50,261 bases of DNA. It comes from an uncultured Olsenella sp. (GTDB taxonomy: Bacteria; Actinomycetota; Coriobacteriia; Coriobacteriales; Atopobiaceae). This document shows, in pieces, positions 1 through 50,261 of this stretch. The notes under the pieces were generated by a model that was not told the DNA's origin, made no database searches, and worked only from the letters and a program-made list of their open reading frames with translations. Made by a program: the position numbers and the translations under genes. The DNA lies in the NCBI GenBank assembly GCA_900314495.1, contig OMVJ01000005.1, positions 90,726 to 140,986 of the forward strand. The letters run 5' to 3'. Numbering within the stretch: position 1 is the stretch's first letter; each line of letters opens with the position of its first letter.

Positions 1-91
1 ACTCAACGCCGAGTTCTTTGAAACCGCGCCATGCCGTGGCGCACTCAGTGTTGAACGGACGCCCTCCGACGGTGTGAATGAATGCCCTCAT
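1..91 (-). CDS. 5' end of an unidentified protein (runs off the left edge)
   Basis: On the minus strand an ATG at 91 follows a good ribosome binding site (GGAGG, four bases upstream) and opens a frame that stays open for 30 codons to the window edge, beginning MRAFIHTVGGRPFN. It lies downstream of and on the same strand as the DUF4143 ATPase, with about 75 bases between them. The N-terminus vaguely recalls proteins of the ATP-grasp group, but 30 residues cannot support a function. The start codon and RBS are seen; the identity is unknown. Confidence 0.55.
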   Translation of the reverse strand, partial: MRAFIHTVGGRPFNTECATAWRGFKELGVE

Positions 92-166
92 GTTGCCTCC
101 AACGGAACGTGGGAACCCTTTTGTACATGATGGCATCTATGCGGGACATGAATTCGGGGCCCACTG

Positions 167-1528
167 CTACACGATTGTCGGCCTCATTATGAAATCCGCG
201 TCGCCAGACGCATCTTCTGCCTTCCTGTCTCCGCCTAGGAACATGGCCATGTACCAAGGGAGGTAGAGTACCTTGCCTGCCGCCTCCACATTTGAACGAC
301 AGAGGACGAGCCCCTGCCGCACCCGGTATTCGGGTGAACCGAGCAGTCGGTCCAACGACGCGTGCGAGCGGAACTTGCGCCCCGATTTCACCTCCACTGG
401 CACGATTCTACCGTCGCACTCGTAAAGAAAGTCGACCTCAGAGTGCTTCTCGTCCAGGAAGTAGTAGGGCGTGGCCCCATGGGCGGCGAGCTCCTGAGCC
501 ACAACGTTCTCATATATGCCACCGAGGTTAGGCTGCTTCCAATCGAGGTAGATGGCCCGGGAGAGGCTCTGAGGATAGCGAGCTACAAGCATACCCGTAT
601 CAGACTGGTACAGCTTGAAGATGGACTCCTTGCCCGTGCGCTTCAACGGCGATTTGGGCTCCGACACCTGATCGACTTTCAGGCACACGGATGCGTTGGT
701 CAACCAGAGGAAGTCCCGGCTGTAGTTGGCATATCGTGCGCTCTTGCCGAGTGACGTCACCGTGAAGCTGCCTTGGTCCTCGAGCTGGATGGGTACTTGG
801 TTGTAGATTTCCTGCACTTGGAGAGCACGCGAACCTGCGTACTTGGATATGTCGTGCAGGTACTGCCTGTTGAGGTCGGTCTGCAGCGCTCGTACTTGCT
901 CCAGACTGTTGCCATCCGACACGTAGCGCTGCACCACCTCGGGCATGCCACCAACCACGACGTAAGTGCGGAAGTTGGCTAGAATCGCGTCGTGAATGTA
1001 ACTGTCGACCGGCCTGCATTCTTCAAAACATAAGCGCACCGCGTTCAGAGCAGTATCCGAGACCCCGATTGCCCAACAAAACTCCTCGAAGTCCATTGGT
1101 TTCATGGAGAGCTCTTCGACAGAGCCCACAGGGTAGGAGCGAATGCCCTTGAAGTCGGCCCCAAGCATGGAACCCGAGAAGGCGTACGAGAACCGGCCGT
1201 CCTGTACGAGGAATTTGACCCACGTCATGATGTCTGGGGCCTCCTGCACCTCGTCGACGAAGACGAGCGTGCTGCCACGCACAAGCGGTGCCTCCGCGAA
1301 GAGCGCCAAGCGATTCAGAAAGTCCTCGAGGTCGCGAGCGCCTAGGAGCGCGTCCCGTGCCGCCCTATTTTCGTAGAGGTTGATTTCCACATACGAGTCG
1401 AACATTCGTCGACCCACGTCGGCAATTACGGTGCTTTTGCCCACCTGGCGTGCACCAAGCACGAGGAGAGCCTTCTGGGAGGTTTGCGCCCAAGCCTCGA
1501 GCCTCTGGGTAATCTTGCGTCTGAGCAT
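167..1528 (-). CDS. AAA-type ATPase with C-terminal DUF4143 domain
   Basis: 453 residues. The N-terminal AAA domain has a Walker A motif GARQVGKST near residue 26 and a Walker B-like segment FVDEVQE near residue 92. The C-terminal half carries the DUF4143 pattern, with GGIYENVVAQEL and the restriction-nuclease-like EVDFLYECDGRIVPVEVKSG. This architecture is a very common accessory ATPase in gut and oral bacteria; its cellular role is not established, and proposals include stress or defence functions. Start: ATG at 1528 with GGAGG six bases upstream. It is divergent from the serpin, with about 120 bases between the two starts. The gene looks intact. Confidence 0.9.
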   Translation of the reverse strand: MLRRKITQRLEAWAQTSQKALLVLGARQVGKSTVIADVGRRMFDSYVEINLYENRAARDALLGARDLEDFLNRLALFAEAPLVRGSTLVFVDEVQEAPDIMTWVKFLVQDGRFSYAFSGSMLGADFKGIRSYPVGSVEELSMKPMDFEEFCWAIGVSDTALNAVRLCFEECRPVDSYIHDAILANFRTYVVVGGMPEVVQRYVSDGNSLEQVRALQTDLNRQYLHDISKYAGSRALQVQEIYNQVPIQLEDQGSFTVTSLGKSARYANYSRDFLWLTNASVCLKVDQVSEPKSPLKRTGKESIFKLYQSDTGMLVARYPQSLSRAIYLDWKQPNLGGIYENVVAQELAAHGATPYYFLDEKHSEVDFLYECDGRIVPVEVKSGRKFRSHASLDRLLGSPEYRVRQGLVLCRSNVEAAGKVLYLPWYMAMFLGGDRKAEDASGDADFIMRPTIV

Positions 1529-1650
1529 CAGGCACCTCCGATTGGTTGGAAAACGTATTGGGACGATTCGATAGGTGCATTCTTAACAATATTCGGTGAT
1601 TCACTGCCCCTGATTCTAACATTTTGGGCATATAGCGCGAGGGTGACTTG

Positions 1651-2886
1651 ATGGTTTGCATCCACGATGAGCGGTACCTTGCGGAGAAAGCCATTGATCC
1701 AGTTGGTGCGAACAGGAGGTGGTTTGCTTGCGAGGCGCTTCTCAGCGACACGGGTGAGCCGCCGGTGGAGCACTCGCATCATGAGGTTCCCGCGGAGGGA
1801 TCGTGGCGTTACTGCCGCAATGTTCTATCTCCGCTGCTAAGTAGGGAACTAGAACACGGGAATGCCGCCATCCCCTCCGCGACGGTTCTCGCAATACTGC
1901 AAGCATTGGCTAGGTGTTCGTCTGGCGAGACGCGAGAGCTTATTGAACGCCTGATTGGCAGCAAGTGGTCGTCAGACGCAAAGCCGTCCGAGTTGCTCGG
2001 ACTCGCTCCCACACCACGCTGCTCTCCAACGTATCGGGCAAACATCGCTACCTCGGTCTGGCTCGCGAGGCGTTGTTGCCCCAGCCAACGCTGCCGGCAG
2101 GAGTTGGACTCAATTGGCGTGGAGCGTGCAGTACTCGATGGGAATCTCAATGTAGCTACGAAGAGAATCTCCAACTGGGTTGAGCAGAATGCCCGGGATG
2201 CCCTGGAGCCTGCCGTCAACATAAACGAAGCCGCCCAACTTATGCTTGCGAGCGCAATTTCCTTCAAGGACGCATGGAAAGAGGAATTCTGGCGGAGGGA
2301 TGGCAAGCGAGGGCCATTCTTTGGCTGGGACGGCGTCCACATGCTCTCCTTCATGAGGGGCAGGAGGGATGGTTCGGTTTCGCGGTTTGAACGTTGCAGG
2401 GTTTCATCTCTTGCGTTGACCAGCGGCGCATCTCTTGTGGTCGTGCTTCCCGAGAGGGGCGTCTGCGCGGAGAAGCTCCTCAAGAGTGGGGAAGCAATCG
2501 ATGCTGCCGTGTCTCATGTGGCTGGAGCTGGGAGTCGTTGCCTGGTTGACTGGTGGCTGCCTAGGTTTGATGTGAGCGGTACGGTCGGTGGGTCGGCTAG
2601 CCAGCTGATTCCAGGCGTAGAGAAACTCCGGCCATCACCGGACTTCTCGCCGGTGATGGGTGGCGAGCCTTCCGAGGTTCCTGCTTGCATGACTTGCGCA
2701 CGCGTCAAGATTGACGAGCAGGGCATCGAGGCGGCTGGCTATACGCTGGTGGCCGTCGAGGGCATGTGCGAGGAAAAGCTTCCCATCGTGCCGTTTGTTG
2801 TTGACCGGCCCTTCGTGTTTGTACTCGTGTCCAACACGGGTGAACCCATGTTCCTTGGGGCGGTTGGTCGTCCGAAGGGCTACTAG
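1651..2886 (+). CDS. serpin family protease inhibitor
   Basis: 411 residues. The serpin fold is recognisable from NVLSPLLSREL near residue 60, the helix-F/strand-3A stretch INEAAQLMLASAISFKDAW, the hinge KIDEQGIEAAGYTLVAVE and the C-terminal signature DRPFVFVLVSNTGEPMFLG. Counting 17 residues from the hinge glutamate places Met at P1 and Cys at P1', so an elastase- or chymotrypsin-like target is plausible. P14 is Ile instead of the usual Thr, which could slow loop insertion. No signal peptide is visible, and about 60 extra residues precede the first serpin helix. Start: ATG 1651 behind GAGGGTGA; the adjacent TTG at 1648 is an alternative. Bacterial serpins are scattered and usually acquired horizontally. 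Confidence 0.85.
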   Translation: MVCIHDERYLAEKAIDPVGANRRWFACEALLSDTGEPPVEHSHHEVPAEGSWRYCRNVLSPLLSRELEHGNAAIPSATVLAILQALARCSSGETRELIERLIGSKWSSDAKPSELLGLAPTPRCSPTYRANIATSVWLARRCCPSQRCRQELDSIGVERAVLDGNLNVATKRISNWVEQNARDALEPAVNINEAAQLMLASAISFKDAWKEEFWRRDGKRGPFFGWDGVHMLSFMRGRRDGSVSRFERCRVSSLALTSGASLVVVLPERGVCAEKLLKSGEAIDAAVSHVAGAGSRCLVDWWLPRFDVSGTVGGSASQLIPGVEKLRPSPDFSPVMGGEPSEVPACMTCARVKIDEQGIEAAGYTLVAVEGMCEEKLPIVPFVVDRPFVFVLVSNTGEPMFLGAVGRPKGY

Positions 2887-2973
2887 GCCGGCTCCCGGTG
2901 TTACTGCAGACACTCTATGCAGAATCCTCCCGTTTGCTCGCGGTCGCACGATGCGGAGGCATGGTGTCATCTC

Positions 2974-3016
2974 AAAGATTCTTATCGTAATAAGTATTAT
3001 CATAATAAGAATCTTT
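2974..3016. repeat. AT-rich palindrome downstream of the serpin
   Basis: Perfect 12-base arms AAAGATTCTTAT (2974-2985) and ATAAGAATCTTT (3005-3016) enclose 19 bases that contain a smaller palindrome (TAATA-AG-TATTA). The element is almost free of G and C inside very GC-rich DNA. It sits about 90 bases after the serpin stop. It could be a terminator-type hairpin (only a short T run follows), an operator, or an insertion scar. Confidence 0.6.
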
Positions 3017-3084
3017 TCGTTCTTGACTGGTTTCCGTATACCACGGCGGTGGAGACGGGGCTGGGAGACCAGGTGGTGCGAGTC

Positions 3085-3259
3085 CTTTGACGAGACGGAC
3101 GTGCTCAAGATTCTGCGCGAACGTGCGCCGCTGGTGGGGGACTACGAACGACGCTGGCACTACGTGTTCTGCAAGCGACCGGTAAGTGCGGCAAGCCTTG
3201 CCAAGGCCGCCGCTGTCGGGGATGCGCGGTTCGTGTGCGTGGAGCAGATGTACTCGTAG
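3085..3259 (+). pseudogene. possible 3' remnant of an unidentified gene
   Basis: A plus-strand frame ending with TAG at 3257-3259 reads plausibly as protein (TDVLKILRERAPLVGDYERR, then WHYVFCKR and ARFVCVEQMYS). It has no believable start: upstream it runs back into the AT-rich palindrome and then the out-of-frame serpin gene. It may be the tail of a gene whose front was lost in the event that also truncated the PIN toxin. Weak call. Confidence 0.25.
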
Positions 3260-3315
3260 CTTTTGGGAACGGCGCAGTCGTTGGCGTCGAGGAACGCCCT
3301 GTGCGAGCCGGTCAC
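3260..3315 (-). pseudogene. 5' stub of a PIN-domain toxin
   Basis: Directly after the antitoxin, a GTG at 3315 overlaps its stop (GTGA) and opens MTGSHRAFLDAN, which resembles the start of PIN-domain toxins, where the Asp is the first metal ligand. After about 12 residues the similarity ends and the sequence runs into what looks like an unrelated plus-strand gene tail. So the toxin body appears deleted while its translational coupling survives. The PIN assignment rests on this short motif and on the antitoxin partner. Confidence 0.4.
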
Positions 3316-3614
3316 GAGAAGCTCTTCAGATAGGCGGCGACTGCGTCGGCGTGGAGCTCGTCGTCGAGGCCATCTTCCTCGACGACCGCACGGATGTGCT
3401 CGACCCCTGCGTGTGCCCTTTCCTCGGAAGCACGCTTGAATTCCATGACATCGGAAAGCATGCACGTGCGGTACCCTGTGCCCATGCGCGAGCCAGGGAG
3501 TTTTCCGGAGTCAATCAGACGAGCCACGGTGCGCGGCGATGTCTCGAGCATCTCTGCTGCCTGGCCGGTTGTGAGACGTACGTCATCTGCGGACTCGCTG
3601 GTCTTGGGAGCCAC
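3312..3614 (-). CDS. helix-turn-helix antitoxin (excisionase-like), now without its toxin
   Basis: The conserved part is an excisionase-type HTH, LTTGQAAEMLETSPRTVARL followed by IDSGKLPGSRMGTGYR, and then a helical tail ending in an acidic stretch (VVEEDGLDDELHADAV). This layout is typical of DNA-binding antitoxins paired with PIN toxins. No Met precedes the domain; GTG at 3614 gives 100 residues, and TTG at 3623 is an alternative, neither with a clear RBS. A TGTAAT -10-like box on this strand lies about 30 bases upstream. The partner toxin is reduced to a stub. Confidence 0.6.
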   Translation of the reverse strand: MAPKTSESADDVRLTTGQAAEMLETSPRTVARLIDSGKLPGSRMGTGYRTCMLSDVMEFKRASEERAHAGVEHIRAVVEEDGLDDELHADAVAAYLKSFS

Positions 3615-3708
3615 GGCTCGCAAAAAGCTGGACGTGGCGCGGGGATTACAATCGATTCGTGAGCGAGAGGGAACCCGCAAGAGGAGAGCCGAGCGAGGTG
3701 GAATCACT

Positions 3709-3987
3709 ATGAGTACAGCGACAAAAGAAGAGCTAGACGAGCGGTACTCACGCTTGCGTGCGTCCTCCCTAGATAGAGAAAGGGTCCTCAAGCGTGCGCG
3801 AAAGCAGCTGCCTAAGCAATGGAGCCAAGCGTACGTCGTCTATCCGAAGTCGCGGCAACTCACCATAGGTGGCACGTGCGATAGGTGCGGCGACCATTTC
3901 TCGTACAACCTGCCAAAGGGACACGCCCTGCCTGCACGGGTGATGTGCAAACTGCTTGCGCTCGATTTCGCGGCGGCCGGTTGGTAG
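3709..3987 (+). CDS. zinc-module protein, first half of repeat 1 (ends at an in-frame TAG)
   Basis: 92 residues starting MSTATKEELDERYSRL, with GAGGTGG seven bases before the ATG. It contains CDRCGDHF, the first half of a CxxC...CxxC zinc-binding module, and ends LDFAAAGW at a TAG (3985-3987). The next gene starts GTG immediately after the TAG in the same frame, and its first residues supply the missing second CPEC pair. The N-terminus (TKEELDER) matches SKEELDQR in the middle of the downstream gene, so this is the beginning of a two-fold internal repeat. It is probably part of one original gene split by a nonsense codon; stop-restart expression remains possible. Function unknown. Confidence 0.6.
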   Translation: MSTATKEELDERYSRLRASSLDRERVLKRARKQLPKQWSQAYVVYPKSRQLTIGGTCDRCGDHFSYNLPKGHALPARVMCKLLALDFAAAGW

Positions 3988-4881
3988 GTGGAGCGGGAGA
4001 CGGTCTGTCCGGAGTGTGCGAGCAAGGGGATTCGCTGGACCGAGACCCGCGTCAAGTACTACCTGCGGGTCAAGGCGCCCTGGATGGACGAGCCGAAGAC
4101 AATCGCATTCGATGAAAGCGCCGGACAGTACTATCGTAACGAAATCGTCGCATGTGTCGCCTTCCTCCTTGGGGCCGAGACATACCAAGACATCGCCGAT
4201 GATGCCCGCCTCGACGCCGAGGGAGTTTGGCCCGAGCAGGTAGACGAGGCTCTGGAGCGCTACCTTGGCGTCGCGGCAATCCGCCACTCCGCAGATGCCG
4301 TGCCTGCGGTGGCGCCGGATGTGCGCCCGCTCAGCAAAGAAGAGCTGGATCAGCGTCTCGCCGCACTCGAGGCGGTGGGCGACAGCTACACTCCCGAGAG
4401 CATCTTTGCGTGCTGTTACTCGCCGGTGATGAGCCGTGACCTGCGCAAGTCCCTCGAGTGCTGCGAGTGCGGTGAGCGCTTCCCCGTGTCGCACGTAGGC
4501 ACCCAGCTCCACATCGATAAGTACGACGAGATTGCTGCGAGCTTCGCGCGGCTCGGCTACACGGCGCGGGTGGACGTCTTTTGTCCTCGCTGCGCGCTCA
4601 AGCACGGCAAAGCGTCTTCGTACGAATTCGTCTTCACCCGCTCTAACGGCACTGAGGTACGGACGCCGCTGCTCTCTGACCTCATGACGCTCAGCGTAGG
4701 CAAGCAATGCGCCAGCACGGTAGAACTCAAAACCGCGCTCGCGTTCCTTGCCGACAATCCCGACTGGAGCTCCATCGTCGAGGCGACTGACTCTGACACC
4801 TTTGGCGACCCACATCACAAGACCGTCGAAGGCTACGGAGACGAGATCCGCCGCATCCTCGGAATCGGGGTCCCGGCATGA
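3988..4881 (+). CDS. zinc-module protein, rest of repeat 1 plus repeat 2
   Basis: 297 residues from a GTG directly abutting the preceding TAG. It begins with CPEC (second half of zinc module 1). The second repeat starts near SKEELDQR, with CCECGERF and FCPRCALKHG forming module 2. The repeats align across their length: FAAAGW-TAG-VERETVCPEC has the same spacing as FARLGYTARVDVFCPRC, and RYLGVAA matches RILGIGV at the ends. The stop TGA overlaps the ATG of the radical SAM gene (ATGA), so the two are translationally coupled. I do not recognise a named family; a role as substrate or partner of the downstream radical SAM enzyme is inference. Confidence 0.65.
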   Translation: MERETVCPECASKGIRWTETRVKYYLRVKAPWMDEPKTIAFDESAGQYYRNEIVACVAFLLGAETYQDIADDARLDAEGVWPEQVDEALERYLGVAAIRHSADAVPAVAPDVRPLSKEELDQRLAALEAVGDSYTPESIFACCYSPVMSRDLRKSLECCECGERFPVSHVGTQLHIDKYDEIAASFARLGYTARVDVFCPRCALKHGKASSYEFVFTRSNGTEVRTPLLSDLMTLSVGKQCASTVELKTALAFLADNPDWSSIVEATDSDTFGDPHHKTVEGYGDEIRRILGIGVPA

Positions 4882-5864
4882 TACGCCTCCCTGCTGTCGC
4901 GGCTTTCGAGCTCACATACCGCTGCAACCACCGCTGCATCTTCTGCTCCTGCCCATGGGAGACCGACCACTACGCCAAGCAAGCGGAGATGGACACCGAT
5001 GAGTGCTGCCGCGTGCTGGATGCACTCCGCTCACGCGGGGTGGAGACCGTGTCGTTCACGGGCGGCGAGCCCCTGCTGAGACCCGACCTCTTCGACCTGA
5101 TGCGGCATGCGCGTGCGGACGGCCTCGCCGTGGCGGTTGTGTCCAACGGCAGGCTCATGGATTCGGAGCGACTCGCCAAACTCAAGGAACTCGACGCAAG
5201 TGTCAGCGTGAGCGTTCCAGGCATCGCAACATACAAGCAGCATACGGGTATCGAGGGCTTGGAGCACGTCCTCGGACTCTTCCACACCGGTGCCGCCCTT
5301 GGTTTGCCCATGACGGCAAATATCGCTGTCACGCGCCTCAACCTCCCCGAGCTCTATGAAAACGTGGCCTACCCGCTCCTCGCAGGCGCGCAACACATCT
5401 TGCTCAATCGCTTCCTTGTGGGAGGGCGGGGTTACGCGCATGTCGACCTCACGTTGAACCGTGCTCAGATCAACCAGATGCTCGACGTGGCGGAGGAGGT
5501 TCTGCGCAAGGCTGGTCGCTACGGGCACGTGGGCACCGAGTTACCGCTCTGCCTGATTGATCACCCCGAAGCATACGAGTACCTGCAGGTGAGCACGACG
5601 TGTGGGGCGGCGAAGAGCTTCTGCGATATCGACCCGAGCGGTTGGATTAAGGTCTGCAACCATTCTGAGCACCGAATCGTGCGGTGGGATCACATTGACG
5701 ATTTGGCTAACAACGACTACTGGCTGCGGTTTACCAACCGCGACTACCGCCCGCACATGTGCGCCGGCTGCATGCGTCAGGGTATCTGCGACGGCGGTTG
5801 CCGTGAGGCCGCGCATCTGTGCGGCGGTGACATCTGCTCTCCGGACCCGTGTTTCGCGCAGTGA
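4878..5864 (+). CDS. radical SAM protein with SPASM-like C-terminal cysteines
   Basis: 328 residues. The canonical cluster motif C16-x3-C20-x2-C23 (YRCNHRCIFC) is present, followed by GGEPLLRPD near residue 60. The C-terminus carries a SPASM/twitch-type set of cysteines (CGAAKSFCDIDPSG, VCNHSEH, CAGCMRQGICDGGC, then CSPDPC), which normally bind one or two auxiliary Fe-S clusters. Enzymes of this build modify peptides or proteins (PqqE- and anSME-like groups) or small molecules. ATGA overlap ties it to the upstream zinc-module gene. No obvious short precursor peptide is nearby, so the substrate is unknown. The gene appears intact. Confidence 0.85.
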   Translation: MIRLPAVAAFELTYRCNHRCIFCSCPWETDHYAKQAEMDTDECCRVLDALRSRGVETVSFTGGEPLLRPDLFDLMRHARADGLAVAVVSNGRLMDSERLAKLKELDASVSVSVPGIATYKQHTGIEGLEHVLGLFHTGAALGLPMTANIAVTRLNLPELYENVAYPLLAGAQHILLNRFLVGGRGYAHVDLTLNRAQINQMLDVAEEVLRKAGRYGHVGTELPLCLIDHPEAYEYLQVSTTCGAAKSFCDIDPSGWIKVCNHSEHRIVRWDHIDDLANNDYWLRFTNRDYRPHMCAGCMRQGICDGGCREAAHLCGGDICSPDPCFAQ

Positions 5865-5933
5865 AGGATGCTTGGCCCTGGTCGGCACTGGGTCTTGAAG
5901 GCGATGAAGACGAGCGTCGTATACCGAAGTGGG

Positions 5934-6542
5934 TTAGATCGGCTTGAGTGAAGAAGAGATGGCGGAGGATGATGCATTACTTGTGGCAATAGCTACGGGT
6001 AGATACGGCTTCCAGAGCGGACACTCACTCCAGCCTTCGGTAAATCCCATGCGACGCAATTCGTCTGTATCCAATCTGGTTAGGAGACTAAATAGCCGGG
6101 TGCGCCATGACGTTTCTGGGGCTATACGCTCGAGTAGATAGCTCAGGATTGTCAGGATGCCGAACATGTTGTCCGAGCGCACCTCGTACGGCTCGTGCCA
6201 CTCGGGATACTTCGTCTTGGTGGGAATGATTGGCCTAGTGCGGAAATAGACCTCGACGCGTTCGATGGCATCTAGAACGACAAGCCTAAACTGCCTGTCG
6301 AATGTGTAGAGCTTCCAAACCTTGTCGAATGTCGTACCCTCTACGAAACGCTCGTCCCTAGCGTCCTCATTGTTCGGTTTGGGGTTGCGTTTGAATATGT
6401 ACCAGTATCCGCTCAAGCGGTAATACCCGACGTCTGCTAGGTGAGAGATAAGCTCATTTCGGTCGGCAATGAGTCCACGCTCGTTTATGAGCAGCTCGGC
6501 TTGCTCCTCGAATGTTAGCCAAGGCTTCTTATATTCTCCCAC
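5934..6542 (-). pseudogene. Abi_2 (AbiD/AbiF-like) abortive infection gene with central deletion
   Basis: 202 codons in one open frame, but Abi_2 proteins are usually about 300. The N-terminal third is normal (KPWLTFEEQAELLINERG, HLADVGYYRLSGYWYIFK, FDRQFRLVVLDAIERVEVYF). At RT it jumps to the family's C-terminal segment (RPIIPTKTKYPEWHEPYEV, MFGILTILSYLLERIAP, MGFTEGWSECPLWK). The lost middle would contain the HEPN-like RN-x-CAHH-x-R motif thought to be the RNase centre. Start: GTG 6542 with GGAG upstream. The frame is kept, so a protein may be made, but activity is unlikely. The last ~15 residues also look atypical. Confidence 0.75.
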
Positions 6543-6708
6543 TATGCTCCAGAGTTCGATGCGTAAAAGAAGACCCGCCAGTGTGCGTGCTCGAAAGCAG
6601 AGGCCAGGCGGGTTTACTAAGGGTACTTTACCACGGGGGAAGATTTTCTATACCAATCTCCTTTGAGAAGTTTCTTGCTCGTCTGTACCTTCTGCGGATA
6701 CTTAGCAT

Positions 6709-7300
6709 TTACGAGTCGATGGCATGCTTGGACGTAGGAAGGCCCCGCACCTCTAGATTCTCGCCCTCAGGTCCGCCGGCGAGGGGATACGCGGCGTAGT
6801 CCGCCGGCAGCTCGTCACCCAGGCGGTACTCGCTGACGCCGACGGGCTGGTTGATGTCCCTGAGGGAGTACTCGGTCACTACGTCGTTCTTGGTCTTGCA
6901 GAGCAGCAGGCCGTTGGTGAGGCGGTCCCCGTTTGCGCGCAGCTCGCCGTCCACGGTGGAGAAGCAGGAGCCCGGCTTGCCCGTGTACTCGGGCCTGAGC
7001 TCTGCGTTCTTCAGCCCCATGACCACGCAGCAGCGCAGCCTGACGTTGTAGAAGAGCAGGTCGATGGGGGAGTGCTCGCTGCACGCTGCCAGCGGGTGGT
7101 ACTGGCTGCGCGTGGAGGGCGAAGCCGATGCGCGGGAACTTTTTGCAGCAAGCTGTTGCAAAAGTCTTGGTCCGTCTCTCGGGGAAACTTGGCTATGTAA
7201 CGGAGACTGCGGGCGGAGAAGCCCTTGGGATCGGGGCGCGAATCGCGCATGCCTCGGGTTGGCTGTCAATAAAGCTGCTCCCCCAACCTAGTGCGGCAGG
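6709..7300 (-). pseudogene. decayed PDDEXK nuclease of the YhcG/DUF1016 family (N- and C-terminal pieces)
   Basis: On the minus strand three frames carry successive pieces of one protein. They are GWGSSFID (about 7270-7297), KGFSARSLRYIAKFPRET (about 7180-7230), and a long C-terminal piece with IDLLFYNVRLRCCVV, ELRPEYTGKPGSC, NGLLLCKTKNDVV and REDINQPVGVSEYRL-like sequence (6770-7050). The catalytic PD-(D/E)xK region is disrupted: VVMGLK replaces the usual ELK context. The middle segment of the family is absent here but a different fragment of it occurs at 21935-22298. Frameshifts make this a clear pseudogene. Confidence 0.7.
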
Positions 7301-7397
7301 ATCTTAGTCCTCACTCACCACTGCGTTCGGGCGACGTTGCCGTTTGGACGTACAGAGATGGCGAGCAGTGCCTGTCCTGCTACCATTGCGGCAAGGT

Positions 7398-7488
7398 GTC
7401 GCTGCCCTTAGGCGGCGTGGATTGAAACAATTGTTGCGTGAGGTATCCAACTGTTTGGACCCGACAGGCGTTGCCGTCTGTCGGGTCC
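7398..7488 (+). ncRNA. candidate crRNA-like regulatory RNA (degenerate I-C repeat plus pseudo-spacer)
   Basis: Positions 7398-7428 are a 31-base variant of the array repeat. The last 12 bases (GTGGATTGAAAC) are identical to the array, while the hairpin differs but stays paired: CGCTGCC-CTTA-GGCGGCG, with one U-G pair and a compensated C-G to G-C change. The next 17 bases (7429-7445, AATTGTTGCGTGAGGTA) match 14 of 17 bases on the minus strand of the cas3 promoter (7511-7527), beside a TTC PAM. An 11-base-pair hairpin (7457-7488) could end the RNA. The similarity and pairing are seen in sequence; transcription and function are inferred from autorepressing crRNA-like RNAs known in other type I systems. 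Confidence 0.7.
7457..7488 (+). terminator. strong hairpin between the repeat-like RNA and the cas promoter
   Basis: GGACCCGACAG pairs perfectly with CTGTCGGGTCC across a 10-base loop. There is no T-run after it, so it may be a stabilising 3' hairpin of the small RNA, a weak terminator or an operator, not a classical intrinsic terminator. It shows no similarity to the CRISPR repeat. Confidence 0.5.
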
Positions 7489-7507
7489 ATTCAGCCACTG
7501 GAACAAC

Positions 7508-7537
7508 TTTTACCTAACACATCAATTGAATTAATAC
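7508..7537 (+). promoter_or_regulatory. putative cas operon promoter overlapping a pseudo-spacer target
   Basis: A weak TTTTAC (7508-7513) and TAATAC (7532-7537), 18 bases apart, are the best -35/-10 pair in this AT-rich gap before cas3. On the minus strand the bases 7530-7528 read TTC, the type I-C PAM, and 7527-7511 form the protospacer-like match to the pseudo-spacer. The site therefore covers the spacer region of the promoter. Alternative -10: TATCAT at 7545. Confidence 0.4.
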
Positions 7538-7573
7538 TTATGCCTATCATTCTCTCAAGAAGGAGGATGGAGC

Positions 7574-9964
7574 ATGGACACTCTCTTTGCACATACACCC
7601 GATGGGGAAGACAAACCTTGGCAGACCCTCTCGGAGCACCTGGGCAACGTTGCAGAAGAAGCGTCAGAGTTTGCCGCGGAGTTTGGTTTTGGCAAATGGG
7701 GCTATGCCATCGGCCTACTACATGATGCTGGTAAAGTGGACCCTAAGTTCCAACGCAGGTTGGTGGATGCCCATGCGCCATCTTTTGATCATGCTGCTCT
7801 AGGTGCGGCAATTGCGCAGAGCGACTACGTCGGCCAGCTTGGCAAGACAGACGGCAACCTCATGGCATTTGCTATCGCGGGCCATCATGGTGGTATGCCA
7901 AATGGGGTACAGGCGGATGAACGCGCTGGCGGCAAGACTCCCTTGAAGACCCGCCTGACAGGAACCGACTTCAATGAAGCCGCAACGACATATCGCAGGG
8001 TAATCGCCGCGGCAGATTTGAGTCTGCCAAGCGCCGGGGAGCTCGAACATACATTTCTAGAGAAGGACTTGAGCGGACTTGCGGCACCTCCGAGTCAACG
8101 AATGCAGTCTCACGCAATCTTCTCGACTTCGGTGCTTGCGCGAATGCTGTACTCATGTCTGGTGGATGCCGACTATCTGGACACGGAGCGCTATGTGACT
8201 CCTGAGCTGGCAGATGCGCGCACACCATCAGGTCGCGCAACATTGCAGCAGCTTGCGGATCGACTCGACGGATATATGCGGGAACTAGCCAGCAAAGCGC
8301 CTGCTTCGCGCGTCAATGACGGGCGTGCTCTTGTACTTGAGGACTGCCGAATGGCGGCACAGCTTCCCGGTGGGCTTTATAAGCTAACGGTCCCCACGGG
8401 CGGTGGCAAGACACTGGCCTCACTCAGCTTTGCCTTGCACCATGCGGTGAAGAACAACATGAATCGGGTAATCTATGCCATTCCATTCACCTCAATCGTG
8501 GAGCAGACGGCAGGAGTGTTTCGCAAAGCGTTGGGAGTGGACGGCCAAGAGGATCAGCTGAACATCCTGGAGCATCACTCCAATTACGACTTTGATGCAG
8601 TTGATAGTGAGCGGGGACGGCGGGAACGTCTTGCCATCCAGAACTGGGATGCACCCGTAATCGTGACCACGAACGTGCAGTTGTTGGAATCCCTATATTC
8701 GAACAAACCGTCGCGTTGTCGCAAGCTGCACAACATTGCGAACTCGGTCATTGTCCTCGACGAAGCTCAAACGCTTCCCAACCAGCTGCTCACTGCTTCC
8801 CTTGCCATGTTGGAGGAGTTGACCAAGGACTACGGAGTCTCTGTGGTACTGTGCACCGCGACCCAGCCGGAGGCGGACTCCCTCTGGCCTTTTGGCACCG
8901 TTCCATATGAGATTGTGCGGAACCCAAGCGGATTAACAAAATACTTTACAAACAGGTCTGCCTTTGAAGTCCAGGGCACCGTTGAGGAAGAGACTCTTGC
9001 GAGGCAGTTGGCAGGGCTCAAACAGGTGCTCTGCATAGTGGACACCAAGGCCAAAGCACGTGACCTCTACAGAGATGTGGTTACGTGCTGCAGGGAAGAC
9101 GGAACACTAGCGGGTGGCGCGCCGCATGAAGAGGGCGTCTTTCACCTCAGTGCGAACATGACCCCTTACCATCGTTCGCTCTGGATTGGGGAGATTCGGC
9201 GGCGATTACGGGATGGCGAGCGATGCGTAGTCATCTCGACTCAACTCATCGAGGCCGGTGTCGACGTCGATTTTCCTGTGGTATGGCGAGAAAGCGCAGG
9301 GCTTGACTCACTTGTGCAGGCTGCCGGTAGATGCAACCGGGAGGGCAAGCAGGCCGATGCGGGAGTGGTGCACGTCTTCGACTTCGCAGACGATACCTCC
9401 TCAGAAACGTTTCGCAGGATGAGCTTGGGTGCCAATTGGTTGCAATACACTGCGGCCATTACTCGTGGGCTTATCGACAAACATGGTGGTGCGCTTTCGG
9501 CAGACATGGTGGGGGAGTACTTCCAAGAACTCTATGCAGAGGAGGGCCCGCTAGGTCTAGATGTCAAGGAGCTCTACTCGAGTCTCTGCAATACGGATCA
9601 TCCCGCTTCCGAGTTTCTGACTCTTGACTTCGAGACTTACGCCGAGAAGTACCAAATCATAGACAAGGGCGAGACACCGGTATTTGTTCCTTGGGGACCA
9701 GAAGGTCAGAAGCTGCGTCACGAGTTGACCGAGTTCTGTGCTGCAGGAAACCCGCCTGCAGCCATGGCGCGAAAGCTGCAGAGGTTTAGCGTGGGAGTTC
9801 CGCGGTGGAAACTCAATAAGTACCTTGCGGAGGGCCTTGTAGACGAGAAGACCTACGAACCAATTCATGTCCTGCTTCAGGAGGAGAATTGCGAAAAGCA
9901 GTACGACGACGAGGAGGGTCTCTTGGAGGTGGGAGAAGGAGTGCCCGACGTGTTGGTTTGCTGA
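7574..9964 (+). CDS. cas3: Cas3 nuclease-helicase, type I-C
   Basis: 796 residues; recruited by target-bound Cascade to unwind and degrade DNA. The N-terminal HD nuclease domain has H22 and H50-D51 in LLHDAGK. The superfamily 2 helicase has Walker A TGGGKT at residues 275-280 and Walker B DEAQ at 396-399, with motif VVISTQLIEAGVDVDF and a QAAGRCNREG motif VI further on. Both activities sit in one chain, as usual for I-C. Start: ATG 7574 after AGGAGG at 7561-7566. First gene of a compact seven-gene operon; 48 bases separate it from cas5c. Confidence 0.95.
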   Translation: MDTLFAHTPDGEDKPWQTLSEHLGNVAEEASEFAAEFGFGKWGYAIGLLHDAGKVDPKFQRRLVDAHAPSFDHAALGAAIAQSDYVGQLGKTDGNLMAFAIAGHHGGMPNGVQADERAGGKTPLKTRLTGTDFNEAATTYRRVIAAADLSLPSAGELEHTFLEKDLSGLAAPPSQRMQSHAIFSTSVLARMLYSCLVDADYLDTERYVTPELADARTPSGRATLQQLADRLDGYMRELASKAPASRVNDGRALVLEDCRMAAQLPGGLYKLTVPTGGGKTLASLSFALHHAVKNNMNRVIYAIPFTSIVEQTAGVFRKALGVDGQEDQLNILEHHSNYDFDAVDSERGRRERLAIQNWDAPVIVTTNVQLLESLYSNKPSRCRKLHNIANSVIVLDEAQTLPNQLLTASLAMLEELTKDYGVSVVLCTATQPEADSLWPFGTVPYEIVRNPSGLTKYFTNRSAFEVQGTVEEETLARQLAGLKQVLCIVDTKAKARDLYRDVVTCCREDGTLAGGAPHEEGVFHLSANMTPYHRSLWIGEIRRRLRDGERCVVISTQLIEAGVDVDFPVVWRESAGLDSLVQAAGRCNREGKQADAGVVHVFDFADDTSSETFRRMSLGANWLQYTAAITRGLIDKHGGALSADMVGEYFQELYAEEGPLGLDVKELYSSLCNTDHPASEFLTLDFETYAEKYQIIDKGETPVFVPWGPEGQKLRHELTEFCAAGNPPAAMARKLQRFSVGVPRWKLNKYLAEGLVDEKTYEPIHVLLQEENCEKQYDDEEGLLEVGEGVPDVLVC

Positions 9965-10012
9965 CTGTGCTGAGGTGCAGTTCGGAGGTTTCGTACGGGA
10001 AGGAGGTTTTGT

Positions 10013-10684
10013 ATGGGCTATGGAATAAGAGTGCTCGTTCAGGGGCCAAGGGCCTGCTTCACGCGACCAGAGATGAAGGCAGAGCGCGTGAGCTATGACG
10101 TGATTACCCCATCGGCAGCACGAGGAATCCTCGAGGCGGTGTATTGGAAGCCAGCTATCGTGTGGAAAATCGACCGCATTGAGGTGCTCAACAAGATTAA
10201 GTTCGATACGTTCCGTCGTAACGAAGTTGAGAGCAAGCTCAGCTACCAGGTGGCCAAGAAGGGCATGACTACTGGGTCCCCTATCTCGATAAGCTCCACA
10301 GAGAAACGGCAACAGCGTGCCATGCTCTACCTGCGTGACGTTGCCTATGTTATCGACGCGCACTTCGAGTTGACGCCGAAGGCGGGTGAAGCGGACACCA
10401 GGGAGAAGCACTATAACATCGCTCTTAGGCGACTCCGCAAGGGGCAGTGCTTCAACCAGCCGGTGCTTGGCTGCAGGGAGTTTCCTGCGAAGGTGACCTT
10501 GGTGGAGGCGGCTGAGCAGACGCCTCGGGGCTTTTACGCGGATGAGCCGGAGAAGGACCTTGGCTTCATGCTCTATGACTTGGATTTCTCTGCCGAGGAA
10601 TCACCCGTTCCGCACTTCTATCGCGCAGTCATGCGCAAGGGGGTGATTGACGTGGCCGCTGCGTCAAAGAAGGTGGTCTGGTGA
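10013..10684 (+). CDS. cas5c: Cas5c (Cas5d) crRNA endoribonuclease, type I-C
   Basis: 223 residues. In type I-C, which lacks Cas6, Cas5c cuts the pre-crRNA at the base of the repeat hairpin and stays on the crRNA 5' handle in Cascade. The family N-terminus VLVQGPRACFTRPEMKAERV and the segment SAARGILEAVYWKPAI are clear. Start: ATG 10013 with AAGGAGG upstream. Its stop overlaps the GTG of cas8c by four bases, so the two are coupled. Confidence 0.93.
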   Translation: MGYGIRVLVQGPRACFTRPEMKAERVSYDVITPSAARGILEAVYWKPAIVWKIDRIEVLNKIKFDTFRRNEVESKLSYQVAKKGMTTGSPISISSTEKRQQRAMLYLRDVAYVIDAHFELTPKAGEADTREKHYNIALRRLRKGQCFNQPVLGCREFPAKVTLVEAAEQTPRGFYADEPEKDLGFMLYDLDFSAEESPVPHFYRAVMRKGVIDVAAASKKVVW

Positions 10685-12495
10685 TACTGCAAGAGCTGTG
10701 CTTGCTGTATGATCGCCTCGCTGCGGATCCCGATCTTTCTGCTGGCCTGGCTCATCCCGGCTGGAGCAAGGAGAAAGTGGCCTGGTCTCTGGTCATTGAT
10801 GAGGATGGGAATCCGCTGACGATGTACCCGCTTGTCCAGGGTGAGCAGAAGTATCAAGAGCTTATGGTGCCCGAGCATGATGGGCGAACCAGCGGTGTCA
10901 AGCCTTTCTTCCTATGCGACAAGGCTTCGTATGTATTGGGAGTTGGGGATTCAAAGGCGCCGAAGTGTCATGAGGCCTCGCGCAAGCTTCACGCGGAGGT
11001 CCTTGAGGACTGCGATGACCTTGGAGCACGAGCAACCCTCGCCTTCCTTTCCAACGAAGAGGCGGCGAGCAGCCTTGGACCGCAAGAGCTGGATGCGCTT
11101 TCTAATGGCGGTATGATTGTCTTGTGCTTGGACCGTCCTGGAGAATTCATCCATGAGCGCAAGAACGTCAGAAGCGCATGGGAAGAATTCCGAACCCGGG
11201 ATGACGGGAATGACGAAACTACGGGCTGGTGTTCCGTCACTGGCGAACGCGGCTCTCTGGCTAGATTGTTCCCGTTGGTTACTGGAGTCCCCGGCGCTCA
11301 GTCTTCGGGTGCGTCGCTCGTCTCATACAACTTTGATGCCACGGAATCGTATGGGAAGAGCCAAGCATACAACGCCTCGATTTCCGAAGATGTTGCCTTC
11401 AAGGCCGGTCACGCCCTCAAATACTTGCTGGGGAGTCGGCAACACCGTGTGTACCAGGGAAACACTGCCATTACCTTCTGGACGGACGCTCCTTCTCCTG
11501 TGGCAAATAGCTTCTTGAGCATGCTAGTAAGTGGGCAGAAGGCAGAGGATGAGGTGACGCGGCGGGGTGTGGCACAAGCACTTCAAGAGATGAAGAAGGG
11601 CAAGCCACTTACGCCAATTGACCCAAGCGTTGGCTATTGCTTGTTAGGCCTTTCGCCAAATGCCGCGCGTCTTTCGGTGCGGTTCTTTGAGAGAGGTACC
11701 TTTGGTGAACTCGCCGAGAAGTATGGGCAATACCTGCGAGACACAGAGATTATTGACCAGTTCAATCAGGTAGACACTGCGACACTAACGTTTTGGCAGA
11801 TGGTGGCTCAAGCGGCCACGCTGGGCAAACTGGAAAACGTTCCGAGTACTTTGGTGTCGCGCTGCTTCTCGGCCATGACTGATGGCGGGGAGTTTCCGAA
11901 GGCTCTGCCCGAACTAGTGCGTTCCCGCATACGAGCGGATCATGGCGAAGTGCCTTATAAGGGGAAGTCATACGACGTTATGGGCCGAAGAGCCGCAGTT
12001 CTGAAGGCGTGTCATGTGAGGCGTCAGAGGCTACAAGGAATTCAGCAAACAAGGAAAGAGGAGGTAACTGTGGCACTGAACAGAGAGAACGAAAACGCTG
12101 GCTATCTTCTGGGGCGGCTCTTTGCGGTTCTTGAACGTGCGCAGCAAGGCGCTATACCAAATGCTAACGCCACTATTAGAGACCGCTACATTGGTGCCGC
12201 GTCCTCGACGCCGGCGCGTGTGTTCCAGCCGCTATTGAGGGGTTGCCAAACCCATCTGAGTACGCTCCGAAAGGACCCGAAAACAGCTGGTACGGCAGTG
12301 AAATTGGAGCGCGAGCTTGATGACATTATTGGCCGCCATCTGCCCGACACTGGCATCCCTAAGATTCTGAGCGCAGATGACCAGGACATGTTCTTTATTG
12401 GCTACTACCAAGAGCGGTGTGATTTGTGGTTGAGCAGGGCCGACAGGGAGGCCCTGCAAGTTCCTGACTCTGACGAGAGTACCAAGGAGGACTAG
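10681..12495 (+). CDS. cas8c: Cas8c (Csd1) large subunit of type I-C Cascade
   Basis: 604 residues from GTG 10681 (GTGA overlap with cas5c). This is the large subunit that reads the PAM and helps open the target duplex. Family features seen: the N-terminus LLYDRLAADPDLSAGLAHPG, GWCSVTGE near residue 180, LVSYNFDATESYGKSQAYNA near residue 220, and YCLLGLSPNAARLSVRFFE near residue 325. The C-terminal 141 residues can also be translated separately as Cas11c from an internal start. Two bases separate it from cas7c. Confidence 0.93.
   Translation: MILQELCLLYDRLAADPDLSAGLAHPGWSKEKVAWSLVIDEDGNPLTMYPLVQGEQKYQELMVPEHDGRTSGVKPFFLCDKASYVLGVGDSKAPKCHEASRKLHAEVLEDCDDLGARATLAFLSNEEAASSLGPQELDALSNGGMIVLCLDRPGEFIHERKNVRSAWEEFRTRDDGNDETTGWCSVTGERGSLARLFPLVTGVPGAQSSGASLVSYNFDATESYGKSQAYNASISEDVAFKAGHALKYLLGSRQHRVYQGNTAITFWTDAPSPVANSFLSMLVSGQKAEDEVTRRGVAQALQEMKKGKPLTPIDPSVGYCLLGLSPNAARLSVRFFERGTFGELAEKYGQYLRDTEIIDQFNQVDTATLTFWQMVAQAATLGKLENVPSTLVSRCFSAMTDGGEFPKALPELVRSRIRADHGEVPYKGKSYDVMGRRAAVLKACHVRRQRLQGIQQTRKEEVTVALNRENENAGYLLGRLFAVLERAQQGAIPNANATIRDRYIGAASSTPARVFQPLLRGCQTHLSTLRKDPKTAGTAVKLERELDDIIGRHLPDTGIPKILSADDQDMFFIGYYQERCDLWLSRADREALQVPDSDESTKED
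12070..12495 (+). CDS. cas11c: Cas11c small subunit from an internal start in cas8c
   Basis: Inside cas8c an AGGAGG (12059-12064) lies five bases before an in-frame GTG at 12070, giving a 141-residue C-terminal product beginning VALNRENENAGYLLG. Type I-C systems are known to make their small subunit Cas11c this way, and the location and size fit. The ribosome site and frame are seen; translation is inferred. Confidence 0.7.
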   Translation: MALNRENENAGYLLGRLFAVLERAQQGAIPNANATIRDRYIGAASSTPARVFQPLLRGCQTHLSTLRKDPKTAGTAVKLERELDDIIGRHLPDTGIPKILSADDQDMFFIGYYQERCDLWLSRADREALQVPDSDESTKED

Positions 12496-12497
12496 CA

Positions 12498-13415
12498 ATG
12501 ACTGAGACCATCAAGAACCGTTACGAGTTTGTGCTCTTTTGCGATGTCGAAAATGGCAACCCCAATGGGGATCCTGACGCTGGCAATCTTCCGAGGATCG
12601 ATCCCGAGACTGGTCGCGGAATCATCTCAGACGTCTGCATCAAGCGCAAGGTTCGGAACTACGTTGACCTCGTGAAGGGGCAAGCCATCGATGCGCCTGA
12701 CGTGGAAGAGGGCGAATTGGGCTACAAGATTTATGTCCAGGAAGGTGCCGTCCTCAATGAACGTAACAACATGGCGTATGTCCACTACGGTCTGAAGCCA
12801 GTGGATAAGAAATTGCCCAAGAAGGTAGAAGACCAGCGCAAGGTTACCAAGTTTATGTGCGACAACTTCTACGATATTCGCACCTTCGGCGCCGTAATGA
12901 CTACGGGTCGCAATTGCGGCCAGGTAAGGGGTCCCGTACAACTGTGTTTTGGCGAATCGGTAGACCCGGTTGCTCCAATGGAGATGAGCATCACCCGCAT
13001 GGCAGCAACTGAGGCCAAGGAAGACAAGGACAATAAGACCATGGGGCGTAAGCAGTACATCCCCTATGGCCTCTACCGCGTGGAAGGATTCGTGTCGGCG
13101 TCCCTTGCTGAGCGAACGGGCTTCTGCCAGGAAGACCTTGACCTTCTTTTTGAGGCGCTCATGAACATGTTCGAGAACGACAGGAGTGCCTCGCGTGGTC
13201 TCATGACGTCACGGGAGCTTGTAGTGTTCAAGCACGAAAGCAAGCTAGGCAATGCGCCAGCGCATGCGCTCTTTGATGCGGTGACTGTTCGTCGTACCAT
13301 TCCCGAAGAACAGCCGGCTCGTCAGTTTTCTGACTATGAGGTTGCAATTGATGAGGGCTCCATTCCGCAAGGAGTAGAGCACGAGGTCTTCACCTACATC
13401 CGGCCGTCCGCTTAG
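12498..13415 (+). CDS. cas7c: Cas7c (Csd2) backbone subunit of type I-C Cascade
   Basis: 305 residues; several copies form the filament along the crRNA spacer. The N-terminus NRYEFVLFCDVENGNPNGDP and the stretch RGIISDVCIKRKVRNYV are typical of Csd2, as is SITRMAATEAKEDKDNKTMG. Start: ATG 12498 with AAGGAGG in the end of cas8c. A 12-base gap separates it from cas4. Confidence 0.95.
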   Translation: MTETIKNRYEFVLFCDVENGNPNGDPDAGNLPRIDPETGRGIISDVCIKRKVRNYVDLVKGQAIDAPDVEEGELGYKIYVQEGAVLNERNNMAYVHYGLKPVDKKLPKKVEDQRKVTKFMCDNFYDIRTFGAVMTTGRNCGQVRGPVQLCFGESVDPVAPMEMSITRMAATEAKEDKDNKTMGRKQYIPYGLYRVEGFVSASLAERTGFCQEDLDLLFEALMNMFENDRSASRGLMTSRELVVFKHESKLGNAPAHALFDAVTVRRTIPEEQPARQFSDYEVAIDEGSIPQGVEHEVFTYIRPSA

Positions 13416-13427
13416 ACTGGCTGCAAA

Positions 13428-14060
13428 ATGTATGGGGAGGACGACCTTCTCGCCTTGTCGGGTCTGCAGCACATGGCTTACTGTGAGCGACAGTGGGCCC
13501 TCATACATGTCGAGCAATCCTGGGTTGAAAATGCCGATACGCTGCGGGGAGAGTTCTTTCACGAACGGGTGGACACCAAGGGATACTCCTGCTCGCATGG
13601 CGTGCGTGCAGAGCGACGTGTTCACCTAGTGAGCAATGAGCTGGGGATTTATGGGGTCGCCGACATCGTCGAGTACGGCGGTGGAGGCGACCCCGCCTCG
13701 ATTGTGCCCGTCGAGTACAAGGTTGGAAGGCCGAAGGTGGAGAACTGGGATCGTATCCAGTTGGCTGCTCAAGCCATGTGCCTCTCTGAGGCGTCGGGTC
13801 ATCCGATCAAAGCTGGTGCAATCTTCTATGGAGAGACGCGGCGGCGTGAGCCAGTGGCTATTAACCAGAAGTTGCGAGATGAGGTAACTGAACTTGCTAG
13901 CAGGATGCACGAGCTATTTGAGTTGGGCAAGACGCCGCCGGCCATTCTGAGTGGTAAGTGTCGCAGGTGCTCACTCAAAGAAGACTGCATGCCCGAGGCG
14001 AGTGACAGCGTAGCGGAGTACTGGGCTGAGCACGGTGAAGACTTGGGGGCGAGTGCCTAG
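13428..14060 (+). CDS. cas4: Cas4 adaptation nuclease, type I-C
   Basis: 210 residues; trims prespacer ends and helps select the PAM-side orientation with Cas1-Cas2. The Fe-S cysteines are present: one in LQHMAYCERQWALIHVE near residue 17 and three near the C-terminus in GKCRRCSLKEDC. The RecB-like nuclease motif reads IVPVEYKVGRPK. Start: ATG 13428. The stop is two bases before the ATG of cas1. Confidence 0.93.
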   Translation: MYGEDDLLALSGLQHMAYCERQWALIHVEQSWVENADTLRGEFFHERVDTKGYSCSHGVRAERRVHLVSNELGIYGVADIVEYGGGGDPASIVPVEYKVGRPKVENWDRIQLAAQAMCLSEASGHPIKAGAIFYGETRRREPVAINQKLRDEVTELASRMHELFELGKTPPAILSGKCRRCSLKEDCMPEASDSVAEYWAEHGEDLGASA

Positions 14061-14062
14061 AC

Positions 14063-15079
14063 ATGAGAAAGCTGCTCAATACGCTTTACCTTACAAATCC
14101 TGATGCACTCCTTCGCAAGCAGGACGACGCCTTACGCGTCGAGCTTGATGGTAAGTGTGTCATGAGTGTTCCTTTCCACGTGTTGGACGGTGTCGTCCTC
14201 TTTGGCCACGTAGGTTGCAGCATGGCTGTGCTTAGAGCGTGCGGTGAGCGTGGCGTGAGCGTTGTCATGTTGGACGAACGCGGGGGATACACGGGCAGGT
14301 TCGAGGGACCCATACATGGAAACGTGTTGTTGCGTCGAGAGCAGTACAAGAGGTCTGTGGATTCAGAAGCGTGCCTGACCACTGCTAAGCGGTTTGTGGT
14401 CGCAAAGGTTCATAACACGCGCGTGATTCTTCTCCGGCAGGCGAGGGACCATACGGAGATTGCTGGTGAGCTTGGAAAGGTTGCAGAATACCTGCATACG
14501 AGTGGCCGCTCCGCTTTAGCTACCAAGAGCTTGGATGAGCTTCGAGGTGTTGAAGGCGATGCGGCGCATGCGTACTTCTCCGTGTTCGGAAGCATGATTC
14601 GCGTGGAAGGAATCCGTTTCAACGGGCGCAATAGAAGACCTGCACGTGACCCCGCGAACGCCATGCTGTCGTTTTTCTATGCGATGCTTGCGAGAGATGT
14701 GGCCACGGCATGCGAAGCGGTGGGACTCGATCCACAAATGGGCTATCTGCATGCATGTCGTCCTGGGCGAATGAGTCTGGCTTTGGACTTGATGGAGGAA
14801 CTGCGCGCGCCTGTTGTCGATAGGTTCGTACTGGGGCTCATCAACAGGAAGCAGATGGGTGCAGGTGATTTCCGGATGGAGGGTGAGGCCTGCACGTTTA
14901 CTGATACTGCCATCAAAAGGGCGTTGGCGCTTTGGCAGGAGAGGAAGCGCGAGGAAGTAGTTCACCCATACTTAAAGGAGAAGGTCCCCATTGGGCTCTT
15001 GCCGTTTGTGCAGGCTCAGCTATTGGCGCGATACCTCAGAGGTGACTTGGACGATTACCCTGCTTTTCTTTGGCGATAG
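14063..15079 (+). CDS. cas1: Cas1 integrase, type I-C
   Basis: 338 residues; the metal-dependent integrase that inserts spacers at the leader end. Likely active-site residues are E164 (RGVEGDAAHAYF), H230 (GYLHACRPGR) and D242 with E245 (LALDLMEE). Start: ATG 14063, two bases after cas4. All catalytic residues are in place, so the adaptation module looks functional. Confidence 0.95.
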   Translation: MRKLLNTLYLTNPDALLRKQDDALRVELDGKCVMSVPFHVLDGVVLFGHVGCSMAVLRACGERGVSVVMLDERGGYTGRFEGPIHGNVLLRREQYKRSVDSEACLTTAKRFVVAKVHNTRVILLRQARDHTEIAGELGKVAEYLHTSGRSALATKSLDELRGVEGDAAHAYFSVFGSMIRVEGIRFNGRNRRPARDPANAMLSFFYAMLARDVATACEAVGLDPQMGYLHACRPGRMSLALDLMEELRAPVVDRFVLGLINRKQMGAGDFRMEGEACTFTDTAIKRALALWQERKREEVVHPYLKEKVPIGLLPFVQAQLLARYLRGDLDDYPAFLWR

Positions 15080-15087
15080 GAGGAGAG

Positions 15088-15378
15088 GTGTACGTACTGG
15101 TAGCGTATGACGTGGCAACGAGCGATGCGGGTGGTGCTCGACGGCTGCGCCGAGTGGCGAAGATTTGCACCGAGTATGGTCAGCGTGTCCAATGCTCTGT
15201 ATTTGAGTGTCTTGTAGATCCTGCACAATACGAGCTTCTCAAACATCGACTTGAGAAGGTCATTGACGGAGAGATGGACAGCCTCCGAATGTACAATCTT
15301 GGCAAGAACTGGAAAGGTCGTGTGGAGAAGCTAGGCGTTGACCGCTCGTACGACCCTGAAGGCCTCCTGCTTATTTGA
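15088..15378 (+). CDS. cas2: Cas2 adaptation protein, type I-C
   Basis: 96 residues starting MYVLVAYDV, which is the usual I-C Cas2 start; the GTG at 15088 follows AGGAGG, which overlaps the cas1 stop. A TTG at 15070 would add six residues without reason. Contains YDVATSDAGGARRLRRVAKI and QCSVFECLVDPAQ. Cas2 bridges two Cas1 dimers during spacer integration. Confidence 0.93.
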   Translation: MYVLVAYDVATSDAGGARRLRRVAKICTEYGQRVQCSVFECLVDPAQYELLKHRLEKVIDGEMDSLRMYNLGKNWKGRVEKLGVDRSYDPEGLLLI

Positions 15379-15391
15379 CACACTGAGTGTT

Positions 15392-15440
15392 TGCGCGAAC
15401 CCCAAGCGATGGCGTAGTGCCCGGAGGTTCGCGCATTTTC
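15392..15440 (+). terminator. intrinsic terminator after cas2
   Basis: TGCGCGAACC (15392-15401) pairs with GGTTCGCGCA (15426-15435), followed by TTTTCTT. It lies 14 bases after the cas2 stop and should end the cas operon before the CRISPR leader. Confidence 0.7.
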
Positions 15441-15539
15441 TTGCTAGTATACTGAGCCACAGGAGCACACTCTAGTCTTTCATGGTGAATGACTTGCATG
15501 GAAGCGATTCTTAGAGTGATGTTTCTGCATATATTGACA
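15441..15539 (+). promoter_or_regulatory. CRISPR leader
   Basis: About 100 bases of relatively AT-rich DNA between the terminator and the first repeat. It contains TATACT (15448-15453), a possible -10 box, and ends ATATATTGACA next to repeat 1. Perfect repeats lie on this side and decayed repeats at the other end, which supports it being the leader. The exact promoter is not determined. Confidence 0.65.
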
Positions 15540-18830
<3,291 letters not shown>

Positions 18831-18932
18831 CAGATTTGGCGAGAAGTGCTCGTGTTGTCCTCAATTCTCTGACCTGCATCGACGGATGTGTTTACAGCTG
18901 CGTATGGAATCGCATCAAGAGAGGAGCCTCCC

Positions 18933-19184
18933 ATGCCAACCGTCATCAAGGCCGACTGTCTGCGCATTAATGGCCGGGGATGGGCCTACATATTCGAGCT
19001 GGACGAGTGGCCGAACGCGCGGGCTGGACAGGCGCTTTCGGTCGGTGGCTATGGGCCGCTCACCGTCGTTCAGTACATCCCGATGCCAGGCACCCCACTA
19101 AACACTCCGACCTTCGCGGTCACCCTCCCGGACAACATCATTCCACCGGAGTGGTTCATCGGAAAACAGGTGGAAAAGGTCTAG
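18933..19184 (+). CDS. small hypothetical protein
   Basis: 83 residues starting MPTVIKADCLRINGRGWAYI, with GAGGAG seven bases before the ATG at 18933. It is hydrophilic, without signal peptide or membrane segment, and has several Pro-Gly rich turns (PMPGTPLNTPTF, LPDNIIPPEWF). The codon use and RBS suggest a real gene. It lies 100 bases past the decayed end of the CRISPR array. No family recognised. Confidence 0.6.
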   Translation: MPTVIKADCLRINGRGWAYIFELDEWPNARAGQALSVGGYGPLTVVQYIPMPGTPLNTPTFAVTLPDNIIPPEWFIGKQVEKV

Positions 19185-19255
19185 CTCGTCCTGCGCCCGG
19201 TGAGTAGAATGGGAGTCGAGGGGGTCACTGGGCAACGCACTGTGAACCCCCTCAT

Positions 19256-19288
19256 TGTGTCAATCGGGGACGTTTCCCTTCTGACACA
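19256..19288. repeat. GTGACA-type palindrome, copy A1 (imperfect)
   Basis: TGTGTCA...TGACACA arms around the shared core GGGGACGTTTCCCTT. Follows the small hypothetical gene at about 70 bases and may act as a terminator. Confidence 0.6.
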
Positions 19289-19390
19289 TGAGGGACCAGC
19301 GCTCCGGTTAGGATCCGAGGAAGAGCGGTCCCACATTCGTGTCAAACGAGTGTGTCGCAAGGGAGCAGTTTCCTTGGCCTGGAAATCACT

Positions 19391-19514
19391 GCGCACGGTA
19401 GGGCAGCCGTGCGCAATTTCAGGCACCTTTCTCCCAAAGAACCGCAGGTACAAGGCTTGTGGCTCGCTCGGGCTTTCAGGATTTCTTACACGCCATGCCA
19501 TCCGTGTGGCAGGC
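19391..19514 (+). repeat. 120-base structured repeat, copy 1
   Basis: First of three full copies that share CCCAAAGAACCGCAGGTACA and GGCTTGTGGCTCGCTCGGGC in the centre. A stem (GCGCACGG..CCGTGCGC) lies on the left and a second weaker stem on the right. The 19185-19561 gap holds only this and palindrome A1; no gene is visible there. Confidence 0.7.
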
Positions 19515-19561
19515 TGGTCGCATTCCCTGCGCGACAGGTGGTTGACCGTGGCCACGCAGCC

Positions 19562-19801
19562 CTAAACCTTGTTGCCTTGCCAGAACCTCACGTCGGTGAC
19601 CTTCCCGCACAGACCGCAGCTTAGCGGCTCAAAGAAGCCGCCTCGTTCAAGTTGGTCCGCGGCGTCGGCGCCGGCCTCAAAGCTGGCGGTGGTCTCTTGC
19701 TCGCAATAGGGACACAGGTATGTGCACTCAACAGTACATGAGCCGTCCCTGTGACGGATGACGCGGTACGTCCTTCCGGGCATCTGCTTGTGTCTGGCCA
19801 T
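19562..19801 (-). CDS. small zinc ribbon protein
   Basis: 79 residues from ATG 19801, with AGGGA six bases upstream. Two CxxC pairs (CPYCEQE and CGLCGK, about 35 residues apart) form a probable zinc ribbon; the rest is basic and Thr/Arg rich at the N-terminus. It could bind nucleic acid or be a small regulatory adaptor; nothing in the context decides. A longer upstream extension of the frame overlaps GC-rich noncoding DNA and was not used. Confidence 0.6.
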   Translation of the reverse strand: MARHKQMPGRTYRVIRHRDGSCTVECTYLCPYCEQETTASFEAGADAADQLERGGFFEPLSCGLCGKVTDVRFWQGNKV

Positions 19802-19957
19802 GAGCTGTCCCTTCTCTGCTGGCGGGGCCCGCGGACCTGATTCCCGTTGGAATTTGCCCCTGCGCCGCCCATGCTTCCTGTAACGGTCAGTATGCCAATG
19901 CCACGGGAGCAATTCCCTAGCCACCAGCTAGTGCCTAAGAACGGTCAGCGGCGTAAT

Positions 19958-19986
19958 GTGACAGGGGGACGTTTCCCTTCTGACAC
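19958..19986. repeat. GTGACA-type palindrome, copy A2
   Basis: GTGACAGG...TCTGACAC arms around GGGGACGTTTCCC, in the gap before the lipoprotein gene. Confidence 0.7.
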
Positions 19987-20053
19987 GCCGCGCGCGTCAA
20001 CGTCGCCTAACATTGTCTTTGTCGTCTTGCGCAATAGCGGATGGGAGTGCCCC

Positions 20054-21061
20054 ATGAATGTTCACGGGAAGACGGAAAGCCAAAGAGTCATCACCCTGGT
20101 GTCTGCCGTTGTCCTGGCGCTCATCCTTTTGCCCGCTTGCAAGTCCGGCCAGGCCGGCAAGGAAAATGATGGGTCCACTGCCGATCAGGTCACTGCCGAA
20201 CAGGTGGCGCTTGAAGATGCCCAGGTTACGCTTGCCCCCGATGCCTCCAAGACGCTTGAGCAGGTGGGGGACGGCTACCAGGTTGAGTACGGTACGGGCA
20301 CTCTCGACCTTGCGTCGCTCTTGGTAAGCTCGGACAGCGAAGTCGACCTGACCATCGACGGCACGGTTGACCTCTCCAAGGTCGGCCCTCAGGACGTTAG
20401 CTGTACGCTCTCCAATGCCTCGGGTTCTCGGAGCGAGATCAAGACCTTTGACGTTCGCGACACGCAGAGCCCGGAGGTCAGTATCGGGCAGAGCTCGGTG
20501 GACGTCATGCAGGGCGATGCGTACCAAGCGACTGGGAACGTCACCGTGAGCGATCCCGTGGATGGCGCCATAAGCAACGCGACCGGGGAGCCCAGCTCCA
20601 CGGGTGAGGCGGACGGCAAGAAGACCTATGACAAGGGATGGTACCTGCTCTCATACACTTGCCCCGATGGGTCCAGCGCCCAGGGCATCGATACATCCGT
20701 GACGGGTACCTACCAGGTTAAGGTAGATGCCTGCGACCGCAACGGGAACCGATCGGAAGGCTCCTTCTCGGTTGTCGTGCATGCCGCTCCCGCAGCCGAG
20801 GCTACCGAGACCGCAGAGGCTAGCGCGGCGCAGCCCACGGCAGAGGCTGCCCCAGAACCGGAAGCCACTACCAGCGCCGATGCCGCAACTGCCGCAGAGC
20901 CGGCACGAGACTTCGTTCTGAACACCCACACGATGAAGATTCATCTGCCTGGATGCTCGTCCATTGGCAGGATCAAGGAGTCTAACAGGGCGGATGTGCA
21001 CGACACGCTCTCCAACCTGGAGGCGCAAGGTTACAAGACCTGCAAGAGGTGCCTGGGCTAG
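20054..21061 (+). CDS. secreted lipoprotein with cysteine-rich C-terminal module
   Basis: 335 residues. A lipoprotein signal peptide with hydrophobic core VITLVSAVVLALILLPAC ends in the lipobox LPAC, so it is likely anchored outside the membrane. Two beta-rich stretches resembling immunoglobulin-like surface modules follow (VTLAPDASKTL..., SPEVSIGQSSVDVMQGDAY), then an Ala/Glu/Pro/Thr linker. The last 50 residues (FVLNTHTMKIHLPGCSSI, KTCKRCLG) match a short Cys module often found at the end of secreted nucleases and surface proteins. Start: ATG 20054 with GGGAG upstream. Specific role unknown. Confidence 0.8.
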   Translation: MNVHGKTESQRVITLVSAVVLALILLPACKSGQAGKENDGSTADQVTAEQVALEDAQVTLAPDASKTLEQVGDGYQVEYGTGTLDLASLLVSSDSEVDLTIDGTVDLSKVGPQDVSCTLSNASGSRSEIKTFDVRDTQSPEVSIGQSSVDVMQGDAYQATGNVTVSDPVDGAISNATGEPSSTGEADGKKTYDKGWYLLSYTCPDGSSAQGIDTSVTGTYQVKVDACDRNGNRSEGSFSVVVHAAPAAEATETAEASAAQPTAEAAPEPEATTSADAATAAEPARDFVLNTHTMKIHLPGCSSIGRIKESNRADVHDTLSNLEAQGYKTCKRCLG

Positions 21062-21062
21062 C

Positions 21063-21093
21063 GTGACAAAAGGGGACGTTTCCCTTCTGACAC
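21063..21093. repeat. GTGACA-type palindrome, copy A3
   Basis: GTGACAAAAGGG and CCCTTCTGACAC arms around GACGTTT, two bases after the lipoprotein stop; a likely terminator for that gene. Confidence 0.75.
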
Positions 21094-21098
21094 GCCGT

Positions 21099-21219
21099 TG
21101 CACACGGTATGGTACCCGTGTGCAACATGAGGTGCCTCTCTCCCAAAGAACCGCAGGTACAGGGCTTGTAGCTCGCTTGGGCTTTCAGGTTTTCTTACAC
21201 GACATGCCACCCGTGTGCC
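21099..21219 (+). repeat. 120-base structured repeat, copy 2
   Basis: Same core as copy 1 (CCCAAAGAACCGCAGGTACA). The left stem is TTGCACACGG/CCCGTGTGCAA, and the right part contains ACACG..CGTGT. It directly follows palindrome A3. Confidence 0.75.
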
Positions 21220-21357
21220 GGGCCCGGAGGGGGCGCCGGATGCCTGGCTAGCAATGCCAATGCCTGGGGCTCCGTTGAACACGCCAGTCTTCTGAACTTC
21301 AGGAAGCGCCACGTTGTCCGTATGGAATGTGCGGATGGATGGAAAGGGAGTCCAAGA

Positions 21358-21482
21358 GCGGCGCAAAACCGTCGCACCTTGTCCTCGAAGCTACGTCATA
21401 TGTACCGTTTATGGCTGAATGACTACCGTTCGCACTCGGATGTGCGGTGCAACTACTAGAAGGTGCGACGGTTTTGCGCCGC
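21358..21482. repeat. MITE-like element with 23-base perfect inverted ends
   Basis: GCGGCGCAAAACCGTCGCAC plus CTT at 21358-21380 is exactly complementary to 21460-21482, with 79 bases between and T5 after the right end. No open frame inside. It could be a miniature transposable element or a very long terminator hairpin. The rest of the 21220-21934 gap shows only a 9-base inverted repeat (CCCAAGAAA at 21576, TTTCTTGGG at 21604) and palindrome A4. Confidence 0.65.
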
Positions 21483-21810
21483 TTTTTGCTGACCACCGCT
21501 CTATTGAGCCCGGCAAATGCGCAGGTAAAGACAGGTGCCGCGGGGCTGGGTCTCCGTCCACATGTGGTATGGGCACCCAAGAAAGTGCAGGTCAGGGCAT
21601 ACGTTTCTTGGGCACGATTTCGCACCAGGTTGAAATGCCACCCCTCGCGCCGTTCGATGAACGTTGCGTATGTTGGCCAATGTCCCGCGCTGCATTAGAT
21701 GCGGGCCTTAGAGCGGCTCTGAGGGGTTCGTGTTTTCTAGCCACACGGAAGGCGAGAGGAAAGCTTTGGCCCGTGCGCCAAGAGCATGACAGGGCGTGAT
21801 GGGAGGGATG

Positions 21811-21839
21811 CGTCAGGGCGGACGTTTCTCTTGACACAT
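21811..21839. repeat. GTGACA-type palindrome, copy A4 (degenerate)
   Basis: Keeps GGACGTTTCTCTTGACAC but the left arm (GCGTCAGGGC) is decayed. Confidence 0.4.
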
Positions 21840-21934
21840 AACCCGTGTCCCATGGAATCCTGGACAGAATTGACCCCCGCGCGCGTTGAGATTGTCTGCG
21901 ATTCCGTGGAACACGGGCGTTGCGTCAAGCCACT

Positions 21935-22298
21935 GTTCCGTCTGGCCCACCACCAGCCGGCACACCTTGCCCATGTAGGCAAAGCCGGAACCCAGCTCCA
22001 TCAGGAAGTCCGTGATGCTCTTGAGCAGTGCCTCCTTGAGCTCGCGCTCGCCGTAGCTCTCGCGAATGGCCAGAAAGTCAAACTGGTAAGGGTCGCGCGT
22101 CAGCTCCTGCGCGCAGGCGCTCTGCGGCTCGGGCAGGGTCTGCGAGAAGTTGCTGACTGCCCTGCCGTGCCGCTCGTACAGCTGGCTGTCAATCTGGTTC
22201 ATCAGGACCGCGCGCGACCAGCCGTGCGCCACCGTCTCCCGCACATATAAGCTAGCCTTTTGGGGCTCTCTCAAACACCTATCGATAACGAGGCGCAT
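21935..22298 (-). pseudogene. middle fragment of a YhcG/DUF1016-family nuclease
   Basis: The minus-strand frame reads SLYVRETVAHGWSRAVLMNQ, LYERHGRAVSNFSQTLPEPQ, DPYQFDFLAIRES and LMELGSGFAYMGKVCRLVV. These match the central part of YhcG-type proteins up to just before the IDLLFYH nuclease motif. Both the N-terminal domain and the PD-(D/E)xK catalytic part are missing, and palindromes flank it on both sides. It covers exactly the portion lacking in the other YhcG remnant at 6709-7300. Confidence 0.7.
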
Positions 22299-22306
22299 GG
22301 ATTCCC

Positions 22307-22337
22307 GTGACAAAGGGGGACGTTTCCCTTTTGTCAC
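22307..22337. repeat. GTGACA-type palindrome, copy A5
   Basis: GTGACAAAGGG and CCCTTTTGTCAC arms around GGACGTTT. It lies just after the DUF5131 stop codon on the minus strand, so it can serve as its terminator. Confidence 0.75.
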
Positions 22338-22340
22338 GGC

Positions 22341-23261
22341 TCACCCCAGCTCCGCCAGCCCCTGCTCGAACTCCCGCACCAGCTGCTCCGCCGCGCCGCC
22401 GCAGTTTCCGCAGCCGTTGCAGATCATGCGGCCGCCGCACTCCTGGCACCGGTCGCAGCGATAGCGCGGCACGTACAGGTCCTCGGGCGGCACGGGGATG
22501 CCGATGGGGTAGCGCAGGTCCCACTCGATGGGCCGCCCCTCGTGCCGCAGGCCGCTCCGCCATGCCTGCCGGCGTTGCTCCTGCTTGTCAGAGAAGTGAT
22601 AGGTGCGCCCGTCCTTCACGAAGGCGTTGCCCGTCTCCAAGAAGGCAAAGCGCACGTTTGCCGCAACGCACTCCTCGTACAGACCCCGGACCCACTCGTA
22701 GCGGCAGGGCCGCGATCCGTCGTAGTTCTCGCCACCGCAGGCTACCTGCTCAATCTGGCCAGTGCCAAGCCAACGCTGCAGGCTCACCGGCCCCACAAAG
22801 GGCGCGCACATGACGCCCTTGTGCCTGGCGGGTATGCCCAGCAAAATGGGCAGGCGCTCGTCGGCGCGGCGCTGGTTCTCGGCCGTCACGTTGAGCATTA
22901 CGTTGGGCCAGCCGTCGCCCCAGTCGGGCGGCAGGCACCGCGCTATGCGCCCGGCGCGCTTGGTGAGCAGGAAGAACTTGACGTCCGGCCGCTGGCGCAT
23001 GATGTCCCAGGCCTCCGGCCGCCAGGCGTCCGCCTCCTCCAGGAAGAAGTCGCTGGTCATGCACACGCGGATGAGTTCGCCGGCCTGGATGCGGAAGCCA
23101 CCGTCGCGCTTGCGCTGCAGCGGGTAGTCGAAGCCGGCCTTGGTGCGGTAGATGCGGCTGCCGTCGCCTCCGCGCTGGCCGTCCTGGTAGTACACGTAGC
23201 AGTGCGCGCAGCCTTCGCTGATCTTGCGGCAGCCGTGCCAGGGGTTCCAGATGTCGTGCAT
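22341..23261 (-). CDS. DUF5131 (phage Gp37/Gp68-like) family protein
   Basis: 306 residues from ATG 23261, with a purine-rich site (GGAAAGG) upstream. The family signature WNPWHGCRKISEGCAHCYVYYQ is present at the start, with cysteines spaced C-x6-C-x2-C as in radical-SAM-like cluster binders. VCMTSDFFLEEADAWR, KFFLLTKRAGRIARCLPPDW and CGGENYDGSRPC are further conserved blocks. The C-terminus ends in a Cys-rich knuckle (CDRCQECGGRMICNGCGNC). Proteins of this group are found in phages and accessory loci; the reaction is not established. Confidence 0.85.
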   Translation of the reverse strand: MHDIWNPWHGCRKISEGCAHCYVYYQDGQRGGDGSRIYRTKAGFDYPLQRKRDGGFRIQAGELIRVCMTSDFFLEEADAWRPEAWDIMRQRPDVKFFLLTKRAGRIARCLPPDWGDGWPNVMLNVTAENQRRADERLPILLGIPARHKGVMCAPFVGPVSLQRWLGTGQIEQVACGGENYDGSRPCRYEWVRGLYEECVAANVRFAFLETGNAFVKDGRTYHFSDKQEQRRQAWRSGLRHEGRPIEWDLRYPIGIPVPPEDLYVPRYRCDRCQECGGRMICNGCGNCGGAAEQLVREFEQGLAELG

Positions 23262-23280
23262 GGGGTGGCCTTTCCGTGAC

Positions 23281-23322
23281 GTGACAAAAGGGTGACAAAA
23301 GGGGACGTTTCCCTTTTGACAC
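23281..23322. repeat. GTGACA-type palindrome, copy A6 (double left arm)
   Basis: GTGACAAAAGG occurs twice in tandem before GGACGTTTCCCTTTTGACAC, as if the left arm were duplicated. Confidence 0.7.
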
Positions 23323-23338
23323 ACGCGCCGAGCGCGCG

Positions 23339-23803
23339 TTACCCCTTCCGCTGGCAGCGCGTGCAGTAGCAGCTGCCCCGCCCGCCGATAATCACGCGCT
23401 TGATGATGGTACCGCACCGGCGGCAGGGCTCGCCTTGCCTGCCATAAACGCCCAGGTCAGGGATGTTGCGGTACTCCCGCCCGGCGCCGGTTAGGTAGTC
23501 CTCCGGCGTCATGCGGTCCGTGCTAATGCCCCATTGGATGACGGTGCGGGTCGCCGCGGCGATCTTGTTCCACGCGCGGGTGGAGAGGCCGGAGCAGGTG
23601 CGGTCCGGCCGCACGCGCGCCTCCCACAGAATCTCGTCTGCGTAGATGTTGCCGATGCCTGCCACCACGGTCTGGTCCAGCAGGGCCTCCTTGACGGGCT
23701 TGCTGCGCCGGCCCAGGCGTTCCCGCAGGTAGGAGCCCGCGAGCTCGGGCGAGAGTGGCTCCAGTATGGTGCGGATGGTCTCGACCTCGGGCACTTCCGG
23801 CAT
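23339..23803 (-). pseudogene. mutM: formamidopyrimidine-DNA glycosylase with large internal deletion
   Basis: 154 codons, while MutM/Fpg proteins are about 270-280. The first 17 residues are normal (MPEVPEVETIRTILEPL), including the catalytic Pro2 and Glu3. Then the frame continues directly in the second domain: SPELAGSYLRERLGRRSKPV, the helix-two-turn-helix GIGNIYADE, and the zinc finger CRRCGTIIKRV...CTRC. The beta-sandwich with the catalytic lysine is absent. The junction falls at EPL, a tripeptide that occurs at both places in intact relatives, pointing to deletion through short homology. RBS (AGGAGG) and frame are intact. Repair activity is very unlikely. Confidence 0.75.
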
Positions 23804-23819
23804 GGTGGCCTCCTTGGGC

Positions 23820-23848
23820 GTGACAGGGGGACGTTTCTCTTTTGGCAC
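23820..23848. repeat. GTGACA-type palindrome, copy A7
   Basis: GTGACAGGGGGACGTTTCTC followed by TTTTGGCAC; upstream of mutM and facing copy A8 in inverted orientation. Confidence 0.65.
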
Positions 23849-23852
23849 ATCT

Positions 23853-23910
23853 TTGCACACGGCACGGCACCCGTGCATCGGGCGGACCCCGGCATGCCAC
23901 CCGCGTGTCA
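23853..23910 (+). repeat. core-deleted derivative of the 120-base structured repeat
   Basis: GCACACGGCACGGCACCCGTGC resembles the left stem and GGCATGCCACCCGCGTGTC resembles the right end of the other copies, but the central CCCAAAGAACCG block is missing. It lies between inverted palindromes A7 and A8. Confidence 0.5.
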
Positions 23911-23934
23911 AAAGAGAAACGTCCCCTATTGTCA
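23905..23934. repeat. GTGACA-type palindrome, copy A8 (inverted)
   Basis: GTGTCAAAAGAGAAACGTCC and CCTATTGTCA: the family sequence in reverse orientation relative to A7, 55 bases before the next gene. Confidence 0.65.
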
Positions 23935-23989
23935 TATAAACTGGTACGAACCGTAGCCCCCGCCCAGCAACCCACCATGAGGAGCCAAC

Positions 23990-26011
23990 ATGCTTCTTTC
24001 CTTGGACCAGCAGAACCGCTTCACAGATGCGTCGGATTCCTTCTTCGCCTACGTGGCCATGCGTCGCGGTCGCTTCGCAGAGCTGGCCTCCCACCCGGAG
24101 GACGGGCCAGACGGTCAGGTCATGGCGGACCTTGGCGAGTGGGTGTGGGACGGCCACACGGACGTGATTGACGACTTCGTGAGCGAGAACCCCACCCAGC
24201 TCTCCGCAGACCTGCTTGCCCAGGTGACCCGCTGGAAGTCTGGCCTGCTGGGCAGCTTTCTGCTCATCCAAGCGGGCGGGAAGAGCTTCCTGCTGGCCTA
24301 CGACTACGCCTTCGAGCTGACGGGCATCTCCAAGGAGCCCAGCCGCATGGTGCGCAACCTGCCGGCCTACGTGAACTGCGTGATCGTGCCCTTTGAGGAC
24401 CGCGTGGTCTACCTGCGCTCCATGATGGAGTACCCCGTGAGCGTGGGCGAGAACATGCGCAAGATGGTCTCGGACGACCTGGCGCGCATCCGCAAGGAGG
24501 GGAGACTCATCCAGACGGCCGACCAGCTGGTTGCAGCCCAGCCAGCTATTCTTGAGGCCAAGACCCGGCGCAATGCCACGGCAAAGTCGGACGCGGACTT
24601 CCAGCTGCACGGCCCCAGTCAGGCATACCTGGACGGCTTGGAGGGCATGCCCAAAGGCCAGCACCGCGGCAAGATGGCCGGCCTTTCTTGGGAGGAGCGC
24701 AAGAAGGCAACCCAGGACCAGATTCGCCAGCGGGTTCTGGCCAGGGCGATGCCAACCCTCGCGAAGACTCATGCCTTCAAGGGCCCCGAGGTTTGCAGCC
24801 TTTCGGGGCTTCTGGCCAAGCGAACCAAGGACCAGCTGCAGGAGCTGGCCTTCGTGCTGGACATGTCGGGGGTCAGCAAGCTCCGCAAGCAGGAGCTGGT
24901 GGACGCCGTGGCCGAGGAGCTTGACGTGCAGCTGCCCATCTATCTGGAGACCCAGACCGATGACATGGATGTTGCGACGCTCAAGGCCATTCGCGCGGCC
25001 CTGCAGGCGGGAGGCCGCGCGGTGGTGGACCCGGAGTACGCTGCCTTCGCGATGGTCATGTCCCACCCAGAGGACATCATCGTCAACTACTTTGTAGAGG
25101 GCAGCGATGTCGTGGCGGTGCTGCCGGACGAGTTGTTGGACGAGCTGAGGCAACTCGACTGGGACGAGCTGATTGCGGACGCGGAGGAGAACCTCGGCCA
25201 GCAGCGTGACCAGGCGGCGGAGCACTACGAGATGGATGCGGCCTCATACGCGGAGAAGCTCGTGTGGATTCGGGGGATCGTGCCGCTGCGGACCGCGGCG
25301 CATGAGTACCGCGCGTACATGGCAGCCAGGGGCGCTGCGGCGTCGGCCGGCGAATCCGAGCGGGCAATTGCGGACGAGCTGCTGAGCACGTGGAATGAGG
25401 CGCCGCTGGACTACGACTTTGAGTACATCGGTACCGCGCAGGACGAGTGCCTGGTGGCGCGGGAGCTCGCGGACCTCAACTGGTGGGAGATGACGGGCAC
25501 GGAGCCGTCGGATGCCACGGGCTATGCACCTGGCTACCCCGGGACCAGCTTCGGTGACACGCTTCGGGACATGCTGACCAAGCACAAGCACTTCTCGCCG
25601 CGGCCGGTGCCGGAGGAGCTCTTGGAGGTGGGCCACTACCTGGATTGGGCCATTGAGCAGCCGGCCATGAGGAGGCTGGTGCGCTACGTTGACGCTCATG
25701 TGCCTGACGGGGAGGACGACTACGACTACGCGGAGAACGTGCTGGATCTGGCGTGTGGTGTGTCGCACGGTCTGGTCGACTTCACGCGGCTCATGCAGTT
25801 GCTGGGCGATCACCAGGTCTTCGTGGACGAGGACGGGATGCGCGCGGTGGCCTGGCTGCTGCAGCAGGTGATGAACACCATGCCCTGTTGGGAGGACAAC
25901 GGCTGGTCGCCCGAGGAGGCACACCGCATGGAGCGGATGCGGGTCTACGAGGGTGGTCGGCGCGAGAAGAAGCCGCGCCCGCGCAAGAAGGGCAAGGGCC
26001 GCCGCCACTAG
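23990..26011 (+). CDS. large protein with SAP/Rho_N-like segment and basic tail, function unknown
   Basis: 673 residues from ATG 23990, behind TGAGGAG. Only one piece is recognisable: LAKRTKDQLQELAFVLDMSG followed by VSKLRKQELVDAVAEEL near residues 275-310, which has the helix-extended-helix pattern of SAP or Rho N-terminal domains and suggests nucleic-acid contact. The last 15 residues are strongly basic (KKPRPRKKGKGRRH), which fits that idea. The remainder is acidic and alpha-helical with no membrane segment. Repeats flank the gene on both sides, and it is the only full-length large gene in the 19-26 kb zone. Confidence 0.8.
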   Translation: MLLSLDQQNRFTDASDSFFAYVAMRRGRFAELASHPEDGPDGQVMADLGEWVWDGHTDVIDDFVSENPTQLSADLLAQVTRWKSGLLGSFLLIQAGGKSFLLAYDYAFELTGISKEPSRMVRNLPAYVNCVIVPFEDRVVYLRSMMEYPVSVGENMRKMVSDDLARIRKEGRLIQTADQLVAAQPAILEAKTRRNATAKSDADFQLHGPSQAYLDGLEGMPKGQHRGKMAGLSWEERKKATQDQIRQRVLARAMPTLAKTHAFKGPEVCSLSGLLAKRTKDQLQELAFVLDMSGVSKLRKQELVDAVAEELDVQLPIYLETQTDDMDVATLKAIRAALQAGGRAVVDPEYAAFAMVMSHPEDIIVNYFVEGSDVVAVLPDELLDELRQLDWDELIADAEENLGQQRDQAAEHYEMDAASYAEKLVWIRGIVPLRTAAHEYRAYMAARGAAASAGESERAIADELLSTWNEAPLDYDFEYIGTAQDECLVARELADLNWWEMTGTEPSDATGYAPGYPGTSFGDTLRDMLTKHKHFSPRPVPEELLEVGHYLDWAIEQPAMRRLVRYVDAHVPDGEDDYDYAENVLDLACGVSHGLVDFTRLMQLLGDHQVFVDEDGMRAVAWLLQQVMNTMPCWEDNGWSPEEAHRMERMRVYEGGRREKKPRPRKKGKGRRH

Positions 26012-26032
26012 CGTGCCAAAGTGGGAGACAAA

Positions 26033-26063
26033 GTGACAAAAGGGGACGTTTCCCTTTTGTCAC
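26033..26063. repeat. GTGACA-type palindrome, copy A9
   Basis: Perfect GTGACAAAAGGG/CCCTTTTGTCAC arms, 21 bases after the preceding stop codon. Left border of a 221-base composite with the structured repeat and inverted copy A10. Confidence 0.8.
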
Positions 26064-26074
26064 ACGGCAGCGCA

Positions 26075-26193
26075 GCGCACGGTAGCCCACCCGTGCGCAA
26101 CTTCTTGAGCTTCTCTCCCAAAGAACCGCAGGTACAAGGCTTGCGGCTCGCTCGGGCTTTCAGGTTGTCTTACACGGTAAGGCACCCGTGTGC
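26075..26193 (+). repeat. 120-base structured repeat, copy 3
   Basis: Contains CCCAAAGAACCGCAGGTACA and the GCGCACGG..CCGTGCGC stem; enclosed by palindromes A9 and A10 in opposite orientation. Confidence 0.75.
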
Positions 26194-26222
26194 AGCGGGT
26201 CCCAGAAGCCGCGCCGGTTTCC

Positions 26223-26253
26223 GTGACAGAAGGGAAACGTCCCCTTTTGACAC
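26223..26253. repeat. GTGACA-type palindrome, copy A10 (inverted)
   Basis: GTGACAGAAGGG and CCCCTTTTGACAC around AAACGTC, about 55 bases before the MerR gene start. Confidence 0.75.
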
Positions 26254-26309
26254 AACTGTATACTTGCAACACAGCGCGCCTTCCGGTGCGCGCGGCGCGG
26301 GAGGGGCGC

Positions 26310-27176
26310 ATGGGCACGTACAAAGGCACGCACGTGAGCACGCGGGACGAGGACCTGGTCAAGATTTCGGACATGGCGGCCATGGTGGGCGTGTCCCGCC
26401 AGACGCTCATCCTGTACGACAAGAACGGCCTGCTCCACCCGGCCCTGGTCAGCGACGCCGGCTATCGCTACTACAGCCTGGACCAGCTGCCCTACCTGCG
26501 GCTCATTTGCCTGCTCAAGTCCATGGGCGTCTCGCTGGCGGAGATTCGCGACTTCCTGCAGAACCACCGCGACGCGCAGACCGTCTCGGCAATGCTGGGG
26601 GAACGGTCGGTCGCCATTCGGCGGGAGATCGCGCGTCTGCAGCTACAGGCGGAGGAGATTGACCAGCTGAGCGAGCTCTTCAGCCACGTGGAGGCAAACC
26701 AGCTTGCATGCGACTTGCCACAAGTGCGCTGGTTCGACGCGCGCAAGGCCATCTACGTGCCATTTCCCACCAGCCAAATGACCAAGCAGCGGCTGCATAC
26801 CACCCTCATGACCGCGTGGGGGCAGCTCTTGGACGCGGGCATGATTCCCTCGCGCGGATTCGGCTCCATTGTGCGCGCGGCCGCCATCAATACGAGCGAG
26901 CCGCTGGCTGGTGCGGGCTCCATCGTCATTCTGCCGCATGACCGTGACGTGCCGGGCGCCACGGTTATAGACCTGCCGGCCGGCATCTACGCCTGCATGT
27001 ACCACTATGCCATGCCCTATGACCTGGAGGCCGACCGCCGCCTGCTGGCCTGGATGGGGGAGCGCGGCCTGCAGCCGGAGGGCGACGTCATTGACCGCTG
27101 CCTGCTGGATTCCGTCTTCCACACGCCGGAGCACGCGGCAGACTTCAGTTGCGTGGAGATACGCGTGCGTGCGTAG
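26310..27176 (+). CDS. MerR-family regulator with GyrI-like effector domain
   Basis: 288 residues from ATG 26310, with GGGAGGGG upstream. The N-terminal MerR winged helix reads VKISDMAAMVGVSRQTLILY and then YYSLDQLPYLRLICLLKSMG, followed by a coiled-coil dimer helix (IRREIARLQLQAEEIDQLSE). The C-terminal 150 residues resemble the GyrI-like/BmrR ligand-binding fold that accommodates small hydrophobic molecules. It lies directly upstream, on the same strand, of the ubiD-carrier-ubiX cluster and of a group of operator-like motifs. Control of that cluster by an aromatic acid is the natural inference. Confidence 0.88.
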   Translation: MGTYKGTHVSTRDEDLVKISDMAAMVGVSRQTLILYDKNGLLHPALVSDAGYRYYSLDQLPYLRLICLLKSMGVSLAEIRDFLQNHRDAQTVSAMLGERSVAIRREIARLQLQAEEIDQLSELFSHVEANQLACDLPQVRWFDARKAIYVPFPTSQMTKQRLHTTLMTAWGQLLDAGMIPSRGFGSIVRAAAINTSEPLAGAGSIVILPHDRDVPGATVIDLPAGIYACMYHYAMPYDLEADRRLLAWMGERGLQPEGDVIDRCLLDSVFHTPEHAADFSCVEIRVRA

Positions 27177-27219
27177 GATCGGCGCTGGCCGCGGGTGGGC
27201 CTCCCGCCGCGGCACCGCA

Positions 27220-27362
27220 CGCGTGTTATCCCGCGCGTGTTGTTGAGCGACAATAACATACGCGTGACCAAGTGCACATGCTATCGTCCCAGTTGGCGAG
27301 CGAGCGGCACCGCCACGCGCGTGTTATTCGCTGCCAGCAACACGCGCGCCAGCGACACGCGC
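27220..27362. promoter_or_regulatory. cluster of CGCGTGTTATT-type operator motifs
   Basis: Five related sites lie between the MerR gene and ubiD: CGCGTGTTAT (27220), CGCGTGTTGTT (27234), the inverted ATAACATACGCG (27253), CGCGTGTTATT (27318) and the inverted AGCAACACGCG (27336). The first three form one palindromic group and the last two another, about 95 bases apart. The rest of the 27177-27569 gap shows no gene. Binding of the neighbouring MerR protein is inferred. Confidence 0.55.
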
Positions 27363-27569
27363 GGGAGGTCGGCCGCGAGCCACGCCCGCCGCCGCACGCC
27401 CCGCCGCACCGCCAGCAAATTTCCCGAACTTCCCCCTTGACCCGATACCAACAACACAATTGCAACATTTCTCCTGACGAGCAGGCGGGGAGAGGCCCCG
27501 CCCTTACGCCCCAGCATCCCGCACGTGGCTGGGGCGCCCCGCGCCCGGGGCACATGGAGGAGGAAAGCA

Positions 27570-29048
27570 ATGGCAGAGATTCACGATCTTCGTTCCGCGC
27601 TTGACTACCTGAGGACGCAGCCCGGTCAGCTGTTGGAGACCGATACCGAGGTGGACCCGGACGCGGAGGTCTCCGGCGTCTACCGCCACGTGGGCGCCGG
27701 CGGCACCGTCGCCCGCCCCACCAAGGAGGGCCCTGCCATGGTCTTCAACAACGTGAAGGGCTTCCCCGGTGCGCGCGTCGCCATCGGCCTCTTGGCCAGC
27801 CGCAAGCGCGTTGCCTCTCTCATTGGCCTAGACGAGCAGTTCCTTGGCCTGGAGATGGGCAAGAAGCTGCAGCAGACCATCCCGCCCGTCATGATTCCCG
27901 AGGGCAAGCACATCGACTGCCAGGAGGTCGTGTACAAGGCCACGGACCCGGACTTTGACCTGCGCAAGATCGTGCCCGCGCCCACCAACACGCCGGAGGA
28001 CGCCGGCCCCTACATCACCATGGGCCTGGGCATGGGCCACGACCCTGACAACACCATCTCCGACGTCACCATCCACCGCTTCTGCATAGAGTCGCGCGAC
28101 ACGCTGGGCATGTGGATCACGCCGGGCAGCCGTCACCTGGGCGCCTTCTTCGACATGTGGAAGCAGCGCGGCCAGGATATGCCCATCTCCATTTCCATCG
28201 GCCTGGACCCGGCCGTGTACATGTGCGCCGGCTTCGAGGCGCCCACCACGCCGCTGGGCTACAACGAGCTGCAGATTGCCGGCGCCATGCGCGGCAAGCC
28301 CGTTGAGCTGGCCAACTGCCTAACCGTGCCGGAGCGCTGCATCGCCAACGCCGAGTACGTGATCGAGGGCTACCTCTCCATCACGGACACCGTGCGCGAG
28401 GACGTGAACACCAACACCGGCAAGGCCATGCCGGAGTTCCCTGGCTACACCGGTGACGCCAAGCCCGCCCTGCCCGTCATTCACGTGACGGCCGTGACCA
28501 CGCGCAGGAACCCCATCATGCAGTCCTGCATCGGCCCCTCGCACGAGCACGTGAGCATGGCCGGCATCCCCACGGAGGCCTCCATCTATAAGATGGTGGA
28601 GACGGCCATCCCGGGGCGCCTGCTCAACGTGCACGCGGCACCTTGCGGCGGCGGCAAGTTCGTTGCCATTCTGCAGTTCAAGAAGTCCAGCAAGAACGAC
28701 GAGGGCCGCCAGCGCAACGCCGCCATGCTGGCCTTCAGCGCCTTCAGCGAGCTCAAGCACGTCTTCCTGGTGGACCCGGACGTGGACATCTTTGATATGT
28801 CCGACGTGATGTGGGCCATGACCACGCGCTTCCAGGCCGACCGCGACCTCATCACCATTCCCGGTTGCCACTGCCACGTGCTCGACCCCTCCAACGACCC
28901 CAAGTTCGATCCGTCCATCCGCGAGCACGGCATTGCCTGCAAGGCGATCTTCGACTGCACCGTGCCCTACGACCTGCAGGACGACTTCCACCGTTGCCAC
29001 TTCCTGGAGATTGACCAGGACAAGTGGGCCGCCGAGCTTGCGTTCTAG
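27570..29048 (+). CDS. UbiD-family prenyl-FMN-dependent decarboxylase
   Basis: 492 residues from ATG 27570 behind GGAGGAGG; a longer frame start at 27525 lacks an RBS. UbiD enzymes reversibly decarboxylate aromatic or alpha,beta-unsaturated acids using prenylated FMN. Conserved blocks include VFNNVKGFPGARVAIGLLAS, PYITMGLGMGHDPDNTISDV, MWITPGSRHLGAFFDMWK and SIGLDPAVYMCAG. The neighbouring LpdD-like gene suggests relation to gallate/protocatechuate-type decarboxylases (LpdC), but the substrate cannot be read from the sequence. A transporter, ubiX and idi follow on the same strand. Confidence 0.9.
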   Translation: MAEIHDLRSALDYLRTQPGQLLETDTEVDPDAEVSGVYRHVGAGGTVARPTKEGPAMVFNNVKGFPGARVAIGLLASRKRVASLIGLDEQFLGLEMGKKLQQTIPPVMIPEGKHIDCQEVVYKATDPDFDLRKIVPAPTNTPEDAGPYITMGLGMGHDPDNTISDVTIHRFCIESRDTLGMWITPGSRHLGAFFDMWKQRGQDMPISISIGLDPAVYMCAGFEAPTTPLGYNELQIAGAMRGKPVELANCLTVPERCIANAEYVIEGYLSITDTVREDVNTNTGKAMPEFPGYTGDAKPALPVIHVTAVTTRRNPIMQSCIGPSHEHVSMAGIPTEASIYKMVETAIPGRLLNVHAAPCGGGKFVAILQFKKSSKNDEGRQRNAAMLAFSAFSELKHVFLVDPDVDIFDMSDVMWAMTTRFQADRDLITIPGCHCHVLDPSNDPKFDPSIREHGIACKAIFDCTVPYDLQDDFHRCHFLEIDQDKWAAELAF

Positions 29049-29054
29049 CAGGAC

Positions 29055-29085
29055 GTGACAAAAGGGGACGTTTCCCTTTTGTCAC
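29055..29085. repeat. GTGACA-type palindrome, copy A11
   Basis: Perfect 12-base arms around GACGTTT, six bases after the ubiD stop, inside the presumed operon. The last member of this family in the window. Confidence 0.8.
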
Positions 29086-29144
29086 ACCTGGTCTGTTGGT
29101 TTGCCCGGGCGTCCCTGCGCCCGGGCCGTGGAAGGAAGCAACAA

Positions 29145-30539
29145 GTGACAAAACTTGCATCAAAGAGGGGAATCGGCTTCATCGCGGGCATCATCGTGTT
29201 CGCGCTGGTGTACGTGGCACCCCTCAACCTGCTGGGCGAGATCAGCTCCCAAGGCCAGATGTGCCTCTCGCTCACCCTCATGACCGTGGTCTGGTGGGCC
29301 TGCGGCGTGGCCCAGCCGGCCTTCGTCTCTGCCATCTACCTGGCACTTCTCATGCTGACGGGCACCGCGGACGGCGCCACCGTCTTCAAGAGCTGGACCG
29401 GCCTCACCATGTGGATGGTCATCGGCGCCTATCTCATTGCCACGGCGGTCAAGGACTCGCGCCTGGGCGAGCGCATCGCCTACTGGTTCAGCCTCAAGTT
29501 CGTGCGCAGCTGGAACTCCCTGGTCATCTCCATCTTTGCGCTGACGGTCATCCTCTCACTGCTGATTCCGCACCCCTTCCCGCGCGCGTTCATGATCCTG
29601 GCCGTCATGCAGGCCATCTGCGACGCGGCCGGCATGTCCAAGAACGACAAGATCAAGGTCGGCTTCCTGACCTTTGCCGCCGCGGCGCCCGGCTCCATGT
29701 TCTTCCTGACAGGCGACGCCACGCTGAACCCGCTGGTGGTCGCGGACTCCGGCGTGGAATGCACCTTTGTGCAGTGGTTCATCTACATGAGCGTGCCCAT
29801 GCTGGTGGCCACGCTCGCCACCCTGGGCTTGGGCCTCACCCTCTTCAAGCCACAGAGCGAGTTCAAGCTTGACCTGGACGTCGTGCGCCAGAAGCAGGCC
29901 GAGCTGGGCCCCGTCTCCGTCACCGAGAAGCGCGTGGTGGTGTGGCTGGTCATCGCCGTGGCACTGTGGATGACGGAGGGCATTACCGGCCTGAACATTG
30001 GCTTCGTCACGCTGATCATTGGCGCCGGCATGGCTCTGCCCTTCATCGGCGAGGTTCTGACCCCCAAGTCCTGGGACTCCGTGCCCATCAACACGCTGGT
30101 ATTCCTGACGGCCGCCATGGCCATCGGCACCGTTGGCGGCGCCACCGGCATGAACACCTGGATTGCCAACGTGGTCCTGCCCGACGCCGTGCCCAGCAAC
30201 ATCTTCGTGCTCGCGCTGCTGCTGGCCCTCATCACCGGGATCATCCACATGTTCATGGGCTCCGTCATGGCCGTGCTCGGCATCTGCGTGCCCGCGTTCG
30301 TGACCTTCGTCTCCGGCACCGGCATCAGCCCGCTGGCCGTCTCCATGATGGTTTTCTCCGCCATCAACATCCACTACATCCTGCCCTTCCACAACCTGGC
30401 CGTGCTGGTGGGCTCCGGCGAGGACGCCGCGGGCTACTCCAGCAAGGAGGCCATGCGCATGGGCATCCCGCTGACGGTTGTGGTCTTCGTGGTCGTGCTG
30501 GTGGAGGCGGCCTGGTTCCACCTGTTCGGCCTCATGTAA
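29145..30539 (+). CDS. DASS/SLC13-type sodium:anion carrier
   Basis: 464 residues from GTG 29145 with GGAAGGAAG upstream; the frame extends back into the palindrome, which is not coding. About a dozen hydrophobic segments alternate with short loops, for example GIGFIAGIIVFALVYVAPL, VVWLVIAVALWMTEGITGL and VVVFVVVLVEAAWFHLF. Motifs of divalent anion:Na+ symporters are seen around FAAAAPGSMFFLTGDATLNP and GATGMNTWIANVVLPD. Its place between ubiD and ubiX suggests import of the acid that UbiD decarboxylates, or exchange with the product. Inner membrane. Confidence 0.88.
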   Translation: MTKLASKRGIGFIAGIIVFALVYVAPLNLLGEISSQGQMCLSLTLMTVVWWACGVAQPAFVSAIYLALLMLTGTADGATVFKSWTGLTMWMVIGAYLIATAVKDSRLGERIAYWFSLKFVRSWNSLVISIFALTVILSLLIPHPFPRAFMILAVMQAICDAAGMSKNDKIKVGFLTFAAAAPGSMFFLTGDATLNPLVVADSGVECTFVQWFIYMSVPMLVATLATLGLGLTLFKPQSEFKLDLDVVRQKQAELGPVSVTEKRVVVWLVIAVALWMTEGITGLNIGFVTLIIGAGMALPFIGEVLTPKSWDSVPINTLVFLTAAMAIGTVGGATGMNTWIANVVLPDAVPSNIFVLALLLALITGIIHMFMGSVMAVLGICVPAFVTFVSGTGISPLAVSMMVFSAINIHYILPFHNLAVLVGSGEDAAGYSSKEAMRMGIPLTVVVFVVVLVEAAWFHLFGLM

Positions 30540-30569
30540 TGAGACAGGGGGACGGTCCTTTTGTCTCAT
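30539..30569. repeat. GAGACA-type palindrome, copy B1
   Basis: ATGAGACAGG...CTTTTGTCTCAT with core GGGGACGGTCC, overlapping the end of the carrier gene. First member of the second palindrome family. Confidence 0.75.
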
Positions 30570-30611
30570 GTGAATGAGTCAGGAGGGCCGTTCCCTTTTT
30601 GAAAGACGCTG

Positions 30612-30643
30612 GTGAGACACGAGAACCGTCCCGGTGTCTTACG
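30612..30643. repeat. GAGACA-type palindrome, copy B2 (degenerate, inverted)
   Basis: GTGAGACACGAGAACCGTCC followed by CGGTGTCTTAC, just ahead of the ubiX RBS. Confidence 0.55.
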
Positions 30644-30656
30644 GAAGGAGCAAGCA

Positions 30657-31226
30657 ATGGCACGCAAGAAGAGGATCATCGTCGGCATCAGCGGCGCGAC
30701 CGGCGCCCAGATGGGCTACCGCCTGCTGCAGGCCTTGCGCGCCGTGCCGGACGTGGAGACCCACCTGGTCATCACTGAGGGCGCCAAGGTCATCTTCGAG
30801 CGCGAGACGGACGTCACCGTTGCGGACGCCGAGGCCCTTGCAGACGTGGTGCACGATAACCGCAACCTTGCCGCAACCATCAGCTCCGGTTCATTCCGCA
30901 CGGACGGCATGATTGTGTGCCCGTGCTCCATGAAGTCCCTGAGTGGCATGGTGAACGCCTACGACGACGACCTGCTGGTGCGCGCGGCGGACGTGTGCCG
31001 CAAGGAGGGCCGCAAGGTGGTGCTGGTCCCGCGTGAGATGCCGCTGAACCAGGCTCACCTGCGCAACATGCTGCAGGCCGCGCAGGACGGCTACGTGATC
31101 CTGCCGCCTGTGCTCACGTTCTACAATGGATGCCAGACCACAATGGACCAGGTTGATCACGTTGTCGGCAAGGTCCTGATGCAGTTCGACATTGAGTACG
31201 ACCGCTTCCACCCCTGGGAGGGTTAG
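30657..31226 (+). CDS. ubiX: flavin prenyltransferase UbiX
   Basis: 189 residues from ATG 30657 with GGAAGGAG upstream. UbiX attaches a dimethylallyl group to FMN to make the prenyl-FMN cofactor of UbiD. Typical blocks are RIIVGISGATGAQMGYRLL at the FMN-binding N-terminus, MIVCPCSMKSLSGMVNAYDD, and VLVPREMPLNQAHLRNMLQA. The dodecameric cytosolic enzyme is usually encoded near its decarboxylase, as here. The gene is intact. Confidence 0.93.
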   Translation: MARKKRIIVGISGATGAQMGYRLLQALRAVPDVETHLVITEGAKVIFERETDVTVADAEALADVVHDNRNLAATISSGSFRTDGMIVCPCSMKSLSGMVNAYDDDLLVRAADVCRKEGRKVVLVPREMPLNQAHLRNMLQAAQDGYVILPPVLTFYNGCQTTMDQVDHVVGKVLMQFDIEYDRFHPWEG

Positions 31227-31268
31227 CGCCGAGGAGCGCGCCTTGGGGGCTTGACGCCAGGAGGGCAC

Positions 31269-31667
31269 ATGCGCCACTACACGACATGCGCGGGCGAGGG
31301 CAGGTGCGCCGTCACGCTGGAGGCCACGGTTGCCGACGGCGGGCAGGGCATCGCCGCATTCGTGTACGGCGGAGAGGTGTCCCACGTGGGCGGCTCCGCG
31401 CTGGCGGCTCCCGGCCCCGAGCTCAATGGCAAACGGCTTTCCCGTGCGGACGTGTGGACGGCGACGGTTCCCGGCCATAAGGACGCACAGCTTGCGGCGA
31501 GCGTTGCGCGCAAGCTGGCAATTGCCTGCCAGGCTAGCGTTTCCGTTGCGGCGGGCGTGCACGTGGATAACGCCACGCCCGATGACCTGCGGCTTATTGG
31601 TGCCAACGCAGACGCCGCGGTTGCGGAGCTTCTTCGCCAGCTGGGGGTGGCGGGCAATGGAGAGTGA
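31269..31667 (+). CDS. LpdD-like prenyl-flavin chaperone/decarboxylase subunit D
   Basis: 132 residues from ATG 31269 with AGGAGGG upstream. The sequence pattern (AGEGRCAVTLEATV, GGEVSHVGGSALAAPG, TVPGHKDAQLAASVARKLA, VAAGVHVDNATPDDL) fits the small LpdD-type proteins that accompany UbiD enzymes and are thought to help load or mature prenyl-FMN. The assignment is from family memory and context, not from a catalytic motif. Its last bases overlap the start of idi. Confidence 0.75.
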   Translation: MRHYTTCAGEGRCAVTLEATVADGGQGIAAFVYGGEVSHVGGSALAAPGPELNGKRLSRADVWTATVPGHKDAQLAASVARKLAIACQASVSVAAGVHVDNATPDDLRLIGANADAAVAELLRQLGVAGNGE

Positions 31668-32229
31668 CATGCCCGGCCTACGCGACTCTGTCGCCGCCGA
31701 CCCCGCTGCCGATGACCTACTTATATTAGTAGACCTTGCTGACCGCGAAATTGGCGCGGAGCCAAAGCTGGCCTGTCACCTGAACGGCCACCTGCACCGC
31801 GCCTTCTCGGTCTTCCTGTTTGACGGCAACCGCGTGCTCATGCAGCGCCGCGCGCTGGGCAAGTATCACTCCGGCGGCCTGTGGACAAACTCCTGCTGCT
31901 CCCACCCCCGCGCGGGTGAGAAGCTCACGCAGGCGGTACCCCGCAGGCTGGAGCAGGAGCTGGGCGTGACGGGCGTCGCCTGCCGGGAGGCTGGCGTCTT
32001 CTGCTACCGGGCCGCCTTCCCCAACGGCATCACGGAGTACGAGATGGACCACGTGTTTGTGGGGAAGTGGGCAGGCGCGCCCGCGGCCGACCCCGCCGAG
32101 GTCATGGACTGGCGTTGGGCTGACGCGGCGGAGGTTGCCGCGCGCCTTAGCGCGCACCCAAAGGAATTCACCGCGTGGCTTCCGGGCGCCCTGCCGCTGG
32201 CGTTTGCCGCTGCGGGCGTGCGCTGGTAG
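31657..32229 (+). CDS. idi: isopentenyl-diphosphate delta-isomerase, type I (Nudix fold)
   Basis: 190 residues from ATG 31657, overlapping lpdD by 11 bases; ATG 31669 is an alternative start. Interconverts IPP and DMAPP in the cytosol. The active-site cysteine motif is GLWTNSCCSHPRAGE, with the metal and substrate region YRAAFPNGITEYEMDHVFVG. Length and layout are normal for the Nudix-type enzyme. Being translationally coupled to a prenyl-flavin gene cluster is unusual: the dimethylallyl group used by UbiX derives from DMAPP, so the enzyme may serve cofactor supply as well as isoprenoid synthesis. Confidence 0.92.
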   Translation: MESDMPGLRDSVAADPAADDLLILVDLADREIGAEPKLACHLNGHLHRAFSVFLFDGNRVLMQRRALGKYHSGGLWTNSCCSHPRAGEKLTQAVPRRLEQELGVTGVACREAGVFCYRAAFPNGITEYEMDHVFVGKWAGAPAADPAEVMDWRWADAAEVAARLSAHPKEFTAWLPGALPLAFAAAGVRW

Positions 32230-32315
32230 GCAAAGAATCGGGACTCCCTGATTGCGGTTCCGCGACCGGGGCGCCGCTTAAGTGAAGCGACCTTGCGTGC
32301 GAGTCTCAGACTCTC

Positions 32316-32345
32316 CCGGTTCCCAACCCCAGGGGCGGGGACCGG
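32316..32345. repeat. GC-rich hairpin after idi
   Basis: CCGGTTCCC and GGGGACCGG arms around AACCCCAGGGGC. Resembles the hairpin at 32410. Both lie in a gene-free gap (32230-32704), in which TTATAACC also occurs twice (about 32549 and 32563) and TTGACA once at 32590; no convincing -35/-10 pair with normal spacing was found. Confidence 0.5.
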
Positions 32346-32409
32346 ATTTGAGGGTGTGGAGATGGGTGACACCCTATCTGACCTGCTTGTTTATGAAAAG
32401 GACCCCTGA

Positions 32410-32447
32410 GTCCCCAGTTCCCAGGCCCAGGGTCGGGGACTGGGGAC
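32410..32447. repeat. second GC-rich hairpin after idi
   Basis: GTCCCCAGT pairs exactly with ACTGGGGAC around TCCCAGGCCCAGGGTCGGGG. The core is shared with the hairpin at 32316, so the two look like members of one small repeat family. Confidence 0.5.
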
Positions 32448-32704
32448 CTTCGCGCATTGGCCGCATGCGTCGGCATGCCGCTCGGGTGCCCCGCGCACTG
32501 CATGCCTGGCTCGCGTGTTGGGCGCCAAGTGCGCCGTCGCATGTTTTTATAACCATGATTTTATAACCGTTCACCACAATGTTCGATATTTGACACTTCA
32601 TCGCAACCGTGAACAGGTATATTTCACATCAGTTACGGGAGCTGATTACCAAACCATTGGCAGCCAGTAACAATCCGCCTTTGGGCGGCTGATAGCTGAA
32701 TATC

Positions 32705-32905
32705 CCGGTTGAGGAGATCAGGAGATGCCAGCCCGCTTGTGGGGCTGGAGCCGAAGGGGAAGGCAAAAACTCTCAGGCAAAGGGACTGGTCTCGGACGGG
32801 ACCTCGGAGAGGCGAACAGCCACCGAAGAAGCAATCCAGGTGCTTGCGGGCGCAGGGAGAATCTTTCAGGTGAATGACGGGGGCACGAGTGCAAGGCAGG
32901 AATTC
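32705..32905 (+). promoter_or_regulatory. tandem glycine riboswitch
   Basis: Two aptamer-like segments in series. The first has GGAGATG, GCCGAAGGGGAAGGCAA and CTCTCAGGCAAAGGGAC; the second has CGGAGAGGCG, CACCGAAGAAGCAA and CTTTCAGGTGAATGAC. These are the recurring blocks of glycine riboswitches. It precedes grdX, grdE, grdB and an amino-acid symporter, so glycine should regulate use or uptake of glycine. On or off type cannot be told by eye. Confidence 0.85.
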
Positions 32906-32950
32906 CTGCGTGCGCCCGTCCCGTTCGTCATGCGTCAAAGGACTTCTGCG

Positions 32951-33352
32951 ATGGCCCGCATGTGCATCGTCACCAACAACCCGCTGGTAGCGGAGCGGCT
33001 ATCCCCCAAGTGGGAGGTCGACTACCGCAAGGTGGGGTACACAGAGCTCCTTGAGTGGGTCAGGGACTTCATCCAGGAGGGCGCGGTTCTGCTCAGCCAC
33101 CCGCTGGCAGGCAGCGTCAAGCCTGGTGAGACCCCCTACCGCTCCGTGCTCGTGCAGATGCCCGGCTCGCGTGCCGCCTCTGGCAGCGGTTCCGCAAACG
33201 TGGACCCGCAGTCGCTGCGGCTCATTGAGGCGGCAATCCAGACGGCACAGAAGTTCACCCAGAGGACGGGCGAGTTCCGCCCGGAATCCATTGAGGACTT
33301 CCAGCTTGTGGACCTGACGCTCATCTCGAGCGCACTGGATTCGGTCATTTAG
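32951..33352 (+). CDS. grdX: GrdX family protein
   Basis: 133 residues from ATG 32951, with AAAGGA eight bases upstream. A longer frame start at 32840 would lie inside the riboswitch and is rejected. The N-terminus MCIVTNNPLVAERL and the Asp-Tyr-Arg-Lys-Val segment match GrdX, a small protein of unknown role found at the head of glycine, sarcosine and betaine reductase operons. Located between the riboswitch and grdE. Confidence 0.75.
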   Translation: MARMCIVTNNPLVAERLSPKWEVDYRKVGYTELLEWVRDFIQEGAVLLSHPLAGSVKPGETPYRSVLVQMPGSRAASGSGSANVDPQSLRLIEAAIQTAQKFTQRTGEFRPESIEDFQLVDLTLISSALDSVI

Positions 33353-33449
33353 CGCATGTCAAGCCGATGCACTGGGCATGGAAGGAGGTTGCCTTCACAA
33401 CACGGTTTTCCAAGGCATATGAGTCTGGAACTTTAGGGAGGTAATCACA

Positions 33450-34730
33450 GTGAAGTTGGAACTCGGAAAGATCTTCATCACCGACATCGTCTTCGACGAG
33501 GCTTCTAAGATCGAGGGCGGCGTGCTCCACGTTTGCAAGGCCGACGTGGAGAAGGTTGCAATGACTGAGGAGAAGCTCAAGAGCGTGAGCTTCGACATCG
33601 CCAAGCCCGGCGAGTCCGTGCGCATCACCCCGGTCAAGGACGTCATCGAGCCCCGCGTCAAGGTCGAGGGCAAGGGCGGCGTCTTCCCCGGCGTCATCAG
33701 CAAGGTCGACACGGTGGGCAGCGGCAAGACCTATGCCCTCAAGGGCATGGCCGTGGTCACCGCCGGCCCCATCGTCGGCTTCCAGGAGGGCATCATCGAC
33801 ATGTGCGGCGTGGGCGCCCAGTATACGCCGTTCTCCAAGACCCTCAACCTGTGCATGGTGTGCGAGCCCGTGGACGACGTGGAGAAGCACGAGTACGAGC
33901 GCGCCGTGCGCATGGCCGGCCTGAAGGTTGCCACCTACATTGGCGAGCTTGCCCGCGAGCTGACCCCCGACGAGGTGGAGACCTACGAGACCCCGGACAT
34001 CGCCGAGGGCATGAAGCTGTACCCGGACCTGCCGCGCGTCGCCTACGTGCAGATGCTGCAGAGCCAGGGCCTGCTGCACGACACCTACGTCTACGGCGTT
34101 GACGCCAAGAAGATTCTGCCCACCATCCTGTACCCGACGGAGATCATGGACGGCGCCATCATCAGCGGCAACTGCGTCTCAGCCTGCGACAAGAACCCCA
34201 CCTACGTGCACGAGAACAACCGCGTGGTGGAGGCCCTGTACAAGCAGCACGGCAAGACCATCAACTTCGTCGGCCAGATCGTCACCAACGAGAACGTGTA
34301 CCTTGCCGACAAGGAGCGCTCCTCCAACCAGACCGCCAAGCTCTGCCGCATGCTGGGCCTGGACGGCGTCATCGTCTCTCAGGAGGGCTTCGGCAACCCC
34401 GACACGGACCTCATCATGAACTGCAAGAAGATTGAGGCCGAGGGCGTGAAGACCGTCATCATCACCGACGAGTACGCGGGCCGCGACGGCAAGTCCCAGT
34501 CCCTTGCGGACGCCGACCCCGCAGCCGACGCCGTGGTCACCGGCGGCAACGCCAACCAGGTGGTGCGCCTGCCCAAGCTGGACAAGGTCATTGGCACGCT
34601 GGCCTACGTTGACAAGATTGCCGGCGCCTCCGAGGAGACGCTGCAGCCTGACGGCAGCCTGCTGGTGGAGCTGCAGGTCATCACGGGTGCGACCAACGAG
34701 ACCGGTTTCGGCACGCTGAGCGCGCGCTAG
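33450..34730 (+). CDS. grdE: glycine reductase component B, proprotein subunit GrdE
   Basis: 426 residues from GTG 33450 behind AGGGAGGT. GrdE is made as a proprotein and cleaves itself at a cysteine to create the pyruvoyl group that binds glycine as a Schiff base. The cleavage region GNCVSACDKNPTYVHENNR is present near residue 242. Conserved C-terminal part: NETGFGTLSAR. Overall length fits the family. The gene ends 12 bases before grdB, with AGGAGG between them. Confidence 0.93.
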   Translation: MKLELGKIFITDIVFDEASKIEGGVLHVCKADVEKVAMTEEKLKSVSFDIAKPGESVRITPVKDVIEPRVKVEGKGGVFPGVISKVDTVGSGKTYALKGMAVVTAGPIVGFQEGIIDMCGVGAQYTPFSKTLNLCMVCEPVDDVEKHEYERAVRMAGLKVATYIGELARELTPDEVETYETPDIAEGMKLYPDLPRVAYVQMLQSQGLLHDTYVYGVDAKKILPTILYPTEIMDGAIISGNCVSACDKNPTYVHENNRVVEALYKQHGKTINFVGQIVTNENVYLADKERSSNQTAKLCRMLGLDGVIVSQEGFGNPDTDLIMNCKKIEAEGVKTVIITDEYAGRDGKSQSLADADPAADAVVTGGNANQVVRLPKLDKVIGTLAYVDKIAGASEETLQPDGSLLVELQVITGATNETGFGTLSAR

Positions 34731-34742
34731 GAGGGCAGACAC

Positions 34743-36056
34743 ATGGCAGACATCAAGGTCATTCATTACATCAACCAGTTCTTCGCCCAGATTGGCGGAG
34801 AGGAGAAGGCCGACTACCCCGTGGAGTTCCGCGCGGGAGAGAAGGTGGGCCCCGGCCTGGCCCTGCAGCAGAAGTTCGGTGACGAGGCGCAGATCGTCGG
34901 CACCGTCATCTGCGGCGACTCCTACTTCAACGAGCACATCGACGACGCCACGGCGGAAATCCTGAAGATCGTGGGCGAGCAGAAGCCCGACCTCTTCATT
35001 GCTGGCCCGGCCTTCAACGCCGGTCGCTACGGCGTTGCCTGCGCCACCATTGCCGCCAAGGTGCAGGAGGAGCTGGGCATCCCCGCCCTCACCGGCATGT
35101 ACGAGGAGAACCCCGGCGCGGACCTCTTCAAGAACAAGGTCTACATCGTTCCCACCAAGAACAGCGCCGCCGGCATGAGGGACGCCGTCAAGAAGATGGT
35201 GCCTCTGGCCCTGAAGCTGGCCCGCCACGAGCAGATTGGTGCCTCCTGCGAGGACAACTACATGAACCAGGGCGTTCGCGTCAACTTCTTCGAGAGCAAG
35301 CCCGGCGCAGACCGTGCCGTGGACATGCTGCTGAAGAAGCTCGCCGGCAAGCCCTACACCACCGAGTACCCCATGCCCTCCTTCGACCGCGTTGACCCCA
35401 ACCCGCCCGTGCTGGACATGGCGCACGCCAAGGTGGCCCTGGTCACCTCCGGCGGCATCGTCCCCAAGGGCAACCCGGACCACATCGAGAGCTCCAACGC
35501 CTCCAAGTTCGGCGAGTACAGCATTGCCGGTGTGGACGACCTGACCTCCGACACCTTCGAGACCGCCCACGGCGGCTACGACCCCACCTACGCCAACGAC
35601 GACCCGGACCGCGTCCTGCCCGTGGACATCATGCGCGAGCTTGAGAAGGAGGGCGAGATCGGCAGCCTGCACGACAAGTTCTACACCACCGTCGGCAATG
35701 GCACGGCAGTTGCCTCCGCCAAGAAGTATGGCGCGGAGATTGCCAGCCGCCTGAAGGCAGACGGTGTGGACGCCGTCATCTTGACCTCCACTTGAGGCAC
35801 CTGCACTCGTTGCGGTGCAACGATGGTCAAGGAAATCGAGCGCGCTGGTCTTCCCGTTGTTCACATGTGCACGGTCACGCCCATCTCGATGACGGTTGGC
35901 GCCAACCGTATTGTCCCGACGGTTGCCATTCCGCACCCGCTGGGCGACCCCGCCGAGACGCCCGCGGAGGAGAAGGAGCTTCGCCGCGGCCTGGTGGAGA
36001 AAGCGCTCAAGGCCCTGGAGACGCCTGTGGACAAGCAGACGATCTTCGAGAACTAG
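34743..36056 (+). CDS. grdB: glycine reductase component B selenoprotein GrdB (UGA = Sec)
   Basis: 437 residues when the TGA at 35793-35795 is read as selenocysteine (residue 351). After it the frame continues GTCTRCGATMVKEIERAG to a TAG at 36056, matching the known Sec-G-T-C-T-R-C site of GrdB. With the pyruvoyl subunit GrdE it captures glycine and forms a Se-carboxymethyl intermediate that passes to selenoprotein A. Start: ATG 34743 after AGGAGG. A small stem-loop next to the UGA can serve as the insertion signal. Expression needs selenocysteine machinery, not seen in this window. Confidence 0.95.
35793..35819 (+). promoter_or_regulatory. bacterial SECIS-like stem-loop at the grdB UGA
   Basis: GCACC (35797-35801) pairs with GGTGC (35814-35818) across 12 bases; alternatively TGCAC (35802-35806) pairs with GTGCA (35815-35819) across 8. 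Either hairpin lies directly after the UGA, as bacterial selenocysteine insertion elements do. Confidence 0.55.
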
Positions 36057-36185
36057 CCTTGCCTTAGGCTCTTGCAAAGGGGGCGGCGACCCGGACCCTG
36101 CCGGATCGCCGCCCTGTAAGGCCGTCTCGTGCCGGGGCGGCTGGAATAGGCGTAAGGAATACCAGGAAGTGAAGGGAGAGTTCGG

Positions 36186-37574
36186 ATGGACAATCTAAGC
36201 AACATCGTCAGCCAGATGTCCAATTTCGTGTGGAACAGCATCCTCATGTGGGTGCTGGTCGGCACGGGCCTCATTTACTCGATCCGCACGGGCTTCGTGC
36301 AGGTGCGCCACTTCGGGCGCGCAATGAAGCGCGTGTTCGGTGACCTCAACCTCAACGGCGAGAAGGCTGGCTCCGAGGGCATGAGCTCCTTCCAGGCCCT
36401 TGCCACCGCCATTGCCGCCCAGGTGGGTACGGGTAACATTGCCGGTTGCGCAACGGCGCTCATCTCCGGCGGTCCCGGCGCCATCTTCTGGATGTGGCTG
36501 GCCGCCTTTTTCGGCATGTCCACCATCTACGGCGAGGCCTGCCTCGCGCAGAAGACCAAGACGCGTGACGAGGACGGCGCCGTCATCGGCGGCCCCGTGT
36601 ACTACATCACCACGGCCTTCAAGGGCAAGTTCGGCAAGTTCCTGGCCGGCTTCTTCTCCATCGCAATCATCCTGGCGCTTGGCTGCATGGGCAACATGGT
36701 TCAGTCCAACTCCATCAGCACGGCCATCAACTACGCCTTCGGCATCCCCGTGTGGGTTGTGGGCATCATCGTGGCCGTTCTTGCCGGCTTCATCTTCATT
36801 GGTGGCCTGGGCCGCATTGCCTCCTTCACGGAGAAGGTCGTCCCCATCATGGCTGCCCTCTACATCGTGGGCTCCATCATCGTGCTGATCATCAACCGCG
36901 CCGGCCTGCCCTACGCCTTCGCGTCCATCTTCATCGGCGCCTTCCAGCCCCAGGCGCTCGGCGGTGCCCTCGGCGGCCTGACGGTGCGCGAGGCCATTCG
37001 CTACGGCGTCGCCCGCGGCCTCTTCTCCAACGAGGCCGGCCTGGGTTCCACGCCCCACGCCCACGCCATCGCCAAGGTCGACAAGCCCCAGGACCAGGGC
37101 GAGGTCGCAATGGTCGGCGTCTTCATCGACACCTTCATCGTCCTGACCCTCACCGCGCTGGTCATCCTGTCCTCCGGCATCCTTGAGGTCGCGGAGGAGC
37201 AGGGCATCACCGGTACGCAGCTGGCGCAGGCCGCCTTCGACACCGCCTTTGGCAGCGCAGGCAACATGTTCGTGGCAATCTGCCTCATGTTCTTTGCCTT
37301 CTCCACGGTCATCGGCTGGTACTTCTTTGCCGCGCAGAACGTGAAGTACCTGTTTGGCCGCAAGGCCCTGAAGGTCTTCTCCGTCATCGCCATCATCTGC
37401 GTCTTCCTGGGCTCCCTGTTCGAGGTCGAGCTGGTGTGGAACATGGCGGACCTCTTCAACGGCCTCATGGCAATTCCCAACCTGATTGCGCTTCTCGCGC
37501 TGTCCGGCGTGGTTGCCAAGCTCGCGCATGGCAAGGACGTTGACCTCAAGAACTGGAAGGGCGGCAAGAAGTAG
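36186..37574 (+). CDS. alanine/glycine:sodium symporter (AGCS family)
   Basis: 462 residues, about 10-11 membrane segments. AGCS family signatures are clear: AIAAQVGTGNIAGCATAL, GGPGAIFWMWLAAFFGMSTI, GPVYYITTAF and GLFSNEAGLGSTPHAHA. These carriers import alanine or glycine with Na+. Placement 130 bases after grdB on the same strand suggests it supplies glycine to the reductase and shares the riboswitch-controlled transcript. Start: ATG 36186 with GAAGGGAGAG upstream. Inner membrane. Confidence 0.93.
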   Translation: MDNLSNIVSQMSNFVWNSILMWVLVGTGLIYSIRTGFVQVRHFGRAMKRVFGDLNLNGEKAGSEGMSSFQALATAIAAQVGTGNIAGCATALISGGPGAIFWMWLAAFFGMSTIYGEACLAQKTKTRDEDGAVIGGPVYYITTAFKGKFGKFLAGFFSIAIILALGCMGNMVQSNSISTAINYAFGIPVWVVGIIVAVLAGFIFIGGLGRIASFTEKVVPIMAALYIVGSIIVLIINRAGLPYAFASIFIGAFQPQALGGALGGLTVREAIRYGVARGLFSNEAGLGSTPHAHAIAKVDKPQDQGEVAMVGVFIDTFIVLTLTALVILSSGILEVAEEQGITGTQLAQAAFDTAFGSAGNMFVAICLMFFAFSTVIGWYFFAAQNVKYLFGRKALKVFSVIAIICVFLGSLFEVELVWNMADLFNGLMAIPNLIALLALSGVVAKLAHGKDVDLKNWKGGKK

Positions 37575-37597
37575 CGCCGTTCCCTGATTGGCTTTCC

Positions 37598-37680
37598 GCG
37601 GGTGTGATGAGGCACACCCGCCGAAAGTGTTTTCCCTTCGCGAGGCGGGCTGGGACCTTCACCCCCGGCCCGCCTTCGCG
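37598..37680 (+). terminator. two hairpins after the symporter gene
   Basis: GCGGGTGTG pairs with CACACCCGC (37598-37621), followed a little later by GTGTTTTCCC. A second stem, CGCGAGGCGGGC with GCCCGCCTTCGCG (37639-37680), follows. They probably end the glycine operon. Confidence 0.6.
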
Positions 37681-37710
37681 TGAGACACGGGGACGCACCT
37701 TTTGTCTCAT
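37681..37710. repeat. GAGACA-type palindrome, copy B3
   Basis: TGAGACACGG...CCTTTTGTCTCA with core GGGACGCA. It adjoins the terminator hairpins. Confidence 0.7.
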
Positions 37711-37751
37711 GTGCCGGGACCGTTGCGCCACGGCACCCCGCGGTACCCCAT

Positions 37752-37793
37752 AATGAGACGAAAGAACCGTCCCCCTGTCTCCCCCTGTCTCAT
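37752..37793. repeat. GAGACA-type palindrome, copy B4 (inverted, duplicated arm)
   Basis: ATGAGACGAAAGAACCGTCC, then CCCTGTCT twice in tandem, ending CTCATGAGG. Overlaps the RBS of the following HAD gene. Confidence 0.65.
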
Positions 37794-37803
37794 GAGGAGC
37801 CGC

Positions 37804-38271
37804 ATGATCAGCATAGAAGTGCCGGGAAGGCCCACGCTGGAGATTCAGAACGTGGCGCTGGACTACAACGGGACCATCGCGTTCGATGGCAGCATTGCGC
37901 CAGAGGTTGGCGAGCTCATCCGCCGCGTGACGGAGGTTGCGCACGTGTGCGTGCTGACGGCGGACACCTACGGCACGGCGCGCGCCCAGTGCGAGCCCCT
38001 GGGCGTGGAGGTGCGCACCTTCCCCAGCGGGGCCGCGGCGGGGGAGAAGCAGGCCATCGTGGAGTCCCTTGCCGGCGCGACGGCTTGCCTGGGCAACGGC
38101 TTCAACGACATTCAGATGTGCGACGCGGCGGACTTCTCCATTGGCGTGCTGGACGGCGAGGGCATGTGCCCCGCGCTGCTGAGCCACGTGGACGTGCTGG
38201 CCCGCAGCTCTGCGGAGGCGCTGGCACTGCTGCTGAACGGCAACCGCATCAAGGCCACGCTGCGGCCGTAG
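37804..38271 (+). CDS. HAD-superfamily protein of the soluble P-type ATPase-like group
   Basis: 155 residues from ATG 37804, with GAGGAG six bases upstream. Motif I reads LDYNGT (Asp-x-Asn-Gly-Thr) with Asn in place of the second Asp usual in HAD phosphatases. LTADTYGTARAQ and GNGFNDIQMCDAADFSIGVL correspond to motifs II and IV of the catalytic domain of P-type ATPases. No membrane segment, so it is a free cytosolic domain. Members may act as phosphatases; the substrate is unknown. Closely convergent with the next HAD gene. Confidence 0.82.
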   Translation: MISIEVPGRPTLEIQNVALDYNGTIAFDGSIAPEVGELIRRVTEVAHVCVLTADTYGTARAQCEPLGVEVRTFPSGAAAGEKQAIVESLAGATACLGNGFNDIQMCDAADFSIGVLDGEGMCPALLSHVDVLARSSAEALALLLNGNRIKATLRP

Positions 38272-38272
38272 A

Positions 38273-38344
38273 ATGAGACAAAAGGTACGTCCCCCTGTCT
38301 CAAGAACCGTCCCCCTGTCTCGCGAGAATCGGCCCCCTGTCTCA
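38273..38344. repeat. GAGACA-type repeat cluster, copy B5
   Basis: TGAGACAAAAGGTACGTCC is followed by three right-arm units of the form CCCCTGTCTC in tandem (around 38292, 38315 and 38334). Lies between two convergent HAD genes. Confidence 0.7.
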
Positions 38345-39067
38345 GACGATGCGCCTGACCAGCGCTAGCAGTTCCTCGTCCGTGTTGACCACCCAAGTTG
38401 GTCGGACGTCGCTGGGGCCGGATGGCACGGGGTGCCGCCGCCGGTTGAACCAGGCCACAGGCATGCCGGCCGCGCGGGCGCCCACCACGTCTATGGCGTA
38501 GGCGTCGCCCACATACAGGCAGCGCGCGGGCTCCGTGCCCAGTTGCTCGCACGCGTAGCGGAAGATCTGCGGCCCGGGCTTGGCCATCTCCAGCGCCTCG
38601 GACACAAAGACGCGCTCGTCCGGAATCCACCGGGTGCAGCCAAGCTGGTGCAGCTTGTCCAGCTGCCGGTCCAGCCGCCCGTTGGAGATGGCACCCACGC
38701 CGCACGCCGCGCGCCCTGCGCACCAGGCAATGGTCTGCGCCATGGCGGGGGAGAGGCTCATGGCGTCCTCGTCGCGCGAGACGTATATGCTCTGCATGCG
38801 CGACGCCTGCTCGCGGGTAATACTGACACCGAAGTCCGCCATGGTGGCCTGCATGCGGCGGATGTACACCTCCTGGCTGGGCCTCTCGCCGCGGCCGAAG
38901 GCGGCGAAGACCTCGCCCGAATGCCGCCTGCTGGCCACGTAGAGGTCCCCGTCCGTGGCGCCGGGCACGGGCCCAAGCACCTTGTGCACCGCGTTGGCGA
39001 AGGGCTGCGCCTGGTCGTATATGGTGTCGTCTATGTCGAAGAAGACCGCGTCCATGACCGCGTCCAT
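38342..39067 (-). CDS. HAD-IA family hydrolase
   Basis: 241 residues from ATG 39067, with GAGGGGAGAG upstream. Motif I FFDIDDTIYD near residue 9, motif II GAISNGRLDRQLDK, motif III lysine in EMAKPGPQIFRYA and motif IV YVGDAYAIDVVGARAAGM are all intact. It resembles phosphoglycolate/pyrimidine nucleotidase-type phosphatases with a helical cap; the substrate is not predictable. Convergent with the other HAD gene. Confidence 0.9.
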   Translation of the reverse strand: MDAVMDAVFFDIDDTIYDQAQPFANAVHKVLGPVPGATDGDLYVASRRHSGEVFAAFGRGERPSQEVYIRRMQATMADFGVSITREQASRMQSIYVSRDEDAMSLSPAMAQTIAWCAGRAACGVGAISNGRLDRQLDKLHQLGCTRWIPDERVFVSEALEMAKPGPQIFRYACEQLGTEPARCLYVGDAYAIDVVGARAAGMPVAWFNRRRHPVPSGPSDVRPTWVVNTDEELLALVRRIV

Positions 39068-39251
39068 GGCTCTCCCCTCGTGTTGCCGCGGAGCGTGCCC
39101 GTGGCCCGCCGCCCTTCGGCGTTCTTTGGGATTGTGGTTGCCCGTTGCGCTCGCCCGCAGGGCCGGCTTGCCTGTCTTATTGTCCCGCTCCTAGGGTACA
39201 AGAGAGGGTACGGCACTTGGCAAGGCAGCAAAACCCACGGTTAGGAGTCCC

Positions 39252-39929
39252 ATGCGAGTCCTTTTGGCAGAAGACAACGCAAGCTTGGCACGCGCCACCG
39301 CGGCAATCCTCACGCGGTCCGGCTTTGAGGTGGAGGTTGCCAACGACGGCGGCAAGGCGCTCAACATGGTCCAGAACGGCTACTACGACGTCGCCGTGCT
39401 GGACATAATGATGCCGGTACTGGACGGGCTGCAGGTGCTGAAGGCCATGCGCGCGGAGGGCAACACCACCCCCGTCATTCTGCTCACGGCAAAGACGCAG
39501 GTGGACGACAAGGTCCACGGCCTGGAGCTTGGCGCGGACGACTACATCTCCAAGCCCTTCGACGCGCGGGAGCTGGTGGCCCGCATCAAGGCCGCCGGCC
39601 GGCCGCGTTCCGGTGCCGCGGCCGTCATCAGGTACGGGGACCTGAGCATCACGCCGGAGTCCGTGCAGATCTCCACGGAGCGTGGCTCGCTCCGGGTGGA
39701 CCCGTACGAGGTGCAGATGATTGCCGCGCTCGCAAACGCGGGCGGCTCGCCCGTCGCGGCGGACTGGCTTGCCAGGCACGTGTGGGACGACGCCGTGCTG
39801 CCGGGTGCCATCAAGCTGTACGCCAAGATGCTGAACAGCAAGCTGTCTGCGCTGGGTTCCCAGGCGCGCGTAAAGGGGTCCGAGGACGAGGGCTGGAGGT
39901 TGGTGAAGCACGATGGAGATGGAGCGTAA
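39252..39929 (+). CDS. OmpR-type response regulator
   Basis: 225 residues from ATG 39252, with TTAGGAG upstream. Receiver domain: acidic pair LLAEDN at residues 4-9, phospho-acceptor Asp in VAVLDIMMPVLDG near residue 52, switch Thr in LLTAKTQ, Lys in ADDYISKPF. The C-terminal winged helix (LRVDPYEVQMIAALANAGG, PGAIKLYAKMLNSKLSALG) is somewhat divergent from the usual OmpR recognition helix. It overlaps the kinase gene by 17 bases. Confidence 0.92.
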   Translation: MRVLLAEDNASLARATAAILTRSGFEVEVANDGGKALNMVQNGYYDVAVLDIMMPVLDGLQVLKAMRAEGNTTPVILLTAKTQVDDKVHGLELGADDYISKPFDARELVARIKAAGRPRSGAAAVIRYGDLSITPESVQISTERGSLRVDPYEVQMIAALANAGGSPVAADWLARHVWDDAVLPGAIKLYAKMLNSKLSALGSQARVKGSEDEGWRLVKHDGDGA

Positions 39930-41187
39930 GCTCAGAATACAGCTCACGGTCTCCGTCGCGGTGGCCCTCACGCTCATGCTGGGCTTCGTCATCCTGCTCA
40001 CCGCCGCGGTGCGCAGCCAGCAGATGAACGCCACGGCGGACGGCGTGCTGGAGGTGGTGTTGGACTACGAGGGCTCCGTCCCCCAGGGTTTGCGCAAGCT
40101 TCCCAACACGGGCCCCGCAACGGTGGAGGACGTCTTCGACGCCCAGTACTTCGTGGTGCACATTGACTCTTCGGGCCAGGTCACAGACAGCAACCTCAAC
40201 GGCATTGCCACGCTGGAGGAGGACGAGGCCACGGACCTGGCACGTGCCGTGTACCAGCGCTGGGACACCGGCGGCCGCAAGCGCGTGGGGGGCGACATCG
40301 ATGCCTTCCGCTACCGCGTGAGGGAGCGCAGCGACGGCTCCGTGGCCATCGCCTTCCTGGACAGGACGACGGAGTCGGGCGGGGTCCGCTCCAGCCTCGT
40401 GTCCATCTCGCTCGTCTCGCTGGGCGTGACCCTGGGCGTGACCCTGCTCTTCGCCCTGCTCTCTAAGCGCATAGTGGCGCCCATCGTGAGGTCACAGCAG
40501 GCGCAGCGGCAGTTCGTCATAGACGCGGGCCACGACCTGCGGACGCCCGTCTCCATAATCTCGGCGGACGCGGACGTGCTCTCCATGGACATCGGCGCGG
40601 ACAACGAGTGGCTGCAAGACATAAAGCGGCAGGTGGACGCCATGAGCGAGCTCACGGAGAGCCTCATCGTGCTCTCGCGGGCGTCCACCAGCATCAAGCG
40701 CGAGGACGTCGTCGACGTGGGCCAGGTGGTGAGCGAGGCGGCGTCCTCCTTCCGGTCCCGCTCCCTGACCGAAGGCCACGAGCTGGTGCTGAACCGCGTG
40801 GACGAGGGCGCCCAGCTCAGGGGCAACCGCCAGTACCTCTCGCGCATGGTGGGCGCGCTCATAGACAACGCCTTCAAGTACTCCAGCGAGGGTGCCCCCA
40901 TACAGATGTCCGTGCAGAAGCGCATGCGCCAGGTGGAGATTCTGGTCTCCAACGCCGTGGACGACGTGGACCCGGCGGAGGTGGGCCACTGGTTCGACCG
41001 CTTCTACCAGTCGGACAAGTCCCGTAACCACACCGCGGGCGGCTTTGGCATTGGCCTGGCCATGGTTCGCGCCGTGGCGGAGGCGCACGGCGGCAAGGCC
41101 AAGGCAACCGCCTCCGCGGACCACCGCAGCGTCACCTTCAGCGTGACCCTTCCCCTGCCCGTCAGAAAGGTGGGTACCCATGAGTGA
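39913..41187 (+). CDS. sensor histidine kinase
   Basis: 424 residues. One membrane segment near residues 8-32, an extracytoplasmic sensor of about 130 residues, and a second segment near 165-185. H box FVIDAGHDLRTPVSII near residue 205, N box GALIDNAFKYSSEG, F box HWFDRFYQSDKSR and G box GGFGIGLAMVRAVAEAHGG are all present. It is the partner of the upstream response regulator. The stimulus is unknown. Its end overlaps the alarmone synthetase gene by eight bases. Confidence 0.93.
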   Translation: MEMERKLRIQLTVSVAVALTLMLGFVILLTAAVRSQQMNATADGVLEVVLDYEGSVPQGLRKLPNTGPATVEDVFDAQYFVVHIDSSGQVTDSNLNGIATLEEDEATDLARAVYQRWDTGGRKRVGGDIDAFRYRVRERSDGSVAIAFLDRTTESGGVRSSLVSISLVSLGVTLGVTLLFALLSKRIVAPIVRSQQAQRQFVIDAGHDLRTPVSIISADADVLSMDIGADNEWLQDIKRQVDAMSELTESLIVLSRASTSIKREDVVDVGQVVSEAASSFRSRSLTEGHELVLNRVDEGAQLRGNRQYLSRMVGALIDNAFKYSSEGAPIQMSVQKRMRQVEILVSNAVDDVDPAEVGHWFDRFYQSDKSRNHTAGGFGIGLAMVRAVAEAHGGKAKATASADHRSVTFSVTLPLPVRKVGTHE

Positions 41188-41812
41188 CACCCTTACGGCC
41201 TCATTGACGCCGGAGCAGTTCTACGGCGAGCACTACCAAACCCTGGTTGCCGCAAAGGCCCAGCTGGACGGTCTGGTTGAGGAGTTCATGCGCTCGCAGA
41301 GCAGCTCGGATGACCTGGCGCCCGTGGTGTACCACACCTCGCGCATCAAGTCCCCGGCCAGCCTGGTGGAGAAGATCGGCCGCAAGGGCGGCCAAGGCGC
41401 GACCTTCCAGGACGCGCTCGCCGTGGGCATAAACGACATTGTGGGCATTCGCGTGAACTGCGCCTTCATAGACGACGTGTACGCCACGGCCAACTGGCTG
41501 GAGGCCCGGCCCGAGGTGCAGGTGGTGTGCAAGAAGGACTACATAGCTCACCCCAAGCCAAACGGCTACCGCAGCCTGCACCTCATTCTGCGCATAACGG
41601 ACGGCCCCGCCTCGCTGCTGCCCGCCGTGGAAGTGCAGCTCAGGACCATAGCCATAGACTTCTGGGCCACGCTGGAACACAAGATCAAGTACAAGAAGAC
41701 CATCGAGAACCCCGAGCTCATGCAGGCGGAGCTCAAGCGCTGCGCGGACGAGATTGCCTCCGTTGACATCTCCATGCAGGCAATTCGCAACGTGGCCCGC
41801 GGGGAGGACTAG
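41180..41812 (+). CDS. small alarmone synthetase, RelA/SpoT synthetase domain only
   Basis: 210 residues from ATG 41180. Makes (p)ppGpp from ATP and GTP/GDP. The synthetase domain is recognisable in YHTSRIKSPASLVEKI, NDIVGIRVNCAFIDDVY, KDYIAHPKPNGYRSLHLIL and VEVQLRTIAIDFWATLEHKI. No hydrolase, TGS or ACT domain, so it belongs with the RelQ/YjbM-type small synthetases. Overlap with the histidine kinase gene makes a three-gene signalling operon. Confidence 0.9.
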   Translation: MSDTLTASLTPEQFYGEHYQTLVAAKAQLDGLVEEFMRSQSSSDDLAPVVYHTSRIKSPASLVEKIGRKGGQGATFQDALAVGINDIVGIRVNCAFIDDVYATANWLEARPEVQVVCKKDYIAHPKPNGYRSLHLILRITDGPASLLPAVEVQLRTIAIDFWATLEHKIKYKKTIENPELMQAELKRCADEIASVDISMQAIRNVARGED

Positions 41813-41858
41813 CGGGGGAGAAGCTGGAGGCAAGCCGCCACGGCCGTCGCGTGCGGCC

Positions 41859-42671
41859 CTACGCCGCCAGCCAATCCTCCCCGAAGACCTTGCGAAGCTG
41901 CAGGATTGCCTCGCAGAACACGTAGCCATGGGGCGCGGACGTGCGCACGATGCGCCCATCGCGGAAGGCAACCAGCCGGTACTGCGGCACAGGCTTCCAC
42001 AGGTCGAACTCCGCCGGGTCGCCGAGCGGCGTGGTGGCAATGACCACGGCGCCCTCCTCCGGGAAGCTGCGATATCGCAGGGTCACGATGTCCGTGTTGG
42101 TGTGGACATAGGTATAGGTGCCGTCATCAAGTATCACGTTCAGACGGTTGAGGTTGCTGAACTGCGAGACCGCGCTGGCCAGCACGTCGAAACGCTGCTG
42201 GTCCGTCAGGTCCCCGCCGTTGCGCAGGGCCGCCTCGTCCAGGCAGTCAATGAAGAACAGAAGAGCCCGCTCGCTGTCCGTCTCGCCGTCCTCGCTTGCG
42301 CGGTAGGTGTTTGACAGCTGCTCGTTGAAGAGGATCCCGTTGTGGATCATTGACCACTCGTTGCCCAGCAAATCGCAGGTGACGAAGGGGTGGCAGTTCT
42401 GCACGCTCTGCGTGCCGCAGGTTGAGCGGCGGATGTGCGCCATGAGGTGCCGATGGGGCCGGAGGCCGCGCAGCACCTGCGGCAGATGCGCCGACTCAAA
42501 GGCCGCAACGGGCTCGCGCGTCACAACAAAGCGCTGGTCAAGAGGGTCATCCGCGCTCAGCCACGAGATTCCCCAGCCGTGGGGATGCCTGTGGCTGTGC
42601 TGGAAGAATTCCTCCAGGTAGGGGGTTGCAACAAAAGGTTCCTTCGCGTTGACGGCAAACAGCTCGCACAT
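41859..42671 (-). CDS. class II glutamine amidotransferase (YafJ-like)
   Basis: 270 residues when started at ATG 42671, which places Cys at residue 2 (MCELFAVNAKEPF), the nucleophile of class II amidotransferases after Met removal. The frame also offers a Met five codons upstream. HRHPHGWGISW, LMAHIRRSTCGTQSVQNCHP and WSMIHNGILFN are typical glutaminase-site blocks. No synthase domain is attached; members of this stand-alone group have unclear partners. RBS is weak (TTGGA). Confidence 0.87.
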   Translation of the reverse strand: MCELFAVNAKEPFVATPYLEEFFQHSHRHPHGWGISWLSADDPLDQRFVVTREPVAAFESAHLPQVLRGLRPHRHLMAHIRRSTCGTQSVQNCHPFVTCDLLGNEWSMIHNGILFNEQLSNTYRASEDGETDSERALLFFIDCLDEAALRNGGDLTDQQRFDVLASAVSQFSNLNRLNVILDDGTYTYVHTNTDIVTLRYRSFPEEGAVVIATTPLGDPAEFDLWKPVPQYRLVAFRDGRIVRTSAPHGYVFCEAILQLRKVFGEDWLAA

Positions 42672-42900
42672 GATGCGTCCAATCAAGAAGAGTCCGGCGG
42701 GGGTCTAACGGCTTGCGCGCGAACATGGACAGCAACAGGTGTGCACGAATGCCATGTGACCGGCCCCCTCTGGTGGATGCGAATGCGTACAGGCAATGCC
42801 CAAGTAACATGTAGAGCATGGTACTTCTTTAATCCTATTGTGTAAATAGGAATTGGCACAACTGCTGCCTTGCGTTCGCGTGAACACGTGCGTGTGAAGA

Positions 42901-42982
42901 TGTTGCGTAGTCAACAAATAGTCCCTCGTTGCGAGGGATTCGGGTCCTCGTGGTGCTAAAGTTGTTGACAACACAACAACTT
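42901..42982. promoter_or_regulatory. palindromic operator-like sites between amidotransferase and MarR genes
   Basis: A perfect 9-base inverted repeat, AAGTTGTTG (42959-42967) and CAACAACTT (42974-42982), with 6 bases between, has the length and symmetry of MarR-family operators. A shorter match, TGTTG..CAACA, lies at 42901-42916, and a small stem CCCTCG/CGAGGG lies between them. The MarR gene begins 370 bases downstream. The rest of the 42672-43353 gap has no gene. Confidence 0.5.
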
Positions 42983-43038
42983 CGACCAGAGAATTCCCCT
43001 TACAGCATGGAGGCAGGGCGTCCAGCCTTCCCGACGCC

Positions 43039-43268
43039 GACCCCCAGTCGTGATTAGGCGACTTTTGGATATTGACCGCGATTTTGCCTTCGGGCGATGG
43101 ATCGAGCACCCCGTCTGACCTGCAGTTTTCTTGGACGGCCCTTTTGTGGCAGGTGCGTTTTCCTACGGTGGGGAACACGCATTTCTTGACAGGGCTTGTG
43201 AGCTGCGGTTATAGCATGTTGCGACCGATAAGGCGTATCCAGAAGTTCTCTAATCACGACTGGGGGTC
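43039..43268. repeat. 230-base element with long inverted ends upstream of marR
   Basis: GACCCCCAGTCGTGATTAG (43039-43057) is exactly complementary to 43250-43268, and the match extends inward to about 33 bases with a few mismatches (GACTTTTGGATA against the complement of TATCCAGAAGTT). It has the shape of a MITE and carries a good outward-facing promoter near its right end. No clear target-site duplication was seen. Confidence 0.6.
43186..43214 (+). promoter_or_regulatory. sigma-70-type promoter for the marR-degV unit
   Basis: TTGACA (43186-43191) and TTATAG (43209-43214), spaced exactly 17 bases, reading towards the MarR gene 140 bases away. It lies inside the inverted-repeat element. Confidence 0.65.
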
Positions 43269-43353
43269 CCAGTGGGCAGCCTATGCCCGCAGCGCGGGGG
43301 CGGCTCCCAGGTGATTCCCCGGTCCGGTCCGACGTCGGAGGCATGGAGGCATC

Positions 43354-43794
43354 GTGAACAACAGGTTCGAGAGCTTTGTGGGGACGGTGTACGTCCTCAA
43401 CAAGGAGATTCAGCGTATCAAGGCGCTGAAGATGAAACAGTTTGGGCTGCGCGCCACCGACACCATGACCATGTATTACCTGGGCCAACACCACGAGGGC
43501 CTGCCGGAGGTGGAGCTGGCGCGCCTTGTGCGCGTGGACCGCGCGGCAATCACGCGGACCATCGCCAAACTCAGGGACCAGGGCTTCGTGCGGCTTGCCA
43601 ACTGGGACGGCGGTACGCGCTACCGCGTCCCCGTGGTCCTGACGGAGCGGGGCCAGGCCGCAACTAAGGAGATGGACCAGATCATCTACGACGTGGTGGA
43701 GCAGGCCTCCGCGGACATATCGGAAGGCGAGCGCGAGGCAATGTATGCCACCTTGGCGCAAATAGCTCAAAAGCTGGAAGAGATCGGCAAGTAG
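43354..43794 (+). CDS. MarR-family transcriptional regulator
   Basis: 146 residues from GTG 43354, with GGAGG upstream. The winged helix-turn-helix reads LPEVELARLVRVDRAAITRT and then IAKLRDQGFVRL, followed by the wing (TRYRVPVVLTERG). Terminal helices (EREAMYATLAQIAQKLEEI) form the dimer interface. MarR proteins respond to small phenolics, drugs or oxidants and usually control neighbouring genes; here degV follows at 12 bases. Palindromes upstream are candidate targets. Confidence 0.9.
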   Translation: MNNRFESFVGTVYVLNKEIQRIKALKMKQFGLRATDTMTMYYLGQHHEGLPEVELARLVRVDRAAITRTIAKLRDQGFVRLANWDGGTRYRVPVVLTERGQAATKEMDQIIYDVVEQASADISEGEREAMYATLAQIAQKLEEIGK

Positions 43795-43806
43795 AAGGGA
43801 AGAGCA

Positions 43807-44646
43807 ATGGCAGTGCAAATCATCACGGACTCGGCATCGGACATCGTGGACTTTGACCACCCCAACCTGACGGTGGTGCCCCTGACCATCGCCTTTGGTT
43901 CCACCGTGTACCATGACGGCGTTGACCTCACCCACCAGCGCTTCTACGAGCTGCTGGTGGAGTCCGACGAGCTTCCGAGCACGGGAGCCCCCGCCCCCGG
44001 TGCCTTCGCGGACGCGTACGATGCCGCGGAACAGGCCGGGAGGGAGGTCGTCGTGGTCACGCTGAGCTCCAAGCTCTCCAGCACCTACGAGTCCGCCTGC
44101 ATAGCGGCGGAGGGCCGGCCCAACGTGCACGTGGTTGACAGCCTGAGCGCATGCATCGGCGAGCGCATTCTGGTGGAGCGCGCCCTCATGATGGCGGAGA
44201 AGAACCTCCCCGCGGCGCAGATTGCCCAGAGCCTGGAGCAGGCTCGCGGCAAGGTTCGCGTCATCTCCCTCTTTGACACGCTGGAGTACCTCAAGCGCGG
44301 CGGCAGGATCTCTGCGGCGAAGGCGGGCGTGGGTGCGCTCCTCTCCATCAAGCCCGTCATCTCCATGGTGGACGGTGAGATCGTGGTGCTGGGCAAGGCG
44401 CGCGGTTCCAAGAATGGTCGCAACCAGCTGGTGCAGATGGTGCAGGCCAACAAGGTGGACTGGTACCAGCCCTTCGCGCTGGGCTACACGGGCCTCTCGG
44501 ACGCCCTGCTGCGCAAGTACATCAATGACTCCCGCCCCCTGTGGGAGGGCATGGTGGATGGCCTGCCCATCAGCACCATCGGCGGCACCATAGGCACGCA
44601 CTCGGGCCCGGGCGCCATCGCCTTTGCCTACTTCGAGAAGGACTAG
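43807..44646 (+). CDS. DegV family fatty-acid-binding protein
   Basis: 279 residues from ATG 43807, with GAAGGGAAG upstream. Two-domain DegV fold: ITDSASDI at the N-terminus, SSKLSSTYESA around residue 90, FDTLEYLKRGGRIS near residue 160 and the closing GTHSGPGAIAFAYF. DegV/FakB proteins hold a fatty acid for phosphorylation by FakA. It shares a transcript with the MarR regulator, suggesting lipid-responsive control (inference). Confidence 0.92.
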   Translation: MAVQIITDSASDIVDFDHPNLTVVPLTIAFGSTVYHDGVDLTHQRFYELLVESDELPSTGAPAPGAFADAYDAAEQAGREVVVVTLSSKLSSTYESACIAAEGRPNVHVVDSLSACIGERILVERALMMAEKNLPAAQIAQSLEQARGKVRVISLFDTLEYLKRGGRISAAKAGVGALLSIKPVISMVDGEIVVLGKARGSKNGRNQLVQMVQANKVDWYQPFALGYTGLSDALLRKYINDSRPLWEGMVDGLPISTIGGTIGTHSGPGAIAFAYFEKD

Positions 44647-44723
44647 CCGCAGAAGAACTAGCCGCACGTGGGGCCACGGTCCGCCAGCCCCACGGTCTGG
44701 CTCCCAGCTGCCCCACAGCCCGG

Positions 44724-46073
44724 CTACAGCACGAACTCCCGGGCGTTCCTGGCCAGCTTCTTGGACAGCTTGGCCAGGAGCTCCCGCTCCTCCCTGGAGA
44801 GGTCGCGGTTCAGCAGGCGCTGGTAGTCCGCCACTGCCTCGTCCACCGCGGCAGAGAGGTCGGCCGACTTGTCCCCCAAGGCAATGAGCCGCCGCGATCC
44901 CCGCGCGCTGCCAGCGTCCCTTTGCTCCGCAGCACCGGCCTCCTTGTCCTTGGGGACGGGCACCGCCTTCAGCAGACCGCGGGACGTGAGCTTGGCGAAG
45001 GTGGTCGCAAGTGACATGCCGGCCAGGCCCGCGTAGTCGCCCACCTCCTCGCGGTCGCGGATGGCGCCGGCGTACTTCACGAAGACGAAGGCCTTCACCT
45101 CGCGCAGGTTCAGGTCGAAGCGCGCGGCCACGGATGCCAGGGACCTGTCCAGCAAAAGGCCGCTGTAGTACAGGCGCGAGACGGGCCCGTCTTCCAGCGG
45201 GGAGGCGGACTCCCGCACGCCACGCTCCTCGCCCAGCCGCTTGGTGCTGGGCATGCCGGGGGTGGCGCTGCCGTCCGAGGCGAAGTTCACCAGGAAGCGG
45301 TAGATGTCCGCCTTGCGCACCTCGTAGCTCTCGTCGTCATATACCTGCTGGTAGAAGGCCTTGTAGTACTCAATGACGCTGGCCTTCATGCGCACCATGT
45401 TGGCAATGCCGGAGCTAGACTCCACCAGGGACCCCTCGGTCTTCACGTAGTAGTACACGGGTGCGTGCAGGGGGTAGATGGTGTTGGTGTGCAGCACGTA
45501 CTCCATGTTGAAGATGAAGTCCTCGGACCAGCTCACGTTGGGGTCCATGCGCAGGTGGTGCTTCTCTATGATGTCCCGCCGGAAGAGCTTGTTCCACAGC
45601 ACGCCCCAGTAGAAGTCCGCTGGGCTCTCTATCATGAGGTCCGCGTAGTCCTCGCGCGTTATGGGATTGTCGTAGTCTATGTTGCCCTTGCGGGCCACGC
45701 GCTCGCCGATCACGCGGTAGAAGTCCGCGATCACCATGTCCACGCCGTTGTCCTCCATAGCGCGGACCAGCAGCTTGGTGGCGTCCGGGGTGATCCAGTC
45801 GTCCGCGTCCAGGAACTGCACGTAGCGGCCGCGTGCCTGGTCAAGGCCCGTGTTGCGCGCGTTCGAGACGCCGGCGTTCTGCTTGTGCACCACATGTACG
45901 CGCTGGTCGTCATTGGCGTAGGCGTCCAGGATGGCGGGGGAGGAGTCGGTGCTGCCGTCGTCCACCAGGATGAGCTCGTAGTCGTGGAACTCCTGGCCAA
46001 GGATGCTGTCCACGCAGCGGCCTATGCTCTTCTCTGCGTTGTAAACCGGCACTATGATGCTGACCTTGGGCAT
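44724..46073 (-). CDS. family 2 glycosyltransferase
   Basis: 449 residues from ATG 46073, with AGGAG eight bases upstream; the longer frame start runs into palindrome B6. The GT-A core is clear: VSIIVPVYNAEKSIGRCVDS, LILVDDGSTDSSP and the metal-binding QFLDADDWI. Family 2 enzymes of this kind add sugars to cell-surface polysaccharides or teichoic acids. The C-terminal 200 residues are specific and not assigned. No membrane segments. No polysaccharide genes adjoin, apart from the flippase-like gene 1.8 kb away. Confidence 0.9.
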   Translation of the reverse strand: MPKVSIIVPVYNAEKSIGRCVDSILGQEFHDYELILVDDGSTDSSPAILDAYANDDQRVHVVHKQNAGVSNARNTGLDQARGRYVQFLDADDWITPDATKLLVRAMEDNGVDMVIADFYRVIGERVARKGNIDYDNPITREDYADLMIESPADFYWGVLWNKLFRRDIIEKHHLRMDPNVSWSEDFIFNMEYVLHTNTIYPLHAPVYYYVKTEGSLVESSSGIANMVRMKASVIEYYKAFYQQVYDDESYEVRKADIYRFLVNFASDGSATPGMPSTKRLGEERGVRESASPLEDGPVSRLYYSGLLLDRSLASVAARFDLNLREVKAFVFVKYAGAIRDREEVGDYAGLAGMSLATTFAKLTSRGLLKAVPVPKDKEAGAAEQRDAGSARGSRRLIALGDKSADLSAAVDEAVADYQRLLNRDLSREERELLAKLSKKLARNAREFVL

Positions 46074-46084
46074 ACTTACTCCTG

Positions 46085-46115
46085 ATGAGACACGGGGACG
46101 TACCTTTTGTCTCAT
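46085..46115. repeat. GAGACA-type palindrome, copy B6
   Basis: ATGAGACACGGGGACGTACC and TTTTGTCTCAT, between the divergent glycosyltransferase and recQ genes. Confidence 0.75.
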
Positions 46116-46168
46116 TGTATGCAGACGCCCGCGCGGACCCGCGCTTTTTGTTGGAAGGGAAACTGGCT

Positions 46169-47746
46169 GTGGCACAACCGACGATTGCCGACGCACGCGC
46201 CGCCCTGCGCGACCACTTTGGCTACCAGAGCTTCAGGCCCGGGCAGGATACCGTGATCGGCGCCGTGCTGGCCGGCCGGGACGCCGTGGCCGTCATGCCG
46301 ACGGGCGCCGGCAAGTCCGTGTGCTACCAGGTGCCGGCGGCCATCATGGACGGCCTGGTGCTGGTGGTCTCGCCCCTCATCTCCCTCATGGGGGACCAGG
46401 TGCGCGGCCTGAAGGAGGCGGGCATCCGTGGCTCCTACCTCAACTCCACCCTCACGCCCCTGCAGCAGGAGGTGGTGATGGCCCGGGCCCTGGCCAACTG
46501 GTACGACGTCATGTACGTTGCCCCGGAGCGCCTGCGGGAGCCGCGCTTCCGCTCCTTTGCGGCGCAGGTGGGCATTCCGCTGGTCGCCGTGGACGAGGCC
46601 CACTGCGTGAGCCAGTGGGGCCAGGACTTCCGCCCGGCATACCGGGACATCCGCGGCTTCGTGGACTCCCTGCCCCAGCGCCCGCCGGTGGTGGCCCTTA
46701 CCGCCACCGCCACGGCCAAGGTCCGCCAGGACGTCGTGGCCCTGCTTGGCCTGCGCGACCCCGTGGTGCAGGTAAACGGATTCGACCGGCCCAACCTCAG
46801 CCTGGCGTCCTTTGAGCTCACGCCCAAGAGGCGGCAGGCCTGGGTGGCCAACTACGTGCGGGCGCACGCGGACCAGTCCGGCATCGTGTACTGCACCACG
46901 CGCAAGAAGGTGGACGAGCTCGCGGAGGCCCTGCGCGAGCAGGGAATCCTGACGGCGGCCTACCATGCGGGCCACACGGCGGAGGAGCGCGCGGAGGCGC
47001 AGCGGGCCTTCATCGCGGATGACGCGCCGGTCATGGTTGCGACCAACGCCTTCGGCATGGGCATCGACAAGTCCAACGTGCGCTACGTCATAAACTGGGG
47101 ACTGCCCCTCTCGCTTGAGGAGTACTACCAGGAGGCGGGGCGCGCCGGCCGCGACGGAGAGCCCGCGGAGTGCTACCTGCTTTGGAGCAAGGGCGACATT
47201 CGCACCTGCCACTACCTCATAGACAGCACCGAGTTCGCGCCGGAGCTGACGCAGGAGGCGTGCCAGACCGTCCTGGCCAACCGCGAGCGCCTGCTGGGAG
47301 AGATGATTGGCTACGCCATGAGCACCTCCTGCCTGCGAAGGCGCATCCTGCGCTACTTTGGCCAGGACCTGAGCGGCGTTCCGCAGGAGTGTGGCAGCTG
47401 TTCTGCCTGCACCGGCCAGACGGCGGACAAGTACCTGCAAGCGCCAAGCCGAGGCACCTTCGGCGCCATTGGTACGGGGAGCCGCGCGCAGGCGGTGGGC
47501 GCGGGGTACGTTGACGACCTCCCGCCCACGGACGAGGACGAGGCCCTGTTCCAGCGCCTGCGGGCCCTGCGCAAGAGGCTGGCGGACGAGGCCGGCGTGC
47601 CGCCCTACATAGTCTTCAACGACGCCACCCTGCGCGCAATGGTCCGCATGCGGCCGCAGACCGAGGAGGAGCTGTTGCAGGTGCCCGGCGTGGGTACAAG
47701 GAAGCTTGAGCGCTACGGCTCCGCCTTCCTTGCGGAGCTGAAATGA
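46169..47746 (+). CDS. recQ: RecQ-type ATP-dependent DNA helicase
   Basis: 525 residues from GTG 46169 (LAVAQPT), with AAGGGA upstream; earlier in-frame starts lie in the palindrome. Motif 0 FGYQSFRPGQ, Walker A MPTGAGKSVCYQ, DEAH box AVDEAHCVSQWGQDFRP, and motif VI YYQEAGRAGRDGEP are all present. The zinc-binding RQC part has CLRRRILRYFG...CGSCSAC. The C-terminus is an HRDC domain (FQRLRALRKRLADEAGVPPY). Unwinds DNA in recombination and fork repair. A winged-helix domain may be short. Confidence 0.94.
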   Translation: MAQPTIADARAALRDHFGYQSFRPGQDTVIGAVLAGRDAVAVMPTGAGKSVCYQVPAAIMDGLVLVVSPLISLMGDQVRGLKEAGIRGSYLNSTLTPLQQEVVMARALANWYDVMYVAPERLREPRFRSFAAQVGIPLVAVDEAHCVSQWGQDFRPAYRDIRGFVDSLPQRPPVVALTATATAKVRQDVVALLGLRDPVVQVNGFDRPNLSLASFELTPKRRQAWVANYVRAHADQSGIVYCTTRKKVDELAEALREQGILTAAYHAGHTAEERAEAQRAFIADDAPVMVATNAFGMGIDKSNVRYVINWGLPLSLEEYYQEAGRAGRDGEPAECYLLWSKGDIRTCHYLIDSTEFAPELTQEACQTVLANRERLLGEMIGYAMSTSCLRRRILRYFGQDLSGVPQECGSCSACTGQTADKYLQAPSRGTFGAIGTGSRAQAVGAGYVDDLPPTDEDEALFQRLRALRKRLADEAGVPPYIVFNDATLRAMVRMRPQTEEELLQVPGVGTRKLERYGSAFLAELK

Positions 47747-47773
47747 GACAGGGAGACGGTCCTTCTGTCTCAT
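47743..47773. repeat. GAGACA-type palindrome, copy B7
   Basis: ATGAGACAGGGAGACGGTCC and TTCTGTCTCAT, overlapping the recQ stop; the last member of the family in the window. Confidence 0.75.
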
Positions 47774-47845
47774 CCCCCCAGCGTCGCCCGTCACGTATAC
47801 TGAACAAATCGTGCATTTGGTGTAAGAGTCATTGCTAGGAGCCTT

Positions 47846-49114
47846 ATGGCTGCAAACGATACAAACAACGCTGCCGGTGGCACTCCGGCACCCAAGAAGC
47901 CCGCCGTGAAGGTGAGCGTTGCCGCAAAGGGGTCTGGCAGGGGCGCCAAGAACGCGGCGCCGGCCCCCGAGGGCGTGGAGGACGACTCCAAGCGCATGGG
48001 GTCTGCCAGGAGGGGCATCCTCTTCATCCTGGTGGTGTGCGTGATCTATGCCCTGTACCTGGTGTTCTCTGGCCAGCTGGGCACCTTCCTCAACGCCATG
48101 CGCGGCGTTGACTACCTGTGGGTGATCGCCGCCTGCTTCGTGTACGTCATCTACTACTTCCTGGGCGTCTTCGCCTACGTGCTGGCAGTTGCCAAGGACC
48201 CCAAGACGCCCCTGGGCCTGAGGGACCTCATGAGCGTGGAGGCCTCGGGCATCTTCTTCAGCAACCTCACTCCCAACGGCGCGGGCGGTGCCCCGGCGCA
48301 GATTTACCGCCTGGCGCGCGCGGGCCTCTCCGTGGGCGGCGCCGGCGCCGTGCAGTACACCCGCTTCCTCATCTACGAGTTCGCGGAGGCCCTGTTCGCG
48401 GCCATAATGCTCATCTTCCGGCTGCACTACTTCGTGGACCTGTACGGCAACCTCATGTTTATAGGCGTGGTGCTCTTTGGCTACAAGGTCGTGGAGCTCA
48501 CTGCCATCCTGCTGGTGTGCCTGGCGCCGGGCATAGTGACGCGCCTGGGCGAATGGGTGATCAACCTCTTCGTGAGGCACGGCTGGCTCAGGGAGGAGCG
48601 GCGCGGCCGCTGGGACGAGCTGGCCATCAACCAGGTGCAGCAGTTCTCCATCGGCTTCAAGGGCGCGGCCAAGAACGTGCGTGGCATGGTGGAGACCCTG
48701 GGCGTGACTATGGTGCAGCTGGCCTGCCTGTACTCGCTCTCCTGGTTCGTGCTCAACGCCTTCCACATTGAGTCGGACATCGTGACCTGCCTGGCCGCGG
48801 GCTCCATGCTGGAGCTTCTGACCTCTGCAATTCCGCTGCCCGGCGGCACCGGTGGTGCGGAGGGCGGCTTCGCCTTCCTGTACCGGCCGCTCTTCGGCGA
48901 TGCCGTCGCGGCTGGTTACGTGGTGTGGCGCGCGGTGGAGTACTTCATTCCTGTTGCCGCCGCGGCGCCCCTGACCACGCTGCAGTCGCGCGACGGCCGG
49001 GACAACGTTCACAAGTTGTACCTGGGCGTGCACAACTGGGTCGAGGGCGGCAGCAAGCGCAAGCGCCGGCACAAGTCGCACGGCGCGAAGATCAACCCTC
49101 GCAAGTTCCGCTAA
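47846..49114 (+). CDS. YbhN/AglD-type integral membrane protein (flippase-like domain)
   Basis: 422 residues from ATG 47846, with CTAGGAG upstream. A 55-residue Ala/Pro/Lys-rich cytoplasmic start precedes about eight membrane segments (first GILFILVVCVIYALYLVF). Family blocks: LMSVEASGIFFSNLTPNGAG, GGAPAQIYRLARAGLS and IPLPGGTGGAEGGFAF. The fold is shared with the flippase domain of MprF and is often found with glycosyltransferases. It may move lipid-linked sugars or aminoacyl lipids; the substrate is unknown. Confidence 0.88.
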   Translation: MAANDTNNAAGGTPAPKKPAVKVSVAAKGSGRGAKNAAPAPEGVEDDSKRMGSARRGILFILVVCVIYALYLVFSGQLGTFLNAMRGVDYLWVIAACFVYVIYYFLGVFAYVLAVAKDPKTPLGLRDLMSVEASGIFFSNLTPNGAGGAPAQIYRLARAGLSVGGAGAVQYTRFLIYEFAEALFAAIMLIFRLHYFVDLYGNLMFIGVVLFGYKVVELTAILLVCLAPGIVTRLGEWVINLFVRHGWLREERRGRWDELAINQVQQFSIGFKGAAKNVRGMVETLGVTMVQLACLYSLSWFVLNAFHIESDIVTCLAAGSMLELLTSAIPLPGGTGGAEGGFAFLYRPLFGDAVAAGYVVWRAVEYFIPVAAAAPLTTLQSRDGRDNVHKLYLGVHNWVEGGSKRKRRHKSHGAKINPRKFR

Positions 49115-49118
49115 GGGC

Positions 49119-49155
49119 GAGCCCGCCGGGAAGGCTCCGGTGGGCTCGGTTGTTT
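49119..49155 (+). terminator. terminator hairpin after the YbhN-like gene
   Basis: GAGCCCGCCGG pairs with CCGGTGGGCTC (one mismatch-like G-T) across seven bases, followed by GGTTGTTTG. Confidence 0.6.
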
Positions 49156-49215
49156 GCATCGGGTGCGCCGGGTGGAACCGCGTTTGCGCTTCACGGAGCT
49201 GCGGCACCACGCGGG

Positions 49216-50261
49216 CTACGCCTTGGAGCCGTACTCCAGGTAGTCCACCATGGCCATGTCGCGGAAGGTCTGCCCCGCCTCCGTGGTGGAGGCGGCTGGG
49301 TCCTCCAGCTGGCCCTGCGTGTCGTACAGCGCATAGGGGCAGAAGGCCGGCAGAGTCTGCCGGGCGCCCAGCTGCGCCTCTTCCTTCTGGGTCAGCGGGG
49401 CGCCGATCATGTCGAAGAGGACGGCCGCTAGGGAGTCCACGCCGATCCTCTCCTCCGTGCTGGTCTGGTCCGCACCGGCAACGTCGTAGTTTGCCCACAT
49501 GAAGTAGACGGTGTCGTACAGGCGTGCGTTGTGTGTGAGGGAGTCCTCGCCCGGGTAGAAGGTGTCGTTCACTGCGGGGGAGCAGATGGACTGGTGGTCG
49601 CCAAAGAAGGCAAGCACCACGGGCCTGTCCAGCTCCCTCAGTTTGCCCACGAAGTACTCCAGGTCCTTGTCGGAGGCGTCGATGCAGGCAACGTACTCGT
49701 CTATCTGCGCCTCGTCGCTGGCGCTCAGGCCGTCTATCTGGAAGTGGTGCAGCAGCTCGTCCGGGATGGTCCCCTGGTTGTACGGGCTGTGGTTCTGCAT
49801 GGTCACGTCGAAGATGAACTGCGGGGAATCGTCCTGCTCCAGCAGCTCCAGGATCTTGTCGTACGTCGCCCTGTCCGTCACGCCGTAGGTGGGCACGTGG
49901 AAGGTGGGCGCGCCCTCGAAGTCGTCGTAGGTCAGGAACTGGTCAAAGCCCAGCTGGGGGTACACGCGGTCGCGGTTCCAGTTCTTGCCGACGTTGGGGT
50001 GCATGGCCGTGGTCTTGTACCCCAGGGCGCCGAGCTGCCGCACGATGTTGTCCACGCCGTTGAACTGGTAGATGTTGTAGGGGTACTTGCCCGCGCCCAC
50101 GTACGCCATGGAGTTGCCGGTCAGGAACTCGAACTCCGTGTTGCAGGTGCCGCCCCCCGTGACGGAGACGCAAAGCGGCCCCTTGGAGATTGCGTCCGTG
50201 ATGCCGTTCTTGAAGTAGGTGGGGCCGTCGTAGTCAATGTCCATGGCGGTGTAGGTGGAGA
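49216..50261 (-). CDS. LTA-synthase-like sulfatase family protein (C-terminal part, 5' end beyond window)
   Basis: At least 348 codons, open to the right edge; the apparent ATG at 50244 is internal because the frame continues upstream (STYTAMDID). The alkaline-phosphatase/sulfatase fold of LTA synthases is shown by GTCNTEFEFLTGNSM, the histidine-rich site FDVTMQNHSPYNQG and VVLAFFGDHQS near the metal site. These enzymes transfer glycerol-phosphate or phosphoethanolamine to surface glycolipids outside the membrane. The N-terminal membrane segments and catalytic Thr are off the window. Confidence 0.88.
   Translation of the reverse strand, partial: STYTAMDIDYDGPTYFKNGITDAISKGPLCVSVTGGGTCNTEFEFLTGNSMAYVGAGKYPYNIYQFNGVDNIVRQLGALGYKTTAMHPNVGKNWNRDRVYPQLGFDQFLTYDDFEGAPTFHVPTYGVTDRATYDKILELLEQDDSPQFIFDVTMQNHSPYNQGTIPDELLHHFQIDGLSASDEAQIDEYVACIDASDKDLEYFVGKLRELDRPVVLAFFGDHQSICSPAVNDTFYPGEDSLTHNARLYDTVYFMWANYDVAGADQTSTEERIGVDSLAAVLFDMIGAPLTQKEEAQLGARQTLPAFCPYALYDTQGQLEDPAASTTEAGQTFRDMAMVDYLEYGSKA

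Follow-up and report, generated by a model that had tools for sequence, protein, structure and literature searches.

Natural RNAs that redirect a Cas effector to a chromosomal promoter are known from more than one type of CRISPR system; tracr-L of type II-A does so through short pairing. In the literature, cas-regulating RNAs (CreRs) are reportedly the subject of Liu et al. (2023, Cell Host Microbe). PMC13131331 presents CreRs as crRNA-like RNAs with which Cascade or Cas12a represses the cas promoter, reported in subtypes I-B, I-E and V-A, PMC12737573 says that they are widespread in type I and V-A systems, and CreRs are also described in PMC12948488. CreA, the antitoxin RNA of CreTA, acts on toxin genes in a like manner and is known from type I-B systems of archaea and type I-F systems of Acinetobacter (PMC9458426, PMC10097628); the I-F CreA guide pairs with its target at 17 of 20 positions, i.e. 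at all but 6, 11 and 18 (PMC10097628). The scaRNA of Francisella (II-B), cited in PMC9458426, is a Cas9-based case.

The window, that is, the whole stretch of 50,261 nucleotides analysed here, comes from the 2.8 Mb genome of a gut-type actinobacterium and carries on its plus strand a complete type I-C operon, cas3-cas5c-cas8c-cas7-cas4-cas1-cas2 (7574-15378), followed on the same strand by a CRISPR array of 49 repeats with intact handle (15540-18763). The first gene of the operon, cas3 (7574-9964), exceeds the cut-offs of both TIGR01587 and TIGR01596. Behind it come cas5c, for the crRNA-processing subunit of type I-C (10013-10684; TIGR01876, 207 bits), cas8c/csd1 (10681-12495; TIGR01863, 415 bits), cas7/csd2 (12498-13415; TIGR02589, 371 bits), cas4 (13428-14060; TIGR00372), cas1c (14063-15079; TIGR03640) and cas2 (15070-15378; TIGR01573). 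With Cas5c, Cas8c, Cas7 (Csd2), Cas1c and Cas3 encoded in one operon next to an array, the locus belongs to subtype I-C. The intergenic DNA 3' of the array also holds dispersed repeats around GGGGACGTTTCCCTTYTGACAC, with a near-palindromic TGACAAAAGGGGACG..., at 19240-19288, 19939-19987, 21046-21094, 22290-22338, 23275-23323 and 23827-23875.

Upstream of cas3, on the plus strand, lies one degenerate I-C repeat, GTCGCTGCCCTTAGGCGGCGTGGATTGAAAC (7398-7428), the array repeat being GTCGCGCCCCGTGCGGGCGCGTGGATTGAAAC. The 12-base 3' end of this pseudo-repeat, GTGGATTGAAAC, is identical to that of the array repeat, and exact copies of this handle number 50 in the genome, 49 of them in the array and a single ectopic one at 7417-7428, 145 nt from the start of cas3. 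The stem CGCTGCC/GGCGGCG (7400-7406/7411-7417, with the loop at 7407-7410) differs from that of the array repeat in one pair swapped from C-G to G-C and one changed from G-C to T.G, and the 11-nt handle TGGATTGAAAC (7418-7428) follows it without a gap. An earlier, sequence-only reading had claimed a solitary degenerate repeat at this place, with an unchanged 12-base handle and a stem retained through compensating changes, and direct reading together with the count of handles agrees with it on all three. On the contig, no second handle with at most one mismatch was found outside the array, and a hairpin occupies its place. Two putative gene fragments were noted by eye on the minus strand upstream of the pseudo-repeat: 5934-6542 is similar to an Abi-family protein, and 6709-7269 to a YhcG/DUF1016-like protein in its C-terminal part.

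The pairing part of the guide, nt 1-17 of the pseudo-spacer (AATTGTTGCGTGAGGTA, 7429-7445, plus strand; unpaired guide continues to about 7455), is identical at 14 of 17 positions to a protospacer-like target on the minus strand, AATTGATGTGTTAGGTA (7527-7511), with mismatches at positions 6, 9 and 12, and the target is adjoined by a TTC PAM (7530-7528, minus strand; GAA on the plus strand). All of this had been claimed before and can be read directly from the letters. A guide RNA would pair with the plus strand of the target. When the PAM plus target pattern was allowed up to three mismatches, it occurred in the 2.8 Mb genome at the target and in the guide itself and nowhere else. Directly 3' of the guide stands a strong hairpin that the earlier reading had missed (7456-7489, plus strand; a 15-bp stem with a 4-nt loop), and the folding z-scores are -5.9 (repeat plus hairpin) and -7.3 for the window element. 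This hairpin is likely the 3' end or terminator of a small RNA, though its T-run is poor; as there is no clear T-run, it may not terminate transcription.

We searched for Cas3 in 140 genomes from the family of the source organism, in about 400 each from its class and its phylum, in two sister families and in a third small family, and then read the DNA upstream of each cas3 found for a pseudo-repeat, a guide and a target. The same architecture, in which guide and hairpin follow a solitary pseudo-repeat and the guide has a PAM-flanked match on the minus strand, precedes cas3 in 17 different loci, that of the window (L002) and 16 further I-C loci of Coriobacteriia-type genomes (L003, L007, L008, L010, L025, L028, L030-L033, L035, L039, L040, L043, L044 and L049). 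Amid the divergence of everything else, handle, PAM and orientation are kept: the handle reads [T/A/C]GG[A/G]TTGAAA[C/T], with one T changed to A in L007, and the PAM is TTC in 16 of the 17 loci and TTT in L032. The pseudo-repeat stem ends 0-2 nt before the 11-nt handle in every case and the stem sequences differ; taken one by one, some of the short stems do not exceed shuffled sequences in strength, so it is their shared position, not their energy, that serves as the argument. Each locus also has a strong hairpin of unrelated sequence, starting at guide nt 16-37 (mostly 22-37), where an array would have its second repeat, and this hairpin presumably forms the 3' end of the RNA. In L031 a CRISPR array lies at -700 to -320 relative to cas3, directly upstream of the element, and is a possible source of its pseudo-repeat.

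The guides themselves differ, and each matches its own target over the first 11 to 18 nt. Examples, in which lower case marks unpaired letters, are AATTGtTGcGTgAGGTA in the window, AATTGaTTTcTgAGGTA in L003, AATTAcTTGTTtTG in L007, AGCGAcTCATTtATTA in L008, ATATTgGTtGTaTGGGTA in L010, ATGTTtGTTAGaCGGGT in L025, ATTTGtTTGtTGATTATGG in L033 and ATAGTgAAGTGTTGT in L044. Even in the closest pair, the window and L003, guide nt 7-11 go from TGCGT to TTTCT and the target goes from TGTGT to TTTAT. Counted position by position over the 17 loci, guide and target agree in 17, 17, 16, 17 and 17 at nt 1-5 (84 of 85 cells), in two at nt 6, in 17, 17, 14, 15 and 17 at nt 7-11 (80 of 85 cells), in five at nt 12, and in 15, 14, 9, 9 and 9 at nt 13-17; past nt 17 the counts are 5, 2, 5 and so on, and agreement is at chance level from nt 18-19 on. 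The third block and position 9 are thus mismatched in some loci. The two matches in 17 at position 6 are not far under the one-in-four chance level, which makes a lack of constraint clear but does not allow avoidance to be claimed. Of the earlier statement that positions 6 and 12 stay unpaired, the part that stands is that they are unconstrained; they are not strictly mismatched, given the two and five loci that match there. R-loop pairing by the Cascade of type I effectors has a six-base periodicity. The per-position profile has the appearance of a fingerprint of such pairing, and none of the alternatives that we considered would predict it.

With the threshold set at no fewer than 9 of the 10 paired seed positions plus TTC, a guide finds its own target in 16 of 17 loci, the exception being L032 with its TTT PAM. 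In contrast, guides set against other loci reached this threshold in 3 of about 2,400 comparisons, and none of nine controls with array repeats or spacers reached even 8. Seed and target thus co-vary in the 17 loci and do not vary independently, which was the check in related genomes that the sequence-only reading had proposed. Together with the kept handle, PAM and orientation, this co-variation supports its suggestion that a crRNA-like RNA may guide Cascade to repress cas, a reading that also draws on the known mechanism of CreRs (PMC13131331, PMC12737573). We have high confidence that the element would act as a CreR-like, Cascade-guiding autorepressor of the type I-C cas operon. Such autorepression very probably serves as a thermostat of the immune system, and at least 12 relatives keep the device with a different but matching guide and target.

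Where the target lies relative to the cas3 promoter bears on how repression would work. A scan of the window with the sigma-70 consensus returned no promoter for the small RNA or for cas3 and no terminator, and the promoter positions given here are those found by eye and by comparison with relatives only. The Shine-Dalgarno sequence of cas3, AAGGAGG (7560-7566, plus strand), is read directly, whereas the putative -10, TATCAT (7545-7550, plus strand), is assigned tentatively, from a position relative to the PAM that is as in L003, L025, L028 and L044. TATCAT starts 17 nt after the start of the PAM in the window, by an uncertain alignment with the relatives made by eye, and in the window and these four loci the best -10-like hexamer, again by eye, lies 14-17 nt after the PAM start. 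In all five, the target would probably cover the -35 position, with the PAM in the spacer between -35 and -10; the earlier placement of the target itself between -35 and -10 is probably not correct. The target of L007 lies, by eye, just past the likely -10 and adjoins the Shine-Dalgarno sequence, where bound Cascade would act as a roadblock.

One may consider instead that the small RNA guides no Cascade and acts by antisense pairing with the 5' leader of the cas3 mRNA. The guide is complementary to the sense (plus) strand of cas3, and a small RNA ending in a hairpin would fit. This explanation, however, has no role for the TTC, the CRISPR handle, the unpaired positions 6 and 12 or the five-base blocks, and in the window, L003, L025, L028 and L044 the likely -10 comes after the target, which tentatively puts the target outside the mRNA. 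We regard it as very improbable.

A second alternative is an antitoxin of the CreTA or CrePA type, whose guide would repress a toxin instead of cas. Four relatives (L030, L032, L033 and L049) have their target 210-355 nt from cas3 and, between pseudo-repeat and cas3, a small ORF with a good ribosome-binding site behind the target. Those of L030 (-343 to -257 relative to cas3; G249) and L032 (-201 to -112; G341) encode related basic peptides of 28-29 aa, MRGKIKIHFRTWFCRLRIGIAFGFKRSK and MKGKLKVRFRSWFCKIGICVSFRATRQKK (E = 1.6e-5), which are candidates for I-C CreTA toxins or for leader peptides; when further relatives of the L032 peptide (29 aa) were sought, L030 alone was found. The ORF of L033 (-267; G167) encodes a 55-aa helix-turn-helix protein (PF12728), and the nearest relative of this locus, L038, is without pseudo-repeat and small ORF alike, the same upstream gene reaching cas3. 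L049 has a 32-aa, amphipathic-looking peptide, a pseudo-repeat at -427 and two candidate targets, at -457 and about -345. The better one, which entered the per-position counts, is located upstream of the pseudo-repeat of L049 itself, so that self-repression is possible there, and the other precedes the 32-aa ORF. The layout of these loci suggests CreTA or CrePA modules in type I-C, and a guide that represses an adjacent toxin gene may be present in all four. In the window, however, cas3 is the only ORF with a ribosome-binding site after the target (7511-7574), and for this locus there is very little chance that the antitoxin explanation is the right one.

Taken across the clade, the position upstream of cas3 in I-C loci of Coriobacteriia may host single-repeat, hairpin-ended guide RNAs whose targets have switched repeatedly, aimed either at the cas operon (in most lineages, that of the window among them) or at a small peptide or helix-turn-helix gene. 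We consider it evenly balanced whether autorepression and addiction are in this way interconvertible states of one element; if they are, type I-C would have an autorepression/addiction switch in a subtype where neither was known.

Array decay gives rise to solitary repeats, and the repeat in the window is degenerate, as would be expected of a leftover from an old array whose flank came to resemble the cas3 promoter by accident. At the window locus alone, letter-shuffled guides gave at least 14 of 17 matches plus TTC within 7446-7573 in 1 of 20,000 cases, which speaks against such an accident but is a figure that we do not rely on, since the guide length of 17 had been chosen after the match was seen. 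What refutes the leftover is the co-variation, with pairs maintained in 17 loci against the few hits of the cross control and with handle, PAM and orientation kept while the rest diverged; the different seeds also exclude recent copies of one sequence. We give this explanation hardly any credence. An RNA anti-CRISPR (Racr), i.e. a lone repeat that sequesters Cas proteins in a nonfunctional complex, is hardly conceivable either, for although I-C Racrs of phages exist (PMC10651486) and the repeat in the window is a solitary I-C one, the element adjoins its own cas operon on a chromosomal contig, keeps its processing features and has a guide with an independently maintained target.

The 38 Cas3 proteins placed in a tree form two clades. 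One of them, with support 100/100, has the element at 16 of its 23 loci and the other at 1 of 15, and the distribution of the element requires four changes on the tree, as compared with 11 when the labels are shuffled. Roughly one in three loci of the former clade is without the element, which is therefore dispensable; a scan of seven such loci that did not depend on the handle found no hidden guide/target pair. A scan of genome contigs with a single Cas3 sequence had no match, and an alignment-based Cas3 scan yielded 80 loci from many phyla, with the element upstream of cas3 in L061, possibly in L118 and in no others. L061, from an uncultured Coriobacteriaceae bacterium MAG, is the same locus as L028, which makes Coriobacteriia the most likely lineage of the relatives. 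The device is not peculiar to its source genome; it is typical of a single clade of I-C loci in Coriobacteriia. Outside the class, among the loci from many phyla, only L118 looked similar, and doubtfully so, and L140 more weakly. The candidate in L118, a Desulfobacula MAG, occupies -356 and -428 relative to cas3 and consists of a solitary GTGGGTTGAAAC and, behind it, a guide that matches a site flanked by TTC; it is AT-rich enough for doubt and is without a strong hairpin.

In type I-C systems Cas5c cuts the repeats at the base of the stem, taking the role of Cas6. From the anatomy of the element we infer the following course of events. A small RNA would start at or before 7398, Cas5c would cut it at the base of the pseudo-repeat stem to leave the 11-nt handle UGGAUUGAAAC, with the guide following, and the hairpin 7456-7489 would mark the end of the RNA. 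After loading into I-C Cascade (Cas5c-Cas8c-Cas7), the RNA would find the TTC-flanked site 7527-7511 and pair there in three blocks, nt 1-5, 7-11 and 13-17, with bases 6 and 12 flipped out. Bound Cascade would lie over the cas3 promoter at its -35 region, blocking transcription of the whole cas operon; as pairing stops at nt 17, Cas3 would stay unlicensed and the chromosome would be spared. Whenever array crRNAs or anti-CRISPRs withdraw Cascade, the promoter would open and more Cas protein would be made.

Type I-C is among the commonest CRISPR subtypes. The genomes of gut bacteria, Eggerthella lenta among them, are edited with it (PMC9734109). A built-in thermostat would both explain and control the levels of Cas proteins in type I-C hosts, and it would let type I-C systems sense anti-CRISPRs. 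The 17 natural guide/target pairs can further be seen as an evolutionary read-out of the positions that I-C Cascade needs, in which 1-5 and 7-11 hardly vary, 6 is free, 12 is mostly so and little is required past 17, and could supply rules of binding without cleavage for gene silencing with I-C.

Among the known systems, the closest is CreR. As far as sequence can tell, the window element has every CreR feature: an ectopic repeat with kept handle beside the cas operon, a guide partly complementary to the cognate cas promoter (the promoter itself being inferred) next to a PAM, and no coupled toxin gene; Cascade-dependent autorepression would be expected of it as well. CreRs have one or two pseudo-repeats, two being usual but not obligatory, and whereas the usual form is a two-repeat mini-CRISPR, the window element has one pseudo-repeat and then a hairpin. 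CreRs, moreover, are reported for I-B, I-E and V-A, whereas here the subtype is I-C, in which repeats are processed by Cas5c and not by Cas6. With CreA the element shares one or two degenerate repeats, a short guide, partial pairing that spares position 6, and a PAM-flanked chromosomal target that would not be cleaved. It differs in that it has no toxin gene and its target is the cas3 promoter; the target of I-F CreA lies downstream of the promoter, as do those of L030, L032 and L033. Racrs, found in phages and prophages (PMC10651486), resemble it in their solitary I-C-like repeat unit, but are virus-borne, unlinked to cas and without a guide that matches a target. Like the window element, tracr-L and scaRNA are natural RNAs with which a Cas effector represses a promoter through short pairing, but they are Cas9-based and of unrelated RNA architecture. 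In the literature that we searched there was no report of a CreR or CreTA in type I-C, and the primary CreR paper may already list I-C predictions. The mechanism is one already known, and what is new, as far as that literature goes, is the I-C subtype with Cas5c in place of Cas6, the form of one repeat plus hairpin, the conservation throughout a clade and the apparent switch of targets.
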